From Janthinobacterium psychrotolerans (GTDB lineage Bacteria > Pseudomonadota > Gammaproteobacteria > Burkholderiales > Burkholderiaceae_D), in NCBI RefSeq assembly GCF_001677885.1, contig NZ_LOCQ01000062.1:1-64000 (forward strand): DNA of 64,000 nucleotides, written 5' to 3'. Of the stretch, positions 1 to 64,000 are shown one piece after another; position 1 is the first letter of the stretch, and each line of letters opens with the position of its first letter. The translations under genes were made by a program, and so were the position numbers. The notes beneath the pieces were generated by a model. That model was not told where the DNA came from. It worked only from the letters and a program-made list of their open reading frames with translations, and did not search any database.

Positions 1-23
1 GCGCTCCGCCTAAGTTGTTATCC

Positions 24-56
24 AACGGCAAGCCTTCAGCGCTTGCCGTTTTCTTT
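24..56 (+). terminator. Rho-independent terminator of an upstream gene
   Basis: Inverted repeat AACGGCAAGC / GCTTGCCGTT with a 7-nt loop, followed directly by TTCTTT. It probably ends a gene lying left of the window; an in-frame TAA at 11-13 may be that gene's stop, but too little is visible to say. Confidence 0.7.
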
Positions 57-67
57 CCCGGATTGCC

Positions 68-607
68 ATGCCCGACTTGCGCCGACCATTGACCGCTGGT
101 GAAACCGCCATGGTGCGCAGCGTCTTCCAGGACGCCATCGACACCACGCGCGTGCGCGTGGTGCGCGGCTCTTTTCTTCCCTTCAATTTGCAGGACCGGA
201 ACACGGCCATGACGCCACGCGGCAGCCTGTATTTCATGCCGGCCCAATACCGCATTGACTTTTCACGCGAGGAGGCCGGCGGCAAGCTGTTCTTCATCCA
301 TGAAATGGTGCATGTGTGGCAGTGGCAGCTGGGCTACAACTGCCTCTGGCATGGTTTGCTGCTGGCGCTGTCCGGCGGCTATTTTCGCCAGCGCGCCTAC
401 CGCTACGACAGCAGCGTCCAGGAGACGACCTTGGCCAGCTACAATATGGAGCAGCAGGCCGAGCTGGTGTCCCATTATTTTGGCGCCACCCAGCTGGGCC
501 TGGCGTCGATGACAGCCAGGCTGCCTTTTTTGCGCCAGGTGCTGGGCGGCTTTTTGCAGTCGCCCGGCAATGCGAACCTGTTGCCGAGGCGCTGGTTTAC
601 AAGGTGA
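68..607 (+). CDS. HExxH-containing hypothetical protein (vgr-related type)
   Basis: 179-aa soluble protein of unknown function. It carries a zincin-like HEMVH motif (H78, E79, H82) followed by WQWQ, preceded by a segment with FNLQDRNTAMTP. Proteins with this layout are often labelled vgr-related or Rhs-related because they occur near type VI genes, but no VgrG or Rhs gene is visible here, so the label is weak. Metal binding or peptidase activity is inferred from the motif only. No signal peptide is apparent. The stop overlaps the convergent neighbour by 11 nt. The ATG at 68 has no clear ribosome-binding site. Confidence 0.7.
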   Translation: MPDLRRPLTAGETAMVRSVFQDAIDTTRVRVVRGSFLPFNLQDRNTAMTPRGSLYFMPAQYRIDFSREEAGGKLFFIHEMVHVWQWQLGYNCLWHGLLLALSGGYFRQRAYRYDSSVQETTLASYNMEQQAELVSHYFGATQLGLASMTARLPFLRQVLGGFLQSPGNANLLPRRWFTR

Positions 608-1031
608 GTTCGCCTTCTTCCTCGCCATCCCAGTAATGGATGCGCCTGGCTTGCACCTTGATCAGGATGATGCCTGGCGTGGCCGGGCCCTGCTTGAACC
701 AGCGGTCCATGCTGTCGTCCCAGTGTTCCGTGAATGCGGCCTGGTCGGTGATCAGCTCGGCCTGGCCTTCGACGGCGATAAACAGCGGCGGCGCGCCGAA
801 CAGATGCGCCTTGCCCTGGTAGGCCAGGCCGACGGACGGATCGCGGCGGATATCGTCGACCATGCGCGCGTCGCTCCAGGTAAAGTACCAGGAAGTGCCG
901 TCGTAATCGACGTCCTCGTTATTGCTCATCGGGCGGGCCGCCAGCTGGCCGTCTTCGGCGCGCGTTGACAACATCAGGTAGTCGATATCGGCCATCTTTT
1001 TTGCCAGTTCCGGCAAGGTCATAGTGCTCAT
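597..1031 (-). CDS. Pyridoxamine 5'-phosphate oxidase-like general stress protein
   Basis: 144 aa, the usual length for the small split-barrel flavin-binding proteins related to general stress protein 26. The N-terminal half has the typical pattern of a strand with MLSTRAEDGQLAARPM, then WYFTWSDARMVDDI. Such proteins bind FMN, FAD or F420 and most have no assigned substrate. Monocistronic, convergent with the HExxH gene. The family assignment is fairly secure; the reaction is unknown. Confidence 0.82.
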   Translation of the reverse strand: MSTMTLPELAKKMADIDYLMLSTRAEDGQLAARPMSNNEDVDYDGTSWYFTWSDARMVDDIRRDPSVGLAYQGKAHLFGAPPLFIAVEGQAELITDQAAFTEHWDDSMDRWFKQGPATPGIILIKVQARRIHYWDGEEEGELTL

Positions 1032-1157
1032 GTGATGCTCCCGTGGTCATGGTGATTGGATCGTGGCGGCGGCAACAGGCACGCCGCGTCCATGGATGGA
1101 GTTGACCACAGGATGCGTCCGCCCTGCGTGCGGCAGCTCACCTTGCAGGGCAGATAG

Positions 1158-2150
1158 TCAGGCAGGCGCTGCGGGAGGCGAGACGTTGCTGACGACGCGG
1201 TTGCGTCCGCCGTCCTTGGCCTGGTACAGCGCGCGGTCGGCGGCGCCGATCAGCTGGTCCATGTCGAGCGGCGCCGCGCCGCTGTGGGTGGCCACGCCGA
1301 TACTGACGGTGATATGGCGTGGCGCACCGTCTTCATGGCCGTTGTCGATGGACAAGGTGCGCACACTCTTGCGTATCGCCTCGGCCAGGCCCAGCGCCTT
1401 GGCCAGTTCGGTGTCGGGCAGGATGGCGGCAAACTCTTCGCCGCCGTAGCGGGCCAGCACATCGCCGGAACGGTTGAGCATGGCGGCCAGCGCGCCGGCC
1501 ACTTGCTTCAGGCAGGTGTCGCCCTGCTGGTGGCCGTACTGGTCGTTATAGTCCTTGAAGTGGTCGATATCGATCATCAGCAGCGACAGCGGAATGCCGC
1601 TGCGCCTGGCGCGGCGCATTTCCTTGTCGATCGCCACGTCGAAATGGCGGCGGTTGGCTACGCCCGTCAGGCCGTCCGAAAAGGTTTGCGAGCGCAACAC
1701 CATGGTCTGTTCGCGCAGCAGTTTTTCGCGGCCGACGGCGATGGTCACGTCGCTGATCTGGATCAGGCAGTGGCGCCGCGCGCCAGCCAGGCTGATGGGC
1801 GTGACCGCCACCGCCTGCTGCATGCGTTCGCGGCTTTCGCTGGCCATGGCGGACTGCTGGTACAGCGGGAACGGGGCTTTGTGCAAGGACTGCGACAGCA
1901 GGGACTGGAAGTTGTCGCGCAAGGCCTGGGTAATCGCCGACTCGATGCGCTTGTGCTGCAGTTCCGGGAATACCTCGAAAAAATCGCGTCCCAGCACGGT
2001 GTCGGCTTTCCATCCGGAATGACGCTCCAGCCAGCGGTTCCACAGTACGATGCTGCGGTGGTCATCGAGCACGATGGCACCCAGGTTGACGGCGCCGACA
2101 ATGCTTTCGAGCAGGCTCAAGCGGTGCAAGGTCTCGGCCATGGTGCTCAC
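1158..2150 (-). CDS. PAS-GGEEF diguanylate cyclase
   Basis: 330-aa cytoplasmic protein that should make c-di-GMP from two GTP. An N-terminal PAS domain (about residues 12-130) precedes a GGDEF domain with an intact GGEEF signature at 236-240. An RxxD inhibitory I-site (RSGD) sits five residues before it, so product inhibition is expected. No membrane segment. The start is GTG at 2150: it overlaps the TGA of the preceding CheC-like gene as GTGA, which favours translational coupling over the internal ATG three codons later. It is the last gene of a three-gene set with a CheY-like regulator and a CheC-like phosphatase, so its activity is probably tied to phospho-signalling. Confidence 0.9.
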   Translation of the reverse strand: MSTMAETLHRLSLLESIVGAVNLGAIVLDDHRSIVLWNRWLERHSGWKADTVLGRDFFEVFPELQHKRIESAITQALRDNFQSLLSQSLHKAPFPLYQQSAMASESRERMQQAVAVTPISLAGARRHCLIQISDVTIAVGREKLLREQTMVLRSQTFSDGLTGVANRRHFDVAIDKEMRRARRSGIPLSLLMIDIDHFKDYNDQYGHQQGDTCLKQVAGALAAMLNRSGDVLARYGGEEFAAILPDTELAKALGLAEAIRKSVRTLSIDNGHEDGAPRHITVSIGVATHSGAAPLDMDQLIGAADRALYQAKDGGRNRVVSNVSPPAAPA

Positions 2151-2770
2151 GCCGGTCCGAAGACCTTGGCCAGGTAGCGGCTGACCTGTTCTTTCAGGTC
2201 GTGCAAGGCCGACAGGTTCAGCACGAAGGCGACATAGCCGTGGATCTGGTGCTTGGCCAGCACAAAGTCGATATGCAGCATCAGCACCACGTCGTCGCCT
2301 TGGTCGCCGAAGACGGACAGGATTTGCGCACTGGTGCCCACGTGGTAGACGGGCAGGGAGCCGTGCAGTTCGCTGTCGAACAGATTGGCCAGCGTGCCGA
2401 CGCAGGAATTGAGGATGATGTTGCCGATTTCACACATCGCCTCCTGTTCCATTTCCGTCAGTTCCTGCAGCGGCACCGCGTCGCCCACCATCAGGCGCAC
2501 GATCTCCAGGCTCTTATCCTCGGGAAACATCAGGATGGCTTCGGTGGCAAACGCGCCATCGTAATGCTGGCTCACGCCGCAGATGCGGTCGCCATCGCGC
2601 TTGCTGCCCAGCAGGGCTGCCGCGTCGGCGCGGTTCAGGAAGGTAATCGAGGGCACCGACATGATGACTTCCTCGTTGACGATCTCGCTCATGGCCGCCG
2701 CCGCATGGCCCACGCCGATATTGAAGATTTCGACCAGCGCGTCGTTTTCCAGCTCGGACAGGTTGACCAT
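2147..2770 (-). CDS. CheC-like CheY-P phosphatase
   Basis: 207 aa. Two halves each carry the CheC phosphatase signature (D/S)xxxExxN-N22-P. The first is DALVEIFN with a Pro 23 residues after the Asn. The second is EAMCEIGN with the same spacing but Glu in place of Asp/Ser, so it may be weaker. CheC proteins dephosphorylate CheY-like regulators, and the gene lies 2 nt after a single-domain CheY-like gene, its likely partner. The start is the ATG at 2770. The 3' end overlaps the diguanylate cyclase start by 4 nt. No other chemotaxis genes adjoin it. Confidence 0.86.
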   Translation of the reverse strand: MVNLSELENDALVEIFNIGVGHAAAAMSEIVNEEVIMSVPSITFLNRADAAALLGSKRDGDRICGVSQHYDGAFATEAILMFPEDKSLEIVRLMVGDAVPLQELTEMEQEAMCEIGNIILNSCVGTLANLFDSELHGSLPVYHVGTSAQILSVFGDQGDDVVLMLHIDFVLAKHQIHGYVAFVLNLSALHDLKEQVSRYLAKVFGPA

Positions 2771-2772
2771 GT

Positions 2773-3141
2773 TCAGGCGTCCAGCGTATCGATCAGCTGG
2801 TGGATGCGCGTTTCCGTGATCGGCTTTTCCATGAAGCCCACTTTCAGCTCGCTGGCGCGGTGGCGGATGGCGTTTTGCACATTCGCCGTCACCAGGAAGA
2901 TATGGGTCTGCGGATACAGGGCGCGCAACTGCTCGGCAGCGGCCACGCCGCCCATGCCCGGCATATTGACGTCCAGTAAAATCAGGTAGGGGGTCAGCGC
3001 CTGGGCTTTTTCCAGTGCTTCTTCGCCCGTGGCCGCTTCGGTGACCTGCCAACCGGCATGTTTGCTGAGAATGAACTGATGCGCCATCAAACGTGAAACC
3101 CGGCTGTCATCGACAACAAGTACCTGTTTACTGTGATCCAT
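2773..3141 (-). CDS. CheY-like single-domain response regulator
   Basis: 122-aa receiver domain with no output domain. The acidic pair D11/D12, phospho-acceptor D57 (LILLDVNMPG), T85 and K106 (MEKP) are all present, so it should be phosphorylatable. It leads the operon with a CheC-like phosphatase and a PAS-GGEEF diguanylate cyclase. The likely job is to pass a phosphoryl signal to c-di-GMP production rather than to the flagellar motor; that role is inferred from context. The kinase is not in the window. Confidence 0.9.
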   Translation of the reverse strand: MDHSKQVLVVDDSRVSRLMAHQFILSKHAGWQVTEAATGEEALEKAQALTPYLILLDVNMPGMGGVAAAEQLRALYPQTHIFLVTANVQNAIRHRASELKVGFMEKPITETRIHQLIDTLDA

Positions 3142-3345
3142 TTGCTATTCCTGAAGCGTCATTTCTGTCAATCTCGCATTTTCGCATAGATTGCCCGGGT
3201 AGCTGATAATTCGCCATGCGAATTGCCCTATGGCAAAAAAATGAAGATCTGTTTGCTTGCAGTCTGTTGTGCTGCCGCCCATGCGCATGTTTTCCGCTAC
3301 GGCGATCCAGTAAAATAGCGCCATTCCCACTTCACCCTGCCCACC

Positions 3346-4023
3346 ATGACCCAAGACGAATTGAAACAAGCCGTAGCCCGCACCGCCATTGATTACGTTG
3401 TAAAAGGTGAAATTATCGGTGTCGGTACCGGTTCGACCGCCAACTTCTTCATCGATGAACTGGCCAAGATCAAGGACAGCATCAAGGGCGCGGTCGCCTC
3501 GTCCGAAGCCACCGCCGCGCGCCTGGCCGGCCATGGCATCGCCGTGTTCGACCTGAACGACGTGAGCGAGATCGCCGTCTACATCGACGGCGCCGATGAA
3601 ATCACGGAAAGCGGCGCCATGATCAAGGGCGGCGGCGCGGCATTGACGCGTGAAAAGATCGTCGCGTCGGTGGCGAAGCAGTTCGTCTGCATCGCCGACG
3701 GCTCCAAGCTGGTCGACACCCTGGGCGCCTTCCCGCTGCCGGTGGAAGTGGTGCCGATGGCGCGCGCCAGCGTGTCGCGCCAGCTGGCCGCACTGGGCGG
3801 CACGCCGCGCCTGCGTTTGAAACCGGCCAGCGACGAAGCGTTTATTACCGACAACGGCGGCGAGATCATCGACGTGCTGGGCTTGAAGATTGTCGACCCG
3901 GTGGCGCTGGAACAGCAGATCAACCAGATCGTCGGTGTGATTGCCGTCGGCCTGTTTGCCGCACGCGGCGCCAATGTTTGTTTGCTGGGCACGCCTGAAG
4001 GCGTGCGTACGCTGGCTTACTGA
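3346..4023 (+). CDS. rpiA: Ribose-5-phosphate isomerase A
   Basis: 225 aa, full length. It interconverts ribose-5-phosphate and ribulose-5-phosphate in the non-oxidative pentose phosphate pathway. Family signatures are clear: [13 protein letters not shown] near residue 27, the DGADEI loop, and [12 protein letters not shown]. It stands alone on the plus strand between two minus-strand groups; the 204 bp upstream hold a possible TAAAAT -10 about 30 nt before the ATG. Ribulose-5-phosphate also feeds the KDO pathway downstream, but the distance and intervening genes make co-regulation unlikely. Confidence 0.96.
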
Positions 4024-4037
4024 TCGCCAGCGTTGTC

Positions 4038-4559
4038 TTAAACAGCGGCCCCCTGCGGGCCGCTTGTCATTTGCGCCGCCCGGTACACTGCCAGTGTACG
4101 CAGCAAGCCGCCCAGGAAGATGCCGCTGAAAACGCCGTACAGCAGGCAAACCGCCAGTACGAAGCCGGTCGCATGGGCATAGGCCGGATGCATCGCCAGC
4201 GATACCGCCACCGCATATTTCATGCAGAAGATCGCCAGCATCAGCGCCAGCGGCAACCAGCTGCCGGCCAGCTCCATCGTGCCGCGGTCGGGGTGTGCCA
4301 CCAGCTTGCGCGGATTGGTCATCGACCAGGCCAGCAGGCCGCCAGCGAGCGCACCGCCCGCCCAGGCGATTGGCGCCACGCCGTCAAAACCGAAACTGCC
4401 ACGCACGCCGGACAGCGACAGCGCCAGCATCACCAGCGGAATAATGCACAGCTTGCGCAGGGTCACTTCGCGCGCACGGCTGGCCAGCACGCCGCGATAG
4501 ACGAGAAAACCGAGGATGGCCCAGACGTAGAGGGGAGTGTGGTTGAAGAGCTGTTGCAT
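4038..4559 (-). CDS. Conserved inner-membrane protein (DUF6622-like)
   Basis: 173-aa protein with about five hydrophobic helices (near residues 8-20, 31-50, 55-75, 95-120, 130-155). It starts MQQLFNHTPLYVWAIL. The opening and the basic SRAREVTLRK loop resemble the DUF6622 family, which has no known function. The frame stays open upstream, but that part lacks membrane character and the ATG at 4559 begins the conserved region. Its 3' end contains a GC-rich hairpin shared with the rpiA end. Convergent with rpiA. Confidence 0.75.
   Translation of the reverse strand: MQQLFNHTPLYVWAILGFLVYRGVLASRAREVTLRKLCIIPLVMLALSLSGVRGSFGFDGVAPIAWAGGALAGGLLAWSMTNPRKLVAHPDRGTMELAGSWLPLALMLAIFCMKYAVAVSLAMHPAYAHATGFVLAVCLLYGVFSGIFLGGLLRTLAVYRAAQMTSGPQGAAV
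4044..4064. terminator. Hairpin between convergent rpiA and membrane-protein gene
   Basis: AGCGGCCC / GGGCCGCT stem with a 5-nt loop, inside the last codons of the minus-strand gene. T-richness after it is modest in the rpiA direction (TTGTCATTT), so termination is plausible but not strong. Confidence 0.45.
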
Positions 4560-4687
4560 GGTATCCGCCTTGGAAAGTCGTTGTCGATGGAAACACTGTG
4601 CCAGCTGGCGGCCAGGGCGGCGAGCGGACTGCGACGAAACAAAGGAGCGATGCCGTGAAACGGCTGGAGGCGACGTGAAACGAAGAT

Positions 4688-4718
4688 GAAAATCTGCCCG
4701 TGACGCGGTCACGGGCAG
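4688..4718 (-). terminator. Terminator of yggX
   Basis: Perfect 11-bp stem CTGCCCGTGAC / GTCACGGGCAG with a 3-nt loop, followed on the minus strand by ATTTTC, just past the yggX stop. Confidence 0.75.
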
Positions 4719-4728
4719 GCAGTAAAAC

Positions 4729-5001
4729 TTATTCCGTCGGCGGCACGTAACCCATGGCGGCGTCGGCGCCGTCACCGAAGAAATGCTTTTCCATCTGCGT
4801 GGCCAGGTATTTGCGGGCGCGCGCGTCGGCCAGGTTCAAACGGTTTTCGTTGACCAGCATGGTCTGGTGCTTGAGCCAGGCGGCCCAGGCTTCTTTCGAC
4901 ACCGATTCGTAAATTTTCTTGCCCAGTTCGCCCGGGTACGGCGGGAAGTCCAGTCCTTCGGCTTCCTTGTTGAGTTTGACGCAATGGATAGTGCGGGCCA
5001 T
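4729..5001 (-). CDS. yggX: Fe(2+)-trafficking protein YggX
   Basis: 90 aa, normal length. The start [10 protein letters not shown] with its conserved Cys7 and the block [17 protein letters not shown] are diagnostic of YggX, a small cytoplasmic protein linked to iron trafficking and protection of Fe-S clusters from oxidative damage. Monocistronic, with its own terminator downstream. SoxRS-type control is known in enterobacteria; no such site is evident here. Confidence 0.95.
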
Positions 5002-5124
5002 CTGTGCTCCTGAATCGGTATAGAGATAAAGCGTGATTATAAGGCACTTTGCGCGGCGCTACCCGCAGCCATGGCCAGCCGGCCGCGCCGCTTGTGGATC
5101 GCCCTTGCGCCAGATCAAATTTGA

Positions 5125-6074
<950 letters not shown>

Positions 6075-6075
<1 letters not shown>

Positions 6076-7367
6076 TGGAAAACGGTAAATTGAACGCGCG
6101 CCTGGCCATCGTCATTCCGGCCCGCTACGCTTCCACGCGCCTGCCGGGCAAGCCGCTGGCTGATATTCTCGGCAAGCCGATGGTGCAGCATGTGTATGAA
6201 CGGGCGCTGCAAGTGCCCGGCGTCGACACGGTGGTGGTGGCCACCGACGACGCGCGCGTGGCGCACGCCGTGCGCGGCTTTGGCGGGCGCTGCGTGATGA
6301 CCTCGCCCGACCATCCTTCCGGCACCGACCGCCTGGTCGAAGTGATGCAAACGGTGGAGGCCGACATCTATATCAACCTGCAGGGCGACGAGCCGCTGGT
6401 GCGACCAGGCGATATCGCGCTGCTGGCCGAGGGCATGCGCGCGGACAGCGCGGTGCAGGTGGGCACCTTGTGCCATGCCATCGATGCAAAGGAGGCGCGC
6501 AATCCGAATACCGTCAAGGTGGTGCTGGCCGCCAATGGCGACGCCCTGTATTTCAGCCGCGCGGCGATTCCGTTCGCGCGCGACGAAGCTCCGGCCCAGT
6601 ACCTGAAACATGTGGGCGTGTACGCCTACCGGCGCGACGTGCTGGCCGCGTATTCGGCCCTGCCGGCGGCCATGCTGGAGCAGGCCGAAAAGCTCGAACA
6701 ATTGCGCCTGCTGGCGGCCGGCCTGCGCATCCGCGCCTTCCAGGTGGCGCCTTCCGGGCCCGGCGTCGATACGCCCGAGTGCCTGGCCAGGGTGCGCGCG
6801 CTGATGGCCGGCGAAACGCCGGCAGCGCTGCCGGTGCTGGCTGATATCAAACTGGTGATTACCGACGTCGACGGCGTGCTGACCGACGGCGGCATTTACT
6901 ATGACGCCACCGGCGAATGCCTGAAACGCTTCCATGTGCGCGACGGCCTGGGCATGCGATTGCTGGAAGAAAACGGTGTGCGGGTGGCGGTGCTGTCCGG
7001 CCGCGATTCGCCGACCTTGCGCAAGCGGGTGGCGGACCTTGGCATCACGCTGTACCAGTTCGGCGTGAAGGACAAGCATGGCGCCTGCCGCGAACTGATG
7101 GCGCAAGCCGGCGTCGAAGTGAACCAGACGGTGTGCATCGGCGACGACAGCATCGACCTGCCCGCGTTTGCCGCCTGCGGCCTGTCGTACGCGGTGGCCG
7201 ACGCTCCCGTCTACGTGCAGGCGTGCGCCAGCGCCGTGCTGGTGAAGGAGGGCGGCAAGGGCGCTTTCCGCGAACTGGCCGACGCCATTCTGGTCGCCCA
7301 GGGCAAGGAGCACGTGTTCGGTTCGGCCGAGGGCTTTTCCACCGTGATGGGAAGAGTCGTACAGTAG
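6075..7367 (+). CDS. CMP-KDO synthetase / KDO-8-P phosphatase fusion (KdsB-KdsC)
   Basis: 430 aa in one frame, joining two normally separate enzymes. Residues 8-250 are a KdsB cytidylyltransferase: IPARYASTRLPGKPL, TSPDHPSGTDRL, NLQGDEPLV, KHVGVYAYRRD. Residues 256-420 are a KdsC-type HAD phosphatase: DVDGVLTDGG with nucleophile D264 and acid/base D266, then LSGRDS, a conserved Lys in GVKDKHG, and GDDSIDLP. The phosphatase makes KDO, which the cytidylyltransferase activates, so the two domains do consecutive steps and kdsA upstream does the step before. The linker is only about 5-10 residues. Both active sites look intact. Confidence 0.93.
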
Positions 7368-7383
7368 CTCGAAGTCGCTTGGC

Positions 7384-7417
7384 GTAGGTCGGATTAGCGC
7401 AACGCGCGTAATCCGAC
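7384..7417. repeat. REP-like palindrome (GTCGGATTA type), copy 1
   Basis: GTAG leader, then a GTCGGATTA / TAATCCGAC stem (7388-7396 with 7409-7417) around a GC-rich centre. It lies between the convergent ends of the kdsB-kdsC fusion and argA. The same element occurs twice at 12873-12971 and as a variant at 21326-21359. Confidence 0.85.
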
Positions 7418-7430
7418 ACCACCACCGGCA

Positions 7431-8741
7431 TCACAAGGTCTTGATCAGCACCTGCGACTTGCGCTGCCAGTTGTACATATGCTGGCGGTCCTTCGGCAGG
7501 TCGTCGACGGTGGCCGGCAGAAAGCCGCGCTTCTTGAACCAGTGCGAGGTGCGCGTGGTCAGCACGAACAGTTTGGTCAGGCCGGCGGCGCGCGCGCGGT
7601 TTTCCATGTGCTTCAGGATACGCTCGCCGTCGCCCTGGGTCTGCACTTCGGGGTTGACGATCAGGCAGGCCATTTCGGCCATCTTCTCGGCCGGGAACGG
7701 GTACAGCGCGGCGCAGCCGAAGATCACGCCATCGTGCTCGATGACGGAGAAATAATCGATTTCGCGTTCGATCAGCTCGCGGCCCCGTTTGACCAGGGTG
7801 CCGTCCGCTTCCATCGGCTCGATCAGCTTGATGATGCCGCCGACGTCCTCGATGGTGGCCTGGCGCAGGCTTTCCAGGTTTTCATGGCTGATCATGGTGC
7901 CCACGCCATCGTGGGTAAACAATTCCAGCAGGGCCGAGCCGTCCATGGTGAACGGCACGATGTGCGAGCGGTCCACGCCGTTGTGGCAGGCTTTCACGCA
8001 GTGTTTCAGATAGAACGCGGTGGCGTCCGGCAAAAATCCGGCCATCAGCACGGCTTCGGCCTGGTGCGAGGACAGCTCGCGAATTTCCACGCCGGTGGCG
8101 TCCGCCATCATCGGCGTTTCGGTAATGAAGATCAGCTTGTCGGCGTGCAGGGCGATCGCGGCGCTGCAGGCCACGTCTTCCATGGTCAGATTGAACGCTT
8201 CGCCGGTCGGCGAAAAGCCCAGCGGCGACAGCAGCACCAGGCCGTCGGAACCGAGGATGGAGTGAATGGTTTCAGCGTCGACCTTGCGCGTGATGCCGGT
8301 CAGTTCCAGGTCCACGCCATCGATCACGCCCAGCGGACGCGCCGTGATGAAATTGCCGGAAATAATACGGATCGCCGCGTTCGACATCGGCGTGTTCGGC
8401 AAGCCCTGGCTGAAGGCGGCCTCGATATCGAGGCGCAATTCGCCAGCCGCTTCTTTCGCGCACTCGAGCGCGGCGATGTCGGTGATGCGCACGCCATTGT
8501 GAAAACGGCCTTCGACGTTACGCAGCGCCAGCTGTTCGGCCACCTGCGGACGCGAACCATAGACCACGGTCACATTGATATCGAGCGCATGCAGCAGAGA
8601 CAAGTCATGGGCCAACACCTGCAGCGCCCCGGCGCTGACGAGTTCACCGGGGAAGGCGACCACGAAGGTCTTGCCGCGAAAGGCGTGGATGTAGGGCGCG
8701 ACGGAGCGCAGCCATTGGACGAATTGGGTAGGGTTTTCCAT
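7431..8741 (-). CDS. argA: N-acetylglutamate synthase ArgA
   Basis: 436 aa. Acetylates glutamate with acetyl-CoA, the first step of arginine synthesis. An inactive-type amino-acid-kinase domain (about residues 15-280; GKTFVVAFPGE at the start) is followed by a GNAT domain with IEHDGVIFGCAALYPF and NPEVQTQGDGERIL. Feedback inhibition by arginine is typical of the family. The start is taken at the ATG at 8741 (MENPTQF). A perfect TATAAT ends 7 nt before it, so the message may be leaderless; an ATG 9 nt upstream is inside the -10 and therefore less likely. Divergent from hrpA. Confidence 0.94.
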   Translation of the reverse strand: MENPTQFVQWLRSVAPYIHAFRGKTFVVAFPGELVSAGALQVLAHDLSLLHALDINVTVVYGSRPQVAEQLALRNVEGRFHNGVRITDIAALECAKEAAGELRLDIEAAFSQGLPNTPMSNAAIRIISGNFITARPLGVIDGVDLELTGITRKVDAETIHSILGSDGLVLLSPLGFSPTGEAFNLTMEDVACSAAIALHADKLIFITETPMMADATGVEIRELSSHQAEAVLMAGFLPDATAFYLKHCVKACHNGVDRSHIVPFTMDGSALLELFTHDGVGTMISHENLESLRQATIEDVGGIIKLIEPMEADGTLVKRGRELIEREIDYFSVIEHDGVIFGCAALYPFPAEKMAEMACLIVNPEVQTQGDGERILKHMENRARAAGLTKLFVLTTRTSHWFKKRGFLPATVDDLPKDRQHMYNWQRKSQVLIKTL

Positions 8742-8748
8742 TAAGCGC

Positions 8749-8756
8749 ATTATAAT
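8749..8756. promoter_or_regulatory. Symmetric -10 shared by argA and hrpA
   Basis: The 8-bp palindrome ATTATAAT gives a perfect TATAAT on both strands (plus 8751-8756, minus 8754-8749). It sits between the divergent argA and hrpA starts. Predicted start sites are near 8741 for argA, at its ATG, and near 8763 for hrpA. No good -35 is seen on either side. Confidence 0.6.
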
Positions 8757-8797
8757 TCGCTGCGCGATGTGCGCGCTCAAAATACCTGTAAAAAACA

Positions 8798-11700
8798 ATG
8801 TCTTCAGCCAGCAATAAGTCTTCCCCTCCTTCCACTGTTGCGAATGCGCCCAATCTGGACGCTCGCCAGCGCCCTTCCGCCAGCCGGCAAGCGCCGCAAG
8901 ACCGCGAAGCGCGCGATGCCGCCCGCGCCGCGCGCGAGGCGGAAAAAGCGTTCCGCAATCCGCTGCCGCCGATCACGTATCCGGAAGACTTGCCGGTGTC
9001 GGGCCGGCGCGCCGAAATCGCCAAGGCCTTGACGGAAAACCAGGTCATCATCGTGTCGGGCGAAACCGGTTCGGGCAAGACCACCCAGCTGCCGAAGATT
9101 TGCCTGGAACTGGGGCGCGGCCAGAAGGGCATGATCGGCCACACCCAGCCGCGCCGTATCGCCGCCTCGTCGACCGCCAAGCGCATCGCGCAGGAACTCG
9201 GTACGCCGCTCGGCGTTACCGTCGGTTTCAAGGTGCGCTTTGCCGATACCCTGACCAGGGGCGCGTCGGTCAAGCTGATGACGGACGGTATTTTGCTCGC
9301 CGAGACGCAGACCGATCCGCTGCTGAAGAACTACGACACCATCATCATCGACGAGGCGCACGAACGCAGCCTGAACATCGATTTCCTGCTCGGGTACCTG
9401 AAGCAGCTGCTGCCGCGCCGGCCGGATTTGAAAATCATCATCACCTCGGCCACCATCGACGCCGAGCGCTTCGCGCGCCACTTCGGCACGCCTGAGAAAC
9501 CGGCGCCCGTGATCGAAGTGTCGGGCCGCTTGTACCAGGTGGAAGTGCGCTATCGCCCGGTCGAGCGCGAACAGGTCGCCATGCCTGGTGCCGCGAACCC
9601 GGACAAGCCGGGCCAGCGGACGGCTGCGGCGCGCGAAAAGCGCGACCTGATGGACGCCGTGGTCGATGGCGTGGAAGAGCTGTGCCGCATCGGCTCTGGC
9701 GACGTGCTGGTGTTCCTGCCGGGCGAGCGCGAGATCCGCGACTGCGCCGAAGCGCTGCGCAAGCATCATCCGCCGCATGTGGAGATTTTGCCGCTGTTCG
9801 CGCGCCTGTCGGCCGAAGAGCAGGAGCGGGTGTTCAAGACCAGCAATGCGCGCCGCATCGTGCTGGCCACCAACGTGGCGGAGACCTCGCTGACCGTGCC
9901 CGGCATCCGCTATGTGGTCGACGCGGGCCTGGCGCGCGTGAAACGCTACAGCTACCGCAATAAAGTGGAGCAGCTGCAGGTCGAACCGATCGCGCAGTCG
10001 GCCGCCAACCAGCGCGCCGGTCGTTGCGGCCGCGTCGCCGATGGCGTCTGCATCCGCCTGTATGAAGAGCAGGATTATTTGCTGCGCCCGAAATTCACCG
10101 AGCCGGAAATCCTGCGCTCGTCGCTGGCGGCCGTCATTTTGCGCATGAAGTCGCTGCACCTGACGGACGTGGAAACCTTTCCGTTTATCGAGCCGCCACT
10201 GGCGCGCGCGATCGCCGACGGCTACCAGCTGCTGCAGGAACTGGGCGCCGTCGATGAAGTCAACAAACTGACGCCGCTGGGTAACAAGCTGGCCAAGCTG
10301 CCGCTCGATCCGCGCGTGGGCCGCATGATTTTGGCGGCGCTCGACAACGCGTGTTTGACCGAAGTGCTGATCGTGGCGTCGGCCTTGTCGGTGCAGGACC
10401 CGCGCGACCGTCCGATGGAACACCAGCAGGCGGCCGACGAAGCGCACAAGAAGTTTGCCGATGAAAAATCGGAATTTATCAGCTACCTGAAGATCTGGCG
10501 CTGGTTCGAGTCCGCCATCGAGCACAAGAAAACCAACCGCCAGCTGCAGGACAATTGCCGCAGCAATTTCCTGTCGCAGATGCGCCTGCGCGAATGGCGC
10601 GACGTGCATTCCCAGCTGCTGACCATCGTCAAGGAGCAAGGCTGGCGATTGAACGAGGCGCCGGCCACCTATGACAACTTGCACATGGCGCTGCTGACCG
10701 GATTGCTGGGCAATATCGGCTTCAAGGGCGAGGACGAGCCGGGCGCGGGGTATCTGGGCGCGCGCGGCATCAAGTTCCATATCTGGCCCGGTTCGTCGCT
10801 GCTGAAAAAGCCGGGCAAGTGGATCATGGCGGCCGAACTGGTCGATACCACGCGATTGTATGCGCGCTGCGTGGCGCAGATCCAGCCCGAGTGGCTGGAA
10901 AAAGTCGGCGAGCACCTGCTGAAAAAATCGTGGGGCGAGCCGCGCTGGGAAAAACGCTCGGCGCAAGTGACCGCCTCGGAACGCGCCACCTTGTACGGCC
11001 TGGTGGTGTACAGCCAGCGCCGCATCAACTACGGCAATTTCAACCTGCCGGAAGCGCGCGAAATCTTTATCCGCGACGCGCTGGTGGGTGGCGACTTCGA
11101 CACGCGCGCGCCGTTCTTTGCGCACAACCACAAGCTGATCAAGGACATCGAAAACCTCGAACACAAATCGCGCCGCCTCGATGTGCTGGTCGACGATGAA
11201 CTGATCGCGGCCTTCTACAACCAGCTGCTGCCGGCCGACGTGTGCAATGGCGCCGGCTTCGAAAAATGGCACAAGGAAGCCACGCGCGAGAACCCCAAGC
11301 TGCTGTACCTGAACCGCGAAGAGCTGATGCGCCACGAGGCGGCCGGCGTGACCACCGACCTGTTCCCGAAAACCATGTCGGTGACGGGCCTGGAGATGGG
11401 CCTGACATACCACTTCGAGCCGGGCAGCGTGCGCGATGGCGTCACGTTATCGGTGCCGCTGTATGCGCTGAACCAGCTGCCGCGCGAGCGCTGCGAATGG
11501 CTGGTGCCGGGCATGCTGAAGGAAAAAGTGCATCTGCTGTTGAAGTCGCTGCCGCAAAAGCTGCGCCGCCACTGCGTGCCGCTGCCCGATTACGCCGCGA
11601 AATTTTGCGAGCGTGTGCACGAGGCGGGCGTGTTCGGCCGTGGCGATCTGATCGACGCGATTATTGCGGACATCCGCACGCAGATCACCATCAATGTCTT

Positions 11701-12862
11701 GAGCACCGACTTCAAGCCGGAAACCCTGCCTGCCCATCACTTCATGAATTTCAAGGTGATCGACGAGCATGGCCGGCAACTCGACATGGGCCGCAACCTG
11801 GCCACCTTGCAAGCCGAATTCGGCAGCCAGGCGCGCCAGAGTTTTCAAAAGCTGGCCGAGGTGTCGGGCGTTTCCGGCGCCGGCACGCCGGGTGCGAAAG
11901 TGGCGGGCAGCCAGGTTGCCGCGCGCTTGCAGGCACAGGCGGCGCCGGCCAAGGGGGCGGCGCCAGCCAAGGCCGCTGCTGCTGTTTCTGCTGCGGGCAA
12001 TACCGTCGCCCAGCATATGGGCCTGACGGGCTGGACCTTTGGCGAATTGCCGGAGCTGCTAGAAATCGTGCAGGGCAAGCTGACACTGATCGGCTTCCCG
12101 GCCCTGGTCGACAAGGGCACGCATTGCGACCTGGAAGTGTTCGACGACCCCACCGTGGCGGCGCGCACGCACCGTGCCGGCCTGCGCCGCCTGTTCGCCT
12201 TGCAGATGAAGGAGCAGATCAAGTTCGTCGAGAAAAGCATCCCCGGCCTGCAGCAGATGGGCATGCAGTTCATGGCCCTCGGGTCGCAGGAGGAATTGCG
12301 CGAGCAAATCATCAACAAGGCGATCGACATCGCCTGCCTGCAAGATCCGCTGCCGCTGGATGCCACCTCGTTCGCCAAGCGCCAGGCGGAGGGCAAGTCG
12401 CGCCTGGTGTTATTGGTCAATGAAATCGCCCGCCTGCTGTCGCAGGTGCTGACGGAATTCCACGGCCTGCCCAAGCGATTGCAGAATATTCCCGCGCCGG
12501 CCGCAGCCGATATCCAGGCCCAGCTGCAGGGACTCGTGCACAAGCGCTTCCTGACGGAAAACGAGTACACCCAGCTGTCGCATTTCCCGCGCTATTTGAA
12601 GGCGATCAATGTGCGCCTGGAAAAACTGCGCGCCGACCCGGCCCGCGATACCAAGCTGATGGCCGAATGGCAGTCGGCCGCCGCGCCGTATCTGCGCCAG
12701 GCCAAGGATCGCCAGGCTGGCAAGAATACCGACCCGAAACTGGTCGATTTCCGCTGGATGCTGGAAGAGCTGAGGGTGTCCCTGTTTGCGCAGGAATTGC
12801 GCACGCCGATGCCGGTCTCTGCGAAACGCTTGCAGAAAGTATGGGAGTCGATGCAACGATAG
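8798..12862 (+). CDS. hrpA: ATP-dependent RNA helicase HrpA
   Basis: 1354 aa, close to the usual ~1300. DEAH-box helicase with Walker A GETGSGKTTQLPKI, the DEAH box in IIIDEAHERSLN, motif III SATIDAERF, and motif VI QRAGRCGR. After the helicase core come the helicase-associated and OB-fold regions and the long C-terminal DUF3418-type extension typical of HrpA. An Ala-rich low-complexity stretch near residues 1045-1070 interrupts the extension. HrpA resolves stalled or collided ribosomes and acts on mRNA. Divergent from argA; a BIME-like repeat pair follows the stop. Confidence 0.97.
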   Translation: MSSASNKSSPPSTVANAPNLDARQRPSASRQAPQDREARDAARAAREAEKAFRNPLPPITYPEDLPVSGRRAEIAKALTENQVIIVSGETGSGKTTQLPKICLELGRGQKGMIGHTQPRRIAASSTAKRIAQELGTPLGVTVGFKVRFADTLTRGASVKLMTDGILLAETQTDPLLKNYDTIIIDEAHERSLNIDFLLGYLKQLLPRRPDLKIIITSATIDAERFARHFGTPEKPAPVIEVSGRLYQVEVRYRPVEREQVAMPGAANPDKPGQRTAAAREKRDLMDAVVDGVEELCRIGSGDVLVFLPGEREIRDCAEALRKHHPPHVEILPLFARLSAEEQERVFKTSNARRIVLATNVAETSLTVPGIRYVVDAGLARVKRYSYRNKVEQLQVEPIAQSAANQRAGRCGRVADGVCIRLYEEQDYLLRPKFTEPEILRSSLAAVILRMKSLHLTDVETFPFIEPPLARAIADGYQLLQELGAVDEVNKLTPLGNKLAKLPLDPRVGRMILAALDNACLTEVLIVASALSVQDPRDRPMEHQQAADEAHKKFADEKSEFISYLKIWRWFESAIEHKKTNRQLQDNCRSNFLSQMRLREWRDVHSQLLTIVKEQGWRLNEAPATYDNLHMALLTGLLGNIGFKGEDEPGAGYLGARGIKFHIWPGSSLLKKPGKWIMAAELVDTTRLYARCVAQIQPEWLEKVGEHLLKKSWGEPRWEKRSAQVTASERATLYGLVVYSQRRINYGNFNLPEAREIFIRDALVGGDFDTRAPFFAHNHKLIKDIENLEHKSRRLDVLVDDELIAAFYNQLLPADVCNGAGFEKWHKEATRENPKLLYLNREELMRHEAAGVTTDLFPKTMSVTGLEMGLTYHFEPGSVRDGVTLSVPLYALNQLPRERCEWLVPGMLKEKVHLLLKSLPQKLRRHCVPLPDYAAKFCERVHEAGVFGRGDLIDAIIADIRTQITINVLSTDFKPETLPAHHFMNFKVIDEHGRQLDMGRNLATLQAEFGSQARQSFQKLAEVSGVSGAGTPGAKVAGSQVAARLQAQAAPAKGAAPAKAAAAVSAAGNTVAQHMGLTGWTFGELPELLEIVQGKLTLIGFPALVDKGTHCDLEVFDDPTVAARTHRAGLRRLFALQMKEQIKFVEKSIPGLQQMGMQFMALGSQEELREQIINKAIDIACLQDPLPLDATSFAKRQAEGKSRLVLLVNEIARLLSQVLTEFHGLPKRLQNIPAPAAADIQAQLQGLVHKRFLTENEYTQLSHFPRYLKAINVRLEKLRADPARDTKLMAEWQSAAAPYLRQAKDRQAGKNTDPKLVDFRWMLEELRVSLFAQELRTPMPVSAKRLQKVWESMQR

Positions 12863-12872
12863 ACGACGTTGC

Positions 12873-12971
12873 GTAGGTCGGATTAGGCGCGAAGCGCCGT
12901 AATCCGACATCACCGTGACGTCAACAATGTTGTCGGATTACGCGAGGCGAAGCCTCGCTAATCCGACCTAC
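12873..12971. repeat. REP pair in inverted orientation (BIME-like)
   Basis: Two GTCGGATTA / TAATCCGAC palindromes, 12873-12908 and 12932-12971, face each other with a 23-nt spacer. The outer ends carry the same GTAG tag as copy 1. The hairpin centres differ (GGCGCGAAGCGCC versus CGAGGCGAAGCCTCG). They fill the gap between the convergent hrpA and PRC-barrel genes and could slow transcription from both sides. Confidence 0.88.
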
Positions 12972-12989
12972 GCTACCCCTGCGGCTTGA

Positions 12990-13619
12990 TCAACTGCGCC
13001 GGTTCATCTCATCATCGTCGCTCAAGGACGAGCGCGAGCCCAGGTCGTCCTGCAAGCTGCCGGTCCCGGTCCCGGTCCCGGTCCCGGCCCGGCTGCCGCT
13101 CATCGACGAGCCAGACATCGACGAGCTGCTCATGCTGCCGCTGGTGTCGGACTGCAGGCTGGCGCCACCGCGCAGGTCGCTGCCGGAGCGCGCGCCGCCC
13201 ATGCTGCTCATGTTGCCCATGCCATAGCGCGAGGTGGTGCCGTAGAACTGGTTCATCTGGTCGTTCCACGCGTCGCTGGCCATGTCGGGCCAGTTGTCCT
13301 TGTCGAAGCCGGGGGCGTTTTTCAATTGATCCTTGTCGACGTCGAGCAGGAAGCGCTTGTTGACGGTGTCCAGGGTCAGCTTTTCCCAGGGCACGGCAAA
13401 CAGCTTTTCGCCCAGGCCCAGCACGCCGCCGAAGGACAGCACGGCATAGGCGATCTGGCCACTGCGCATGTCGAGCATGATTTCCTTGATGTCGCCAAGT
13501 TGCTCGTCGCTGTGGTTGTAGACGTCGTCGCCAATCAGGGTGTCGGCACCCATCAGTGCGGGGCCGGGGCCGTTGTTGTTGCGGTACATGCCCAGCATGT
13601 CGCGGTCCAGATAGCTCAT
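12990..13619 (-). CDS. PRC-barrel protein with Ser/Gly/Thr-rich tail
   Basis: 209 aa. Residues 1-125 form a PRC-barrel unit (GADTLIGDDVYN, LGDIKEIMLDMRSGQIAYAVL, VPWEKLTLD). The last ~75 residues are low complexity: Ser/Met-rich with a (GT)5 run encoded by a hexamer repeat, ending in a charged DDDEMNRRS tail. The start at 13619 has GGAG at good spacing. PRC-barrel proteins of this kind are often stress- or membrane-associated; function is unknown. A shorter paralogue without the tail lies at 54356-54763. Confidence 0.85.
   Translation of the reverse strand: MSYLDRDMLGMYRNNNGPGPALMGADTLIGDDVYNHSDEQLGDIKEIMLDMRSGQIAYAVLSFGGVLGLGEKLFAVPWEKLTLDTVNKRFLLDVDKDQLKNAPGFDKDNWPDMASDAWNDQMNQFYGTTSRYGMGNMSSMGGARSGSDLRGGASLQSDTSGSMSSSSMSGSSMSGSRAGTGTGTGTGSLQDDLGSRSSLSDDDEMNRRS
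13061..13090. repeat. In-frame hexamer microsatellite
   Basis: Four perfect copies of CGGTCC followed by one CGGCCC, inside the tail of the PRC-barrel gene. Slippage would add or remove Gly-Thr pairs without a frameshift. Confidence 0.85.
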
Positions 13620-13800
13620 GGTGTTTTCTCCAGTGAAAAGTGGATGGAAGTGCGCGGTGAGCATCCAGATTAAGCATGGCGCCTGATGGGCGTTTGAGTT
13701 GCCTCAATTGTGCCTGGGGAACTTTTAAAAGCTCAGGATCGTACTGTGTCGGGCGGCAAGTGCGGTACTCTATGCTGTCCAATCAGGAGACGGTGCAATC

Positions 13801-14943
13801 ATGGTTAAACCCGCCACGACCTGGCTGCGCGGCTTGCTGCGTGCCGGCAAGGTGCAGCAGCGCACGGCGACCAGGCTGGCCAAGGTGCTGTTCGGTCCAC
13901 CTGCGGCCAAGCCCGCTTCCAAGCCGCGCCGCAAGGCCGTCCCCAAGGCCGGGCCCACCGGTGCCGCCTTGGGGCCGCCGCGCGTGCGCAAGAAGGCCGC
14001 ACCGGCGCCGGGCAAATGGCTGGCCGCGCACTATGCGCCGTTGGTGGAGCCGGGGCAGTTGCCGGGCCGGCGCCTGCCGTATTACCTGTATCTGCCTGAC
14101 AAAGCACCCAATGCCGCCATGCGTACCGGTGGCCGGCCGCTGCTGGTGATGCTGCACGGCTGCGAGCAGAGCGCCACCCAGTTTGCCGAAGGCACGCGCA
14201 TGAACCGCCTGGCCGAGCGCAAGGGTTATGCGGTGCTGTATCCGCAGCAGTCGCTGCGCTCGCATGCGCGGCGCTGCTGGAAATGGTATGAAAAGCTGAC
14301 CCAGGATGGCGGTGGCGATGTGAGCCTGATCGTCGGCGCCATCGCCCAGGTGGCCGCGCGCTATCCGATCGACCGCTCGCGCATATATATCGGCGGCATT
14401 TCGGCCGGCGCCGGCATGGCCCATATCGTGGCGCTGAACCATCCGCAGCTGTTTGCCGCCGTGGGCCTGCATTCCGGCCCCGTGTTCGGCGCCGGCCACA
14501 GCCTGATCGGCGCCATGCATGTGATGCAGCATGGCGCGGTGGGCCGGGTCGACAGCGCCATCGATGAAGTGCTGGCGCGCCAGCCCCTGTTTCCACACCT
14601 GCCGACCATGCTGATCCAGGGCCAGCAAGACAGTGTGGTGCGTCCCGTTAACCAGACCCAGCTGGTACGCCAGAGCATCCGCATCAACCGCATGCCGTTC
14701 GACACCGTGGTGACGGCCGAGCGCTGGCCGCCAGGCGCCACGGGTAGCCGCAATCCGGCGCATGGCTACGCCGTGCATGATTATCAGGTGGGTGGAGAAC
14801 TGCTGCTGCGCGTGGCGCAGATCGAACAGCTGGAACACGCCTGGAGCGGTGGCGACGCCAGCCTGCCATTCAATGCCAAGGCGGGGCCGGACGCCAGCAA
14901 GCTGCTGCTGGACTTTTTTGCGCGCCAGCAGCGGCGCTTTTAA
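13801..14943 (+). CDS. PHB depolymerase family esterase
   Basis: 380-aa alpha/beta hydrolase of the extracellular-type PHB depolymerase / LpqC esterase family. Features: the oxyanion region LVMLHGCEQSATQFA, the nucleophile elbow GISAGAGMAH, a likely acid in GQQDSVVRPVN, and the catalytic His in EHAWSGG. The first ~75 residues are Ala/Lys/Arg/Pro-rich and do not look like a standard signal peptide, so the location is uncertain. Whether it acts on stored polyester or small esters cannot be told from sequence. Confidence 0.87.
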   Translation: MVKPATTWLRGLLRAGKVQQRTATRLAKVLFGPPAAKPASKPRRKAVPKAGPTGAALGPPRVRKKAAPAPGKWLAAHYAPLVEPGQLPGRRLPYYLYLPDKAPNAAMRTGGRPLLVMLHGCEQSATQFAEGTRMNRLAERKGYAVLYPQQSLRSHARRCWKWYEKLTQDGGGDVSLIVGAIAQVAARYPIDRSRIYIGGISAGAGMAHIVALNHPQLFAAVGLHSGPVFGAGHSLIGAMHVMQHGAVGRVDSAIDEVLARQPLFPHLPTMLIQGQQDSVVRPVNQTQLVRQSIRINRMPFDTVVTAERWPPGATGSRNPAHGYAVHDYQVGGELLLRVAQIEQLEHAWSGGDASLPFNAKAGPDASKLLLDFFARQQRRF

Positions 14944-14971
14944 CGATGGCCATCGTGCTACTTGAAAAAAC

Positions 14972-15475
14972 ATGGATACGGAACGACTCAATCACTACAT
15001 CGACAGCCATCACTACACGCTTGATTTCAAGACCGATGGCACAGGCATGATGTGGGGCGTCAGTCATGTGCGCCTGGCCATCGGATCAAGAAATACCTTT
15101 GAAAATATCGAACACTTTTTTTTCAGTACCCTGCATTCGGATGAAAGCATGACATCGGCAATGCCAGATGGCGCAAGCTGGCTTGAGCGCACGGATCTGA
15201 AACAGTGGGCGCTGAATTTGACGATCACTGAAGTAACACAAGAAAAACTTGTTCGTTTCATCGAAAAATCAAGCGCCGCAATACAGCAGCATCGTGCATG
15301 CTGGGAAAGCGAAAACTCGATAGACATGGCATTGCTCGATACGCTGAAAGCGTATGAGGAATGTGTGCTGATCAAGGAAAATTTCTCACCCAGACACCAT
15401 ATCAACACGACCGAAACTTATCTGGCGCTTGATCAGGACAACTACTATTATCTTGAAGCGCATTACGAATCCTGA
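14972..15475 (+). CDS. Hypothetical protein, AT-richer than neighbours
   Basis: 167 aa, not recognised. Acidic and aromatic-rich at the C-terminus (ALDQDNYYYLEAHYES), with no signal peptide or membrane segment. Base composition is clearly lower in GC than the flanking genes and codon choice differs, which suggests recent acquisition. It starts 28 nt after the esterase stop and ends just before a strong bidirectional terminator. Possibly an immunity- or Imm-type small protein by general appearance, but nothing specific supports that. Confidence 0.7.
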   Translation: MDTERLNHYIDSHHYTLDFKTDGTGMMWGVSHVRLAIGSRNTFENIEHFFFSTLHSDESMTSAMPDGASWLERTDLKQWALNLTITEVTQEKLVRFIEKSSAAIQQHRACWESENSIDMALLDTLKAYEECVLIKENFSPRHHINTTETYLALDQDNYYYLEAHYES

Positions 15476-15480
15476 CACAC

Positions 15481-15508
15481 AAAAGCCAGCAGAGCTTGCT
15501 GGCTTTTG
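15481..15508. terminator. Bidirectional Rho-independent terminator
   Basis: Stem AAAAGCCAGCA / TGCTGGCTTTT with a short GAGCT loop. A-run and T-run flanks make it work in both directions, for the hypothetical gene and the convergent antiporter gene. Confidence 0.88.
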
Positions 15509-15535
15509 TTATGCACCACCCGGCGGGCTTGAACC

Positions 15536-16801
15536 TTACAGCAGCAGGAAGGCCAGCGCCGCCACCATGGTCGGTGGCAGGGCGCCGGCCAGCAGGCCCA
15601 GCGCACCGATCGACTCACTGTCGAAGCCGCGCCGCAGCAGGGCCACGCCGGCAGGGTTCGGCGCATTGGCGATCACGGTCAGGCCGCCGCCGGCCACCGC
15701 ACCGGCCATCAGCATGTATTTGGCTTCCGCGCTGATGCCGACGATCAGCGAGCCGAGGTAAGTCAGGGCGGCATTGTCGGTAATCGCCGTCAGGCCCAGT
15801 GCGCCGAAGAACAGCGCCAGCGGTTCCAGGCTGGAAACAATCGGCTGCAACCACCATTGCTGCATGCCGCCCAGCACCACCAGCCCCGCCAGGAAGAAGC
15901 CGACCAGCAAGCCTTCCTTCAGGATCAAAGGGTTCTGGTAACGCTCATACGCCTGCACGAAGCCGAGGAAGAATAAAAACAGTCCCAGGAACAATACCGG
16001 ATGATGGGCCAGCGCCACCACGCCGGCCAGCACGGCCAGGTGGACCAGGCTGATGGCCAGCGGCACCTTGGGCAGTTCCACGTCGCCCGGTTTCGGCTTG
16101 ATGTCGGAAGTATTGCTGTGCAAATACTTGCGCAACAGCAGGCAGGCGCCGGTCGAGTTGATCAGTACCGCAATCGCCGCCTTCCAGCCGAAATGGCTGG
16201 CCATGAAGGCGCTGTCCCAGTTCCAGGTGGTGGCCACCATCAGCACCGGCGGCGCCGCATACGAGGTCAGCGTGCCGCCGATGGAGACATTGACGAACAG
16301 CACGCCCAGGGCGCCATATTTCAGCCATTCGGGTATGCCTTGGAGAAAGATTTGCGGCGCCAGCATCAGCGCGGCCAGGGTCATGGCGGCCGGCTCGGTA
16401 ATCAGCGAGCCGGTCAGCGGCACCAGCGCCAGGCCCAGCCACGCCAGCGCCAGTTCGGTGCGCAGCGGCAGGGCGCGCGCCAGGCCTTTCAACAGGCGCT
16501 GCACGGCGTCGAGCACGGGGCGCGACGCGGCCACCACCATGACGACAAAGACAAACAGCGGCTCCGTGTAATGGCGCGACTCGGCATAGCTGATCGCCGC
16601 ATCGCTGCCGGAAACGAAGGCCATGGCGATAATCAAAATAAACGCCCAGAAGCCAAACACCACTTCCACCTCGCCCAGCAGGTGGAACAGTCCCGCATGG
16701 CGCGGATGGCGGTCGGCCAGCAGGTCGAACGTCTTGGCGGCAAAAGTGTGGACGAGGGCAAGGCCGAAGATGACGGCGCTGATCAGTTGTATGGTGGTCA
16801 A
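15536..16801 (-). CDS. Putative Na+/H+ antiporter
   Basis: 421-aa polytopic membrane protein with about 11-12 helices, resembling the putative Na+/H+ antiporter family PF07399. Motifs: GTLTSYAAPPVLMVA mid-protein and a C-terminal LTAITDNAALTYLGSL segment with buried acidic residue. The best start is TTG at 16801 (TTGACCACC), 9 nt after AAGGA; there is no ATG near the first helix. The frame runs open far upstream, but only as the antisense of imuA. The ion specificity is not established. Confidence 0.8.
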   Translation of the reverse strand: MTTIQLISAVIFGLALVHTFAAKTFDLLADRHPRHAGLFHLLGEVEVVFGFWAFILIIAMAFVSGSDAAISYAESRHYTEPLFVFVVMVVAASRPVLDAVQRLLKGLARALPLRTELALAWLGLALVPLTGSLITEPAAMTLAALMLAPQIFLQGIPEWLKYGALGVLFVNVSIGGTLTSYAAPPVLMVATTWNWDSAFMASHFGWKAAIAVLINSTGACLLLRKYLHSNTSDIKPKPGDVELPKVPLAISLVHLAVLAGVVALAHHPVLFLGLFLFFLGFVQAYERYQNPLILKEGLLVGFFLAGLVVLGGMQQWWLQPIVSSLEPLALFFGALGLTAITDNAALTYLGSLIVGISAEAKYMLMAGAVAGGGLTVIANAPNPAGVALLRRGFDSESIGALGLLAGALPPTMVAALAFLLL

Positions 16802-16944
16802 ATGCGATTTCCTTGAGGAATGTGAAGCTGTCCGGTGCAATGCCGGACAACAAGGAGAGCGCTTATGGTACAGCAATCGTGATCTTCGGCCCTGTTTTCC
16901 GGCACTGCGGACAGGTAGGCAGGATATGGACAGACAGATAATGC

Positions 16945-16987
16945 TTGCCAAAATGGCCTGCCAATAGTACTGTATATGCATACAGTA
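16945..16987 (+). promoter_or_regulatory. SOS promoter of imuA-imuB with perfect LexA box
   Basis: CTGTATATGCATACAG at 16970-16985 matches CTGT-N8-ACAG exactly and is extended symmetrically to 16968-16987. A TTGCCA -35 (16945-16950) and a TACTGT -10 (16968-16973), 17 nt apart, place the box over the -10, so LexA binding would block transcription. Confidence 0.92.
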
Positions 16988-17005
16988 TTTTACGTGAGTA
17001 CCTTC

Positions 17006-17716
17006 ATGCAGCATTCCGAACTGATGGCCGCGCCGGAAACCTTGCATCCATCGCTGTGGCGCGCCTCGCAGCTGGGGCAGGGCGCGGCGCGCTGCGTCGA
17101 CACGGGCTTTGCCGCCTTGTCCACCCAGCTGCCGGGCGGCGGCTGGCCCACCGGCAGCCTGGTCGACCTGCTGGTGCAGCAGGCCGGCAGCGGCGAGTTG
17201 CGGCTGCTGGCGCCGGCACTGGCGCAGCTGCAGGGCTTGCCCATCGTGCTGCTGCAGCCGCCCCATCCGCCGCAGGCGCTGGCGCTGGCCGCGCAAGGCC
17301 TGCAGCCGTCGCAGCTGCTGTGGCTGCGCAGCGCCAGCAGCAAGGACGCCTTGTGGGCGGCGGAAAACATCTTGCGCAGCGGCAGTTGCGGCGCTTTGCT
17401 GTTCTGGCAAAGCCAGGTGCGCGCCGACAGCCTGCGCCGGCTGCACCTGGCGGCGCAGGGCGGCAATACCCTGTTTTTCATGTTGCGCCCGCTGCATGGC
17501 GCGCAGGACGCCTCGCCCGCGCCGCTGCGCCTGTCCGTGCGGCCGGCCGCCGGCGGCATCGATATCGGCTTTATCAAACGCCGGGGACCGCAGCGCGATG
17601 CGCCGCTGTTCCTGCCCTTGCAACCTCCTTCTTTACTGCAGCGCCATGCGCCTCTGGATCGGCCTTTGCCTGCCCCGGCTCCCGCTCGACGTGTTCTTGC
17701 CGAACTGGTCGGCTGA
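17006..17716 (+). CDS. imuA: SOS mutasome protein ImuA
   Basis: 236 aa. RecA/SulA-like ImuA of the ImuA-ImuB-DnaE2 mutasome, which allows mutagenic bypass of DNA lesions. Recognisable by LWRASQLG near the start, LPGGGWPTGSLVDLLV in place of a Walker region, then LLWLRSASSKDALWAAENIL and CGALLFWQ. An ATG at 16976 lies inside the LexA box, upstream of the predicted transcript start, so the ATG at 17006 is chosen. It overlaps imuB by 71 nt. Control by LexA is expected. Confidence 0.9.
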   Translation: MQHSELMAAPETLHPSLWRASQLGQGAARCVDTGFAALSTQLPGGGWPTGSLVDLLVQQAGSGELRLLAPALAQLQGLPIVLLQPPHPPQALALAAQGLQPSQLLWLRSASSKDALWAAENILRSGSCGALLFWQSQVRADSLRRLHLAAQGGNTLFFMLRPLHGAQDASPAPLRLSVRPAAGGIDIGFIKRRGPQRDAPLFLPLQPPSLLQRHAPLDRPLPAPAPARRVLAELVG

Positions 17717-19142
17717 CACCTTGTGCGTCGTGCTCGAGCACGAACAAGTCATTGCCCTGTCGCCGCTGGCGCGCGCGGCCGGCATCAAGCCAGGCATGCG
17801 CCGCGCCAGCGCCCTGATGCTGGCGCCGCAGGCGCGCGTGCATGAGCGCTCGCCTGAACTGGAAGCGCAGGCGCTGCAGGAGGTGGCGCTGGCGCTGCTG
17901 CAATATTCGCCGCAGGTGGCCAGCGCCGAAGAAGCCACCTTGCTGGTCGACGCGGGCGCCAGCCTGCGCCTGTTCGGCGGCGTGCGCGCGCTGTGCCGGC
18001 AAATCGAAGCGAGCTTGCACGCGCTCGGCTACACGGCCGTGCTGTCGTGTGCGCCGACGGCGCGCGGCGCCTGGCTGCTGGCGCAAGGGCGGGCCAAGGC
18101 GGGCGCCGGATCGGGGCGCGCTCTGGGCATGGCCAGCCTGGTGCGCCAGCTCGACCGCTTGCCCTGCGCCTTGCTGCCGCCGGCGCGCGCGTATCTCGAC
18201 TGGTTCGAGGGCATAGGCTGCATGAGCCTGGGGCAAATGCGCCGCCTGCCTCGGCCCGGCCTGCAGCGCCGCTGCGGGCGTCCTTTGCTCGACATGCTCG
18301 ACGACGCGCACGGCCACAGCACGGAGCTGTTTATCTGGATCGAGGCGCCAGCGAGCTTTTGCGCCTCGCTGGAACTGTTCGACCGCGTCGAGCACGCCGA
18401 CGCGCTGCTGTTTGGCGCGCGCCGCCTGCTGCAGCAAATGACGGGCTGGCTGTGCGCGCATCAACTGGCCGTCGCCCGCATTCAATTGCTGCTGCTCCAT
18501 GAACGGGGCAGGGTGGCGAAACCGCCGACCGTGCTGGCGCTGGCGCTGGGCGAAGCCGTCTGGCGCGATGAGCACCTGGTGCGCTTGCTGCGCGAGCGGC
18601 TGGCGCAAGTGACGCTCGATGCGCCTGTGATCGGCTTGACCTTGTCCGCACCGCAGGTGCAGCCGATGGCGCCGCCCAGCGACAGCCTGTTTCCCGAACC
18701 GGGCGGCACGCCGCAGGAACGCCAGCGCCTGATGGAATTGCTGGTGGCGCGCCTGGGCGTGGAGAATGTATTGCAGGCCATGCCGCAAGCCGACTACCGG
18801 CCCGAAGCGGCCAATCGCTGGCTGCCGCTGCCGGCCAGAGTCCCCGCCAAAAGCGCCGTGCCCGACTTGCCGCCCGGCCTGCCCGGCATGCCCCGGCCCG
18901 GCTGGCTGCTGGCCCAGCCGATCGCCCTGTTGATGCGCGAACACCGGCCGTTCTATGGTTCGCCGTTAAGAATGGTGTCGGTGGCCGAACGCATCGAGGC
19001 CGGCTGGTGGGGCCAGTCGCAGGCGCGCGATTATTTCATAGCCGAGGGAAGCGACCATGCCCACTACTGGGTTTATCGTGAACGCATTGCCGGCAGCGCG
19101 GACGAGGCGCCGCGCTGGTATTTGCATGGGCTGTTCAGTTGA
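17646..19142 (+). CDS. imuB: Y-family polymerase-like protein ImuB
   Basis: 498 aa. ImuB is a catalytically inactive Y-family polymerase relative that tethers ImuA and DnaE2. The N-terminus reads RLWIGLCLPRLPLDVF, lacking the acidic metal ligands of active DinB/UmuC proteins, as expected. The SCAPTARGAWLLA, FEGIGCMSLGQMRRLPRPGL and C-terminal GWWGQSQARDYFIAEG / YWVYRER segments are typical. The frame extends upstream over imuA, but the ATG at 17646 begins the conserved region. Its usual partner dnaE2 is not adjacent; it lies at 49164 under a second LexA box. Confidence 0.92.
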   Translation: MRLWIGLCLPRLPLDVFLPNWSADTLCVVLEHEQVIALSPLARAAGIKPGMRRASALMLAPQARVHERSPELEAQALQEVALALLQYSPQVASAEEATLLVDAGASLRLFGGVRALCRQIEASLHALGYTAVLSCAPTARGAWLLAQGRAKAGAGSGRALGMASLVRQLDRLPCALLPPARAYLDWFEGIGCMSLGQMRRLPRPGLQRRCGRPLLDMLDDAHGHSTELFIWIEAPASFCASLELFDRVEHADALLFGARRLLQQMTGWLCAHQLAVARIQLLLLHERGRVAKPPTVLALALGEAVWRDEHLVRLLRERLAQVTLDAPVIGLTLSAPQVQPMAPPSDSLFPEPGGTPQERQRLMELLVARLGVENVLQAMPQADYRPEAANRWLPLPARVPAKSAVPDLPPGLPGMPRPGWLLAQPIALLMREHRPFYGSPLRMVSVAERIEAGWWGQSQARDYFIAEGSDHAHYWVYRERIAGSADEAPRWYLHGLFS

Positions 19143-19338
19143 ATTGCCTATCACTAAGGGCAAGGTGTAGTAAAAGCTTGAAAACGGCGCGCTTGGACCG
19201 GGAAGCCTGTGCGGACGACTGGGTTTTAATCCATTTTGCTGGCATGCATGTGGTTAAAAACATGCTTGCTCCAGTAGCGCTACAATGTTCCATCTTTTGG
19301 CATATGCGGTATATGCGGCAGCTTTTGATCAACACTTT

Positions 19339-20112
19339 ATGAAATCCACCCGGCAAGACTTCCCCGGCGCGCATGGCCATCTCTTGGCGGCGCGGCTCGA
19401 TGCGCCCGATGGCGCCATTCGCGCGTATGCGCTGTTTGCCCACTGTTTTACCTGCGGCAAGGATGTGCTGGCCGCGCGGCGCATCGCGCAAGGCCTGACC
19501 GAACACGGCATCGCCGTGCTGCGCTTTGATTTTACGGGCCTGGGCGCCAGCGAAGGCGAATTTGCCGCCACCAATTTTTCGTCGAACGTCGATGACCTGG
19601 TCGCCGCTGCGGACTTCTTGCGGGCCAACCATGCGCCGCCGCAGTTGCTGATCGGCCATAGCCTCGGTGGCGCGGCCGTGCTGGCGGCCGCAGCGCAGGT
19701 GCCGGAAGCGACTGCCGTGGTAACCCTGGCCGCGCCCAGCACGCCCGCGTATGTCACGCGCATGTTCAGCGCGCACCTGGACCGGATCGCCGCCGATGGC
19801 GAGGCGCTGGTGCAGCTGGAAGGGCGGCCGTTTCGCATCCGCCAGCAATTCGTCGACGATGCGGGCAGCCACAGCCTGAAGGAATGCATCGCCGGCCTGC
19901 GCCGCGCCTTGCTCGTCATGCATGCGCCCAACGACACCACCGTCAGCCTGTCGAACGCGATGGAGATCTTCACGGCCGCGAAACACCCGAAAAGCTTTGT
20001 CTCGCTCGACGACGCCGACCATTTGCTGACCGGGCGCGACGATGCTGCGTATGTTGCCAACGTAATCGCGGCCTGGAGCGCGCGTTACCTGGCGCAGCCT
20101 GACGCACCATGA
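19339..20112 (+). CDS. Alpha/beta hydrolase
   Basis: 257 aa with a GHSLGG nucleophile elbow, [11 protein letters not shown] as the oxyanion segment, [13 protein letters not shown], and a C-terminal DDADHLL catalytic His. The whole resembles the hydrolase half of the bifunctional alpha/beta-hydrolase/OsmC proteins, but the OsmC half is absent and no gene for it follows. Substrate unknown. The start at 19339 begins the conserved part. Followed by a hairpin terminator shared with the convergent gene. Confidence 0.86.
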
Positions 20113-20144
20113 AAAACGCCGCACCGGCAAAAGCGGGTGCGGCG
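20113..20144 (-). terminator. GC-rich terminator after the hydrolase
   Basis: CGCCGCACC (20117-20125) pairs with GGTGCGGCG (20136-20144); the minus strand then runs into TTTTT. It best serves minus-strand transcription, with weaker T content (ATTGGAATGTTTT) on the plus side. Confidence 0.65.
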
Positions 20145-20161
20145 CATTGGAATGTTTTATC

Positions 20162-20288
20162 TTAAACATCTGATAAAACCGTAGCGAGCGGCAGTGATTT
20201 GTGGTCGAGAAGCGCAACCGTGCTTGAGCACGGTGAGCATCGCAGGCCGCAAAGCGCGACGCGCAGTAGGTTTGATCAGGTGTTTATT
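20162..20288. repeat. Small element with ~19-bp terminal inverted repeats
   Basis: The ends 20162-20180 and 20270-20288 are inverted repeats matching at about 16 of 19 positions. In the middle is a perfect palindrome ACCGTGCTTGAGCACGGT (20217-20234). The 127-bp unit has the look of a MITE or a REP-type composite, and could also fold as an RNA. The stop codon of the next minus-strand gene lies in its right end. No transposase is near. Confidence 0.5.
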
Positions 20289-20637
20289 ATTCGTCGTCGA
20301 ATTCGGCCGATAAATCTTTCCAGCCCTTGCTGGCGGCAAAGGCGGAAAACTCTTCCGGTGCTTCGAGCACGATCAGTTTCTTGTCTTGCAGGCCCAGGTC
20401 GCCATGGCCGAAGTCGGGGCCGACGTAGCCGAGGCTGCGCAGGCGCGCCAGGATATGGCCGACCAGGGTCTTGTCTTTATACGCGCCCGCTTCGAGCGGG
20501 GCGGAAAAATCGACATACACGTCGATGATGCCGTAGCCTTCGTCGAAGATGCGGATGGCCTTGATGTCGTGGGCACGGCCGGAGCCGTCGGTGGCCTTGA
20601 AAGGGCCGCTGAGCTGGATGTCGGTGTCATTGTTCAT
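20287..20637 (-). CDS. Hypothetical protein
   Basis: 116-aa acidic soluble protein, not recognised. It contains a repeated-strand pattern (AIRIFDEGYGIIDVYVDFSAPL) and a GYVGPDFGHGDLGLQDKKL segment suggesting a compact alpha/beta fold. Start at 20637 is by position only; an in-frame ATG at 20655 is possible. It is 23 nt downstream of the GST start region on the same side of the map but divergently spaced enough to have its own promoter. The stop sits inside an inverted-repeat element. Confidence 0.65.
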   Translation of the reverse strand: MNNDTDIQLSGPFKATDGSGRAHDIKAIRIFDEGYGIIDVYVDFSAPLEAGAYKDKTLVGHILARLRSLGYVGPDFGHGDLGLQDKKLIVLEAPEEFSAFAASKGWKDLSAEFDDE

Positions 20638-20659
20638 GGTGTCAGCATACACCAATCGA

Positions 20660-21292
20660 TCAGACTTTGGGCAGCGCCATGCCGCGCTGTACGGCCGGGC
20701 GCTCGCCCACCAGGGTCAGCCAGCGCTGCAGCGCCGGACTCGTTTCGATTTGCGTGCCCAGCGCACCCTTGAGGCGTTCCTCGGCGGCGCGCACCCAGGG
20801 ATAGGCGGCGATATCGGCAATCGTGTACTCGCCGCCGGCCAGGTAAGGTAGGGTGGACAACTGCTTTTCCATCACATTGAGCAATCTTTCAGCTTCTTCG
20901 CGGAAACGTTTAAGCGCCTGTTCCGATTTTTCCTCGGCGCGCTCGAAGTAGCCGAGCTGGCCCAGCATGGGACCGAGGCCGCCGATTTGCCAGCTCAGCC
21001 ATTCCAGCGCCTTGTAGCGGGCGGGCCCTGACGGCGCCAGGAAGCGCTGGTGTTTTTCCGCCAGGTAAATCAGGATGGCGGCGCTTTCGAACAGCGGCAG
21101 CGCGCCGCCCTCGGCGTCTTCATCGACAATGGCGGGGATCTTGTTGTTGGGCGAGATGGCCAGGAACTCGGGCGTGAATTGCTGGCCTTCGCCGATATTG
21201 ACCGCCTCGATGCGGTAGGGAATGCTCAGTTCCTCGAGCAGGATGGTGGGCTTGCGGCCGTTGGGCGTGGTCCAGGTGTAGAGCGTGATCAT
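20660..21292 (-). CDS. Nu-class glutathione S-transferase (YfcG/YghU type)
   Basis: 210 aa. The thioredoxin-like N-terminal domain has TTPNGRKPTILLEE (T8-T9-P10-N11) and ISPNNKIPAIVD, as in the YfcG/YghU disulfide-reductase GSTs, which use Thr/Asn rather than Tyr or Ser to hold glutathione. The all-helical C-terminal domain follows, with WLSWQIGGLGPMLGQLGYF. Likely a cytoplasmic glutathione-dependent disulfide-bond oxidoreductase. It follows the M61 gene on the same strand across a 120-bp gap containing a REP variant, so it probably has separate transcription. Confidence 0.9.
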   Translation of the reverse strand: MITLYTWTTPNGRKPTILLEELSIPYRIEAVNIGEGQQFTPEFLAISPNNKIPAIVDEDAEGGALPLFESAAILIYLAEKHQRFLAPSGPARYKALEWLSWQIGGLGPMLGQLGYFERAEEKSEQALKRFREEAERLLNVMEKQLSTLPYLAGGEYTIADIAAYPWVRAAEERLKGALGTQIETSPALQRWLTLVGERPAVQRGMALPKV

Positions 21293-21325
21293 TGTGCCTC
21301 CTTGGTGACATTATTGGCTGTGCTT

Positions 21326-21359
21326 GTCGGCTTACGCCCTGCGGGCTAAGCCGACCTAC
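21326..21359. repeat. REP-like palindrome, compensated variant
   Basis: Same layout as the copies at 7384 and 12873 but with GTCGGCTTA / TAAGCCGAC arms: both arms changed together, keeping the stem. The GTAG tag is on the minus strand. Lies between the M61 and GST genes. Confidence 0.82.
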
Positions 21360-21412
21360 GTTATTCTCACGCCATATTAAAACGGCAGCGCGCGCACCAG
21401 CGCGCGATAGCC

Positions 21413-23284
21413 TTATTTCAATGCTTGCAGGATGGTGCCCAGGCGATCCTTCGTGCCGGGGATGCGTTCGAGTTGCGGATATTTCAGGCCGCCGTGATAG
21501 TCGAGCGCCACGGTGCGGAATTGCTGGCCCTTTTTCAGCAGCAGCTTGATCGGCTCCCTGCTGCCTTTGGCGGCCGTGATGGCCGCTTTCAGCAGCTTGG
21601 GCGTATAGGCCGTGCCATTGACGGCCAGCAAGGTCGTGTTGCCCGACAGCCCGGCCCTGAAGGCGGGGCCGTCCCATAGCAGCCGGCCCAGCTTGCCGTC
21701 CTTGTCGATCACCATGCCCAGCGAATAGGTCAGGTCGGTGCTTTTGGCGCGTTCCTCGTCGGCCTTCAGAAAGGCGGTGGGCGTGTCGCGGTAGACCAGT
21801 TTCCAGCCGGCGCGCGCCAGGCCGTCGAGCGGCGCGCCGGGGCCGTGGCCGTCGACGCGGCTGCGCAAGAAGGTGGCCCAGTCGTAAGGCTGCACTTTGT
21901 TGAGTGCCGCCACCACATCGTCGAAAGTGTAGGGCAGCGGCGTGGTGCCGCCGTCGTTGACGCCAAAAAAGGCGCGTGCAAAGTCGTCGAGCGAACGGCG
22001 CTCGCGCGACAATTCGCGGATCAGGGTGTCGACGTCGAGCCAGACCAGCGCGCCCTCGATGTAGTAATCCTCGTCGCGCTGCCAGCTGCTCCAGCCCTGC
22101 GGGCGGCGGGCGTTGATGATGGGGTCATTGGTGGTGTCGCCCATGCTGCGCCAGCTGCGCCCCGGCTCCACGTCGTAGCGCGCGGCGGCGGCGGCGAACA
22201 GGTCGCGCATGTGGACCGGGTCGACCAGGCCGGAGCGCGCCGCCAGCACATTGCCCCAGTATTGCGTCTGGCCTTCGTAGACCCACAGCAGGCTGTTTTG
22301 CAGTGGCGTGTTGAAGTCCGGCGTGTCCTGGCCGGCGGGGCGGCGGAACTTGCCGTTCCACGAATGCGTCAGTTCATGCGGCAGCAGCACGCGCACCGGC
22401 GCCGTCTTGTCCCAGTCGCTGAAGTAGCCGGGCTTGACGCCGTTCTCGCTCGACTGCTGGTGCTCGCGGCCGATGCCGCCGAATTCATCGCTTTGCGCGA
22501 GCAAAAAATCGTAATGCCGGTAGTGGCGCGAAGCGAACAGTTTATAGGCCTGCTGCATCAGCGCGCGGTGTGGCGCGATCTGTTCCGGCGTCGCTTCCAG
22601 GCTGTCGGCGCTGTCGGCCACCAGGTTCAGGTGCACGGGAAAGCTGGCGCCCGGATCGAGGTCGATGCGCTTGAAATGGCGCCCGGCGAACAGGGGCGAG
22701 TCGACCAGGGTTTCCAGGTCCAGCGGCTTGAAGGCCACCTGCTGGCCGGCCGGCGTGGCCGCCTCGCTTTGCACTTCGAGGGCGCTGCCGAACTGCCAGC
22801 CGGCCGGCAAGGTCAGGTTGGGCTGCACGGCGATCTCGCGCGTGGGACGCCCGGCCGGATACAGGGTCATGGCCTGCCACTGCACGCCCAGCATCTCGCG
22901 CGTCATGGTGATGCGGCCCTGGTTCGCTTCGACCGGCGAGAGGAACTGGTAGCGCGCTTCGAGCGTCGTGGCGCCGGCCGGCACGGTGACATGGAAGGCG
23001 AACATATTGACCGGATCGCGCCGCCATTCCAGGTTCTGGCCGTTGGCGCTCAAGCGCAGGCCGGCCAATTGGTTCAGCGGGCCGCTGGGCCCGTGATTGC
23101 CCGGTATCCATTGCGGATACAGCAGGGTCATCTCGCCGGGCGTGGCGGGAATCGCGGCGTGGATCGTGAAAATCTGCTGAGCCACATTGCTGGCGTCCAC
23201 GTTCAGGACGATGGGTGCGGCGGCTTGCGCATGGCAGGCAACGGCGAACAGCAGGGCAAGCAAGGGGCGCGGAAAGAGGGTCAT
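21413..23284 (-). CDS. M61 family glycyl aminopeptidase, exported
   Basis: 623 aa. A signal peptide (about residues 1-22, ending HAQAAA) sends it to the periplasm. The zinc site HELTH is at 303-307, followed by the conserved SWNGKFRRP and a downstream Glu in LLWVYEGQTQYWG. The C-terminal ~110 residues form a PDZ domain, as in other M61 members. These enzymes remove N-terminal Gly or Ala. It starts 18 nt after the CHAT gene stop on the same strand, so it may be the fifth gene of the sigma/caspase/CHAT operon. No ribosome-binding site is evident. Confidence 0.93.
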   Translation of the reverse strand: MTLFPRPLLALLFAVACHAQAAAPIVLNVDASNVAQQIFTIHAAIPATPGEMTLLYPQWIPGNHGPSGPLNQLAGLRLSANGQNLEWRRDPVNMFAFHVTVPAGATTLEARYQFLSPVEANQGRITMTREMLGVQWQAMTLYPAGRPTREIAVQPNLTLPAGWQFGSALEVQSEAATPAGQQVAFKPLDLETLVDSPLFAGRHFKRIDLDPGASFPVHLNLVADSADSLEATPEQIAPHRALMQQAYKLFASRHYRHYDFLLAQSDEFGGIGREHQQSSENGVKPGYFSDWDKTAPVRVLLPHELTHSWNGKFRRPAGQDTPDFNTPLQNSLLWVYEGQTQYWGNVLAARSGLVDPVHMRDLFAAAAARYDVEPGRSWRSMGDTTNDPIINARRPQGWSSWQRDEDYYIEGALVWLDVDTLIRELSRERRSLDDFARAFFGVNDGGTTPLPYTFDDVVAALNKVQPYDWATFLRSRVDGHGPGAPLDGLARAGWKLVYRDTPTAFLKADEERAKSTDLTYSLGMVIDKDGKLGRLLWDGPAFRAGLSGNTTLLAVNGTAYTPKLLKAAITAAKGSREPIKLLLKKGQQFRTVALDYHGGLKYPQLERIPGTKDRLGTILQALK

Positions 23285-23302
23285 GGATGGCGGTAAAAAG
23301 TG

Positions 23303-26300
23303 TCAGGAGCCGAGCAGGATAAAACCGGCCCAGTAGTAAGGGTGGTCGCGCGACTCGCCCGTGGCAGCCGGAGATGCCGCGTCGAGTGGCGTGAGACCGC
23401 GCCCGGCCCGGTTTGCGCCATCTTGCCGGCCGGCCCGCAACTGGCGCAGCTGCGCCTGGCGCAAGGCTTGCGGCTTGCTTTTGCCTTGTGCCAGGGCGGC
23501 GTAAAAATCGCGCATCAGGGTGGCGGTCGACTGGTCCGGCACGCGCCACAGGCTGGCCAGCACATTGTGCGCGCCGCGCTGGCGCGCCAGCCAGGCCAGG
23601 CCTTCCAGTTCGCGGCCCGTGTCGTCGGTGCCGGCCGGCACGGCCGTCTCGCAGGCCGACAGGGTCAGCAGGTCCAGGCCGTCGAAGCGGTAGCCGCTGC
23701 CAGCCAGTTCGGCCAGGCTCAGTTTCTGGCCATCGCCGAGCAGCAGATAGGAATCCTGGCCGGCGCCCGAGCGCAGCACGAAGTGGCTGGCGACATGCAC
23801 GACGCTGTTGGCCGGCAGCGCCTGGCGCAGCGCGTCGGCGGTAAATTCGCCATCGAGATACACGCGGCTGGGGATGCGCGCCGCGCGTTCGATCGCGTCG
23901 ACGGCCTGCAGTTCGCGCCGCACGAAGGGTAGCGCCGGCAGCTCGCCGCTGGCGCCGGTCTGGCCGAACAGCGCCATCGACGGCGCGCGCGCCGGCGCCG
24001 GTGCCGGTTCCACGGTGCCGGTGCCGGCCTGCAGCGACACGGCCAGCCGTTCGACCAGCCAGCGGCGACCGTCATGCAGCATGGCGAACGGCAGGTAGCG
24101 CAGCACGCCGTCGAGCGACAGCGACAGTGAGGTGGCGCCCGCCAGTTCCGCGTGCGCCGGCGCGATCAGCAGCGCATACAGCGCTTGCGCCTCCGCTTTG
24201 GCATCCACGCCCGGGTCCTGCGCGCTGCGGCGCAGGCGGGCGATCCGCTGGGCCAGCGCGCGCTCGTCGATGGCCACGTTATAGACATGGGTGGCGGCGC
24301 GGCCGGCACGCCGGGCGACGATGCGAAGTCGCTGGCCCGTTACCAGGTAGCTCAGGTGCAGGGCGCCGCGTTTTAACGGCGTTGCCTGCACGCTGGCCGA
24401 GGGCGATTCGCGCACGGTGGTGGCCGCTGGCGCGGACGGCAGCGCCAGCAGCGCCCTGGCGGCATCGTCGACCAGGCCGGCCATCGACGCTTGCGCCGCC
24501 GCCAGGCCGGCATCGGCCTGTGGCGCGTTTTGCGCCTGCTGTTCGCGCGCCGTGGCCAATGCCTGGCTGCCCGCGCGCAGGGCGGCGCCGCTGGCGGCGA
24601 ACTGGCGCTGCCAGGCCGCTTCCACGCCGGTGTAAGCGAGGCGGGTGGTGCGTGGATCCGGGCCGCTCCTCACCAGGCTGTGAAACGCGTCTTCGCGCAC
24701 CATGGCCAGCACGGTTTCGGCCTCGAGCAGGCGGCGCTGGTCAAGCAGGCGGTCGGCCAGCTGGCCATAGGCGGCGCGCTTTTGCCGCACAAAACCCAGG
24801 CGCAGCGCCACTGGCAGCCCGCTGGTGGCCACGCGCGCCGTCTGCAGCGCATTGACCGCCTGCTTGCCGAGGAAAATCGCGGCGCCATCCGTTTCCAGCG
24901 CCGCCAGCTGCAACGCTGCGCGCGCCTCAGACAGGGTGTTGTCATTGGCCACGGCGATGGCCAGCGCACGCGCCGCCTGCTCGCGTGCCGTGCCCAGGTC
25001 GCCCGCGCGCGCCTGCAGGCTTGCCGCGTCGAGCAGCGCCTGCGCGTAAGCGGGGTGCGACAGGCCGCGCGTGTCGGCCAGGTGCCGCGCCATCGCCGAC
25101 GCATCGTGTGCCAGCGCCTGCAGGGCGGCGGCATCAAGGATTTCCGCGCGCGCCAGCAGATGCGCCTGGCGCACCGTGTCCTGCAGCTCTTTTGACGCGG
25201 GCGGCGTTTGCGCCAGGCGCGCTTCGAGCGCGTCCAGGGTTGCCACCGCTTCCGCTGGCCGGCTCAGCGCGATCTGCGCTTGCGCGCCCAGCAGCAGCGC
25301 CTCGGCTTCGTCGCCGGGCAGCGCCTGGGCACCCGACATGGCCAGGCTGGCTGCCGCCTGGGCCGCATCGAGCGCAGCTTCATACTGGCCCAGCGCCAGC
25401 AGCGCGCCGCCTTGCGTGAGCTGGTGCAAGGCGCAAGCGGGGGCCGTGTCGCCTTGCACGCTGCGGCAGTGGCGCAGCGCTTCGCCAGCGGCCACCTCGG
25501 CGCGTCCCAGCTGGTTGTCGGCCAGCGCCGCTTGCGCCACATCCTGCCAGGCGTTGACGGTATGGGCGTGGCGGTCGCCGTACAGGGCGCGGCGGATGCG
25601 CAGGGCGTCTTCGGCTTCCTGCAGCGCCTTGCCGCTTTCGCCCAGGCGCAAATGGATGGCGGCCAGGCGGCCCAGCGCCACGCTGGCCTGCATGGAATCA
25701 GAACCGGTTCTGCGCACGGCGCTGGCCAGCGCGCGCTGGGCGAACGACAGCGCCTGGCGGTCGTTGCCGGCCAGGGTGTGCCAGTTGGCCAGATCGTTGA
25801 CGCTGGTTTGTATTTCGGTACTGTCTTCGCCGAACGCGCCCAGGCGGATGCGGTAGGCCTGCTCCAGGTAGCCGTACGCTTCCTGCATGCGCTCCATGCG
25901 CAGCAGCAGTACGCCGACGTCGCGCATGCCCCACGCATGGTCGGTGCTGTTCTTGCCCGAGGTGCGCTCCCAGGTGTCCATCGCCTGCCGCGCGTATGGC
26001 AGGCCGCGCGCGTATTCCCTGGTCTGCAGCGCCACGCCGGACAGGTTCGACAGGCTGGTGCCATACGATACCGTGTCCTTGCCGATCAAGCGCGCCTTGG
26101 CGGCCAGCGCGATATCGCCCCATTGCCAGGCCAGCTCGAACCGGCTCCACTGGCGATACAGGTACATCAGCTCGCTCGGGTAGTACATGTTTTCGCGGCC
26201 CGGATCAGCGTCGCCATCACCAAGCTTCTGGCGGATGGCCCAGCCTTCGAGCAGCGCCTGTTCGCTGTCGGCGTAGCGGTGCAGCATCTGCAGGCTCTGG

Positions 26301-26518
26301 CCCAGGCCCAGCAGGCTGCTGGCCATGCCGGCCTGGTCGCCCGCCTGCCGGCACGCCGCCAGCGCCTGCCGGAACAGCGGCAGCGCGACGGCCGGCTGCT
26401 CGGCCGCGCTGGCGTCATTGCCCTTGTCCAGCCACGGCGCGATGGTGGCCCGGCAGCTGCCTGCCGCCATGGCGGTGACGGGGCCGGCCAGCAGCAGCGC
26501 GAGCAGCAAGCGCTTCAT
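23303..26518 (-). CDS. Exported TPR-CHAT peptidase
   Basis: 1071 aa. A signal peptide (MKRLLLALLLAGPVTAMAAG) is followed by many TPR-like helical repeats (about residues 30-650) and a C-terminal CHAT domain (about 800-1070). The clan CD dyad is present: H912 in VVHVASHF and C956 in LTLSACETA. CHAT proteins are caspase relatives and some are proteases activated through their TPR region. The start overlaps the caspase-gene stop as ATGA, which fixes it despite an open frame upstream. An exported location is unusual compared with the cytoplasmic CHAT proteases of defence systems. Confidence 0.92.
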   Translation of the reverse strand: MKRLLLALLLAGPVTAMAAGSCRATIAPWLDKGNDASAAEQPAVALPLFRQALAACRQAGDQAGMASSLLGLGQSLQMLHRYADSEQALLEGWAIRQKLGDGDADPGRENMYYPSELMYLYRQWSRFELAWQWGDIALAAKARLIGKDTVSYGTSLSNLSGVALQTREYARGLPYARQAMDTWERTSGKNSTDHAWGMRDVGVLLLRMERMQEAYGYLEQAYRIRLGAFGEDSTEIQTSVNDLANWHTLAGNDRQALSFAQRALASAVRRTGSDSMQASVALGRLAAIHLRLGESGKALQEAEDALRIRRALYGDRHAHTVNAWQDVAQAALADNQLGRAEVAAGEALRHCRSVQGDTAPACALHQLTQGGALLALGQYEAALDAAQAAASLAMSGAQALPGDEAEALLLGAQAQIALSRPAEAVATLDALEARLAQTPPASKELQDTVRQAHLLARAEILDAAALQALAHDASAMARHLADTRGLSHPAYAQALLDAASLQARAGDLGTAREQAARALAIAVANDNTLSEARAALQLAALETDGAAIFLGKQAVNALQTARVATSGLPVALRLGFVRQKRAAYGQLADRLLDQRRLLEAETVLAMVREDAFHSLVRSGPDPRTTRLAYTGVEAAWQRQFAASGAALRAGSQALATAREQQAQNAPQADAGLAAAQASMAGLVDDAARALLALPSAPAATTVRESPSASVQATPLKRGALHLSYLVTGQRLRIVARRAGRAATHVYNVAIDERALAQRIARLRRSAQDPGVDAKAEAQALYALLIAPAHAELAGATSLSLSLDGVLRYLPFAMLHDGRRWLVERLAVSLQAGTGTVEPAPAPARAPSMALFGQTGASGELPALPFVRRELQAVDAIERAARIPSRVYLDGEFTADALRQALPANSVVHVASHFVLRSGAGQDSYLLLGDGQKLSLAELAGSGYRFDGLDLLTLSACETAVPAGTDDTGRELEGLAWLARQRGAHNVLASLWRVPDQSTATLMRDFYAALAQGKSKPQALRQAQLRQLRAGRQDGANRAGRGLTPLDAASPAATGESRDHPYYWAGFILLGS

Positions 26519-28152
26519 GGCACCGACTTCCACGACACGCGCGCCAGCTGCGCCTGTTCCGGCGTATCCGGCGGCACCCCGGATGGGCCGCCGCGCGTGG
26601 CTGCCGGCAGCGCTTCCAGGATGGCGAAGCGGCGCGGCGGCGCGCCATTGGCGGCCGGGGCGGCCACCAATGCCAGCCACTCCAGGCCAAAGGCCGGACC
26701 GCTGACGACAAAGCTGCGCTCAAAAACGCTGATGCCGTTGCCGATGGCCGGCGGCATGCGGTTGCTGTCGCCCGCCAGCGCCGGGTAGATTCGGGTGGCG
26801 GCGCCGTGCTGCGGCAAATGTGCGAGACCCAGGTCGACCGAGCCGGCGCCACGGTTTTCCACGCTGATGCGGATGCGCGTGCCCGCCGGCAGGATGCCCA
26901 GGTCGCCATCGGCCAGCGGCAACTGGCGCGGCGGCTGGCCCGGCAAGGTCAGTTCGATGCGCGCGTCGAGCAGCGCTGGACCGTGCGAGGGCGGCAGCGC
27001 CAGCAGGGTGCCCATGCGTCCCTGCGGCGTTGCCGGCGCCGGCGTGCGGCGCGCCCAGTTGGTGTCGGGCAGGGTTTGCTGGCTATCCGATGTCAGTCGC
27101 GCACTGTTCCAGCTCACCTCGCCGGCGCGCCAGCGCCCGCCGCCCGCAGCGAACACATCGCCGCTGCGCACGCCGTCGAGCAGGCCATGGGGCAGCTTCC
27201 AGCCGTTGCTGTCGCGCTGCACCGGCCATAGAGTGGCGGCGTTGGCGGCATCGTCCGCCTGCCACAAGGCGGCATCGAGCTGGCCCGCATACACGGGCGA
27301 GGGCCAGGCGGAGCGCGGCAGTTGATACGATTGCAGCGCCACGCGGTACTGCGCGCTGGCGTTGCCGGCCCAGGCTGCGTAGGTGGCCGGCTGCGCCTGC
27401 AGGCCGGCGATCACCGCGCGCGTAAATAGCCCCGCCGCCTGGCCGGGCGCGGCCACGCTGCGCGCTTCGGGCGTGCGCTGCTGCGCTTCGGCGGCAAAGA
27501 AGCCGACAAAACGGGGGCGGGCACGGGCCGGCGGCGATCCCGGCTCCTGGTCGCCACCGGTCGACTGGCGCCAGCCGATCTCGCTGGCCGACAGGCCGCG
27601 CCAACTCAAACCGTCATCGCTGCGCGTGCCGGCCGCCGCATGGCAGGTGTCGAACACGGCCACCACCTGCACCTGGCGCGCCGACAGCGCATCGATGGCG
27701 CGGCCGATGTCGGCGCTGCCGAGGCCGCCGTCGAGCCGTTTGGACGGGCCGATGCGGCTGTCGCGCGTGAGCAGGCGCGTGCGCTGGCCTTGCGCGGTGG
27801 TGCCCGGGTAGCTTGGCGCCAGCACGCTGTGGCCGGACCAGTACAGCAGCAGCACGTCATCCTTGCCCAGCGTTTTTTCCAGCTGCGCCAGGCGCGCCAG
27901 GATGGCCGCGCGCGTGGGCGCGGCGTCAAAGGCGCCGCCATCGGCCAGGCTGGCGATATGGCGTTCGGCAAAGCCTTGCTGGCGCAGCGCGGCGCGCATC
28001 GCCGCCACGTCGCTGGCGGGACCGGCCAGCCAGGCGGCGCGCGGCAGGGCCGGCAGCTCGCCCACGCCGACCAGCAGCGCATGGCGCTCGCCGGCCAGCG
28101 CCGCGCCGCTGACCAGGCAAGGCCATATCAGCCAGCACAGCTTGCGCTTCAT
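26515..28152 (-). CDS. Exported caspase-like (C14) peptidase
   Basis: 545 aa. A signal peptide (about residues 1-21, ending GAALAGE) precedes a caspase-like p20 domain with RHALLVGV at the start, H108 in LLLYWSGHS and C170 in VVAVFDTCHAAAG. The C-terminal 180 residues look like the DUF4384-type beta module often attached to bacterial caspases (RIRISVENRGAGSVDLGL, ATRIYPALAGDSN). Both dyad residues are present, so it may be active; specificity is unknown. It overlaps the anti-sigma-like gene by 4 nt upstream and the CHAT gene by 4 nt downstream. Confidence 0.9.
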   Translation of the reverse strand: MKRKLCWLIWPCLVSGAALAGERHALLVGVGELPALPRAAWLAGPASDVAAMRAALRQQGFAERHIASLADGGAFDAAPTRAAILARLAQLEKTLGKDDVLLLYWSGHSVLAPSYPGTTAQGQRTRLLTRDSRIGPSKRLDGGLGSADIGRAIDALSARQVQVVAVFDTCHAAAGTRSDDGLSWRGLSASEIGWRQSTGGDQEPGSPPARARPRFVGFFAAEAQQRTPEARSVAAPGQAAGLFTRAVIAGLQAQPATYAAWAGNASAQYRVALQSYQLPRSAWPSPVYAGQLDAALWQADDAANAATLWPVQRDSNGWKLPHGLLDGVRSGDVFAAGGGRWRAGEVSWNSARLTSDSQQTLPDTNWARRTPAPATPQGRMGTLLALPPSHGPALLDARIELTLPGQPPRQLPLADGDLGILPAGTRIRISVENRGAGSVDLGLAHLPQHGAATRIYPALAGDSNRMPPAIGNGISVFERSFVVSGPAFGLEWLALVAAPAANGAPPRRFAILEALPAATRGGPSGVPPDTPEQAQLARVSWKSVP

Positions 28153-28667
28153 GGATGGCGCAACTCCACCGCTTCCACCGTGGCCCTGGCCGCTTGCAGG
28201 CTGCGCTGCGCCGCCGGCGGGTCGGCCGCGTCGAGCAGATAGCTGCCGTCGGCCAGCGGGCCGGCGACGATGGTGGCGCCGGCCTGCGTCAGGGCGGCGC
28301 CCGCCTGGTCGACGCTGGCGCCGGGCACGAAGCGCGCGCGCAAGGTTGCCGCGCCCTGGGTTTGCACGCCGGGCAGGCTGCGCCATTGCAGCTGGTCGGT
28401 GCTTGTATCGTGCGGCCGCCACAGCATCCAGGCCTGCGCGAGGCAGACGCTGGCCAGCGCCGTGATGGCCCATGGCGCGAGGGTGGGCAAGGTGGGCAAG
28501 GTGGGCAGGGTGGGCCAGCGCAGGCGGCGCCACCAGCTTGCCGGGCGCAGGCGCTGGTGCAATTGCGCCAGGCCAGCGTCGGGCGCCATGGCCGCCGCTT
28601 CGGCGTCGAGCGCTGCGCGCAGCATGGCGCGCAGGCGCTGGTCTTCGGGATCGATGGGATCAGTCAT
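28149..28667 (-). CDS. Single-pass membrane protein, probable anti-sigma factor
   Basis: 172 aa. A charged N-terminal segment of ~50 residues is followed by a Thr-Leu-Pro repeat, one transmembrane helix (about 65-83) and a ~85-residue periplasmic part. The topology and position, overlapping the ECF sigma gene by ATGA, fit an anti-sigma factor that holds the sigma at the membrane. There is no zinc-type HxxxCxxC motif, and no direct homologue is recognised, so the role is inferred. The start at 28667 is set by the overlap. Confidence 0.75.
   Translation of the reverse strand: MTDPIDPEDQRLRAMLRAALDAEAAAMAPDAGLAQLHQRLRPASWWRRLRWPTLPTLPTLPTLAPWAITALASVCLAQAWMLWRPHDTSTDQLQWRSLPGVQTQGAATLRARFVPGASVDQAGAALTQAGATIVAGPLADGSYLLDAADPPAAQRSLQAARATVEAVELRHP
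28482..28517. repeat. Four tandem 9-mers coding Thr-Leu-Pro
   Basis: Units GGTGGGCAA, GGTGGGCAA, GGTGGGCAG, GGTGGGCCA. They lie in frame in the anti-sigma-like gene just before its membrane helix, so copy changes would lengthen the juxtamembrane linker. Confidence 0.8.
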
Positions 28668-29275
28668 GCCGGGCCTTCCTGTACCAGCCAGCGCTCCAGG
28701 CACTGGCGCAAATTGAGGCGTCCATGGAACAAACGCGTCTTGATGGTGCCCGCCGGCGCCTGCTGGATGCGGGCGATATCGGCCACCGACAGGTCATCGA
28801 TGGCCCACAGGGTCAGGCTTTCGCGCTGCATCGGATTGCGCAGCCGCCGCAGGCAGTCGAGAATGCCGTGGCGCCGCTGATGCTGTTCGTGCTGTGCCTG
28901 CGGACCGGGATCGTGGTTGGCTTCATCGAACTGCGCCTGGTCGTCGCCATCGCCGTCGATCGGTTCTTCGCGCGCCTGGCGCTTGCCGTGGCGGCGGATC
29001 TGGTCGATGGCCTTGTTGCGCGCCAGGGTCAGCAGCCAGGTACCGAAGGCGACCCGGCCGTCGTAGCGCATCGGCGCGCGCCACACATCGTGGAACACGT
29101 CGACCGTGACTTCGTCTGCGATCGCATGCGCGTCAAGGCCGCAGCCGGCCAGCTGCAGGCGCGCAAACACGCGCACGCGCGGCGACCAGGCGCGGAACAA
29201 AGCATCGAGCGCGCGCTGGTCGCCCGCCGCCATGGCGGCAAGCAGTTCGGCGGGGTTGACGGGCAATGCACTCAT
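28664..29275 (-). CDS. ECF-type RNA polymerase sigma factor
   Basis: 203 aa. Region 2 includes LDALFRAWSPRVRVFARL, DEVTVDVFHDVWR and FGTWLLTLARNKAIDQIRR. Region 4 includes LTLWAIDDLSVADIARIQQAPAGTIKT. The linker between them is long, His/Gln/Asp-rich (about 105-135). It leads the operon and probably directs transcription of the downstream caspase and CHAT genes, or a wider regulon, when the membrane partner releases it. Upstream there is a TATAAT box but no clear ribosome-binding site. Confidence 0.93.
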   Translation of the reverse strand: MSALPVNPAELLAAMAAGDQRALDALFRAWSPRVRVFARLQLAGCGLDAHAIADEVTVDVFHDVWRAPMRYDGRVAFGTWLLTLARNKAIDQIRRHGKRQAREEPIDGDGDDQAQFDEANHDPGPQAQHEQHQRRHGILDCLRRLRNPMQRESLTLWAIDDLSVADIARIQQAPAGTIKTRLFHGRLNLRQCLERWLVQEGPA

Positions 29276-29304
29276 GAGGGGAGGGGTGGCGACAGGGCCG
29301 GACG

Positions 29305-29310
29305 ATTATA
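29305..29310 (-). promoter_or_regulatory. Candidate -10 of the sigma/caspase operon
   Basis: Perfect TATAAT on the minus strand, about 30 nt before the sigma-factor ATG; the -35 region is weak. It suggests housekeeping transcription of the operon, with or without autoregulation. Confidence 0.5.
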
Positions 29311-29423
29311 GCACTGGGGCAACATTGAAATTGTTTGCAAAAAGATTGAACCGGATCGCGCCTGGCTGCGAACAAGACGGTGAAGGGCTGCAAGTGGCGG
29401 CCCACGACCCGGGATGCATGACA

Positions 29424-29651
29424 ATGAGAGAACACGGCAATATGCACAACACCGGCGGCGCCATGCAGCGCCTGACGCCGGCCGAACGGCTGGTGGCGGC
29501 GATGGCCATGCGCGGCACGCCGTATAAAAGCATCGCGCGCAGCCTGGACAAATCACCGGCCACCGTGCGCAACCAGCTGCACATGATTTACCAGAAGCTG
29601 GGCGTGAGCAACCGCACGGCGCTATCGTGCGCGCTGCTGAGCGACCTATAA
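29424..29651 (+). CDS. Small LuxR-type HTH protein
   Basis: 75 aa, little more than a LuxR/NarL-type helix-turn-helix: LTPAERLVAAMAMRGTPYKSIARSL, then SPATVRNQLHMIYQKLGVSNRTAL. There is no receiver or ligand domain. It is divergent from the sigma/caspase/CHAT operon with about 150 bp between starts, so it may regulate that operon; this is inference. Start choices at 29418, 29424 and 29442 are all in frame; 29424 is an arbitrary middle choice. Confidence 0.75.
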   Translation: MREHGNMHNTGGAMQRLTPAERLVAAMAMRGTPYKSIARSLDKSPATVRNQLHMIYQKLGVSNRTALSCALLSDL

Positions 29652-29714
29652 ACCAGTTTTGAAAAAAAGCGCATTTTTTTTGGCTTCTGGGGCAAAAATC
29701 CTGTTTTTCAAGGC

Positions 29715-29742
29715 CTTGAAGGGGGCTTGATCGTCCTTAGAT
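29715..29742 (+). promoter_or_regulatory. Candidate heat-shock (sigma-32) promoter
   Basis: CTTGAA (29715-29720) and CCTTAGAT (29735-29742) separated by 14 nt approximate the sigma-32 boxes CTTGAA and CCCCATNT. The -35 is perfect, the -10 partial. A start near 29748 would give a ~64-nt leader carrying the RNA thermometer. Confidence 0.5.
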
Positions 29743-29752
29743 TGGGTAGCAA

Positions 29753-29805
29753 GCGGATGCTCATCGTGAGGTCCGCCCCTCTTATCGCTTCACTTGAAAA
29801 GGATA
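29753..29805 (+). promoter_or_regulatory. ROSE-type RNA thermometer in the hsp20 leader
   Basis: Two stacked hairpins. The first pairs GCGGA (29753) with TCCGC (29772), with an inner CTCA/TGAG stem. The second pairs TATCGCTT (29783-29790) with AAGGATA (29799-29805), closing over the AGGA ribosome-binding site. It leaves one bulged G in UCGCU, exactly the UYGCU/AGGA arrangement of ROSE elements that melt on heating. Confidence 0.8.
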
Positions 29806-29811
29806 TTTATC

Positions 29812-30285
29812 ATGCGACCATTTGACCTCGCTCCCCTGTATCGTTCCGCCATCGGCTTCGACCGCCTGGCCCAATTGCTCAACGAACAGCGCGCCGATGC
29901 GCCGCCGAGCTATCCACCGTACAACATCGAACTGGTATCGGAAGACAAATACCGCATCGTGATGGCGCTGGCCGGCTTCTCGCGCGCTGAGATCGACATC
30001 ATCACCGAACGCGACTCGCTGCATGTCACGGGCCGCAAGCAGAAAGATGGCGTCGAGCGCACTTTCCTGCACCGCGGTATCGCCGCCCGCGATTTCGAAC
30101 AGCGCTTCCAGCTGGCCAACCATGTGAAGGTCACCGGCGCCACGTTTGAAAACGGCATGCTGACCATCGAACTGGTGCGTGAAGTGCCGGAAGCGCTGAA
30201 GCCGCGCAAGATCGAGATCGGCGCCGGCAGCGGCGACGTGGTGGACAATCAGGTCGCCTCGCTGGAACAGCGCCAGGCAGCCTGA
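29812..30285 (+). CDS. Small heat-shock protein Hsp20 (IbpA type)
   Basis: 157 aa alpha-crystallin-domain chaperone. The opening MRPFDLAPLYRSAIGFDRL, then YPPYNIELVSEDKYRIVMALAGF, the ITERDSLHVTGRK strand and LHRGIAARDFEQRFQLA match IbpA-like proteins. It binds unfolding proteins and holds them for refolding by ATP-dependent chaperones. The ATG at 29812 has AAGGA 8-9 nt before it, buried in a ROSE-type hairpin, so translation should rise with temperature; a heat-shock-type promoter lies upstream. Confidence 0.95.
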   Translation: MRPFDLAPLYRSAIGFDRLAQLLNEQRADAPPSYPPYNIELVSEDKYRIVMALAGFSRAEIDIITERDSLHVTGRKQKDGVERTFLHRGIAARDFEQRFQLANHVKVTGATFENGMLTIELVREVPEALKPRKIEIGAGSGDVVDNQVASLEQRQAA

Positions 30286-30308
30286 TCCTTCAGCCGAACC
30301 TGACAGGG

Positions 30309-30366
30309 CAGAAGGATTTCCCCTCCTTCTGATGCAGTAAAATACTGGCCGGTTGATCCGGCCAGT
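30309..30366. terminator. Two hairpins after hsp20
   Basis: CAGAAGGA / TCCTTCTG (30309-30331) and ACTGGCCGG / CCGGCCAGT (30344-30366). Neither has a good T-run; they may slow transcription or protect the 3' end. They lie in the 238-bp gap before the Deg protease gene. Confidence 0.5.
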
Positions 30367-30523
30367 GTCACGTCCGGTTCCCTGGAAAGATAAAATTAGA
30401 CGATGCTTAAATGGCTGGAAAAGGCCCATGCAGCTGTTTCTCAATGGAAAAATGTTAAGCAGTGCCTAAGTCTGGTGGCCCAATATTGCATGCATCAAAG
30501 TCTCATTGAATGAGGAGCAATCC

Positions 30524-32053
30524 ATGGAACACCAAGAACAAAAAACGGCCAGCCCATCGCTGAAAATCAAACGCACCGTCGCCGCCCTGGCCGCCATCGG
30601 TGTGCTCGGTGCCGGTGGCGCAATGGTGGTGCATCAGAACAATGCCGGCGCCAATGGCGCGCCCGCCGCCGCACCGGTGGCCGCCGCCGTGGCGCCCGCC
30701 GCAGCCACGGCCGCGCCCGGTCCGCTGGTTTCCTTGCCCGACTTTAGCCAGATCGCCGCGCGCAACAGCCCGGCCGTCGTCAATATCAGCGTCACCGGCA
30801 GCACCAAGGTGGAGCTCGACACCTCGGGCCAGGCCGGCGCCGACGATTTCGGCAACGATCCCTTCTTTGAATTCTTCCGCCGCTTCCAGGGTCCGCAAGG
30901 CGGCCAGCGCGGTGGCCGCGACGTGCCCACGCACGGCCTCGGCTCCGGCTTTATCGTCAGCCCCGACGGCGTCATCATGACCAACGCCCACGTGGTGCGC
31001 GATGCGCGCGAAGTGACCGTCAAGCTCAACGACCGCCGCGAGTTCCGCGCCAAGGTATTGGGCTCCGATCCGAAGACCGATATCGCGGTGCTGAAAATCG
31101 ACGCCAACAACCTGCCGGTGGTGCCGCTGGGCCATTCGAACGACCTGAAAGTGGGCGAATGGGTGCTGGCCATCGGCTCGCCGTATGGCTTTGACAGCAC
31201 GGTGACGGCCGGCGTGGTCAGCGCCAAGGGCAGGTCGCTGCCCGACGACAGCAACGTGCCCTTTATCCAGACCGACGTGGCGGTGAACCCCGGCAACTCG
31301 GGCGGCCCGCTGTTCAACACGCGCGGCGAGGTGGTCGGCATCAATTCGCAGATCTACAGCCAGACGGGCGGCTTCCAGGGCCTGTCGTTCGCGATCCCGA
31401 TCGACCTGGCCGGCCGCATCAAGGACCAGATCGTCGCCACCGGCAAGGCCAGCCACGCCAAGCTTGGCGTGACGGTGCAGGAAGTGAACCAGGGCTTTGC
31501 CGACTCGTTCAAGCTGGCCACGCCCGAAGGCGCGCTGGTCGCCAACGTCGAGCGCGGCAGCCCGGCCGACAAGGCGGGCTTGAAGTCGGGCGACGTGATC
31601 CGCAAGATGAACGGCCAGCGCATTATCGCCTCGGGCGACTTGCCGGCCATGGTGGGCATTGCGCTGCCGGGCGACAAGATCAACATGGACGTCTGGCGCG
31701 ACGGCAAGATCGTCACCCTGACCGCGACTCTGGGCAATGCCGCCGACAAGGTGGCCGAAGCGGCGCCCGAGCATGGCGCGGCCGGCAAGGTAAAACTGGG
31801 CCTGGCGCTGCGTCCGTTACAATCGGATGAAAAGCGCGAAGCGGGCATCAGCGCCGGCCTGCTGGTGGAAGACGCTGGCGGCGCCGCGGCCAATGCCGGA
31901 GTGCAGCCGGGCGACGTGTTATTGTCGGTGAACGGGCGCCCCGTCAACACCGTCGAGCAGGTGCGCGACGTGGTCGACAAGTCGGCCAAGTCGGTTGCCT
32001 TGCTGATACAGCGCGGACCGGACAAGATCTTTATCCCGGTGCGCTTGGGCTAA
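30524..32053 (+). CDS. Periplasmic Deg/HtrA serine protease
   Basis: 509 aa. An N-terminal membrane/signal segment (about residues 17-35) is followed by a trypsin-like domain with the triad H156 (MTNAHVV), D186 (PKTDIAVL) and S259 (NPGNSGGP), then two PDZ domains (about 295-385 and 405-500). It degrades or refolds damaged envelope proteins. The ATG at 30524 has GGAG 7 nt upstream. It is 23 nt ahead of a response-regulator gene, an order suggesting an envelope-stress operon. DegP and MucD are the nearest named relatives; which one is not decidable. Confidence 0.93.
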   Translation: MEHQEQKTASPSLKIKRTVAALAAIGVLGAGGAMVVHQNNAGANGAPAAAPVAAAVAPAAATAAPGPLVSLPDFSQIAARNSPAVVNISVTGSTKVELDTSGQAGADDFGNDPFFEFFRRFQGPQGGQRGGRDVPTHGLGSGFIVSPDGVIMTNAHVVRDAREVTVKLNDRREFRAKVLGSDPKTDIAVLKIDANNLPVVPLGHSNDLKVGEWVLAIGSPYGFDSTVTAGVVSAKGRSLPDDSNVPFIQTDVAVNPGNSGGPLFNTRGEVVGINSQIYSQTGGFQGLSFAIPIDLAGRIKDQIVATGKASHAKLGVTVQEVNQGFADSFKLATPEGALVANVERGSPADKAGLKSGDVIRKMNGQRIIASGDLPAMVGIALPGDKINMDVWRDGKIVTLTATLGNAADKVAEAAPEHGAAGKVKLGLALRPLQSDEKREAGISAGLLVEDAGGAAANAGVQPGDVLLSVNGRPVNTVEQVRDVVDKSAKSVALLIQRGPDKIFIPVRLG

Positions 32054-32076
32054 ACCAATAACAAAGAGAGGCAACC

Positions 32077-32736
32077 ATGCGCTTGCTGCTGGTAGAAGAC
32101 GACACAATGATCGGCGAAGTGGTGCTGGACCTGCTGCGCGCCGAGCACTATGCGGTGGACTGGGTCAAGGATGGCGACATGGCCGATACGGCCCTGCAGA
32201 CGCAGACCTACGACCTGGTGCTGCTGGACCTGGGCCTGCCGCGCAAGGACGGCCTGGAAGTGCTGCGCTCGATGCGCGTGCGCAAACTCGACACCCCGGT
32301 GCTGGTGGCCACCGCGCGCGACGCCATCGAGCAGCGCATCGCGGGCCTGGACGCCGGCGCCGACGATTATGTGTTGAAGCCGTACGACCTCGACGAACTG
32401 CTGGCGCGCATCCGCGCCTTGCTGCGGCGCGCCTCGGGCCGCCCCGAGCCGGTGTTCGAACACCAGGGCGTGTCGATCAATCCGCTGACGCGCGAAGTGA
32501 TCGCCGACGGCCATCCGGTCAATCTGTCGGCGCGCGAATGGGCGGTGCTCGAAGCGCTGATCGCGCGGCCCGGCATCGTGCTGTCGCGCGCGCAGCTGGA
32601 AGAAAAACTGTACAGCTGGAAGGATGAAGTCAACAGCAATGCCGTCGAAGTGTATATCCACGGCCTGCGCAAGAAGCTGGGCAGCGAATTGATCCAGAAC
32701 GTGCGCGGCCTCGGCTACATGGTGCCCAAGGCATGA
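32077..32736 (+). CDS. OmpR-family response regulator (QseB/TctD-like)
   Basis: 219 aa: receiver domain with phospho-acceptor D51 (LVLLDLGLPRKDG) and a winged-helix DNA-binding domain (about 125-217; SNAVEVYIHGLRKKLG). It overlaps the sensor-kinase gene by ATGA and follows the Deg protease closely, so the three are probably one transcript. QseB-like by overall sequence; the signal is not known. Confidence 0.93.
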   Translation: MRLLLVEDDTMIGEVVLDLLRAEHYAVDWVKDGDMADTALQTQTYDLVLLDLGLPRKDGLEVLRSMRVRKLDTPVLVATARDAIEQRIAGLDAGADDYVLKPYDLDELLARIRALLRRASGRPEPVFEHQGVSINPLTREVIADGHPVNLSAREWAVLEALIARPGIVLSRAQLEEKLYSWKDEVNSNAVEVYIHGLRKKLGSELIQNVRGLGYMVPKA

Positions 32737-34073
32737 GAATGAAGGTGACGGTAACGCACTCGCTGCGCGGCCGCTTGCTGTGGTTCCTGCTGGCCGCCAT
32801 TATCATGGCGGCGCTGGCGCAGGCGTCGATCGCCTACCGCAGCGCGCTGTACGACGCCGACCAGATCTTCGACTACCACATGCAGCAGATGGCGCTGTCG
32901 CTGCGTTCCGGCGCGCCGCTGGCCAACCATGCCGAAGCCCTGCCGGCCGATCCGGCCAATAACGACATGGTGGTGCAGGTGTGGACGCCGGACGGGGTGC
33001 AGGTGTTCCGTTCGATCACGCGCGCCGAACTGCCGCAGCGCGCCGTGCTGGGTTTTTCGAACGTCAAGGCGAACGGCACCACCTACCGCATCTTCTCGGT
33101 GCAGACCAGCTCCCAGACCGTGCAGATCGCGCAGGACATGGCGGTCAGGAAGCGCATGGCCGGCAGCCTGGCGCTGCGCACCGTGGGGCCGATCGCGCTG
33201 ATGGCGCCGATATTGATGCTGGTGGTGTGGTGGGTGGTCAGCGGTTCGCTGGCGCCCGTGTCGCGCGTGCGCAAGCAGGTGGCGGCGCGCCAGGCCGACG
33301 ACCTGTCGCCGGTGTCGGAGTCCGGCCTGCCCGACGAAGTGCGCCCGCTGGTGCATGAACTGAACCTGCTGTTCGACCGCGTGAAAACCGCCTTCGACGC
33401 GCAGCAGCATTTTGTCGCCGACGCGGCCCATGAATTGCGCACGCCGCTGGCGGCGCTCAAGCTGCAGGTGCTGAGCCTGGAGCGCGCCGAGTCGGAAGAC
33501 AAGCGCAGCCTGGCCATTTCGCGCGTCAGCGCCGGCATCGAACGGGCCACGCGGCTGGTCGAGCAGTTGCTGGTGCTGGCGCGCCAGGAGGCCAGCGCCG
33601 CCAGCGGCGACCAGCTGCAGCTGGTGGACCTGAACGATGTCGTCAAGCGCGCGCTGGGCGACATGGCCGGCGTGGCGCAGGCGCGCAAGATCGACCTGGG
33701 CCTGCACCATATGGACCCGGCCAGCGCCGCCGGCCAGGCCGACGCGCTGAACATCCTGCTGCGCAACCTGGTCGACAACGCCATCAAGTACACGCCGCAG
33801 GGCGGCCGGGTCGATATCGACTTGCGCTCGACGCCGGTCGGCGTGACGTTGTCGGTGGAAGACAGCGGCCCCGGCATCCCCGAGGAAGAGCGCGAGCGGG
33901 TCTTCAGCCGCTTCTACCGCGTGCCCGGCACCGACGCCAACGGCAGCGGCCTGGGACTGGCCATCATCAAGGCGATCGCCGAGCGCCATGGCGCGCGCCT
34001 GGTGCTGGGCAGCTCCGAGCGGCTCGGCGGCCTGTGCGTGCGGGTGGAGTTTCCGCTGCCGCTGAAAAAGTAG
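32733..34073 (+). CDS. Sensor histidine kinase (QseC-like)
   Basis: 446 aa inner-membrane kinase. Two membrane helices (about 13-32 and 148-170) flank a periplasmic sensor of ~115 residues. Then come HAMP, the H-box AAHELRTPLAALKLQ with H233, the N-box NLVDNAIKYTP, and G-boxes DSGPGIP and GSGLGLAI. The partner is the overlapping OmpR-type regulator. Start ATG at 32733 is fixed by the 4-nt overlap. Confidence 0.93.
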   Translation: MRMKVTVTHSLRGRLLWFLLAAIIMAALAQASIAYRSALYDADQIFDYHMQQMALSLRSGAPLANHAEALPADPANNDMVVQVWTPDGVQVFRSITRAELPQRAVLGFSNVKANGTTYRIFSVQTSSQTVQIAQDMAVRKRMAGSLALRTVGPIALMAPILMLVVWWVVSGSLAPVSRVRKQVAARQADDLSPVSESGLPDEVRPLVHELNLLFDRVKTAFDAQQHFVADAAHELRTPLAALKLQVLSLERAESEDKRSLAISRVSAGIERATRLVEQLLVLARQEASAASGDQLQLVDLNDVVKRALGDMAGVAQARKIDLGLHHMDPASAAGQADALNILLRNLVDNAIKYTPQGGRVDIDLRSTPVGVTLSVEDSGPGIPEEERERVFSRFYRVPGTDANGSGLGLAIIKAIAERHGARLVLGSSERLGGLCVRVEFPLPLKK

Positions 34074-34167
34074 CGAATGGATACTGTTCTTTAGCATGCT
34101 GCATTGACGCGCGCGGCGCAGGCCTATATTGTCTGCCCAATAAGCAATCAAGCAAACGGAGCGCAGC

Positions 34168-35316
34168 ATGCAGAAGATCGGTTTTTCAGGCACCCTCGAC
34201 CCCATCACCAATGGCCATATGTGGGTGATCGGCGAAGCGCGCTCGCTGGCCGACGAGGTGATCGTGTTCCTGTCGCAAAACCCGGCCAAGAAGCCGCAGT
34301 TCCCGGCCGAAGACCGCAAGCGCATCATCGAGCAAAGCGCGCGCGAATGCGGCTGGGACAATGTGCAGGTGGTGATCGTCAAGGGCGACTACACGGCGCG
34401 CGCGGCGAAAAAGCACGGCTGCGACTACCTGATCCGCGGCATCCGCACCACCGCCGATTTCGACTATGAAAACCTGATCCAGCAAACCAATGTCGACGTG
34501 CTGCAAGGCGCGAAGACCATCTTCGTGATGCCGCCGCGCGACCTCGGTTCCGTCAGCTCCAGCTTCGTGAAAGCGCTGGAAGGCCCGGTCGGCTGGAACT
34601 GGACCATGAAAAAATTCGTTCCCGGCCCCGCCTACCAGGCGTGGATACTCGACTGCCTGCGCAAGGAATGGCAAGCGCTGTGGCACTACGCCACCGCGCC
34701 GGCCGAACAGATCGCGCGATTCGATCACTGGTTCGCCCACCTGACAGGGTCCGACGCCTACGGCGGCGCCGACCGCCACTATCACAACCTCGACCACCTG
34801 GTGCACGGCCTGTCCGAGATCCGCGTGTGGGCCGACAATACCTATGCCGCGCCGCGCGACAGCGCGCTGGTCAAAAAAGCCTTCTGGTTCCACGACGCCG
34901 TCTACGGCCACGACGAAGACGCCCTGTATTCGAGCGAGGAAGCCAGCGCCCAGCTGTGGCTGGGCAGCGGCCTGGATGCCGATGACAACCAGGAAGTCGC
35001 CCAGCTGATCCGCGCCACCGACCACTTCCAGGGGCCGGCCATCGCCCATGTGCTGAAAGACGTGATGCTGAGCGCCGACCTGGCCATCCTGGGGCAGGAT
35101 GAAGAGGTCTACCAGGCTTACACGCAAGCCATAGCCCGTGAGTACGCGCATGTCGAGCCGACCCGTTTCAACCAGCAGCGCGGCCTGGCCCTGCAGCATC
35201 TGAGCGCCAAGGCGCAGGCCGGGCAGCTGTTTGGCGATGCGTATTTTTCCAACCAGTACAACCAGCGGGCGATCGAGAACATGCAGCGCGAGATTGTGGC
35301 GCTGGCGAGGGCATGA
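34168..35316 (+). CDS. CoaD-like nucleotidyltransferase / HD phosphohydrolase fusion
   Basis: 382 aa. Residues 1-155 resemble phosphopantetheine adenylyltransferase: GFSGTLDPITNGH with the T/H nucleotide loop, RGIRTTADFDYE, and LGSVSSSFVK in place of ISSTLVR. Residues 165-380 are a COG4339-like metal-dependent HD domain, with YHNLDH at 205-210 and HD at 242-243 in FWFHDAVYG. Joining these two is unusual. The product could adenylylate one substrate and hydrolyse a related phosphate, but no reaction is proved. GGAG precedes the start. Whether a separate canonical coaD exists lies outside the window. Confidence 0.85.
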   Translation: MQKIGFSGTLDPITNGHMWVIGEARSLADEVIVFLSQNPAKKPQFPAEDRKRIIEQSARECGWDNVQVVIVKGDYTARAAKKHGCDYLIRGIRTTADFDYENLIQQTNVDVLQGAKTIFVMPPRDLGSVSSSFVKALEGPVGWNWTMKKFVPGPAYQAWILDCLRKEWQALWHYATAPAEQIARFDHWFAHLTGSDAYGGADRHYHNLDHLVHGLSEIRVWADNTYAAPRDSALVKKAFWFHDAVYGHDEDALYSSEEASAQLWLGSGLDADDNQEVAQLIRATDHFQGPAIAHVLKDVMLSADLAILGQDEEVYQAYTQAIAREYAHVEPTRFNQQRGLALQHLSAKAQAGQLFGDAYFSNQYNQRAIENMQREIVALARA

Positions 35317-35359
35317 AAGCAGGCTCGATGAGATGCCGTCAAGCTGGAAGGGACGTTCC

Positions 35360-35981
35360 GTGAAGAAGCAAATGATTTTTTCAAGCCTGATGGTGTGCGC
35401 TTTGCAGGCAAACGCAAGCGCCAGCGATTGCGCTGACGCCGGCATGCGCTTGAACGACATGGCCGGCAAGGACCAGCAAATCCGGCAAGAGTGGTATGCG
35501 CTGGAGCAAAATTCGAAAGGTACGTCTGTTGAAAAAGAGGCGTTGCAAAAACGCTGGAAAGTCATTGATGGCGAGAATCTGAAACAGGTCAAGAACATCA
35601 TCGCCGCGTGTGGCTGGCCCGGGACGGCAAAAGACAGTCACAGTGCCTGGTTATTGGTGCAGCTATGCCGATAGCGACCTCGCATTCCAGCGCGAAGCGC
35701 GGGCACTTCTGGAGGGCTCGGTCAAGGCCGGCATAGCCGCAGCGCGTGATCTTGCCTACCTTTCCGATCGCATCGCCGCCAACGAAGGCCGTCCCCAGGA
35801 GTATGGGACGCAATTCTCGCAGCCGGATCGCTGCCATCTGGTCATCGAGCCGGTCGATGATCGCGCCATGGTCAACCGCCGCCTGGCGGTCGGGCTGCAA
35901 AGTCTGGAGGAGTACGAGGCGGAAGGACGCCAGCGTTTTATTCCGGCTGATTGTCCGGGTGGCACGCCCGAGGCTCAGTGA
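35360..35981 (+). pseudogene. DUF6624-like gene broken by a +1 frameshift
   Basis: The first part (GTG at 35360) encodes a short signal-like start and ends in CGWPGTAKDSHSAWLLVQ, then hits TAG at 35672. The next frame continues ADSDLAFQREARALL ... LAYLSDRIAANEGRPQEYGTQF to 35981. Together they read as one DUF6624-type protein, whose usual join is LLVQHAD. One extra base in CTAT at 35663-35666 explains the break. It may be a real mutation or a sequencing error. Function of the family is unknown. The end overlaps the convergent gene by 44 nt. Confidence 0.75.
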
Positions 35982-36573
35982 CCGTAGCCCATGCCAGCGC
36001 ATCGTGCAGCCGGTCATTGCCCCAGAATAGTTCGCCATTGCAGACAAAGCCGGGTGCACCGAACAAGCCCAGCGCCTGCGCCTGTTGCGTCTGGCGGCGC
36101 AGGCGCAGCTTGTTCTCATCCGTCAGCGCCAGCGCCAGGATGGCGGGCGCATCGAGGCCGAGTGTCGTCAATGCCTCGCCAACCGCATCAAGGTTGTCGA
36201 TATCGCGGTCTTCGGCAAAATTCATCGTCATCATGCGCCGGGAAAACGGCGCGATCCAGCCCTGGTCCGCGCCGATCAGCACCACACGCATGGGCAGCAG
36301 GGCAGTGCGCGGAAATGTGCTCGGCTGCCGCCATGGCAAGCCATATTTGGCGCACAGGCGCGCCATGTCGCGCCACACATAGTCGCCCTTGAGCTTTTGC
36401 AGCACGAACGGTGACGACTCCCAGCCCAGCGCCTTGAACACGACACCGAGCAGGAAGGGCTTCCAGACTACCTCCACCTTCTGTTCACGCGCCAGCGCCT
36501 CGATACGCATGGCGCTCAGGTAGCTGTAGTTGCTGCCGAAATCGAACCAGAATTCCACTGGGGACGCGGGCAT
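35938..36573 (-). CDS. DsbA-fold 2-hydroxychromene-2-carboxylate isomerase family protein
   Basis: 211 aa with a thioredoxin-like fold of the kappa-GST / HCCA isomerase group: EFWFDFGSNYSYLS at the start with the conserved Ser, VVWKPFLLGVVFKALG, and GAPGFVCNGELFWGNDRL near the end. Members isomerise ring-opened aromatic intermediates or act as glutathione-dependent enzymes. The start at 36573 has AAGGAG 7 nt upstream. No naphthalene-type pathway is near, so the substrate is unknown. Confidence 0.9.
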   Translation of the reverse strand: MPASPVEFWFDFGSNYSYLSAMRIEALAREQKVEVVWKPFLLGVVFKALGWESSPFVLQKLKGDYVWRDMARLCAKYGLPWRQPSTFPRTALLPMRVVLIGADQGWIAPFSRRMMTMNFAEDRDIDNLDAVGEALTTLGLDAPAILALALTDENKLRLRRQTQQAQALGLFGAPGFVCNGELFWGNDRLHDALAWATVTEPRACHPDNQPE

Positions 36574-36679
36574 GGCATGCTCCTTCAATGTGGTGACACG
36601 GATTGGACTGCAAATACGTTAAAGTAGCAATAACACAGCCGCAGCCAGCAGGGTTCAATGTGCTTGATATAAGGTAGAT

Positions 36680-37123
36680 ATGGAGACAGGAATCAGCTTT
36701 CTCAGGATATGGGCCGATGAGGATATGGTCGAGTTACGTATCGAAGCCAATGACGGCGCCTCAACCTTCGGCATCAACGTGTATGCGGGACACCAGCGCT
36801 TGAAGGAGGCCGCCGCCGGATTGGACCGTTTCAAGGATCATGTCCACGGCGGCATTCATGACTTGCGATTCGGGGAATTCGGCCCTGAATATGCATCGGG
36901 TGCCTTTCATGCCCGCCTGCATTTTCAGGAGATGGGAAATTTGTACATCACCATTGCCGCGCAGTCCGAATATTTTGACTTCGGTAAAAAGCACGTCGCC
37001 ACCGAGAGCACCTTCTACATGATGACCCAGCCGGCGCTGCTCGATGATTTTATCCGCGCATTGAAAGCCCTGAGCGATGGGCATGCCGACAAGGCCAGTT
37101 TGAGTGCATGGTCACCTTTTTGA
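36680..37123 (+). CDS. Hypothetical protein
   Basis: 147 aa, not recognised. Soluble, mixed alpha/beta, with repeated beta patterns (DMVELRIEANDG, GAFHARLHFQEMGNLYITIAAQSEYF). Preceded by AAGGT at workable spacing. It starts a run of three small plus-strand genes with the next hypothetical and a GNAT gene. Confidence 0.7.
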   Translation: METGISFLRIWADEDMVELRIEANDGASTFGINVYAGHQRLKEAAAGLDRFKDHVHGGIHDLRFGEFGPEYASGAFHARLHFQEMGNLYITIAAQSEYFDFGKKHVATESTFYMMTQPALLDDFIRALKALSDGHADKASLSAWSPF

Positions 37124-37167
37124 CAGCGGCAGCCGGGCTTTCATGCTCAATGTAAAGGAAAAGACGA

Positions 37168-37512
37168 GTGACCAGTGACGTTCAAAGCAGGAAATTGATA
37201 CGGCAAGAATATGGCGCATTGTTTGATGTGCTTTCAAAGATTTTGTTCGATGCCGACCCGGCAGGAATTAATTTTGCATCGAATACTGACGAGTATGATC
37301 CGGAAGTGGAAACCATACTTCCACGCTTGAAGGACGCAAGTAATGAGGCCGACGTCAGGCAAATAATTCATGAGGAGTTTTGCCGTTGGTTCGATGCCGA
37401 GACTGCAGGGCCTGTCGATGCTTATGTCGACATCGCGGCAAAATTCTGGACCGAATGGCAGCGATATGCAAGGCTTGAGATGAAAAACGGATGCCAGCGT
37501 GATGAATATTGA
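37168..37512 (+). CDS. Hypothetical small acidic protein
   Basis: 114 aa, start GTG at 37168 with AAGGA 8 nt before it. Acidic, helical, with several Trp residues toward the end (FCRWFDAE, FWTEWQRYARLE). AT-richer than the core genes around it. It overlaps the following GNAT gene by 11 nt. No family recognised; toxin-antitoxin or immunity roles are possible for such small genes but unsupported. Confidence 0.7.
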   Translation: MTSDVQSRKLIRQEYGALFDVLSKILFDADPAGINFASNTDEYDPEVETILPRLKDASNEADVRQIIHEEFCRWFDAETAGPVDAYVDIAAKFWTEWQRYARLEMKNGCQRDEY

Positions 37513-37993
37513 GGTGACCCTTGCGGGACAGGCCGAGCGCCTGATCGTCAGAAATCTGATGGAGCTGTACCAGCATGATTTTTCGGAACTCGACGGCACC
37601 GATCTCGATGAGCATGGGCAGTATGGTTATCCCGATCTCGATTGTTTCTGGAACCATGCCGGCCATGCGGCTTATGTGATCAAGGTCGACGGCAAGTGGG
37701 CCGGTTTTGCGCTGACGAATCAGGAGGTCTGCATGCCAGGAAGTACCCATGCCATCGTCGAGTTTTTCGTCGTGCGCAAATATCGTGGTCTGGGCGTGGG
37801 CCAGCATGCCGCGCAGGCGATCATGCGCCACTGTCCGGCGCGCTGGGAAATGCATGTCATCGCGGAAAACGATGCGGCGCGCAGGTTCTGGCAGCGGCTT
37901 GTCACGCTCAACTGGCCGGACAAACATCGGATGGTGCTGTTCGATAACGAGCAGTGGCACGGACCGGTTTTCGCCGTCGATACCGTGACGTAA
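37502..37993 (+). CDS. GNAT family acetyltransferase
   Basis: 163 aa with the acetyl-CoA motif in VVRKYRGLGVGQHAAQAIM (R-x-x-G-x-G) and the downstream NDAARRFWQRL helix. The target is unknown. GTG at 37499 is an alternative start one codon earlier. Convergent with the chemotaxis receptor gene. Confidence 0.88.
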   Translation: MNIEVTLAGQAERLIVRNLMELYQHDFSELDGTDLDEHGQYGYPDLDCFWNHAGHAAYVIKVDGKWAGFALTNQEVCMPGSTHAIVEFFVVRKYRGLGVGQHAAQAIMRHCPARWEMHVIAENDAARRFWQRLVTLNWPDKHRMVLFDNEQWHGPVFAVDTVT

Positions 37994-38033
37994 ATGGGCC
38001 TGCGGCTGCCGTCAAGGTTGACCCGCTTGCCGC

Positions 38034-39785
38034 CTAGAACTCTTCCCAGTCTCCCCCGGCAGCGGCTGCCTTGCGTGCCTTTGCCTGCGACAAAGGCATG
38101 ACGTTCGACGCAGGCGCCGGCTTTGCCGATGACACGCGTGCAGGCGCCTTGGCCGCGGCGCCAGTCTTGCTGGCATTGCTCAACTTTGGCCGCGCGGTGG
38201 GCGCGACGACCGGGTGGCTGCCGTTTGATGGTATCTGGAAGACGCTCACGGTGCGCACCAGATGGTCGGCTTGAATCCGCAGCGACTCCGCCGCGGCGGC
38301 CGCTTCCTCGACCAGCGAGGCATTTTTCTGGGTGACATTGTCCATCGCACTGACGGCCTGATTGATCTGTTCGATCCCGGTCGACTGCTCCTGGCTGGCG
38401 CTGACGATCTCGGCGATCACATCGGTGACACGCGTCACGCTGCCGACCACCTCGGACATGGTGGCGCCCGCTTCATTGGCAAATTTGGTGCCCAGGTCGA
38501 CCCGTTCCACCGAATTGTCGATCAGTACCTTGATTTCCTTGGCGGCGGTGGCGCTGCGATGGGCAAGACTGCGCACCTCGGAAGCGACCACCGCAAATCC
38601 GCGTCCCTGTTCACCAGCCCTGGCCGCTTCCACCGCCGCATTGAGCGCGAGGATATTGGTTTGAAAGGCGATGCCATCGATGACGCTGATGATATCGACG
38701 ATCTGGCGCGACGCTTCGCTGATCGATTCCATCGTGCCCACCACCTGCGCAACCACGGCGCCGCCCTTGGTCGCCACATCCGACGCCGTGATGGCCAGCA
38801 CGTTGGCCTGGCGCGCATTCTCGGCATTCTGCTTGACGGTCGAGGTCAGTTCTTCCATCGAGGACGCGGTTTCTTCCAGTGCACTGGCCTGTTGCTCGGT
38901 CCGGCTCGACAAATCGTTATTGCCGGTGGAGATTTCCACTGCGGCGGTCGACACCAGTTCCGAATCCTGGCGCACCGACGAGACCACCTGCACCAGCGAC
39001 AATTGCATGCGCTGCACGGCCGCCAGCACACTGCTGCTGTCGCCGGCCCTGACAGGCAATTCGCCGGTCAGGTCGCCGCTCGCAACCTTCGTCACGGCCT
39101 CGCACAAGGCAACCGGTTCCGCACCCAGTGCGTTCAGCAGGCGCTTCGAGATCAGGATGCCGGCCGCAATCGCCAGTGCGGTGGCCAGCAGGCTGAGCAG
39201 AACCAGCTGGTTCCGGGCTGCCGCAAATTTGTCTTCCGCTGCCTTGATCAGTTCCAGCGAGTGTAGCGTGGTGTATTGCGCGTATTCATTGGAAGCGGCA
39301 ACCAGGGCCGCCAGCAAGGGGCGGCACTCCTGGTTGATCTTGATGGTCGCCTCCTCTTTCTTTTCTTGCAGGGCAAGATCGACAATCGCCAGCGCCACCG
39401 GTGAATATTGTTTTTCGATGCCGTCGATCTTGTCGACCATGCGCTGCTCAACGTCCGACACGGACGCATCCCTGGCAAGTTCCTTCAGCTTGCGCAGATT
39501 GTTCACCACCTCCTCCTGGGCCTTGAAAACAACTTTCTTCTCGAGCTCACGGTCGGCCGGCATGGTGACGAGCACCAGGTTTCTTGCCGCGACAGCCCGC
39601 ATGCCTACCGATTCTTGCACGACATGGGCAGCTTCGGAGCGTTCGCGCACGCCATGCACATAATTCTCAAAGCTTGCTGACTGACGCGACATGCTGAAAA
39701 TGGCAATGATGGCGATGCCCGCCAGCAGCAATGTGATGGCGCCGAAGGCGAGCGCGAGCTGGGTACGTACAGATAAATTTTTCAC
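38034..39785 (-). CDS. Methyl-accepting chemotaxis protein
   Basis: 583 aa. Membrane helix near 9-31, a ~150-residue periplasmic four-helix sensor, a second helix near 185-205, HAMP, then the methylation/signalling coil with the conserved hairpin tip ([20 protein letters not shown]). The protein ends DWEEF, resembling the xWxxF tether that recruits CheR/CheB in E. coli receptors. The start is GTG at 39785 with AAGGGA 6 nt upstream; an upstream in-frame ATG lacks a site. The ligand is unknown. Confidence 0.94.
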
Positions 39786-40145
39786 GATATTCCCTTGGTC
39801 TATTATTTGCATATGGTCCGCACGTGTTGTCGGAATTTGACGCATGCGAGGACAGAATGCAGGTCGACGCGCCGTCAAGTGATCAATCAGTTAAACAATG
39901 CAATTTCGAAGGCAGGATGAGCGTGACAAGAAGATACGCCATTCATGCGCGAAGTCAGCGCTGGGCAAAAACAATGCACTGTCATGGCACAGGGCTGGGT
40001 GCTGAGTATGACGAAATAAGTTATTTGGTTATTTCGTTTTATTTGTTGTATTTAGTTTCTCACAGAAGCACAAAAAAAACAATCTGCTTGGCGATTTGGT
40101 TGTAGATAGGCAACGGTCAACCAGGCCGTGTTGATGGCCTTGCCC
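39786..40145. other. AT-rich intergenic region
   Basis: No gene seen. It should hold the promoter of the chemotaxis receptor. The only structure is an AT-rich inverted repeat, ACGAAATAA (40011-40019) with TTATTTCGT (40029-40037). A match to the flagellar sigma-28 promoter was sought and not found convincingly. Confidence 0.6.
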
Positions 40146-40190
40146 AAAAAAACAGCGGCTGCCCATGCTGGCGCAGCCGCTGTTTTTTCA
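40146..40190. terminator. Bidirectional terminator
   Basis: 12-bp stem AACAGCGGCTGC (40151-40162) / GCAGCCGCTGTT (40173-40184) flanked by an A-run and a T-run, just past the TonB receptor stop. Confidence 0.9.
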
Positions 40191-40202
40191 GAGGGCCTCA
40201 GG

Positions 40203-42608
40203 TCAGAACTTCACCCACAGTCGTCCGAACCAGGACGCGCCATTCAGGCCGAACTGCACGCTGTCATACTTGAAACCGTTATCGGTTTCGTCGGCATTCT
40301 GCGTGGTTGGCTTGACGTTGAAGATATTGTTGCCGCCGAAAGTGAGCTTGGTGTTTTTATTGATGCTGTAGGTAAAGCTCAGGTCGGCCGAGGTTTTTGC
40401 CGCATAGCGCGCGTTCGGCACGCCGTCGGCGGTGCCGCTGAAGGTGCCCAGGGTTTGCGGGCCGAAGTGGATCACGCGCAGGTTCGATTCGAGCTTGCCG
40501 GTCAGGTAGTCGAAGCCCAAAGTGGCTTTCGAGCGCGGGCCGCCTTGCTCGATGAACAGGCGTTCGCGTTCGGATAGCAGCACGTCTTCAAAGCCGGCCA
40601 GCGAAGCCGGGGTTTTTACCTTCGTCACTTCCGTCTTGCTCAGGTTCAGCGCCAGGAAGGTGGTCAGGCGGTTGCTGAACAGCTCACCCTTGTGCGAGGC
40701 TGTCAGGTCCAGGCCGCGCGTGCGCGTGTCGATCGAGTTGACGAAAAATTGCGCTTCGACCACGCCCAGCAGCGACAGGCGCGCCGCCAGGTCCGGGTAG
40801 TTGTCGGCGTTGAAGCGGCCCGACAGCACGATGCGGTCCTTGATCTTGATGTTGTAGAGATCGGCCGTGACGGAGATCGCCTGCGTCGGCGTCCAGGTGG
40901 TGCCGAGCGTAAAGCTGGTGGACTTTTCTTCCTTCAGCTTTGGTATGCCGGCCGCATTGGCCACCGCGCCGCCATTTGGCGCCAGCACCACGTCGGTCGG
41001 CACGCCGCCGACGAAATCGGTAAAGGTCGACGAAAAATAGACTTGCTGCAGCGATGGCGCGCGGAACCCCGTGCTGGCCGAGCCGCGCAGCAGCACAGTC
41101 GGCGCCGCCTTGTAGCTGGCGGCCAGCTTGCCGGTGACGGTCGAGCCGAAGTCGCTGAATTTTTCATAGCGCACGGCGCCCTGGGTTTTCAGGCGGTCCG
41201 TCAGGTCCAGCTCCACGTCGCCATAGGCGGCGATGCTGTGGCGCTTGGCCTTGGTCACGTCGCCGGGCTGGAAGCCGGGAAAGCCCTGGCTGCGACCACT
41301 GCCGCCCACGCCCACGCCGTCCGCGTCGATATAGGAGCCCGGTTCGCCGGCCATGATCTTGTATTCCTCGCTGCGGTATTCGGCGCCGAAGGCAACGTTC
41401 ATGCCGCGCAGCACGGTGTCGTAATAGCGGCTGAAGTCGGCATTGGTGGTCAGCTGCTGGAACGAGAAGCCGCCCGCGTCAAAACGGCTGGGGCTGATGC
41501 CTTTGCCGCCACCCAGCAAATCGAGATTGGCGATCGAGGCGTTCAAGGTATTGCTGATGTCGTAGCGCATCTTGTTGTAGCCATAGGTCTGCGAAAAATC
41601 CGCATTCCAGTCGCCGATCTGGCCACGGTGGCCCAAGGTGGCGTAGCGGTCGTCGATCTTGCCGTTGATAAAAGGGACAAAACCGTTCGGATACATGGCG
41701 GCCGAGTTGCGCCCTGGAATATCGACACTGCCGATGCCGCCGCGCCCAAACGCGGCGCTCGATGCATCGCGGGTCTGCGCACCGGCCGTGAAATACAGCT
41801 TGCTGGTGGCACTGGTGGCGTAGTCGCCATTGACATACAAGGTCTGGTTTTCCGCCTTGGTATCGCCGATGGTGCGCAGGCTGCCGGCGTCGGCGCGGTT
41901 CGAGCGGCCGCGGTCCAGGTATTCGCCGGTGACCGCGATGGTGCCCTTGTCGCCGAGTGCCATGCCGCAATAGGCCGAGGTCATGTAGTTCTTGCCGTCG
42001 CCTTCCGAATACTGGCTGTAGCCGGCCACCGCTTCGCAGCCCAGGCTTTTTTTCAGTTCAATATCGATCACGCCGGCAATCGCGTCCGAGCCGTACTGGG
42101 CGGCGGCGCCGTCGCGCAGCACCTGCACGTTCTTGATGGCCAGCAGCGGGATCGCATTCATGTCGGTGCCCGTGTTGCCACGGTTGCGCGCGCCAAACAG
42201 GTTGACCAGGGCGGTGGTGTGGCGGCGCTTGCCGTTCACCAGCACCAGGGTCTGGTCGGAACCGAGGCCGCGCAGGGCTGCCGAATCGACCAGGTCGGCG
42301 CCGTCCGCACCGGTCTGGCGGGTGGAATTGAATGAAGGGGAGATATATTGCAGCGACTGCGCCAGGTCGAACTGGCCACCCTGTTCGGCGACCTTGGTCA
42401 TGGGAATGATATCGACCGGCACCATGGTGTCGGTGGCGGAACTGGCGCTGACGCGGCGCGAACCGACCACGCTGACCGTTTGCACGGCGTCGGCCGCGCT
42501 GGCGGCGTCGCCGGTTTGCGCCATGGCGGGCGAGGCAAATACGCCGAGGGCGGCGCTGCCATACAGGCTGATCAGAACGGCTTTACGCAAGGTGGTCAGG
42601 GTCGGCAC
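40203..42608 (-). CDS. TonB-dependent outer-membrane receptor
   Basis: 801 aa. A signal peptide (about 1-31, ending PAMAQ) is followed by a plug domain (VVGSRRVS, LVLVNGKRRHTTAL, VQVLRDGAAAQYGSDAIAGVIDI) and a 22-strand-type barrel ending in the aromatic GASWFGRLWVKF. It imports some large or scarce ligand with TonB energy. The start is GTG at 42608 with GGAG 8-9 nt upstream, where a 7-bp hairpin abuts the site. It stands alone; ligand unknown. Confidence 0.93.
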   Translation of the reverse strand: MPTLTTLRKAVLISLYGSAALGVFASPAMAQTGDAASAADAVQTVSVVGSRRVSASSATDTMVPVDIIPMTKVAEQGGQFDLAQSLQYISPSFNSTRQTGADGADLVDSAALRGLGSDQTLVLVNGKRRHTTALVNLFGARNRGNTGTDMNAIPLLAIKNVQVLRDGAAAQYGSDAIAGVIDIELKKSLGCEAVAGYSQYSEGDGKNYMTSAYCGMALGDKGTIAVTGEYLDRGRSNRADAGSLRTIGDTKAENQTLYVNGDYATSATSKLYFTAGAQTRDASSAAFGRGGIGSVDIPGRNSAAMYPNGFVPFINGKIDDRYATLGHRGQIGDWNADFSQTYGYNKMRYDISNTLNASIANLDLLGGGKGISPSRFDAGGFSFQQLTTNADFSRYYDTVLRGMNVAFGAEYRSEEYKIMAGEPGSYIDADGVGVGGSGRSQGFPGFQPGDVTKAKRHSIAAYGDVELDLTDRLKTQGAVRYEKFSDFGSTVTGKLAASYKAAPTVLLRGSASTGFRAPSLQQVYFSSTFTDFVGGVPTDVVLAPNGGAVANAAGIPKLKEEKSTSFTLGTTWTPTQAISVTADLYNIKIKDRIVLSGRFNADNYPDLAARLSLLGVVEAQFFVNSIDTRTRGLDLTASHKGELFSNRLTTFLALNLSKTEVTKVKTPASLAGFEDVLLSERERLFIEQGGPRSKATLGFDYLTGKLESNLRVIHFGPQTLGTFSGTADGVPNARYAAKTSADLSFTYSINKNTKLTFGGNNIFNVKPTTQNADETDNGFKYDSVQFGLNGASWFGRLWVKF

Positions 42609-42616
42609 GCGGGTAT

Positions 42617-42638
42617 CTCCAAGTGATTTTGTCACTTG
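42617..42638 (-). promoter_or_regulatory. Hairpin abutting the receptor ribosome-binding site
   Basis: Perfect inverted repeat CAAGTGATTTTGTCACTTG (42620-42638), whose last base is the first G of the GGAG site on the minus strand. It may be an operator or an RNA hairpin limiting translation of the TonB receptor gene. Confidence 0.45.
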
Positions 42639-42774
42639 ATTCTAGTGCCAGTTTTTAACTATCTGCCAGCAATACCGTATTTTCTTATTACAAATAAAGC
42701 GTAACTGTTGTTTCCTGGTATGCAGCAGTTTTGTTGTCGCTTTGTCTGCATTGCCATGGTGCACGATGCCCCGT

Positions 42775-43560
42775 TCAGGTGCTGCTTTGCACCATTCCGC
42801 CCACCCATATTTCACCTTCGGCGTACTCGACCCGGATCAGACAAGGCTGATCGGTGACATGGCCCTGCGACAGGCTCAGCGACTGTTGCAAGTGATGTGC
42901 CAGCGCCCCGGCGGCCACGCCGGTGGCGCTGTCCTCCATCGCCGGGTCCAGGTGGTTGAAATTGCGTCCTTCATAGCGGCCGTCGGCCAGCTTGCAATAC
43001 ACATAGCAGCCATTGACGCCATGCAGGCGGCCCCAGTCGGCGATCAGCTCCAGGTTCGGCCGCAGCGCCCGCAAGGTGGTGCTGTCCGCCACTTCCAGCA
43101 GCAGCTTGGGGCTGCCGATGGAAGCGATCACGGGCGGCGACAGCAAGTGCATGTGCTGGCCCATCAGTTCGGATGGCAGATAGTGCTCGATGATCACGGC
43201 TGGCGCCGCTTGCGGTGCCAGGCCGATCAGCAGACCTGATGCGCGCCGCGCCAGCCGCAAGGCTTGAGCGCGCATGGCCGTGTGGACAACCAGGCTGGGC
43301 GGGGCACCGGGCGCCGTCAGCAGCACATGGGCGGCGGCCAGTGTCGCGTGCAGGCACAGCGGGCTGCGCGTGTGCGGATAAAAATAGTCGAGCACGATGG
43401 CGCCGTCGGGCTGGCGGTCGATAAAGACGCAGGCGCTGAGCTGGCGTTCAAGCGCAAACTGCTGGCGTTCGGTTTCCGTGCCGGCGTCGTGCTCGACGAC
43501 CAGCGCCGGGTTGCCGCCGCCGGGCGCGGCGCCGAAACATTTCAGGAGATGGATGGTCAT
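42775..43560 (-). CDS. PhzF family isomerase/epimerase-like protein
   Basis: 261 aa. Diaminopimelate-epimerase fold of the PhzF type: FGAAPGGGNPALVV at the start, FYPHTRSPLCLHATLAAAH (usual CGHAT is CLHAT), and MEDSATGVAAGALAHHL near the end. No phenazine genes are nearby, so it is an orphan family member with unknown substrate. It follows the hydroxylase group on the same strand after 62 bp and could belong to that transcript. Confidence 0.87.
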   Translation of the reverse strand: MTIHLLKCFGAAPGGGNPALVVEHDAGTETERQQFALERQLSACVFIDRQPDGAIVLDYFYPHTRSPLCLHATLAAAHVLLTAPGAPPSLVVHTAMRAQALRLARRASGLLIGLAPQAAPAVIIEHYLPSELMGQHMHLLSPPVIASIGSPKLLLEVADSTTLRALRPNLELIADWGRLHGVNGCYVYCKLADGRYEGRNFNHLDPAMEDSATGVAAGALAHHLQQSLSLSQGHVTDQPCLIRVEYAEGEIWVGGMVQSST

Positions 43561-43621
43561 GACGATGCCGATATAAGTTATGCCGAAGGGAAAGCACCAG
43601 CATAACCGAATCGCCGGCAGC

Positions 43622-43834
43622 TCACGTCATTGCTGTCTCGACGTTTCCACGCGCGATGGCAAACGCCACGCGCAGCACGTCCGGCTCGCCGATATGGTTC
43701 GACAGCAGCAGGACCAACTGGGCGTTGAGCATCCTGCTCTGCTCGTCGCTGAGGTCCTGATGCGTGTCGACCAGCATCTCGTAGTAGGCATCGGGGTCGG
43801 CCAGGTTCGGTTCAAGATTCAAATGCTGGTGCAT
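43622..43834 (-). CDS. DUF2783 small protein
   Basis: 70 aa. LNLEPNLADPDAYYEMLVD and LSDEQSRMLNAQLVLLLSN match the DUF2783 pattern, a small protein typically found next to FAD hydroxylases of aromatic metabolism. It overlaps the hydroxylase gene by 16 nt, so it is co-transcribed and perhaps a partner or stability factor. No function is established. Confidence 0.85.
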   Translation of the reverse strand: MHQHLNLEPNLADPDAYYEMLVDTHQDLSDEQSRMLNAQLVLLLSNHIGEPDVLRVAFAIARGNVETAMT

Positions 43835-45522
43835 GCGGGCTCCATCTGGTTTTGGCTAGGTGTTGCGTTGGTCGCCATGGGCGGGTGGCCGCAGGCGCGC
43901 GCCACCGCCGCGCGCACCGCATGCGCATCGAAGCTGCGCCAGCGCGCGCAGACGTGCTGGTCCGGCCGCAGCAGATAGAAGCTGCCGGGGGCGGCATCGT
44001 AGCGCGCCGCCGCCAGGCCTGCGCTGTCTTCGAACATGCCCGCCTGCGCCTGTCCTGCCGCCGCGACCACCAGCAGCCGCAAGGGGATGGCCTCGTTTGC
44101 CAGCGCGAGCGCCGCGGCGATGGCCTGGCCATCGTGTTCGGTGCCGGCAAAATAGATGCCGGTAAACGCGTTGCCGGTATGGCGCAGCAGCCAGTCGGCG
44201 TGGCCCTCGAACACCAGCGGTGCGTCGGCGGCCGGTGAGCCTGGCCGCAAGCCTTGCCGGAAAACATCCGCGTCCGCAGTGTTCAGGGCCGATTGCGCAT
44301 ACACGGACGGCATCGACAGCCGGCCGCTATTGACCAGCTTGCGGGCGAAGGGCTGCTGCTTGGCCAGTTGCAGCACCGCGTCGCGGAACAAACGGCTGGC
44401 CGCGCTCTTGGGTGTGATGAAGTCGGTGGCGCGCGTCGAGTTCAGGATGTTTTCGTCAGCGGCGTATTCGCGTTCCTGGCAGTAGCTGTCGAGCAGCGCC
44501 TCCGGCGCCTTGTTTTCGATCACCAGGCGCAGCTTCCAGGCCAGGTTGTCGGCGTCCTGCACGCCGCTGTTGGCGCCACGCGCGCCGAATGGTGACACGC
44601 CATGCGCGGCATCGCCGGCAAACAGCACGCGGCCATGGCGGAAACGGTCCATGCGCAGGCAGCAGAAGGTGTAGATGCTGACCCATTCGAGTTCGAACCG
44701 CGCTTCCTTGCCGAGCAGGGCTTCAATGCGCGGGATGACGCGTTCGGGCGCCTTTTCGGCCACCGGATCGGCGTCCCAGCCCAGCTGGAAGTCGATGCGC
44801 CAGATATTGTCGGGCTGGCGGTGCAGCAGCACCGACTGGCCGGGGTGAAATGGCGGGTCGAACCAGAACCAGCGCTCGGCCGGAAAGTCGGCCGTCATTT
44901 TCACGTCGGCGATCAGGAAACGGTCGCGAAAGACCCGGCCTTTGCTCTCCAGGCCCATCAGTTTGCGGAGGGTGCTTTTGCCGCCGTCGGCCGCCACCAC
45001 ATGGGCCGCCTCCAGCGTGTAGGGGCCATCGGGCGTGTCGACCGTCAGCGTCGCGTGATCGGCATGCTGCTCGATCGCGGTGACGCGGCTGCACCAGCGC
45101 AGGTCGAGCGCTGGCAGTTCCTGCGCGCGTTCATGCAGATAGCCTTCCACATAGTATTGCTGCAGATTGACAAAGGCCGGCCGCTGGTGGCCAGCGTCGG
45201 GCAGCAGGTCGAAGCCGTAAACCTCTTCGTCGCGCATGAAGATGCGCCCGAGGTTCCAGCTGACGCCCTTGTTCGCCATGCGCTCGCCGCAGCCCAGGCG
45301 GTCGAAGACTTCGAGCGTGCGTTTCGAAAAGCAGATGGCGCGCGAGCCGGCCGACAGCTTGTCGTCGTCGTCCAGCAGGACCACGGGCACGCCTTGCTGG
45401 GCCAGGTCGATGGCGGTCGCCAGGCCGACCGGGCCGGCGCCGACCACCACCACCGGATGGCGGACAGGCTGGCGCTTGTGTGGCGCGTAGTGGAATACGC
45501 GGCGTTGATAATCGATATCCAT
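43819..45522 (-). CDS. FAD-dependent aromatic hydroxylase (MhpA-like)
   Basis: 567-aa class A flavoprotein monooxygenase resembling 3-(3-hydroxyphenyl)propionate hydroxylase. FAD/NADPH motifs are complete: VVVGAGPVGLATAIDLA, the DG region in VVAADGGKSTLRKLMG, and the GD motif in VLFAGDAAHGVSPFGARGANSG. It would hydroxylate an aromatic acid ready for ring cleavage. It sits between an MBL hydrolase gene and a DUF2783 gene in one operon opposite a LysR regulator. No ring-cleavage dioxygenase is in the window. Confidence 0.9.
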   Translation of the reverse strand: MDIDYQRRVFHYAPHKRQPVRHPVVVVGAGPVGLATAIDLAQQGVPVVLLDDDDKLSAGSRAICFSKRTLEVFDRLGCGERMANKGVSWNLGRIFMRDEEVYGFDLLPDAGHQRPAFVNLQQYYVEGYLHERAQELPALDLRWCSRVTAIEQHADHATLTVDTPDGPYTLEAAHVVAADGGKSTLRKLMGLESKGRVFRDRFLIADVKMTADFPAERWFWFDPPFHPGQSVLLHRQPDNIWRIDFQLGWDADPVAEKAPERVIPRIEALLGKEARFELEWVSIYTFCCLRMDRFRHGRVLFAGDAAHGVSPFGARGANSGVQDADNLAWKLRLVIENKAPEALLDSYCQEREYAADENILNSTRATDFITPKSAASRLFRDAVLQLAKQQPFARKLVNSGRLSMPSVYAQSALNTADADVFRQGLRPGSPAADAPLVFEGHADWLLRHTGNAFTGIYFAGTEHDGQAIAAALALANEAIPLRLLVVAAAGQAQAGMFEDSAGLAAARYDAAPGSFYLLRPDQHVCARWRSFDAHAVRAAVARACGHPPMATNATPSQNQMEPACTSI

Positions 45523-45594
45523 ATCAGCTCCAGGAGTACGTCAAGGGCGGACGAGGGCCGGCGCGCAGCACGCCGCGCAGGCCGTCGGTGGGGA

Positions 45595-46557
45595 TCAGTT
45601 CTGCAGCGAATGCCACATTTCCTGGTCACGCGCCGCGGTCCAGATGCGCGGATGCTTGATGCCCTTCGCTTCGTCGTAGGCGCGCGTGACGTCGAACGGC
45701 AGGCAATGCTCGTAGATAAAGACGTGGCCGAATTTCGGGTCCATCTTGCCGCGCACGTGCGCCATGGTTTCTTTCAAGTTCATGCTGTTTGCCACCGCCT
45801 CTTTGGCGCTGCCCAGCAGTGTCGTGACAAAGTCTTTCGTGTAGTCGATGCCGGCATCGACCTGCTGCGCATTGAGCAGGGCCGGGCCGCGTCCCGGTAC
45901 CAGCTTCTCGGCGCCCAGGGCGCGCAGCGCTTCGAGCGTGGCTGGCCATTCTTCGAGCTGGGCGTCGCCGGTGTAGGCCGCGGCGTCGAACTCGACCAGG
46001 TCACCCGAGAAACAGATCTTCTGCGACGCGATCCAGGCCACGGTATCGCCCTTGGTGTGGCCCATGCCGATATGCGCCAGCCTGACTTCGAGCTTGCCCA
46101 TGAAGATCGTCATCTCTTTCTCGAAGACCATGGTCGGCCAGCTCAGTCCGGGCACCGATTCGACCCCGGCGAACAGGCGCGGGAAACGCTCTATCTCCGA
46201 CTGCATGTCCTGCGCGCCGCGCTCGACGATCAGTTCATAGGTGCCACGCGAGGCGATGATCTGCTCGGCGCCTTCCGCAAAGTAGGCCGACGCCCCGAGC
46301 ACGCGCACCGCGTGGTAGTGCGACAGCACCACGTATTTGATCGGCAGGTCGGTGACACTGCGGATATGTTTGATCAGGGCCTGCGCCATCACCGGGGTGG
46401 CGGTGGTATCGATCACCATCACGCTGTCGTCGCCGATGATGACGCCGGAATTCGGATCGCCTTCGGCCGTGTAGGCATAGGCGTTGTCGGACAGCTTGAT
46501 GAAGCTGGTTTTCTTCACTTCCAGGTCGGCTTGTGACGCAAATTTTTTCTCTGCCAT
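45595..46557 (-). CDS. MBL-fold hydrolase with altered metal motif
   Basis: 320 aa metallo-beta-lactamase fold. The usual HxHxDH reads HYHAVR, so the Asp and third His are missing. The later His (HIGMGHTKGD) and Asp (CFSGDLVEF) are kept. This variant HYHAVRVLG block is a shared feature of a subgroup found beside MhpA-like hydroxylases, so it is probably not a random defect. The start at 46557 has GAGGAGAG upstream. First gene of the hydroxylase operon, divergent from the LysR gene. Confidence 0.88.
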   Translation of the reverse strand: MAEKKFASQADLEVKKTSFIKLSDNAYAYTAEGDPNSGVIIGDDSVMVIDTTATPVMAQALIKHIRSVTDLPIKYVVLSHYHAVRVLGASAYFAEGAEQIIASRGTYELIVERGAQDMQSEIERFPRLFAGVESVPGLSWPTMVFEKEMTIFMGKLEVRLAHIGMGHTKGDTVAWIASQKICFSGDLVEFDAAAYTGDAQLEEWPATLEALRALGAEKLVPGRGPALLNAQQVDAGIDYTKDFVTTLLGSAKEAVANSMNLKETMAHVRGKMDPKFGHVFIYEHCLPFDVTRAYDEAKGIKHPRIWTAARDQEMWHSLQN

Positions 46558-46620
46558 GATGCACTCTCCTCGTAATGCCGCGCTCAATGTCGGTAGGCAG
46601 ATCATGCGAGTTGCCGTATT

Positions 46621-46660
46621 ATTTGTAAATCAGCGTACATCGATCATAACTATGAATAAC
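46621..46660. promoter_or_regulatory. Candidate LysR operator, copy 1
   Basis: ATTTGTAAATC and TATGAAT separated so that their starts are 30 nt apart, with an inner TCATA. The same arrangement recurs at 49000-49037 upstream of the MFS gene. It lies between the divergent hydrolase operon and the LysR gene and covers the LysR start codon, fitting autoregulation. Confidence 0.65.
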
Positions 46661-47575
46661 ATACATAACGCGGATTTTGATCTCAACCTGCTGCCGGTCT
46701 TCGACGCCTTGATACGCATCCGTAACGTCAGCCGTGCGGCGCAGGAGCTGGGCATGTCGCAAAGTGCGGTCAGCCACGCCCTGAAACGGCTGCGGCTGTT
46801 CTTTGGCGACCAGCTGTTTTTGAAGACCGGCAGCGGCATGCAGCCGACGCCGCGCGCGCTCGAGTTGCTCGAACCGGTGCTGGCGGTGATGGGAACGGTG
46901 CGCGGCGAACTGCTGGTACGCGAAGGGTTCGACGCGGCGACGGCAAGGCGTGTCTTCAGCCTCTGCATGACCGAAATGGGCGAGCTGATTTTCCTGCCCA
47001 AGCTGATCGAGCGCCTGCGCAGCGCCGCGCCGGGATGCACCTTGCGTACCCTGCAAGTGCCGATGCAGCAGATCGAGGACGTGCTCGAGCGTGGTGAAGC
47101 CGATCTGGCGCTGGGCTCGCTGCATTCCATGCCCGACGGCTTGTTCCAGCAGCAGCTGTTTACCCGCTCGTTCGTAACCATCGTCAATCGACGCAATCGG
47201 CAGATCGGCGAGGCGCTGTCGCGTGAACAGTATTTCGCCATGGAGCATATTGTCGTCTCGCTGTCGGGCAGGGTGGAGGACGCCTACGACGGCATCGTTG
47301 ACCAGCTTGCCGGGCCGCGCCGGATCTACCTCACCACCCCGCATTTCCTGACCGTGCCGATGATCATCGAGGCCAATGCGAACCTGATCGCCACCGTGCC
47401 GCGCGAACTGGCAAGCCGCTTTGCCGGCTATCGCAGCATCAAGGTGGTCGAGACGCCGGTGGTGGTGCCGGCGTTCGCGATCCGCCAGTACTGGCATCCG
47501 CGCTTCCAGCATGATGGCGCCAACAACTGGCTGCGCAAGCAGGTCAAGGACGTGTTCGACCTGCACCAGGAGTAG
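46652..47575 (+). CDS. LysR family transcriptional regulator
   Basis: 307 aa. The N-terminal winged helix-turn-helix is LLPVFDALIRIRNVSRAAQELGMSQSAVSHALKRLR (split by function at residues 10-45) and a substrate-binding domain follows. It is divergent from the hydrolase/hydroxylase operon and convergent (32-nt overlap) with an MFS gene. Two shared operator-like blocks suggest it controls both. Start at 46652 fits the conserved N-terminus. The inducer is probably an aromatic acid, by context. Confidence 0.92.
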   Translation: MNNIHNADFDLNLLPVFDALIRIRNVSRAAQELGMSQSAVSHALKRLRLFFGDQLFLKTGSGMQPTPRALELLEPVLAVMGTVRGELLVREGFDAATARRVFSLCMTEMGELIFLPKLIERLRSAAPGCTLRTLQVPMQQIEDVLERGEADLALGSLHSMPDGLFQQQLFTRSFVTIVNRRNRQIGEALSREQYFAMEHIVVSLSGRVEDAYDGIVDQLAGPRRIYLTTPHFLTVPMIIEANANLIATVPRELASRFAGYRSIKVVETPVVVPAFAIRQYWHPRFQHDGANNWLRKQVKDVFDLHQE

Positions 47576-48884
47576 GCCTGGCCAGGCTCGCCAGCAGCAC
47601 GGCGGCGCTGACGACCAGCAGCACGGCCAGGATGTAGAGCGCGATGTCCATGCTGCCGGTGGCCGTCTTGATCTGGCCGATCGCCCATGGCGCGACGATG
47701 CCGCTGGTAATGCCGCAGCTGCTGATCATGGCGATGCCTCCCGCGCGTCCTTCGCGCGGCAGCAGCGCCGTCGGCATGGCCCAGAATATCGGCAAGGCCG
47801 AGAAGATCAGGGTGGTGGCCACCGACAGCAACAGCAGCGCCAGCGCCAGGCTGGACGGGTGGGTAGTCAGGGCCGCCAGGGCCAGCGCGCCACCGACGGT
47901 GCAGGCCGCGAAGAACTTGCCATGCTGCGCCCGGCGGTCGGCAAGGCGGGCGATCAGGATCACGCCGACGGCGCCGATCGCGTTCGGGATCACCGAATAC
48001 AGGCTGACCATCAGCACATCCTGCACGCCGAAATCGCGGATCATCAGCGGCATCCAGAAACTCAGCGTCAGCGAACCGCAGGTCAGCGCAAAATAAATGA
48101 AGGCATACAAATACACGCGCGGGTTGCTGAACCAGGCAGCGCCCCGGGCCGCGCCGCTGCCGGCGGGCGGCGCATCGTCGGCGAGGTTGTCCGCCAGCCG
48201 GGCTTTTTCGTGCTGGCCTAGCCACTTGGCGTCGCGCGGGCCATCATCGAGATAAAAAAAGGCGATCACCGCCAGCGCCAGCGCAGGCGCGCCTTCCAGC
48301 GCGAACATCCATTGCCAGCCTTTCAATCCCAGCACGCCGGCCATGTCGCGCATGATCCAGCCCGACACCAGGCCGCCGATGACGCACGCCACCGCCACGC
48401 CGGCGAAGAAAAACGACAGTACCGAGGCACGCCGCAGCGGCGGATACCAGTAGGTAAGGTAGAGCACGATGCCGGGGAAGAAGCCGGCTTCGAACACGCC
48501 CAGGGTGAAGCGCAGCAGATAGAACTGCATCGGCGTCGATACCCAGGCCATCGAGACGGAAGCGGCGCCCCATAGCAGCATGATGCGCACGAAGGTCTTG
48601 CGCGCGCCGTATTTTGCCAGCAGCAGATTGCTCGGCACCTCGAACAGTACATAGCCGACGTAGAAAACCGCCGCGCCCAGCCCGTACATGGCGTCGCTGA
48701 AACCGAGGTCCTGCTTCATCTGCAGCTGGGCAAACCCGATGTTGATGCGGTCGAGGAAGGAAATAACGTAGCAGACGAACAGAAACGGAATAATGTGGCC
48801 CGTCACCTTGCGGTAGAGCGCATTGTCCGCATCCGCGGCGGTGGCCGGCGGCGCCGCGCCGGCCCCGGTAATGGCGTTGTACAT
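47544..48884 (-). CDS. MFS transporter, anion:cation symporter (ACS) type
   Basis: 446 aa, 12 membrane helices. The first loop has FLDRINIGFAQLQMKQDLGFSD, typical of the phthalate/hydroxyphenyl-acid ACS family, and GYVLFEVPSNLLLAKYGARK in helix 2-3. It would import an organic acid by proton symport, matching the nearby hydroxylase. The 3' end overlaps the LysR gene by 32 nt. A candidate LysR block lies 116-153 bp upstream of its start. Confidence 0.9.
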   Translation of the reverse strand: MYNAITGAGAAPPATAADADNALYRKVTGHIIPFLFVCYVISFLDRINIGFAQLQMKQDLGFSDAMYGLGAAVFYVGYVLFEVPSNLLLAKYGARKTFVRIMLLWGAASVSMAWVSTPMQFYLLRFTLGVFEAGFFPGIVLYLTYWYPPLRRASVLSFFFAGVAVACVIGGLVSGWIMRDMAGVLGLKGWQWMFALEGAPALALAVIAFFYLDDGPRDAKWLGQHEKARLADNLADDAPPAGSGAARGAAWFSNPRVYLYAFIYFALTCGSLTLSFWMPLMIRDFGVQDVLMVSLYSVIPNAIGAVGVILIARLADRRAQHGKFFAACTVGGALALAALTTHPSSLALALLLLSVATTLIFSALPIFWAMPTALLPREGRAGGIAMISSCGITSGIVAPWAIGQIKTATGSMDIALYILAVLLVVSAAVLLASLARPTPGAGRTRP

Positions 48885-48999
48885 GGATGGTCCCCTTGAT
48901 CAATCGTTGAGCCCTGCCTGATGGCATGGGCTTGCCGGCTGGCGCCGATGTGCGGCCCGATGGCTGGTGCACGTCAGGCATCCTAGAATTGGCGGGGAT

Positions 49000-49037
49000 A
49001 TATGTAAATCGCATTTCAGTCATACCAGTTATGAATG
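49000..49037 (-). promoter_or_regulatory. Candidate LysR operator, copy 2
   Basis: ATATGTAAATC and TATGAAT with starts 30 nt apart, as in copy 1, plus a perfect inverted repeat TCATACCAGTTATGA (49020-49034; TCATA/TATGA arms, 5-nt spacer). It lies upstream of the MFS gene. Confidence 0.65.
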
Positions 49038-49115
49038 GTGCGCATGCCGCACCTCAGCCATGGTGGTACAAGGAGAGGTTCTCAGGGGAAGCGATGGGCA
49101 AAAGCCAATGCAGTT

Positions 49116-49149
49116 TTGACTTGCGTATAATTACTGTGTTTATATACAG
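49116..49149 (+). promoter_or_regulatory. SOS promoter of dnaE2 with perfect LexA box
   Basis: CTGTGTTTATATACAG at 49134-49149 matches CTGT-N8-ACAG exactly. TTGACT at 49116-49121 is a good -35, with the box across the expected -10 position. The dnaE2 ATG is 15 nt beyond. Confidence 0.92.
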
Positions 49150-49163
49150 TGTTGAGGTGCATC

Positions 49164-52100
49164 ATGGCGATCGCGAGCTTGCCCGATTATGCCGAGTTGT
49201 TCTGCCTGACCAACTTCAGCTTCCTGCACGGCGCTTCGCATGCGCAGGAACTGGTGGCGCGCGCCATCGAGCTGGGCTACAGCGCACTGGCCATCACGGA
49301 CGAGTGCTCGCTGGCCGGCGTGGTGCGCGCGCACGGCGTGGCCAAACGGGCGGCTTTTCCCCTGATCATCGGCGCGCATTTTCACCTGACGCATGCCGAT
49401 GGCAGTCCCGCCTGGTCGCTGCTGGCGCTGGCGAAAAACCGCGAGGGCTACGGCAACCTGTCCGAGCTGATCACCATGGCGCGCACGCGCGCGGCCAAGG
49501 GACGCTATTTGCTGACACCCAACGACTTCACCGCGCCGGCGCCCGAGTTCGCGCATCTGAAAGGCTTGCCCGGCTGTTTGATGATCTTGCTGCCCAGCTA
49601 TCCGGCCGATGCCGATGCCTTGCGGCCACAGGCGGCGTGGATGCAGGCCACCTTCGCCATGGAAGAAGACAAGGGAGAGAAAAAAGAACGCAACTGGATC
49701 GGCCTCAATTTGCTGCTGCGCGCCCAGGACGATGCGCACCGGCTGGCCGTGCAGGCGGCGGCAAATGCGCAGGGCTTGCCGGTGGTGGCGGTCGGCCATG
49801 TGTGCATGCACGTGCGCTCGCGCAAGCCGCTGCTCGACACCCTGTGCGCCGTGCGGGTCGGCAAGCCGGTGGCCGAGTGCGGCTATGCGCTGGCGCAAAA
49901 CGCGGAACAGCATCTGCGCGCGCGGCTGCGCCTGGGCAATGTGTATCCGGCGCAGGCCCTGGCCGAAACCATGGAGATTGCCCGCCGGTGCGATTTCTCG
50001 CTCGATAGCCTGCGCTATGAATATCCCGATGAACTGGTGCCGGCCGGCCATACGCCGGCCACTTACTTGCGTGAAGAAACCTACCATGGGGCCCGCACGC
50101 GCTTTCCGCTGGGCATCCCCGCCAACGTGCAGGCGCAGATCGAGCATGAGCTGGCACTGATCGCCGACCTCGCATACGAGCCATATTTTTTGACCGTCTA
50201 CGATATCGTGCGCTTTGCCCGTTCGCAAAATATCCTGTGCCAGGGTAGGGGCTCGGCCGCCAATTCGGCCGTCTGCTACTGCCTGCATATTACCGAGGTG
50301 GATCCGGCGCGCGGCAACTCGCTGGTCGAGCGTTTCATGTCGCGCGAGCGCAATGAGCCGCCCGACATCGACGTCGACTTCGAGCACCAGCGGCGCGAGG
50401 AGGTGATTCAATATATCTACGGCAAATATGGCCGGCGCCGCGCCGCGCTGGCCGCCGTGGTGATCAGCTACCGTCCCAAAAGCGCCTTGCGCGACAGCGG
50501 CCGCGCGCTGGGCGTGGACCTGGCCATCGTGGAAAAAGTGGCCAAGGCGCACCGCTGGTTCGACGGCAAGCGCGACCTGCTGAACCGCCTGGCCGAAAGC
50601 GGGCTGGACCCGGAGGCGCCCTTGTCGCGGCAATGGGCCAGCCTGGCGCAGCAGCTGCTGGGTTTTCCGCGCCATTTGTCGCAGCACCCGGGCGGCTTCG
50701 TGATTGCGCAAGGCAAGCTTTCTCGTCTGGTGCCGATCGAAAACGCCACCATGGCGCAGCGCAGCGTGATCGAGTGGGACAAGGATGACCTGGAAGAGTT
50801 GGGCCTGATGAAGGTTGACGTGCTGGCGCTGGGCATGTTGTCGGCGCTGCGCCGCGCCTTCGACCTTGTCAGCCTGCGCCGTGGCGAAGCGTTCGTGATG
50901 CAGGATATTCCGTCCGAGGACAAGGCCACGTACGACATGATCTGCGAGGCCGACACCATCGGCGTGTTCCAGATCGAATCGCGCGCGCAGATGAGCATGC
51001 TGCCACGCCTGCGCCCGCGCGAGTTCTATGACCTGGTGATCGAAGTGGCGCTGGTGCGCCCCGGCCCGATCCAGGGCGGCATGGTCCATCCCTACTTGCA
51101 GCGGCGCCAGCAAAAGGAAGCGGTGGTGTATCCGAAGGGGCTGGAAAAGGCGCTGGGCCGCACCCTGGGCATCCCGATATTCCAGGAGCAGGTGATGCAG
51201 GTGGCGATTATCGCCGCCAATTTCACGCCCGGCGAAGCGGACCAGTTGCGGCGCGCCATGGCGGCCTGGAAACGCAAGGGCGGCCTGAACAATTACCACG
51301 AGCGCATCGTCAACGCGATGGTGGAGAACAAATATGAAAAAGAATTTGCGGAAGCCATCTTCAGCCAGATCGAAGGCTTTGGCGAATACGGTTTTCCCGA
51401 ATCGCATGCGGCCAGTTTTGCGCTCCTGACCTATGCCAGTTCCTGGCTGAAATGCCACGAACCGGCGGCCTTTCTGTGCGCCTTGCTCAACAGCCAGCCG
51501 ATGGGGTTTTACAGTCCTTCGCAACTGGTGCAGGATGCGCGCCGCCATGGCGTGCAAGTGTTTCCCGTCGATGTGGCCGCCAGCGGCTGGGAAGCGGCGC
51601 TGGCGGGCGAGGCCAACACGCCGGCGGTGCGCCTCGGTTTCAATACCCTGTTCGGCATGCGCGCCGACGCTGCCCGGCGCATCGAGGACGCGCGCGCCAT
51701 CGCGGCGTTTGTCGACGTGGCCGACCTGGCCCGGCGTGCATCACTCGATCGCCACGACTTGCAGATACTGGCCGCCGGCAATGCCCTGCAGGCGCTGGCC
51801 GGCAACCGCCACGAAGCGCTGTGGCAGGCGGCCGGCGCCGTGCCCGAGCGTGACTTGCTGCGCGCCACCACGGTCGAGGAAGACTTGCCACAGCTGCCGG
51901 CACCGAGCGAAGGCGCCAGCATCGTCAGCGACTACCGCGCGCAAGGCCTGACCCTGGGCCGCCATCCGCTGGCGCTGCTGCGCAAGCAGTTGCTGGCGCA
52001 GCGTTTCCTGCCGGCCTCCATCCTGCGCTGTTATACCAACGGGCAAGTGGCGCGCGCCTGCGGCATCGTCACCGTGCGCCAGCGCCCCGGCACGGCCAAG

Positions 52101-52325
52101 GGCGTGCTGTTCCTGACGCTGGAAGACGAGACCGGCACGGTCAACGTGATCGTCTGGCCATCGCTGGTGGAAGCGCAGCGCAAGGAGGTGCTGGGGGCGT
52201 CCTTGCTGGGCGTGTATGGCGTGTGGCAGCAGGAGGGCATCGTGCGCAACCTGGTGGCCAGGCGCCTGGTCGACATGTCGCACCTGCTGGGACGGCTGCG
52301 CACCAGCAGCCGCGATTTTTGTTAA
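49164..52325 (+). CDS. dnaE2: Error-prone DNA polymerase DnaE2 (ImuC)
   Basis: 1053 aa C-family polymerase, shorter than replicative DnaE as usual. The PHP domain starts LPDYAELFCLTNFSFLHGASH. The catalytic PPDIDVDFEH carries D401, D403 and D405. Later parts include the finger domain and a C-terminal OB fold (ARACGIVTVRQRPGTAKGVLFLTLEDETG). It works with ImuA/ImuB in SOS mutagenesis. GAGG precedes the ATG at 49164; an in-frame GTG at 49149 is inside the LexA box and rejected. Its partners lie 30 kb away rather than next to it. Confidence 0.95.
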   Translation: MAIASLPDYAELFCLTNFSFLHGASHAQELVARAIELGYSALAITDECSLAGVVRAHGVAKRAAFPLIIGAHFHLTHADGSPAWSLLALAKNREGYGNLSELITMARTRAAKGRYLLTPNDFTAPAPEFAHLKGLPGCLMILLPSYPADADALRPQAAWMQATFAMEEDKGEKKERNWIGLNLLLRAQDDAHRLAVQAAANAQGLPVVAVGHVCMHVRSRKPLLDTLCAVRVGKPVAECGYALAQNAEQHLRARLRLGNVYPAQALAETMEIARRCDFSLDSLRYEYPDELVPAGHTPATYLREETYHGARTRFPLGIPANVQAQIEHELALIADLAYEPYFLTVYDIVRFARSQNILCQGRGSAANSAVCYCLHITEVDPARGNSLVERFMSRERNEPPDIDVDFEHQRREEVIQYIYGKYGRRRAALAAVVISYRPKSALRDSGRALGVDLAIVEKVAKAHRWFDGKRDLLNRLAESGLDPEAPLSRQWASLAQQLLGFPRHLSQHPGGFVIAQGKLSRLVPIENATMAQRSVIEWDKDDLEELGLMKVDVLALGMLSALRRAFDLVSLRRGEAFVMQDIPSEDKATYDMICEADTIGVFQIESRAQMSMLPRLRPREFYDLVIEVALVRPGPIQGGMVHPYLQRRQQKEAVVYPKGLEKALGRTLGIPIFQEQVMQVAIIAANFTPGEADQLRRAMAAWKRKGGLNNYHERIVNAMVENKYEKEFAEAIFSQIEGFGEYGFPESHAASFALLTYASSWLKCHEPAAFLCALLNSQPMGFYSPSQLVQDARRHGVQVFPVDVAASGWEAALAGEANTPAVRLGFNTLFGMRADAARRIEDARAIAAFVDVADLARRASLDRHDLQILAAGNALQALAGNRHEALWQAAGAVPERDLLRATTVEEDLPQLPAPSEGASIVSDYRAQGLTLGRHPLALLRKQLLAQRFLPASILRCYTNGQVARACGIVTVRQRPGTAKGVLFLTLEDETGTVNVIVWPSLVEAQRKEVLGASLLGVYGVWQQEGIVRNLVARRLVDMSHLLGRLRTSSRDFC

Positions 52326-52354
52326 GACGTCAAGACTTATGGCATGATCTGCCC

Positions 52355-52834
52355 ATGAATACTTTGCCCGCATTGACCTTGCGTCCGGCTTTGGTGGCCG
52401 ACGCGCCCGCCATCGTTGCCCTGATCGACGACCTGATGCCATTCCTGACCCTGCACCCGGACGGCGCCGGGGCGGAAAAATTCATCGAACACTGCCGCCT
52501 GCCGGCCATTGAAAATTATCTGTCGCAGGAAAAATACCGCTACCAGATCGCCGATCTTCAGGGCGAACTGGCGGGCGTGGTGGCGATGCGCGACAACACG
52601 CATCTGTTCCATATGTTCGTGCCGCGCGCGCTGCACCGGCGCGGCATCGCCCTGCGGTTGTGGCAGGCGGCGCGCGATGCGGCGCTGGCCAGGGGGAAAG
52701 TGACGGCATTTACCGTCAATTCCTCGCTGTATGCCTTGCCGATATATATCCGCATCGGATTCGTGCCGACAGGGCCGAAAGTGGAGCAGGGCGGGATTGC
52801 GTTTGTGCCGATGCAGATGACGCTGACTGAGTAA
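52355..52834 (+). CDS. GNAT family acetyltransferase
   Basis: 159 aa. LRPALVADAPAIVALI at the start and HRRGIALRLWQAARDAAL as the acetyl-CoA segment; the end contains NSSLYALPIYIRIGF. Target unknown. Lies 29 nt after dnaE2 and may be carried on its SOS transcript. Stops one base before the convergent oxidase stop. Confidence 0.88.
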   Translation: MNTLPALTLRPALVADAPAIVALIDDLMPFLTLHPDGAGAEKFIEHCRLPAIENYLSQEKYRYQIADLQGELAGVVAMRDNTHLFHMFVPRALHRRGIALRLWQAARDAALARGKVTAFTVNSSLYALPIYIRIGFVPTGPKVEQGGIAFVPMQMTLTE

Positions 52835-54244
52835 TTACCAGCGTACGATTTTGCCCGGATTCAGGATATTTTTCGGGTCCAGTGCATGCTTGAGGGCGCG
52901 CATGGTATCGATCGCGCCCTCGCCATGTTCTTCCACCAGGAATGCCATCTTGTGCATGCCCACGCCGTGCTCGCCGGTGCAGGTGCCGTCCATGCCGATG
53001 GCGCGCGTGACCATGTCGGCGTTGACCTTTTCGGCGCGCGCGATGTCAAAAGGGTTGTCCGGGTCGACCAGCATCTGCACATGGAAATTGCCGTCGCCGA
53101 CATGGCCGATAATGGCGTACACCAGGCCGGCGCGCTCGCAGTCGGCGCGGGTTTCAAGGATGCATTCGGCCAGCCGTGAAATCGGCACGCAGCAATCGGT
53201 GGAAATGGCGCGGCTGCCCGGGCGCAGCTGCAGCAGCGCAAAATAGGCATTGTGACGCGCCGCCCACAGGCGCGAACGTTCTTCGGGCCGGCTGGCCCAT
53301 TCGAAGCCGCTGGCGCCGTGTTCGGCGGCGATCTCCTGCACCACTTGCGCCTGTTCTGCCACGCTGGCGGGCGTGCCGTGGAATTCAAACAGCAGCAGCG
53401 GTTTTTCCGGCAGAGCCAGCTTGTCGTAGGCGTTGATGGCTTTCACGCCGTTTTCGTCAAGGAATTCCACGCGCGCCACCGGCACCCCCATCTGGATGGT
53501 CTGGATCACGGCGTTGACGGCCTCGCCGGTGCCCGGGAACGAGCAGACGGCGGCGGAAATGGCTTCCGGTAAGGGGTACAGCTTGACCGTCACTTCGGTG
53601 ATGATGCCCAGCGTGCCTTCGCTGCCGACGAACAGCCGCGTCAGGTCGTAGCCGGCCGACGATTTTTTGGCCCGCGTGCCGGTCTTGATGATGCGTCCGT
53701 CGGCCGTGACGACGGTCAGCGCCAGCACGTTTTCGCGCATGGTGCCGTAGCGCACGGCGTTGGTGCCCGAAGCGCGCGTGGCGGCCATGCCGCCCAGGGA
53801 TGCGTTGGCGCCCGGATCGATGGGGAAGAACAGGCCGGTGTCGCGGATGTCTTCGTTCAGTTGCTTGCGCGTCACGCCGGCCTGCACCGTGGCGGTCAGG
53901 TCTTGCGCATGCACCGCCACCATCGCATTCATCTGCGACAGGTCGATGGTCACGCCGCCATGCAGGGCCAGCACGTGACCTTCGAGCGAGGTGCCGCTGC
54001 CCCAGGCGATCACCGGCACGCCGTGCGCGGCGCACAGCTTGACGGCGGCCGCCACTTCTTCGGTGGAGTGGGCGAAGATGACAGCGTCGGGCAGCATCGG
54101 GTCGTAGCTGGACTCGTCGCGGCCATGGTGTTCGCGCATCGCCTGCGTCGTGCTGTAGCGGTCGGCAAAGATCAGCGACAGGGCGGCCGCCAGCGATGCG
54201 GGTAGCGGCCGTTTCAGTGCGGCCAGATGGTCTTTTTGGTTCAC
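52835..54244 (-). CDS. FAD-linked oxidase, GlcD / D-lactate dehydrogenase type
   Basis: 469 aa. PCMH-type FAD-binding domain with VPVIAWGSGTSLEGHVLA and GANASLGGMAATRASGTNAVRYG, then the C-terminal cap with IIGHVGDGNFHVQML and GTCTGEHGVGMHK. It oxidises a 2-hydroxy acid such as D-lactate or glycolate to the keto acid. No glcE or glcF gene adjoins it, favouring a stand-alone D-lactate dehydrogenase. Zero-gap convergence with the GNAT gene. Confidence 0.92.
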   Translation of the reverse strand: MNQKDHLAALKRPLPASLAAALSLIFADRYSTTQAMREHHGRDESSYDPMLPDAVIFAHSTEEVAAAVKLCAAHGVPVIAWGSGTSLEGHVLALHGGVTIDLSQMNAMVAVHAQDLTATVQAGVTRKQLNEDIRDTGLFFPIDPGANASLGGMAATRASGTNAVRYGTMRENVLALTVVTADGRIIKTGTRAKKSSAGYDLTRLFVGSEGTLGIITEVTVKLYPLPEAISAAVCSFPGTGEAVNAVIQTIQMGVPVARVEFLDENGVKAINAYDKLALPEKPLLLFEFHGTPASVAEQAQVVQEIAAEHGASGFEWASRPEERSRLWAARHNAYFALLQLRPGSRAISTDCCVPISRLAECILETRADCERAGLVYAIIGHVGDGNFHVQMLVDPDNPFDIARAEKVNADMVTRAIGMDGTCTGEHGVGMHKMAFLVEEHGEGAIDTMRALKHALDPKNILNPGKIVRW

Positions 54245-54307
54245 GCGTGTCCTCCGTTTTTTTTATTTTACTCTGGAGTGAGCGGAAGAAGGACTCGGCG
54301 GAAGGCT

Positions 54308-54348
54308 GGGGTCAGACGGGGACGCCGAGTCCCGGCGGGTCTGACCCC
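54308..54348. repeat. Nested palindrome (GGGGTCAGAC type)
   Basis: Outer arms GGGGTCAGAC (54308-54317) and GTCTGACCCC (54339-54348), a perfect 10 bp, enclosing a second stem GGGAC/GTCCC. It fills the gap between the oxidase and PRC-barrel genes and is unrelated to the GTCGGATTA elements. Confidence 0.8.
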
Positions 54349-54355
54349 GGGGCAA

Positions 54356-54763
54356 TTAATAGTCGCGCGCGGTGGTGCCGTAGTAGCTGTGGATCTCGTT
54401 GGACCAGGTGCTGTCGGCCATGTTGGGCCAGTTGTCCGTATCGAAGCCGGGGGCGTTTTCGATGCGTTCCTTGTCGATGTTCAGGGTAAAGCGCTTGTTG
54501 ACGGTATCGAGCAGCAGCGCTTCCCAGGGCACGGCAAACAGTTTTTCGCCGATGGTGAAGACACCGCCGTGCGACATGACGGCGTAGGCAATTTTGCCGC
54601 TGCGCATGTCGATCATGATTTCCTTGATTTCACCGAGATGTTCATCCTTGGCGTTATGCACGTGGTCGCCGATCAGGGTGTCGGCGCCCATCAGTTCGGG
54701 GCCCGGACCTTTATGGCCACGGTCCACATACATGCCATAGGCGTCGCGTTCTTCATAGCTCAT
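54356..54763 (-). CDS. PRC-barrel protein (short paralogue)
   Basis: 135 aa. Collinear with the first ~130 residues of the protein at 12990-13619: GPGPELMGADTLIGD, LGEIKEIMIDMRSGKIAYAV, EKLFAVPWEALLLDTVNKRF, NAPGFDTDNWPNM. It ends DARDY-like (YGTTARDY) without the Ser/Gly tail. GGAGG is 6-7 nt before the ATG. Function unknown; the clear paralogy suggests a duplication with later tail gain or loss. Confidence 0.9.
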   Translation of the reverse strand: MSYEERDAYGMYVDRGHKGPGPELMGADTLIGDHVHNAKDEHLGEIKEIMIDMRSGKIAYAVMSHGGVFTIGEKLFAVPWEALLLDTVNKRFTLNIDKERIENAPGFDTDNWPNMADSTWSNEIHSYYGTTARDY

Positions 54764-54963
54764 GATATACCTCCGTTGAAAAATGCCAGTCTGCGCCCCG
54801 GCGCTGCACGGGTCTGTTCGCTCACCCACATAACATGTAAGTGTGGAAATATTTCATATATTGCCACTATGAAATCTCATGGTGCTGACGGCCAGCCCGG
54901 CACGACGTTAGGGGCGGTTGGCGTAATTTTGCATGCGCCAGACGTGCTTTCAGCGGGCTTTAG

Positions 54964-56661
<1,698 letters not shown>

Positions 56662-56704
56662 ACGTGGTTGATGGCGTTAAGCCTTGAAGCACCGCTCCCG
56701 GTAA

Positions 56705-58081
<1,377 letters not shown>

Positions 58082-58111
58082 TTGTAGTAATTGAAGTAAT
58101 ATTAGCAATTG

Positions 58112-58140
58112 ACCGGCCGGAATTTTCCGGCCGGTTTTTT
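58112..58140 (+). terminator. Terminator of eno
   Basis: Stem ACCGGCCGG / CCGGCCGGT with an AT loop followed by TTTTT. Confidence 0.9.
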
Positions 58141-58151
58141 AACCGAGACCC

Positions 58152-58475
58152 ATGCGCCTGATTACGCTTGCCCTGGCAGCACTGCTGCTGTTGATACAAT
58201 TTCCCCTCTGGACGGGCAAAGGCGGCTGGCTGCGCGTTGCCGACATGGAAGCGCAAGTGGCGCAAGCGCATCAAAAGAATATGGAATTGAAAGCCCGCAA
58301 CGCCAAGCTCGAATCCGAAGTGCGCGACCTGAAGGACGGCACCGGCGCGGTCGAGGAGCGTGCCCGCTATGAGCTGGGCATGGTCAAGCAGAACGAGATT
58401 TTCGTGCAGATCGTGCGCAAGGGCCAGCTGCCGCCGATGACAGAAACGCCAGCCGCGACGGCTGCGCCGCACTGA
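58152..58475 (+). CDS. ftsB: Cell division protein FtsB
   Basis: 107 aa. One N-terminal membrane helix (about 3-20), then a coiled coil (about 29-65) and the conserved [22 protein letters not shown]. FtsB pairs with FtsL and FtsQ to activate septal wall synthesis. The eno-ftsB order is conserved in proteobacteria. It starts 11 nt after the eno terminator's T-run. Confidence 0.95.
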
Positions 58476-58658
58476 GCGATCGCCTGCGCATGCCAGTTGT
58501 GGCGGGCGGGCAGGCTGGTGTCATTATCCCGTCATCGGGCGGTCACCGCGCTGTCATCACTGGTTTTTACAATATGAAAACACGGTTTTTCGGGCAATCG
58601 CTGCGCATTGCCCGGTACGTGTTCCCATAATGAAAATCAACCAGGAATTGCGCTTGCC

Positions 58659-60017
58659 ATGATCCTCAACAAACACACCTTGCTATGCCTGTCGGCGCTG
58701 GCCTTGTCCGCTTGCGGCGGCGGCAGTACCGAGTCGTTGCAGACGCTGGACGGCAAGGCGCCGCTGGTGATTGCCCACCGCGGCTTGCCTGGCCTGTACC
58801 CTGAAGAAACCCGTCCGGCCTACGAGGCGGCGGCCGATGCCGGCGCCGATTCGCTGGAACTCGATGTGCATATGTCGAAAGACTGCGTACTGGTTGCGCG
58901 CCATAACCCCTGGCTCAGCGACAACACCAATATCAGCACTGTCGCACTGACCAATGCCCAGGTCGCCGCACGCAAACGCACGGTGCCAGGCCGGCTGGTC
59001 AATGTCGGCTATTCCCTGGCGACCTATGGCGGCCCGGCGCAATACCTGACCGACCTGACCGATCCGGCCAATCAGAAATCGGTACTGAAATCGCTGATCG
59101 TCGATGGTGAAGATCATACGGGCGACTGGTCGATCAGCGATTTTACGGCGGCCGAACTGAAGCAATGGATCGGTGGCACGACCTACGACGCGCGCGAATC
59201 GCGTCCCAGTGAATTGAATGGCAAATATCCTGTGCTGACGATGCAGGAAGTGATCGATATCGCCAAGGCCAGGAGCGCATCGAGCGGCCGTACGATTTCG
59301 GTGTATCCGGAATCGAAAAACCCGGTATGGAATAATGCCCAGGCAATCGCCAACGGTTGCGGCAGCGGCAGCCATCCGTTCGAAGACGCGATTGTGAAGA
59401 TCGTCAAGGACAATAACCTGAACAGCAAAACAGCGGCGATCTATATCCAGAGCTTTGATCCCGCCAGCCTGAAATACATGCGCGCTGCCGGTTTGACGAG
59501 CAAAATGGTGCAGCTGGTGGACGGCAATGACGTCAATTACAAGACAGGTGAAATGATTTATCGCACCAACGATGTCTACAACTTCGTCGATGGCCGTCCG
59601 TATAGCTGGACGCTGGCTGGCGATGGCCGCTTCTTCGGTGACATGCTGACGCCGGCGGGCCTGGCCGAAATCAAGACCTACGCCGACGGTATCGGCCCCT
59701 GGAAGCCGCAAGTGATGGCCTTGACGATTTCACCGTTCAAAGCCACGAATGCCGATGGCACGCCGTACACCGGTTCTGCTGCCGACGTCAACAAGGCTAC
59801 GCCAACGAGCCTGATCGCCGACGCTCACAAGGCCGGCCTGTTCGTTCACAGCTATACGTTCCGTAACGAGGCGAAATATCTGGCTGGCGTGTATAAAGGC
59901 GATCCTGCAAGCGAATTGCGGGACTTTTTCCGCGCTGGCATCGATGGTGTTTTCAGCGATTTCAGCAATACGGCCGTGGTAACGCGTAATGCTTACTTGA
60001 AAGAAACCGGACATTAA
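58659..60017 (+). CDS. Glycerophosphodiester phosphodiesterase lipoprotein
   Basis: 452 aa. The lipobox LSAC (cleavage before Cys ~19) predicts a lipid-anchored envelope protein. The GDPD site is clear: VIAHRGLPGLYPEETRPAY, LELDVHMSKD, VARHNP. It hydrolyses glycerophosphodiesters to glycerol-3-phosphate and an alcohol. The ATG at 58659 begins the signal sequence. A second, Tat-exported GDPD lies 650 bp on. The stop forms one arm of an 8-bp palindrome whose other arm holds a small ORF's stop. Confidence 0.93.
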   Translation: MILNKHTLLCLSALALSACGGGSTESLQTLDGKAPLVIAHRGLPGLYPEETRPAYEAAADAGADSLELDVHMSKDCVLVARHNPWLSDNTNISTVALTNAQVAARKRTVPGRLVNVGYSLATYGGPAQYLTDLTDPANQKSVLKSLIVDGEDHTGDWSISDFTAAELKQWIGGTTYDARESRPSELNGKYPVLTMQEVIDIAKARSASSGRTISVYPESKNPVWNNAQAIANGCGSGSHPFEDAIVKIVKDNNLNSKTAAIYIQSFDPASLKYMRAAGLTSKMVQLVDGNDVNYKTGEMIYRTNDVYNFVDGRPYSWTLAGDGRFFGDMLTPAGLAEIKTYADGIGPWKPQVMALTISPFKATNADGTPYTGSAADVNKATPTSLIADAHKAGLFVHSYTFRNEAKYLAGVYKGDPASELRDFFRAGIDGVFSDFSNTAVVTRNAYLKETGH

Positions 60018-60055
60018 GCACCTTGGCCGGCGCCGCCCAGCTGTGGTGTTGGTGC

Positions 60056-60148
60056 TTAGAACTCGCCCTTGCCGGTCGAGATCAGGTAAAAACGGATGGC
60101 GGTGACGGCGACGGCCAGGGTGATCAGGGTAGTTTCGAGGATCATCAT
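60056..60148 (-). CDS. 30-residue membrane peptide (putative)
   Basis: A short reading frame starting at tandem ATGs (60148) encodes MMILETTLITLAVAVTAIRF and ten more residues ending GKGEF. It forms one hydrophobic helix with a charged tail. The composition and clean stop suggest a real small protein, but there is no good ribosome-binding site and no family is recognised. Confidence 0.4.
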   Translation of the reverse strand: MMILETTLITLAVAVTAIRFYLISTGKGEF

Positions 60149-60177
60149 ATTTTTCAGTTCAAGTAAGTTAGTAATGT

Positions 60178-60262
60178 AAAAAGTGTTCATGGCAAAGGCG
60201 CAAGGCCGAAGGCAGTACCGCTGGCACGACGAGGCGAAGCGACGCCGCCATGGACACTTTTT
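60178..60262. repeat. Long inverted repeat
   Basis: AAAAAGTGTTCATGGC (60178-60193) pairs with GCCATGGACACTTTTT (60247-60262), 16 positions with one G-U pair, around a ~53-nt GC-rich loop. It abuts the stop of the next minus-strand gene and could be its terminator, a MITE-like unit, or a small RNA. Confidence 0.6.
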
Positions 60263-60518
60263 AACCGCGCGAGGCCAGAAAGCGCAGTTCGCTGGCCAGA
60301 TTCGGCATCAAGTGTTCGTAGCGTGCCGCTTCCGAGTTCAGCAGGGCGATATCGCGCTGGCTTGGGCGGACGTAGCGCGGCTCGTCGGCGGCGGCGGCTG
60401 CCTGGACGACCGGTTTCGAGGCCAGCAGGGCGCCCAGGAAAGCGCGCGTGGCGCGGCCGAGGTTGTTGAAGTAGCCGTCGTGGCTGGTGGTGCTGTACGT
60501 GCTGGTCATTGTGGACAT
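60261..60518 (-). CDS. Hypothetical small protein
   Basis: 85 aa, start at 60518 with GGAGG 6-7 nt upstream. Ser/Thr-rich start, then FNNLGRATRAFLGALLAS as a possible amphipathic helix, and a helical C-terminal part ending RFLASRG. No family recognised. The good ribosome-binding site supports it as a real gene. Confidence 0.7.
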   Translation of the reverse strand: MSTMTSTYSTTSHDGYFNNLGRATRAFLGALLASKPVVQAAAAADEPRYVRPSQRDIALLNSEAARYEHLMPNLASELRFLASRG

Positions 60519-60669
60519 ATGCCCTCCATGAAAGTGTGTTGTTGCATTGCACAATAATGGAAACCGCGATATGCGTCCAATTCCAAATTCCAATTTCAGT
60601 AATTCAAGATGTGAATAATGGGGGCGTCACCACCGGCCATGCCCCGCAATAAAAAATTGTAACTAATTA

Positions 60670-61797
60670 TTATCCTGCAGCAATACGGCCCAAACCTGGG
60701 TCGTCGCTGAAAAAACCGTCCAGGCCGGTGGCGATATAGCGGCGCATTTCCGCCACCGCCCCCGCCTCGTTGCGCGCGTTCTCGCCATTGCCATCCCTGA
60801 AGTCGGCCGCCAGAAAACGGTTTTCCGGGCGGAAGGTCCAGGTGTGCAGCAGCAGCCCGGCCCGGTGGGCGTCGTCAACAACGGAGGTCGGACTGGCCAG
60901 GCGCTGGTCGGCGCCGAGAGGGATCACGCCGCGCGTGGGCGGCGCCAGCACGTCGGCATAGGCGGCAATGTCGCGCAGGCCGGCCGGCTGCAGCATCTGC
61001 CCGAACGTCAGCTTGCCGCCGGTCTTGGCCACGTCCATCGGGCGCAGCTCGCCACCGAGTACCAGCTGCATCAGGCGCACATTGGCGCGCTTGCCCAGCT
61101 TGTTGCGCAAATACTTCAGGTTGGCCGTCTCAAACGACTGGATCTCGACCGGCGCACGGCGCGTGTACTCATGCGCCAGCATGGTTGCCATAAAACGGTC
61201 TTCCAGCGCCAGGCCGGCCTCGCTGAAGTAGGTCGAGCTTTTCAGCTCGGGCACCAGGCCGATCACGCGCCCGCTGGCCGCTGATTGCGCTGCAACAAAT
61301 TCGATGATTTCTTCCCAGGTCGGCACCTGGAACTGGCCATCGTAGAGTGTGTTGCCGGTACGGATGGCCGGCAGGCGTTCGATGGCGCGCAGGGTTTTCA
61401 GCTCGGCCAGGGTGAAGTCGTCGACATGCCAGCCGTCGTGCCAGCTGCCGTCAACCATCTTCTTGCTGCGCCGGCTCGCAAATTCGGGCCGGCGCGCCAC
61501 GTCGGTGGTGTCGATCAGATTGCTTTCGTGGCGCGCCACCAGCACCCCGTCGCGCGTGGCGACCAGGTCGGGCTCGACATAATCGGCGCCGTCGGCGATC
61601 GCCTTGGCATACGAGGCCAGCGTGTGCTCGGGGCGCAGCGCGCTGGCGCCGCGGTGGCCGTACACCAGCGGACGGGCAGGGGCGGTGGCCAGCATGCCGG
61701 CGAAGGCGGGCGACGCCGCCAGCGCCAGGGCGCCGGTGGCCGCCTGCACGAAACGGCGGCGCGACAGATGGCGTTGCGGCAAGACAGGCGCGCGCAT
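60670..61797 (-). CDS. Tat-exported glycerophosphodiester phosphodiesterase
   Basis: 375 aa. The start LSRRRFVQAATGALALAA is a twin-arginine signal, so it is exported folded. GDPD residues: YGHRGASALRPEHTLASY, VEPDLVATRDGVLVARHES. It overlaps the preceding TonB-receptor stop as TGATG, so receptor and enzyme are coupled; the receptor may bind the enzyme's substrate or product. Related in fold to the lipoprotein GDPD at 58659 but distinct in export route. Confidence 0.92.
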   Translation of the reverse strand: MRAPVLPQRHLSRRRFVQAATGALALAASPAFAGMLATAPARPLVYGHRGASALRPEHTLASYAKAIADGADYVEPDLVATRDGVLVARHESNLIDTTDVARRPEFASRRSKKMVDGSWHDGWHVDDFTLAELKTLRAIERLPAIRTGNTLYDGQFQVPTWEEIIEFVAAQSAASGRVIGLVPELKSSTYFSEAGLALEDRFMATMLAHEYTRRAPVEIQSFETANLKYLRNKLGKRANVRLMQLVLGGELRPMDVAKTGGKLTFGQMLQPAGLRDIAAYADVLAPPTRGVIPLGADQRLASPTSVVDDAHRAGLLLHTWTFRPENRFLAADFRDGNGENARNEAGAVAEMRRYIATGLDGFFSDDPGLGRIAAG

Positions 61798-64000
61798 CAG
61801 AAGTCCGCCGTCAGGGTCAAAAAGCCCTGGCGCGGCGCGATCGGGAAGGTGTTGTAGGTCTTGTCGGCGGCGCCCACCACCACGTTGAGCGCGCCTTCGC
61901 GGTTGGCCAGGTTGCTGACGTTGACTCTCCAGCGCGGGTTTTTCAGCCAGCTGGCCAGGGCCGGCAGCTTGCCCGACACGCCCAGGCTCATCAGGAAATA
62001 GCTCGGTACCGACAAGTCATTGGTGTAAGTGGCGTAGCGCTTGCCCACATAGTCTCCGATCAGCTGGAATTCCACCTCGCCCAGATTGGCGGTGGCGACG
62101 AATTTATTGAGCCACTCGGGCGAACCGGGCACGTTCTTGCCGGCCGTCGGCACCAGGGTCGCGCCATTGAAGTAATTGTCCGCATATTGCGAGCGGTTGT
62201 ACGACAGCGCATTGTAGAACGAAAAATTGTTGCCGAAGTGGACGGTGGCAGCCAGGTCGACGCCGTCCGTGCGCACGCTGCCGACGTTGGCCAGCACCGG
62301 ATTGCCGCCGATAATCGACGAGATCACCGGCGTCGGGCTGATCTGCAGCAGACGGTTGCTGAAATCCACATGATAGACGCTGACCTGGCCGTCGATGGCG
62401 GTGACGGCGCCCAGCTGCAGCGGATGGTTGCCGCGCAGACCCAGCTCATAGGTCAGCGCCGTTTCCGGCTTGGCGTCGCGCTTGAACAGGTCGAAGGCGG
62501 CCTGGCTGGCCAGGCTCCACGGCGAGGCGCCGCCACCGCCGTAGGTGACGAACTGGCGCATGTTTTTCTGGAGATTGAAGTACAGCTGGTCTTGCGGCGT
62601 GACATCCCAGCGCCCGCCGACCTGTGGCAAGAACCATTTTTTGGTGGTGATCGAACCGACCGGCAGGGCCGTCGAGCCGCCCGAAATCGCGCCCCGCGCC
62701 GGCTGCACCGGGAACTGGCCGTCGGCAAACTGCAGGCTGGACTTGAAGCCGGCCTGCAGCGCGATATCCTGGCTGACCTTCCATTCGTCCTGCAAGTGCA
62801 GCTGTACCACCTTGTTGTCGATCTCGCTGCCGTATTGCGTGATCAGCGGATTGCCGGGGCGGTCGTACGGCGAGGTCGGGTGGTTGACGTCGAGCGCATA
62901 CCAGCGGCGGTAGGCCGAGGAACGGTTCTGTTCCAGCCACAGGCCCGCTTCCAGCTGATGCTCGCCGAGCTCCTTGCGCAGGGTGGAGATGAAACCGCCG
63001 CGCTTGATGTCGTATTCGGTGGTGCGCACGGCGTAGCCGGAATTGCCGAACACCTGCTTGAGGTTCTGATTCGGGTAGTACACGCCGAACAGCGCCGGCA
63101 GGCCGGCCACGCCGATCGGACCGGCCACCACGCCGGCGCCGTCATCCTTGTGGAAATAGACCTGGTTGGACCAGGTGGCGCCTTCGGCGAGGTTGGCGTC
63201 GAATTTGGCGTAGGCCAGGTAGTCGGTGCGCTGCGCGTCGCTGTAGTAATTGCGGTAGTTGTTGCCATCCGCCGCAGGCGTGGCGCCGGTCGGCGACAGG
63301 TAATTGAGGGCCGCGCCGAAGTTCGGGTACAGGAAGGGGCGCGTGTACGGCGCGCTGGTTTCGCCGGCCACGTGCACGGTGCTGTCTTCGTTCGGCTCGA
63401 TCTTGTCCGAGTAATTGAAGAACAGCGTCAGCTTGCCGGCCTCGCTGCGGTTGACGAACTTGGCGTTGAACTGGTCGCCGCCCTGGCGCGCGTCGAAGTC
63501 CCAGGCGCGCGCTTCGTGGTGCAGGATGGAAAAATAAGCGCTGCTGCCGTCGCCAAAGGCGCCCGTATCGTAGCGGGCAAAGGTGCGCGAGGTGCGGTGG
63601 CTGCCGACGGTTTGCTGCACGCTGGCGCCTTGCGTGGCCAGCGGGTCGCTTGAAAACGTTTCAATCGTGCCGCCCAGGTTGCTGGTCGAGGCGGTGGCCA
63701 GGTCGCCGGCGCCCGACGACAGCACCACGCTGCGCACGTTTTCGCTGATCACGGCGCGCTGCGGCGACAGGCCGTTGTAATTGCCGTACTGCTGGTCGCC
63801 GAGCGGCACGCCATCCATCGTATAGCCGAGTTGCTGGCCCGAAAAGCCATGCACGAACAGCGACAGGTTCTGCTCGTTGTTACCCCAGGGATCGGCGCTC
63901 TGGAAGCTCACGCCCGGCAGGGTTTGCAGCGCTTTCAATGGATTGGTGCCGGGCAAGATTTTCTGGATTTCATTCTTGCTCAGAGCCACCGACGAGCGCG
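61797..64000 (-). CDS. TonB-dependent receptor, N-terminus beyond window
   Basis: At least 734 residues, open to the window edge, so the signal peptide and the start of the plug are missing. Visible: plug segment SVALSKNEIQKILPGTNPLK, VHGFSGQQLGYTMDGVPLGD, SNLGGTIETFSSDP, then the barrel, ending IAPRQGFLTLTADF. Coupled to the Tat GDPD gene downstream by a 1-nt TGATG overlap, which suggests uptake of phosphodiester-derived compounds. Confidence 0.93.
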   Translation of the reverse strand, partial: RSSVALSKNEIQKILPGTNPLKALQTLPGVSFQSADPWGNNEQNLSLFVHGFSGQQLGYTMDGVPLGDQQYGNYNGLSPQRAVISENVRSVVLSSGAGDLATASTSNLGGTIETFSSDPLATQGASVQQTVGSHRTSRTFARYDTGAFGDGSSAYFSILHHEARAWDFDARQGGDQFNAKFVNRSEAGKLTLFFNYSDKIEPNEDSTVHVAGETSAPYTRPFLYPNFGAALNYLSPTGATPAADGNNYRNYYSDAQRTDYLAYAKFDANLAEGATWSNQVYFHKDDGAGVVAGPIGVAGLPALFGVYYPNQNLKQVFGNSGYAVRTTEYDIKRGGFISTLRKELGEHQLEAGLWLEQNRSSAYRRWYALDVNHPTSPYDRPGNPLITQYGSEIDNKVVQLHLQDEWKVSQDIALQAGFKSSLQFADGQFPVQPARGAISGGSTALPVGSITTKKWFLPQVGGRWDVTPQDQLYFNLQKNMRQFVTYGGGGASPWSLASQAAFDLFKRDAKPETALTYELGLRGNHPLQLGAVTAIDGQVSVYHVDFSNRLLQISPTPVISSIIGGNPVLANVGSVRTDGVDLAATVHFGNNFSFYNALSYNRSQYADNYFNGATLVPTAGKNVPGSPEWLNKFVATANLGEVEFQLIGDYVGKRYATYTNDLSVPSYFLMSLGVSGKLPALASWLKNPRWRVNVSNLANREGALNVVVGAADKTYNTFPIAPRQGFLTLTADF

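Follow-up and report, generated by a model that had tools for sequence, protein, structure and literature searches.

We found that four adjacent genes of Janthinobacterium psychrotolerans, encoding an ECF sigma factor, a predicted membrane anti-sigma factor, a metacaspase-like peptidase, and a TPR-CHAT peptidase, form a discrete, self-contained cassette that appears to be gained or lost en bloc, a conclusion that is well supported by its conservation. The cassette lies within the window, the 64,000-nucleotide stretch of DNA that was analyzed. We tentatively propose, at somewhat under even chance, that it is an autoregulated sigma switch triggered by caspase cleavage of the anti-sigma factor in the periplasm.

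Four genes joined by overlapping start and stop codons

The features of the locus, all on the minus strand except the LuxR-type gene, are as follows.

28664..29275, minus: ECF sigma factor, 203 aa (Pfam and TIGR02937 matches)
28149..28667, minus: predicted membrane anti-sigma factor, 172 aa, with a shortened cytoplasmic domain, one TM segment, and a predicted periplasmic ferredoxin-like domain (alignments and orthologue model)
26515..28152, minus: metacaspase-like peptidase, 545 aa, with a signal-like N-terminus, H108/C170, acidic D48 and D168, and a beta-rich C-terminal part
23303..26518, minus: TPR-CHAT peptidase, 1071 aa, with a signal-like N-terminus and H912/C956
21413..23284, minus: M61 peptidase, a resident neighbor outside the cassette (adjoins hsp20 in 5/5 operon-free relatives read)
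29418..29651, plus: divergent gene for a small LuxR-type HTH protein, not conserved alongside the cassette
28380..28385, minus: W95-R96 codons in the juxtamembrane periplasmic linker of the anti-sigma factor, with a predicted caspase cut after R96
29346..29375, minus: TTGTTCG-N16-GGTTCAA, a putative -35/-10 pair from which the sigma gene itself would be transcribed (TTRTTCG-N16-GGTTCAA in 15/15 loci with the window's sigma type)
29305..29313, minus: TGCTATAAT, tentative extended -10-like second promoter for the housekeeping sigma factor, read from the sequence

Three 4-nt ATGA overlaps chain the sigma factor to the membrane protein (28664-28667), the membrane protein to the caspase (28149-28152), and the caspase to the TPR-CHAT peptidase (26515-26518), and the M61 start at 23284 follows the CHAT stop by 18 nt. 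An earlier sequence-only reading had described these overlaps, the His-Cys dyads of both peptidases, the M61 spacing, and the divergent LuxR-type gene, and all were confirmed; its interpretation, two exported peptidases under a dedicated sigma pair and possibly an M61 peptidase with them, is partly supported.

Conservation and distribution of the cassette

Ten family genomes, counting the host, contain a close orthologue of the caspase; in nine of the ten the sigma and anti-sigma genes precede the caspase gene, and the CHAT gene follows it in all eight whose contig continues. The four-gene order that the sequence-only reading proposed searching for recurs in Janthinobacterium, Massilia, and Duganella. 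The sigma gene overlaps the anti-sigma gene in all ten named loci. Other families carry rearranged versions, and linkage outlasts rearrangement: the CHAT gene is convergent in loci L064, L116, L040, and L041, the order in L111 is CHAT-caspase-sigma-antisigma, and L117 is collinear. All 21 sigma-adjacent caspases fall within one supported 33-row clade, with none among the 27 rows outside it. Two observations count against our preferred explanation: 12 of the 33 caspases of that clade have no adjacent sigma gene, and genome G263 retains the caspase and CHAT genes without the sigma and anti-sigma genes.

Presence is patchy (6/27 genus genomes in the family sample). A class-level search of 369 genomes at 1e-20 returned two matches besides the host, and a search of 78 genomes of the class of G961 at 1e-40 found no copy beyond G961 itself. 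Seventy plasmid records match the caspase, none of them across more than 80% of its length. One plasmid region (L224) holds, besides a caspase gene and a CHAT gene, a gene for a hypothetical protein of 206 aa; its gene table is incomplete and has no annotated sigma gene. In the openly licensed literature, represented mostly by titles and abstract openings, the combination of sigma factor, anti-sigma factor, caspase, and TPR-CHAT peptidase was not found described outside the Craspase papers; the regulator described in PMC13373217 is a different, kinase-based one.

The M61 protein (Pfam M61, 5e-33), which the sequence-only reading had entertained as a member of the system, is a bystander, because M61 adjoins hsp20 in all five regions read from operon-free Janthinobacterium relatives while carriers have the cassette between the two. 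M61 also occurs without the cassette, and the cassette without M61 (SUN073, Massilia, and Duganella loci), so membership of M61 was rejected. A regulatory role of the LuxR-type gene is likewise unsupported, the gene not being found in L033, L053, or the Massilia or Duganella loci. A divergent membrane-protein gene stands in its place in L053, L056, and L039, and L032 has an apparent remnant of it.

Sigma factor and anti-sigma factor

The sigma factor matches Sigma70_r2 (PF04542, 3e-11, 43.4 bits) and r4_2 (PF08281, 2e-6, 27.6 bits), both above cut-off, and TIGR02937 (70.6 against a cut-off of 42.9); with regions 2 and 4 in about 200 aa, it is an ECF sigma factor. The membrane protein matches no Pfam anti-sigma or inhibitor family above cut-off. 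The model of orthologue L052 has a helical cytoplasmic domain, a TM segment, and a periplasmic domain predicted to be beta-alpha-beta-beta-alpha-beta, or ferredoxin-like. By this plan (a helical domain, one TM segment, a periplasmic part, and an adjoining sigma gene) the protein is predicted to be a class I type anti-sigma factor, which agrees with the anti-sigma role suggested by the sequence-only reading, sigma binding being a prediction. The helical domain of the window's own protein is incomplete: it is short of 36 aa in this predicted sigma-binding domain, as are the proteins of two relatives, PC23-8 and G250. Measured against the orthologue, the deletion removes helix 2 entirely, along with half of helix 1 and the beginning of helix 3, which is a complication for the proposed switch.

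W95-R96 is invariant in the two anti-sigma alignments made, and in the orthologue model it falls within a linker of low pLDDT. A hydrophobic-Arg-small pattern occurs in the juxtamembrane linker of 11/11 divergent caspase-linked anti-sigma factors, as against 6/17 controls (p 0.0009, post hoc, the motif having been spotted before being tested), where the small control set comprises 17 other membrane neighbors of host sigma genes found by HMM, some of which may not be anti-sigma factors. In L116 and L041 the counted match is an Arg other than the aligned one, which is present too.

The two peptidases

The caspase matches Peptidase_C14 (3e-8), and its dyad H108/C170 is invariant in 10 aligned orthologues; across nine rows of a caspase alignment, H108, C170, D48, and D168 are all invariant. 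A profile of the caspase matches the yeast metacaspase Mca1 at 2e-23, with D48 and D168 lining up with Asp residues of the yeast enzyme. According to PMC6426788 and PMC4357240, basic P1 side chains are accommodated by acidic residues of this type. Since both acidic S1 residues are conserved, cleavage after Arg or Lys is predicted, and together with the His-Cys dyad they mark the enzyme as metacaspase-like (an orthocaspase) by sequence; the mean pLDDT of the caspase model is only 62.9, and the metacaspase fold is likewise a prediction.

The second enzyme is a CHAT peptidase, with matches to CHAT (PF12770, 8e-58, 196.6 bits over 24) and TPR_12 (2e-24) and a His-Cys dyad, H912 and C956, that is invariant in 8/8 aligned CHAT proteins, as are C22, C56, C351, and C362. 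By our reading of a heuristic, N-termini resembling signal peptides are present in 15 of 18 orthologue sequences of the two peptidases, and both are predicted to be exported, in line with the sequence-only reading.

A conserved promoter-like element upstream of the sigma gene

The element TTRTTCG-N16-GGTTCAA lies upstream of the sigma gene, its first half-site about 99 nt before the ATG. Among the 22 distinct loci with a linked sigma gene it is present in 15: in all 15 with the window's sigma type, always with a 16-nt spacer, and in two families, with two of the 15 loci belonging to another family. Five loci have the TTATTCG variant of the first half-site, and L055 has the element. It is absent from all seven loci with more distant sigma factors and is therefore not demonstrable for the whole family. 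In a family scan the element was found in 9/9 genomes with both sigma factor and caspase as against 11/285 others; because these nine genomes had served to define the motif, the independent evidence is its rarity elsewhere and the other-family loci. The element is probably the sigma factor's own promoter, a reading that is moderately supported overall, with promoter function inferred. Together with the conserved gene order, these 15 loci bear out the dedicated sigma/anti-sigma pair that the sequence-only reading had assumed.

In the host genome the element occurs just once without mismatch, at the cassette. With up to two mismatches the pattern occurs at 35 sites, compared with 21 for a reversed control. 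Both one-mismatch sites are inside long reading frames. A locus was obtained for 27 of the 32 two-mismatch sites; 24 lie inside open frames of more than 230 codons, and the remaining three, L155, L166, and L176, do not. Further members of a host regulon were considered and rejected since the one-mismatch sites and most two-mismatch sites fall within reading frames. At the tentative second promoter, TGCTATA is invariant in eight Janthinobacterium sequences, and a sigma-70 scan there found no paired -35/-10.

A proposed switch and its alternatives

In the proposed switch, the ECF sigma factor would be held at the inner membrane by the single-pass anti-sigma factor, whose periplasmic part would be a ferredoxin-like domain tethered by a flexible linker, while the caspase and TPR-CHAT peptidase would be exported to the periplasm. 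A signal, which the TPR scaffold or the anti-sigma periplasmic domain might bind, would lead the metacaspase-like enzyme to make the site-1 cut after the conserved linker Arg (R96 here), resident proteases would complete removal of the anti-sigma factor, and the freed sigma factor would transcribe its own operon from TTRTTCG-N16-GGTTCAA, yielding more sigma factor and more protease. Such a positive-feedback switch would have periplasmic proteolysis as its main output; cleavage, feedback, output, and signal are all inferred. The fullest form of the idea, a self-amplifying caspase switch in which the sole exact host site of the sigma factor is its own operon, the anti-sigma factor is cut after the juxtamembrane Arg, and the exported TPR-CHAT peptidase is a co-effector, strikes us as clearly less likely than not.

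The nearest known system is Craspase, or CASP (type III-E Csx29, Csx30, and CASP-sigma), in which a single locus likewise encodes an ECF sigma factor, a sigma inhibitor, and a caspase-fold protease of the TPR-CHAT kind; in the proposed Craspase model, inhibitor cleavage frees a sigma factor for which the locus itself carries binding motifs (PMC10028731). Unlike the cassette, Craspase is RNA-activated with Cas7-11, and the terms 'periplasm' and 'signal peptide' are absent from the paper's text (PMC10028731); in the cassette, the inhibitor would be a membrane anti-sigma factor, both peptidases seem to be exported, the metacaspase-like one being an addition to the TPR-CHAT type. None of the six operon-region proteins and, by PADLOC, none of the six flanking proteins matched Cas proteins, Cas7-11 (gRAMP), or Csx30, and the window has no direct repeats of at least 22 nt within 120 nt, so that within the window and these twelve locus proteins the cassette is not a Craspase. 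RseA/DegS/RseP-type switches also have a membrane anti-sigma factor and an ECF sigma factor freed by proteolysis (PMC8103513), but their site-1 protease is a serine protease, whereas here the caspase and CHAT genes lie within the sigma operon. Bacterial orthocaspases and metacaspases share a p20 in which a His-Cys dyad is combined with two acidic residues that serve basic substrates (PMC6426788); the cassette caspase differs in its linkage to an ECF sigma pair and its extra beta-rich C-terminal part, and the word 'sigma' occurs 0 times in the main text of PMC6426788.

An ordinary ECF switch, in which the anti-sigma factor senses envelope stress and is cut by resident DegS/RseP-type proteases with the caspase and CHAT peptidase as mere effectors, is a serious possibility, though appreciably short of even. 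The cassette and promoter evidence fits it equally, RseA-type systems operate in this way (PMC8103513), and G263 has the proteases without the switch; it leaves unexplained why the linker Arg and small residue, noticed post hoc, recur in 11/11 anti-sigma factors that accompany a peptidase whose pocket residues suit a basic P1. That unrelated genes adjoin one another by chance, as the patchy presence might suggest, is ruled out with near certainty, because sigma and anti-sigma genes precede the caspase gene in 9/10 genomes and the CHAT gene follows in 8/8; the overlaps, the upstream element, and all-or-none presence as a block refute it as well.

It is improbable that the periplasmic domain is instead a propeptide-like inhibitor or docking partner that restrains the exported proteases and frees the sigma factor once they are engaged elsewhere. 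Its predicted fold would suit this role, and subtilisin propeptides have the top TMt (1scj 0.63, 1spb 0.63) among the 50 of 548 Foldseek matches listed, but E-values among these are all 0.1 or worse, the ferredoxin-like fold is generic, no Pfam inhibitor family matches, and the proteases are caspase-type rather than subtilisin-type. A cytoplasmic conflict (abortive-infection) system acting like Craspase, in which the N-terminal hydrophobic segments would not be signal peptides, is very improbable: the caspase does match a PADLOC caspase model (7e-15), and the components resemble those of Craspase, but most orthologue N-termini are signal-like, the anti-sigma factor has a TM segment, CRISPR-like direct repeats are absent from the window, and the PADLOC matches among the six flanking genes (a DegP-like protease, a response regulator, and a histidine kinase) do not read as a defence locus.

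Implications

To our knowledge, the reason why bacteria export caspase-fold proteases is largely open. The cassette provides a short, testable circuit whose candidate parts are one promoter, one cleavage site, and two proteases. If the proposed caspase-triggered switch holds, the site-1 triggers of sigma factors would include caspase-type enzymes as well as serine proteases, and the Craspase logic would gain a CRISPR-free, periplasmic counterpart. The self-amplifying form of the switch, if true, would mean that an anti-sigma factor receives its site-1 cut from a caspase-family protease, outside both CRISPR and the cytoplasm, and that the system behaves as an all-or-none proteolytic fate switch.

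The cassette and the predicted export of its peptidases

The cassette consists of four minus-strand genes of the host genome (G000, 5.84 Mb):

29275-28664, minus strand: ECF sigma factor (Pfam)
28667-28149, minus strand: membrane protein, the putative anti-sigma (no match in a Pfam search)
28152-26515, minus strand: caspase (Pfam C14)
26518-23303, minus strand: TPR-CHAT peptidase (Pfam TPR and CHAT)

The sequence-only reading had joined these genes by ATGA overlaps, which held at every junction, and had placed an M61 peptidase 18 nt beyond them, a spacing that was confirmed along with the M61 domain (Pfam). It had also given both peptidases signal peptides; by a heuristic call without a cut-off, N-termini are signal-peptide-like in the window caspase and CHAT protein and, by our reading, in 15/18 orthologue sequences, in agreement with that claim as a prediction of export. 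The weaker signal-like N-termini of the CHAT proteins at three loci (L036, L039, and L040) possibly come from misplaced starts. Four further invariant CHAT cysteines would be compatible with periplasmic disulfides.

Conservation of gene order in the family

With the caspase as query against 294 family genomes, 27 had any match; in 10, host counted, the match was a close orthologue, at least ~48% identical across the aligned region. Sigma and anti-sigma genes lie ahead of the caspase in nine of these ten, upholding the gene order proposed from the window, with G263 the sole exception; the CHAT gene follows the caspase in 8/8 genomes with a continuing contig, those of G244 and G188 stopping within the caspase. 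At the G263 locus (L038, 5771-11043), caspase and CHAT are retained, the sigma, anti-sigma, and exact promoter element (described below) are gone, and the caspase now has a divergent membrane-protein gene ~230 nt away; no sigma gene was found elsewhere in G263 at E 1e-25.

A contig search recovered ten named loci from Janthinobacterium, Massilia, and Duganella, several identical to records in our genome sample, with the nearest caspase (86% identical) in Janthinobacterium sp. PC23-8. In all ten, the stop codon of sigma overlaps the start codon of the anti-sigma gene. At the G244 locus (L035, 17580-18172), sigma matches are split over two overlapping frames close to the contig end, suggesting either a frameshifted gene or an assembly error there.

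In the five operon-free genus members read (L229-L233), M61 lies directly beside hsp20 at a distance of 225-375 nt, and carriers with M61 have the four cassette genes placed between these two. M61 is present in 22/40 genus genomes (E 1e-150) and caspase orthologues in 6/27 genus genomes of the family sample; strain SUN073 and the mapped Massilia and Duganella loci have the cassette without an adjoining M61. Because M61 and the cassette each occur without the other, we regard M61 as a bystander and abandon the earlier suggestion that it might belong to the operon. No sigma gene was found at E 1e-25 in the six operon-free genus members searched.

The divergent gene varies among carriers (LuxR-type, membrane protein, or lipoprotein), the membrane-protein gene being intact at L053, L056, and L039. 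A divergent pair, a multi-helix membrane protein (N-terminus MKKRGKILRDT) and a lipoprotein-like gene, adjoins the cassette at L053 (4940-6525) and L039 (12286-13883), and an apparent out-of-frame remnant of the membrane-protein gene lies beside the LuxR-type gene at L032 (7564-7716).

A putative promoter element

Alignments of upstream regions, followed by a script scan, identified the half-sites TTRTTCG and GGTTCAA with a 16-nt spacer in 15/15 loci with the same sigma type (the window and 14 others), a set that includes close relatives as well as two loci from another family (L064 and L116). The spacer is constant while the distance of the first half-site from the start of sigma ranges from 99 to 178 nt, and we take the spacing to fit an ECF -35/-10 pair. 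None of the seven loci whose sigmas are more distant (L040, L041, L065, L111, L113, L114, and L117) has the element. Since it is kept while the divergent gene differs between carriers, we assign it to the sigma operon as a putative promoter.

A single exact site is present in the host genome. Across the family, 20/294 genomes contain the exact pattern: 9/9 with sigma and caspase, where it lies upstream of sigma (G188 has one additional site), and 11/285 others; a reversed control pattern occurs in at least six genomes of this sample. The association with sigma and caspase carriage (Fisher p 4e-12) is partly circular because the pattern was derived from the same nine genomes; its rarity elsewhere and its recurrence at L064 and L116 are free of that circularity. 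Between element and sigma start lie an extended -10-like TGCTATAAT in the window and TTGACA-like and TATAAT-like sequences in Massilia and Duganella loci; no paired sigma-70 site was detected in the window by a formal scan.

Linkage beyond close relatives

A profile built from nine caspases found relatives in 23/300 order-level and 21/398 phylum-level genomes (host in both counts), and we read 16 regions around strong and 20 around weaker matches. The order sigma, membrane protein, caspase recurs at L064, L065, L113, L114, L116, and L117 and in two copies in genome G125 (L040 and L041), and is altered at L111. CHAT is convergent with the caspase at L064, L116, L040, and L041, collinear at L117, and upstream at L111.

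A tree was built of 60 caspases, without six duplicate records and the window's own sequence. Every one of the 21 sigma-adjacent caspases falls in a single supported clade of 33; the sigma-adjacency label needs 6 changes on the tree, versus 17.5 for shuffled labels, and counts of this kind are inflated by relatedness. Three sigma-adjacent caspases at contig ends (L035, L037, and L065) are uninformative for CHAT; our profile found a CHAT domain near 16 of the remaining 18 (none at L113 and L114), 1/12 clade members without adjacent sigma (L038), and 1/27 caspases outside the clade (L144). Sigma-like frames also lie beyond the adjacency label, ~2 kb from the caspase at L047 and ~4 kb at L123.

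The two G125 sets are distant copies, each with its convergent CHAT; they have a different-looking ECF sigma, and their anti-sigma N-terminus is D-rich and DD-x-W-like, as it is, with variation, at L065, L111, L113, L114, and L117. Caspase matches also occur in 46 Pseudosulfitobacter plasmid records; on a P. pseudonitzschiae plasmid (L224, NZ_CP054608.1, 15607-30605), the caspase gene overlaps one for a 206-aa hypothetical protein, its divergent neighbours encode a trypsin-like peptidase and two-component proteins, and CHAT is encoded ~5.5 kb away.

Modelled anti-sigma structure and a candidate cleavage site

The structural model of the full-length SUN073 anti-sigma (mean pLDDT 77.7, pTM 0.38) has helices at 7-20, 26-38, 40-62, and 65-76, a TM helix at 92-115, a low-confidence stretch at 116-131, and a beta-alpha-beta-beta-alpha-beta domain. 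Foldseek gave no significant match for it; subtilisin propeptides had the highest TMt among the best 50 of 548 rows. The anti-sigmas of the window, PC23-8 (L051), and G250 (L031) lack 36 helical-domain residues, and that of FT58W has an overlapping deletion. Since these strains keep intact reading frames and gene overlaps, the gene is not an obvious pseudogene; sigma repression by the shortened window protein may differ.

The caspase profile matches a yeast metacaspase at 2e-23, and a fold search with the caspase model (mean pLDDT only 62.9) ranks metacaspases and MALT1 among the first matches. H108, C170, D48, and D168 are invariant across nine divergent caspases, the two aspartates aligning with Asp residues of the yeast enzyme. 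Acidic residues of this kind are reported to accommodate basic side chains (PMC6426788; PMC4357240); we take the yeast Asp residues to be the reported ones, by our own matching of the numbering.

The anti-sigma linker has an invariant W and R in 11 aligned sequences. A hydrophobic-Arg-small motif lies at most 26 residues past the predicted TM helix in 11/11 divergent caspase-linked anti-sigmas (at L116 and L041 the counted match is another Arg); an aligned Arg is present in all 11, once offset by one residue, amid little other similarity. As a control, 18/27 host sigma-70 region 2 loci had a membrane neighbour by a heuristic, 17 once the window's own was left out; the motif occurs in 6/17, some of which are probably no anti-sigmas. 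The motif had caught our attention before this comparison (p 0.0009), which is therefore suggestive only.

Proposed regulation by anti-sigma cleavage

Known systems offer analogues of the proposed cut in the cleavage of RseA by DegS (PMC8103513) and of Csx30 by Csx29 (PMC10028731). Craspase has a similar logic but differs from the cassette in the predicted location of the peptidases; given this difference and the absence of any Cas or Csx30 component in the proteins and stretch examined, we do not count the cassette as a Craspase member. The strongest rival explanation, nearly level with the reading we favour, assigns the cut to other proteases and leaves caspase and CHAT as effectors only. 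By a slight preference, we favour an autoregulated sigma switch in which the periplasmic caspase would cut the anti-sigma in response to a presumed signal, with an output that is likewise presumed.
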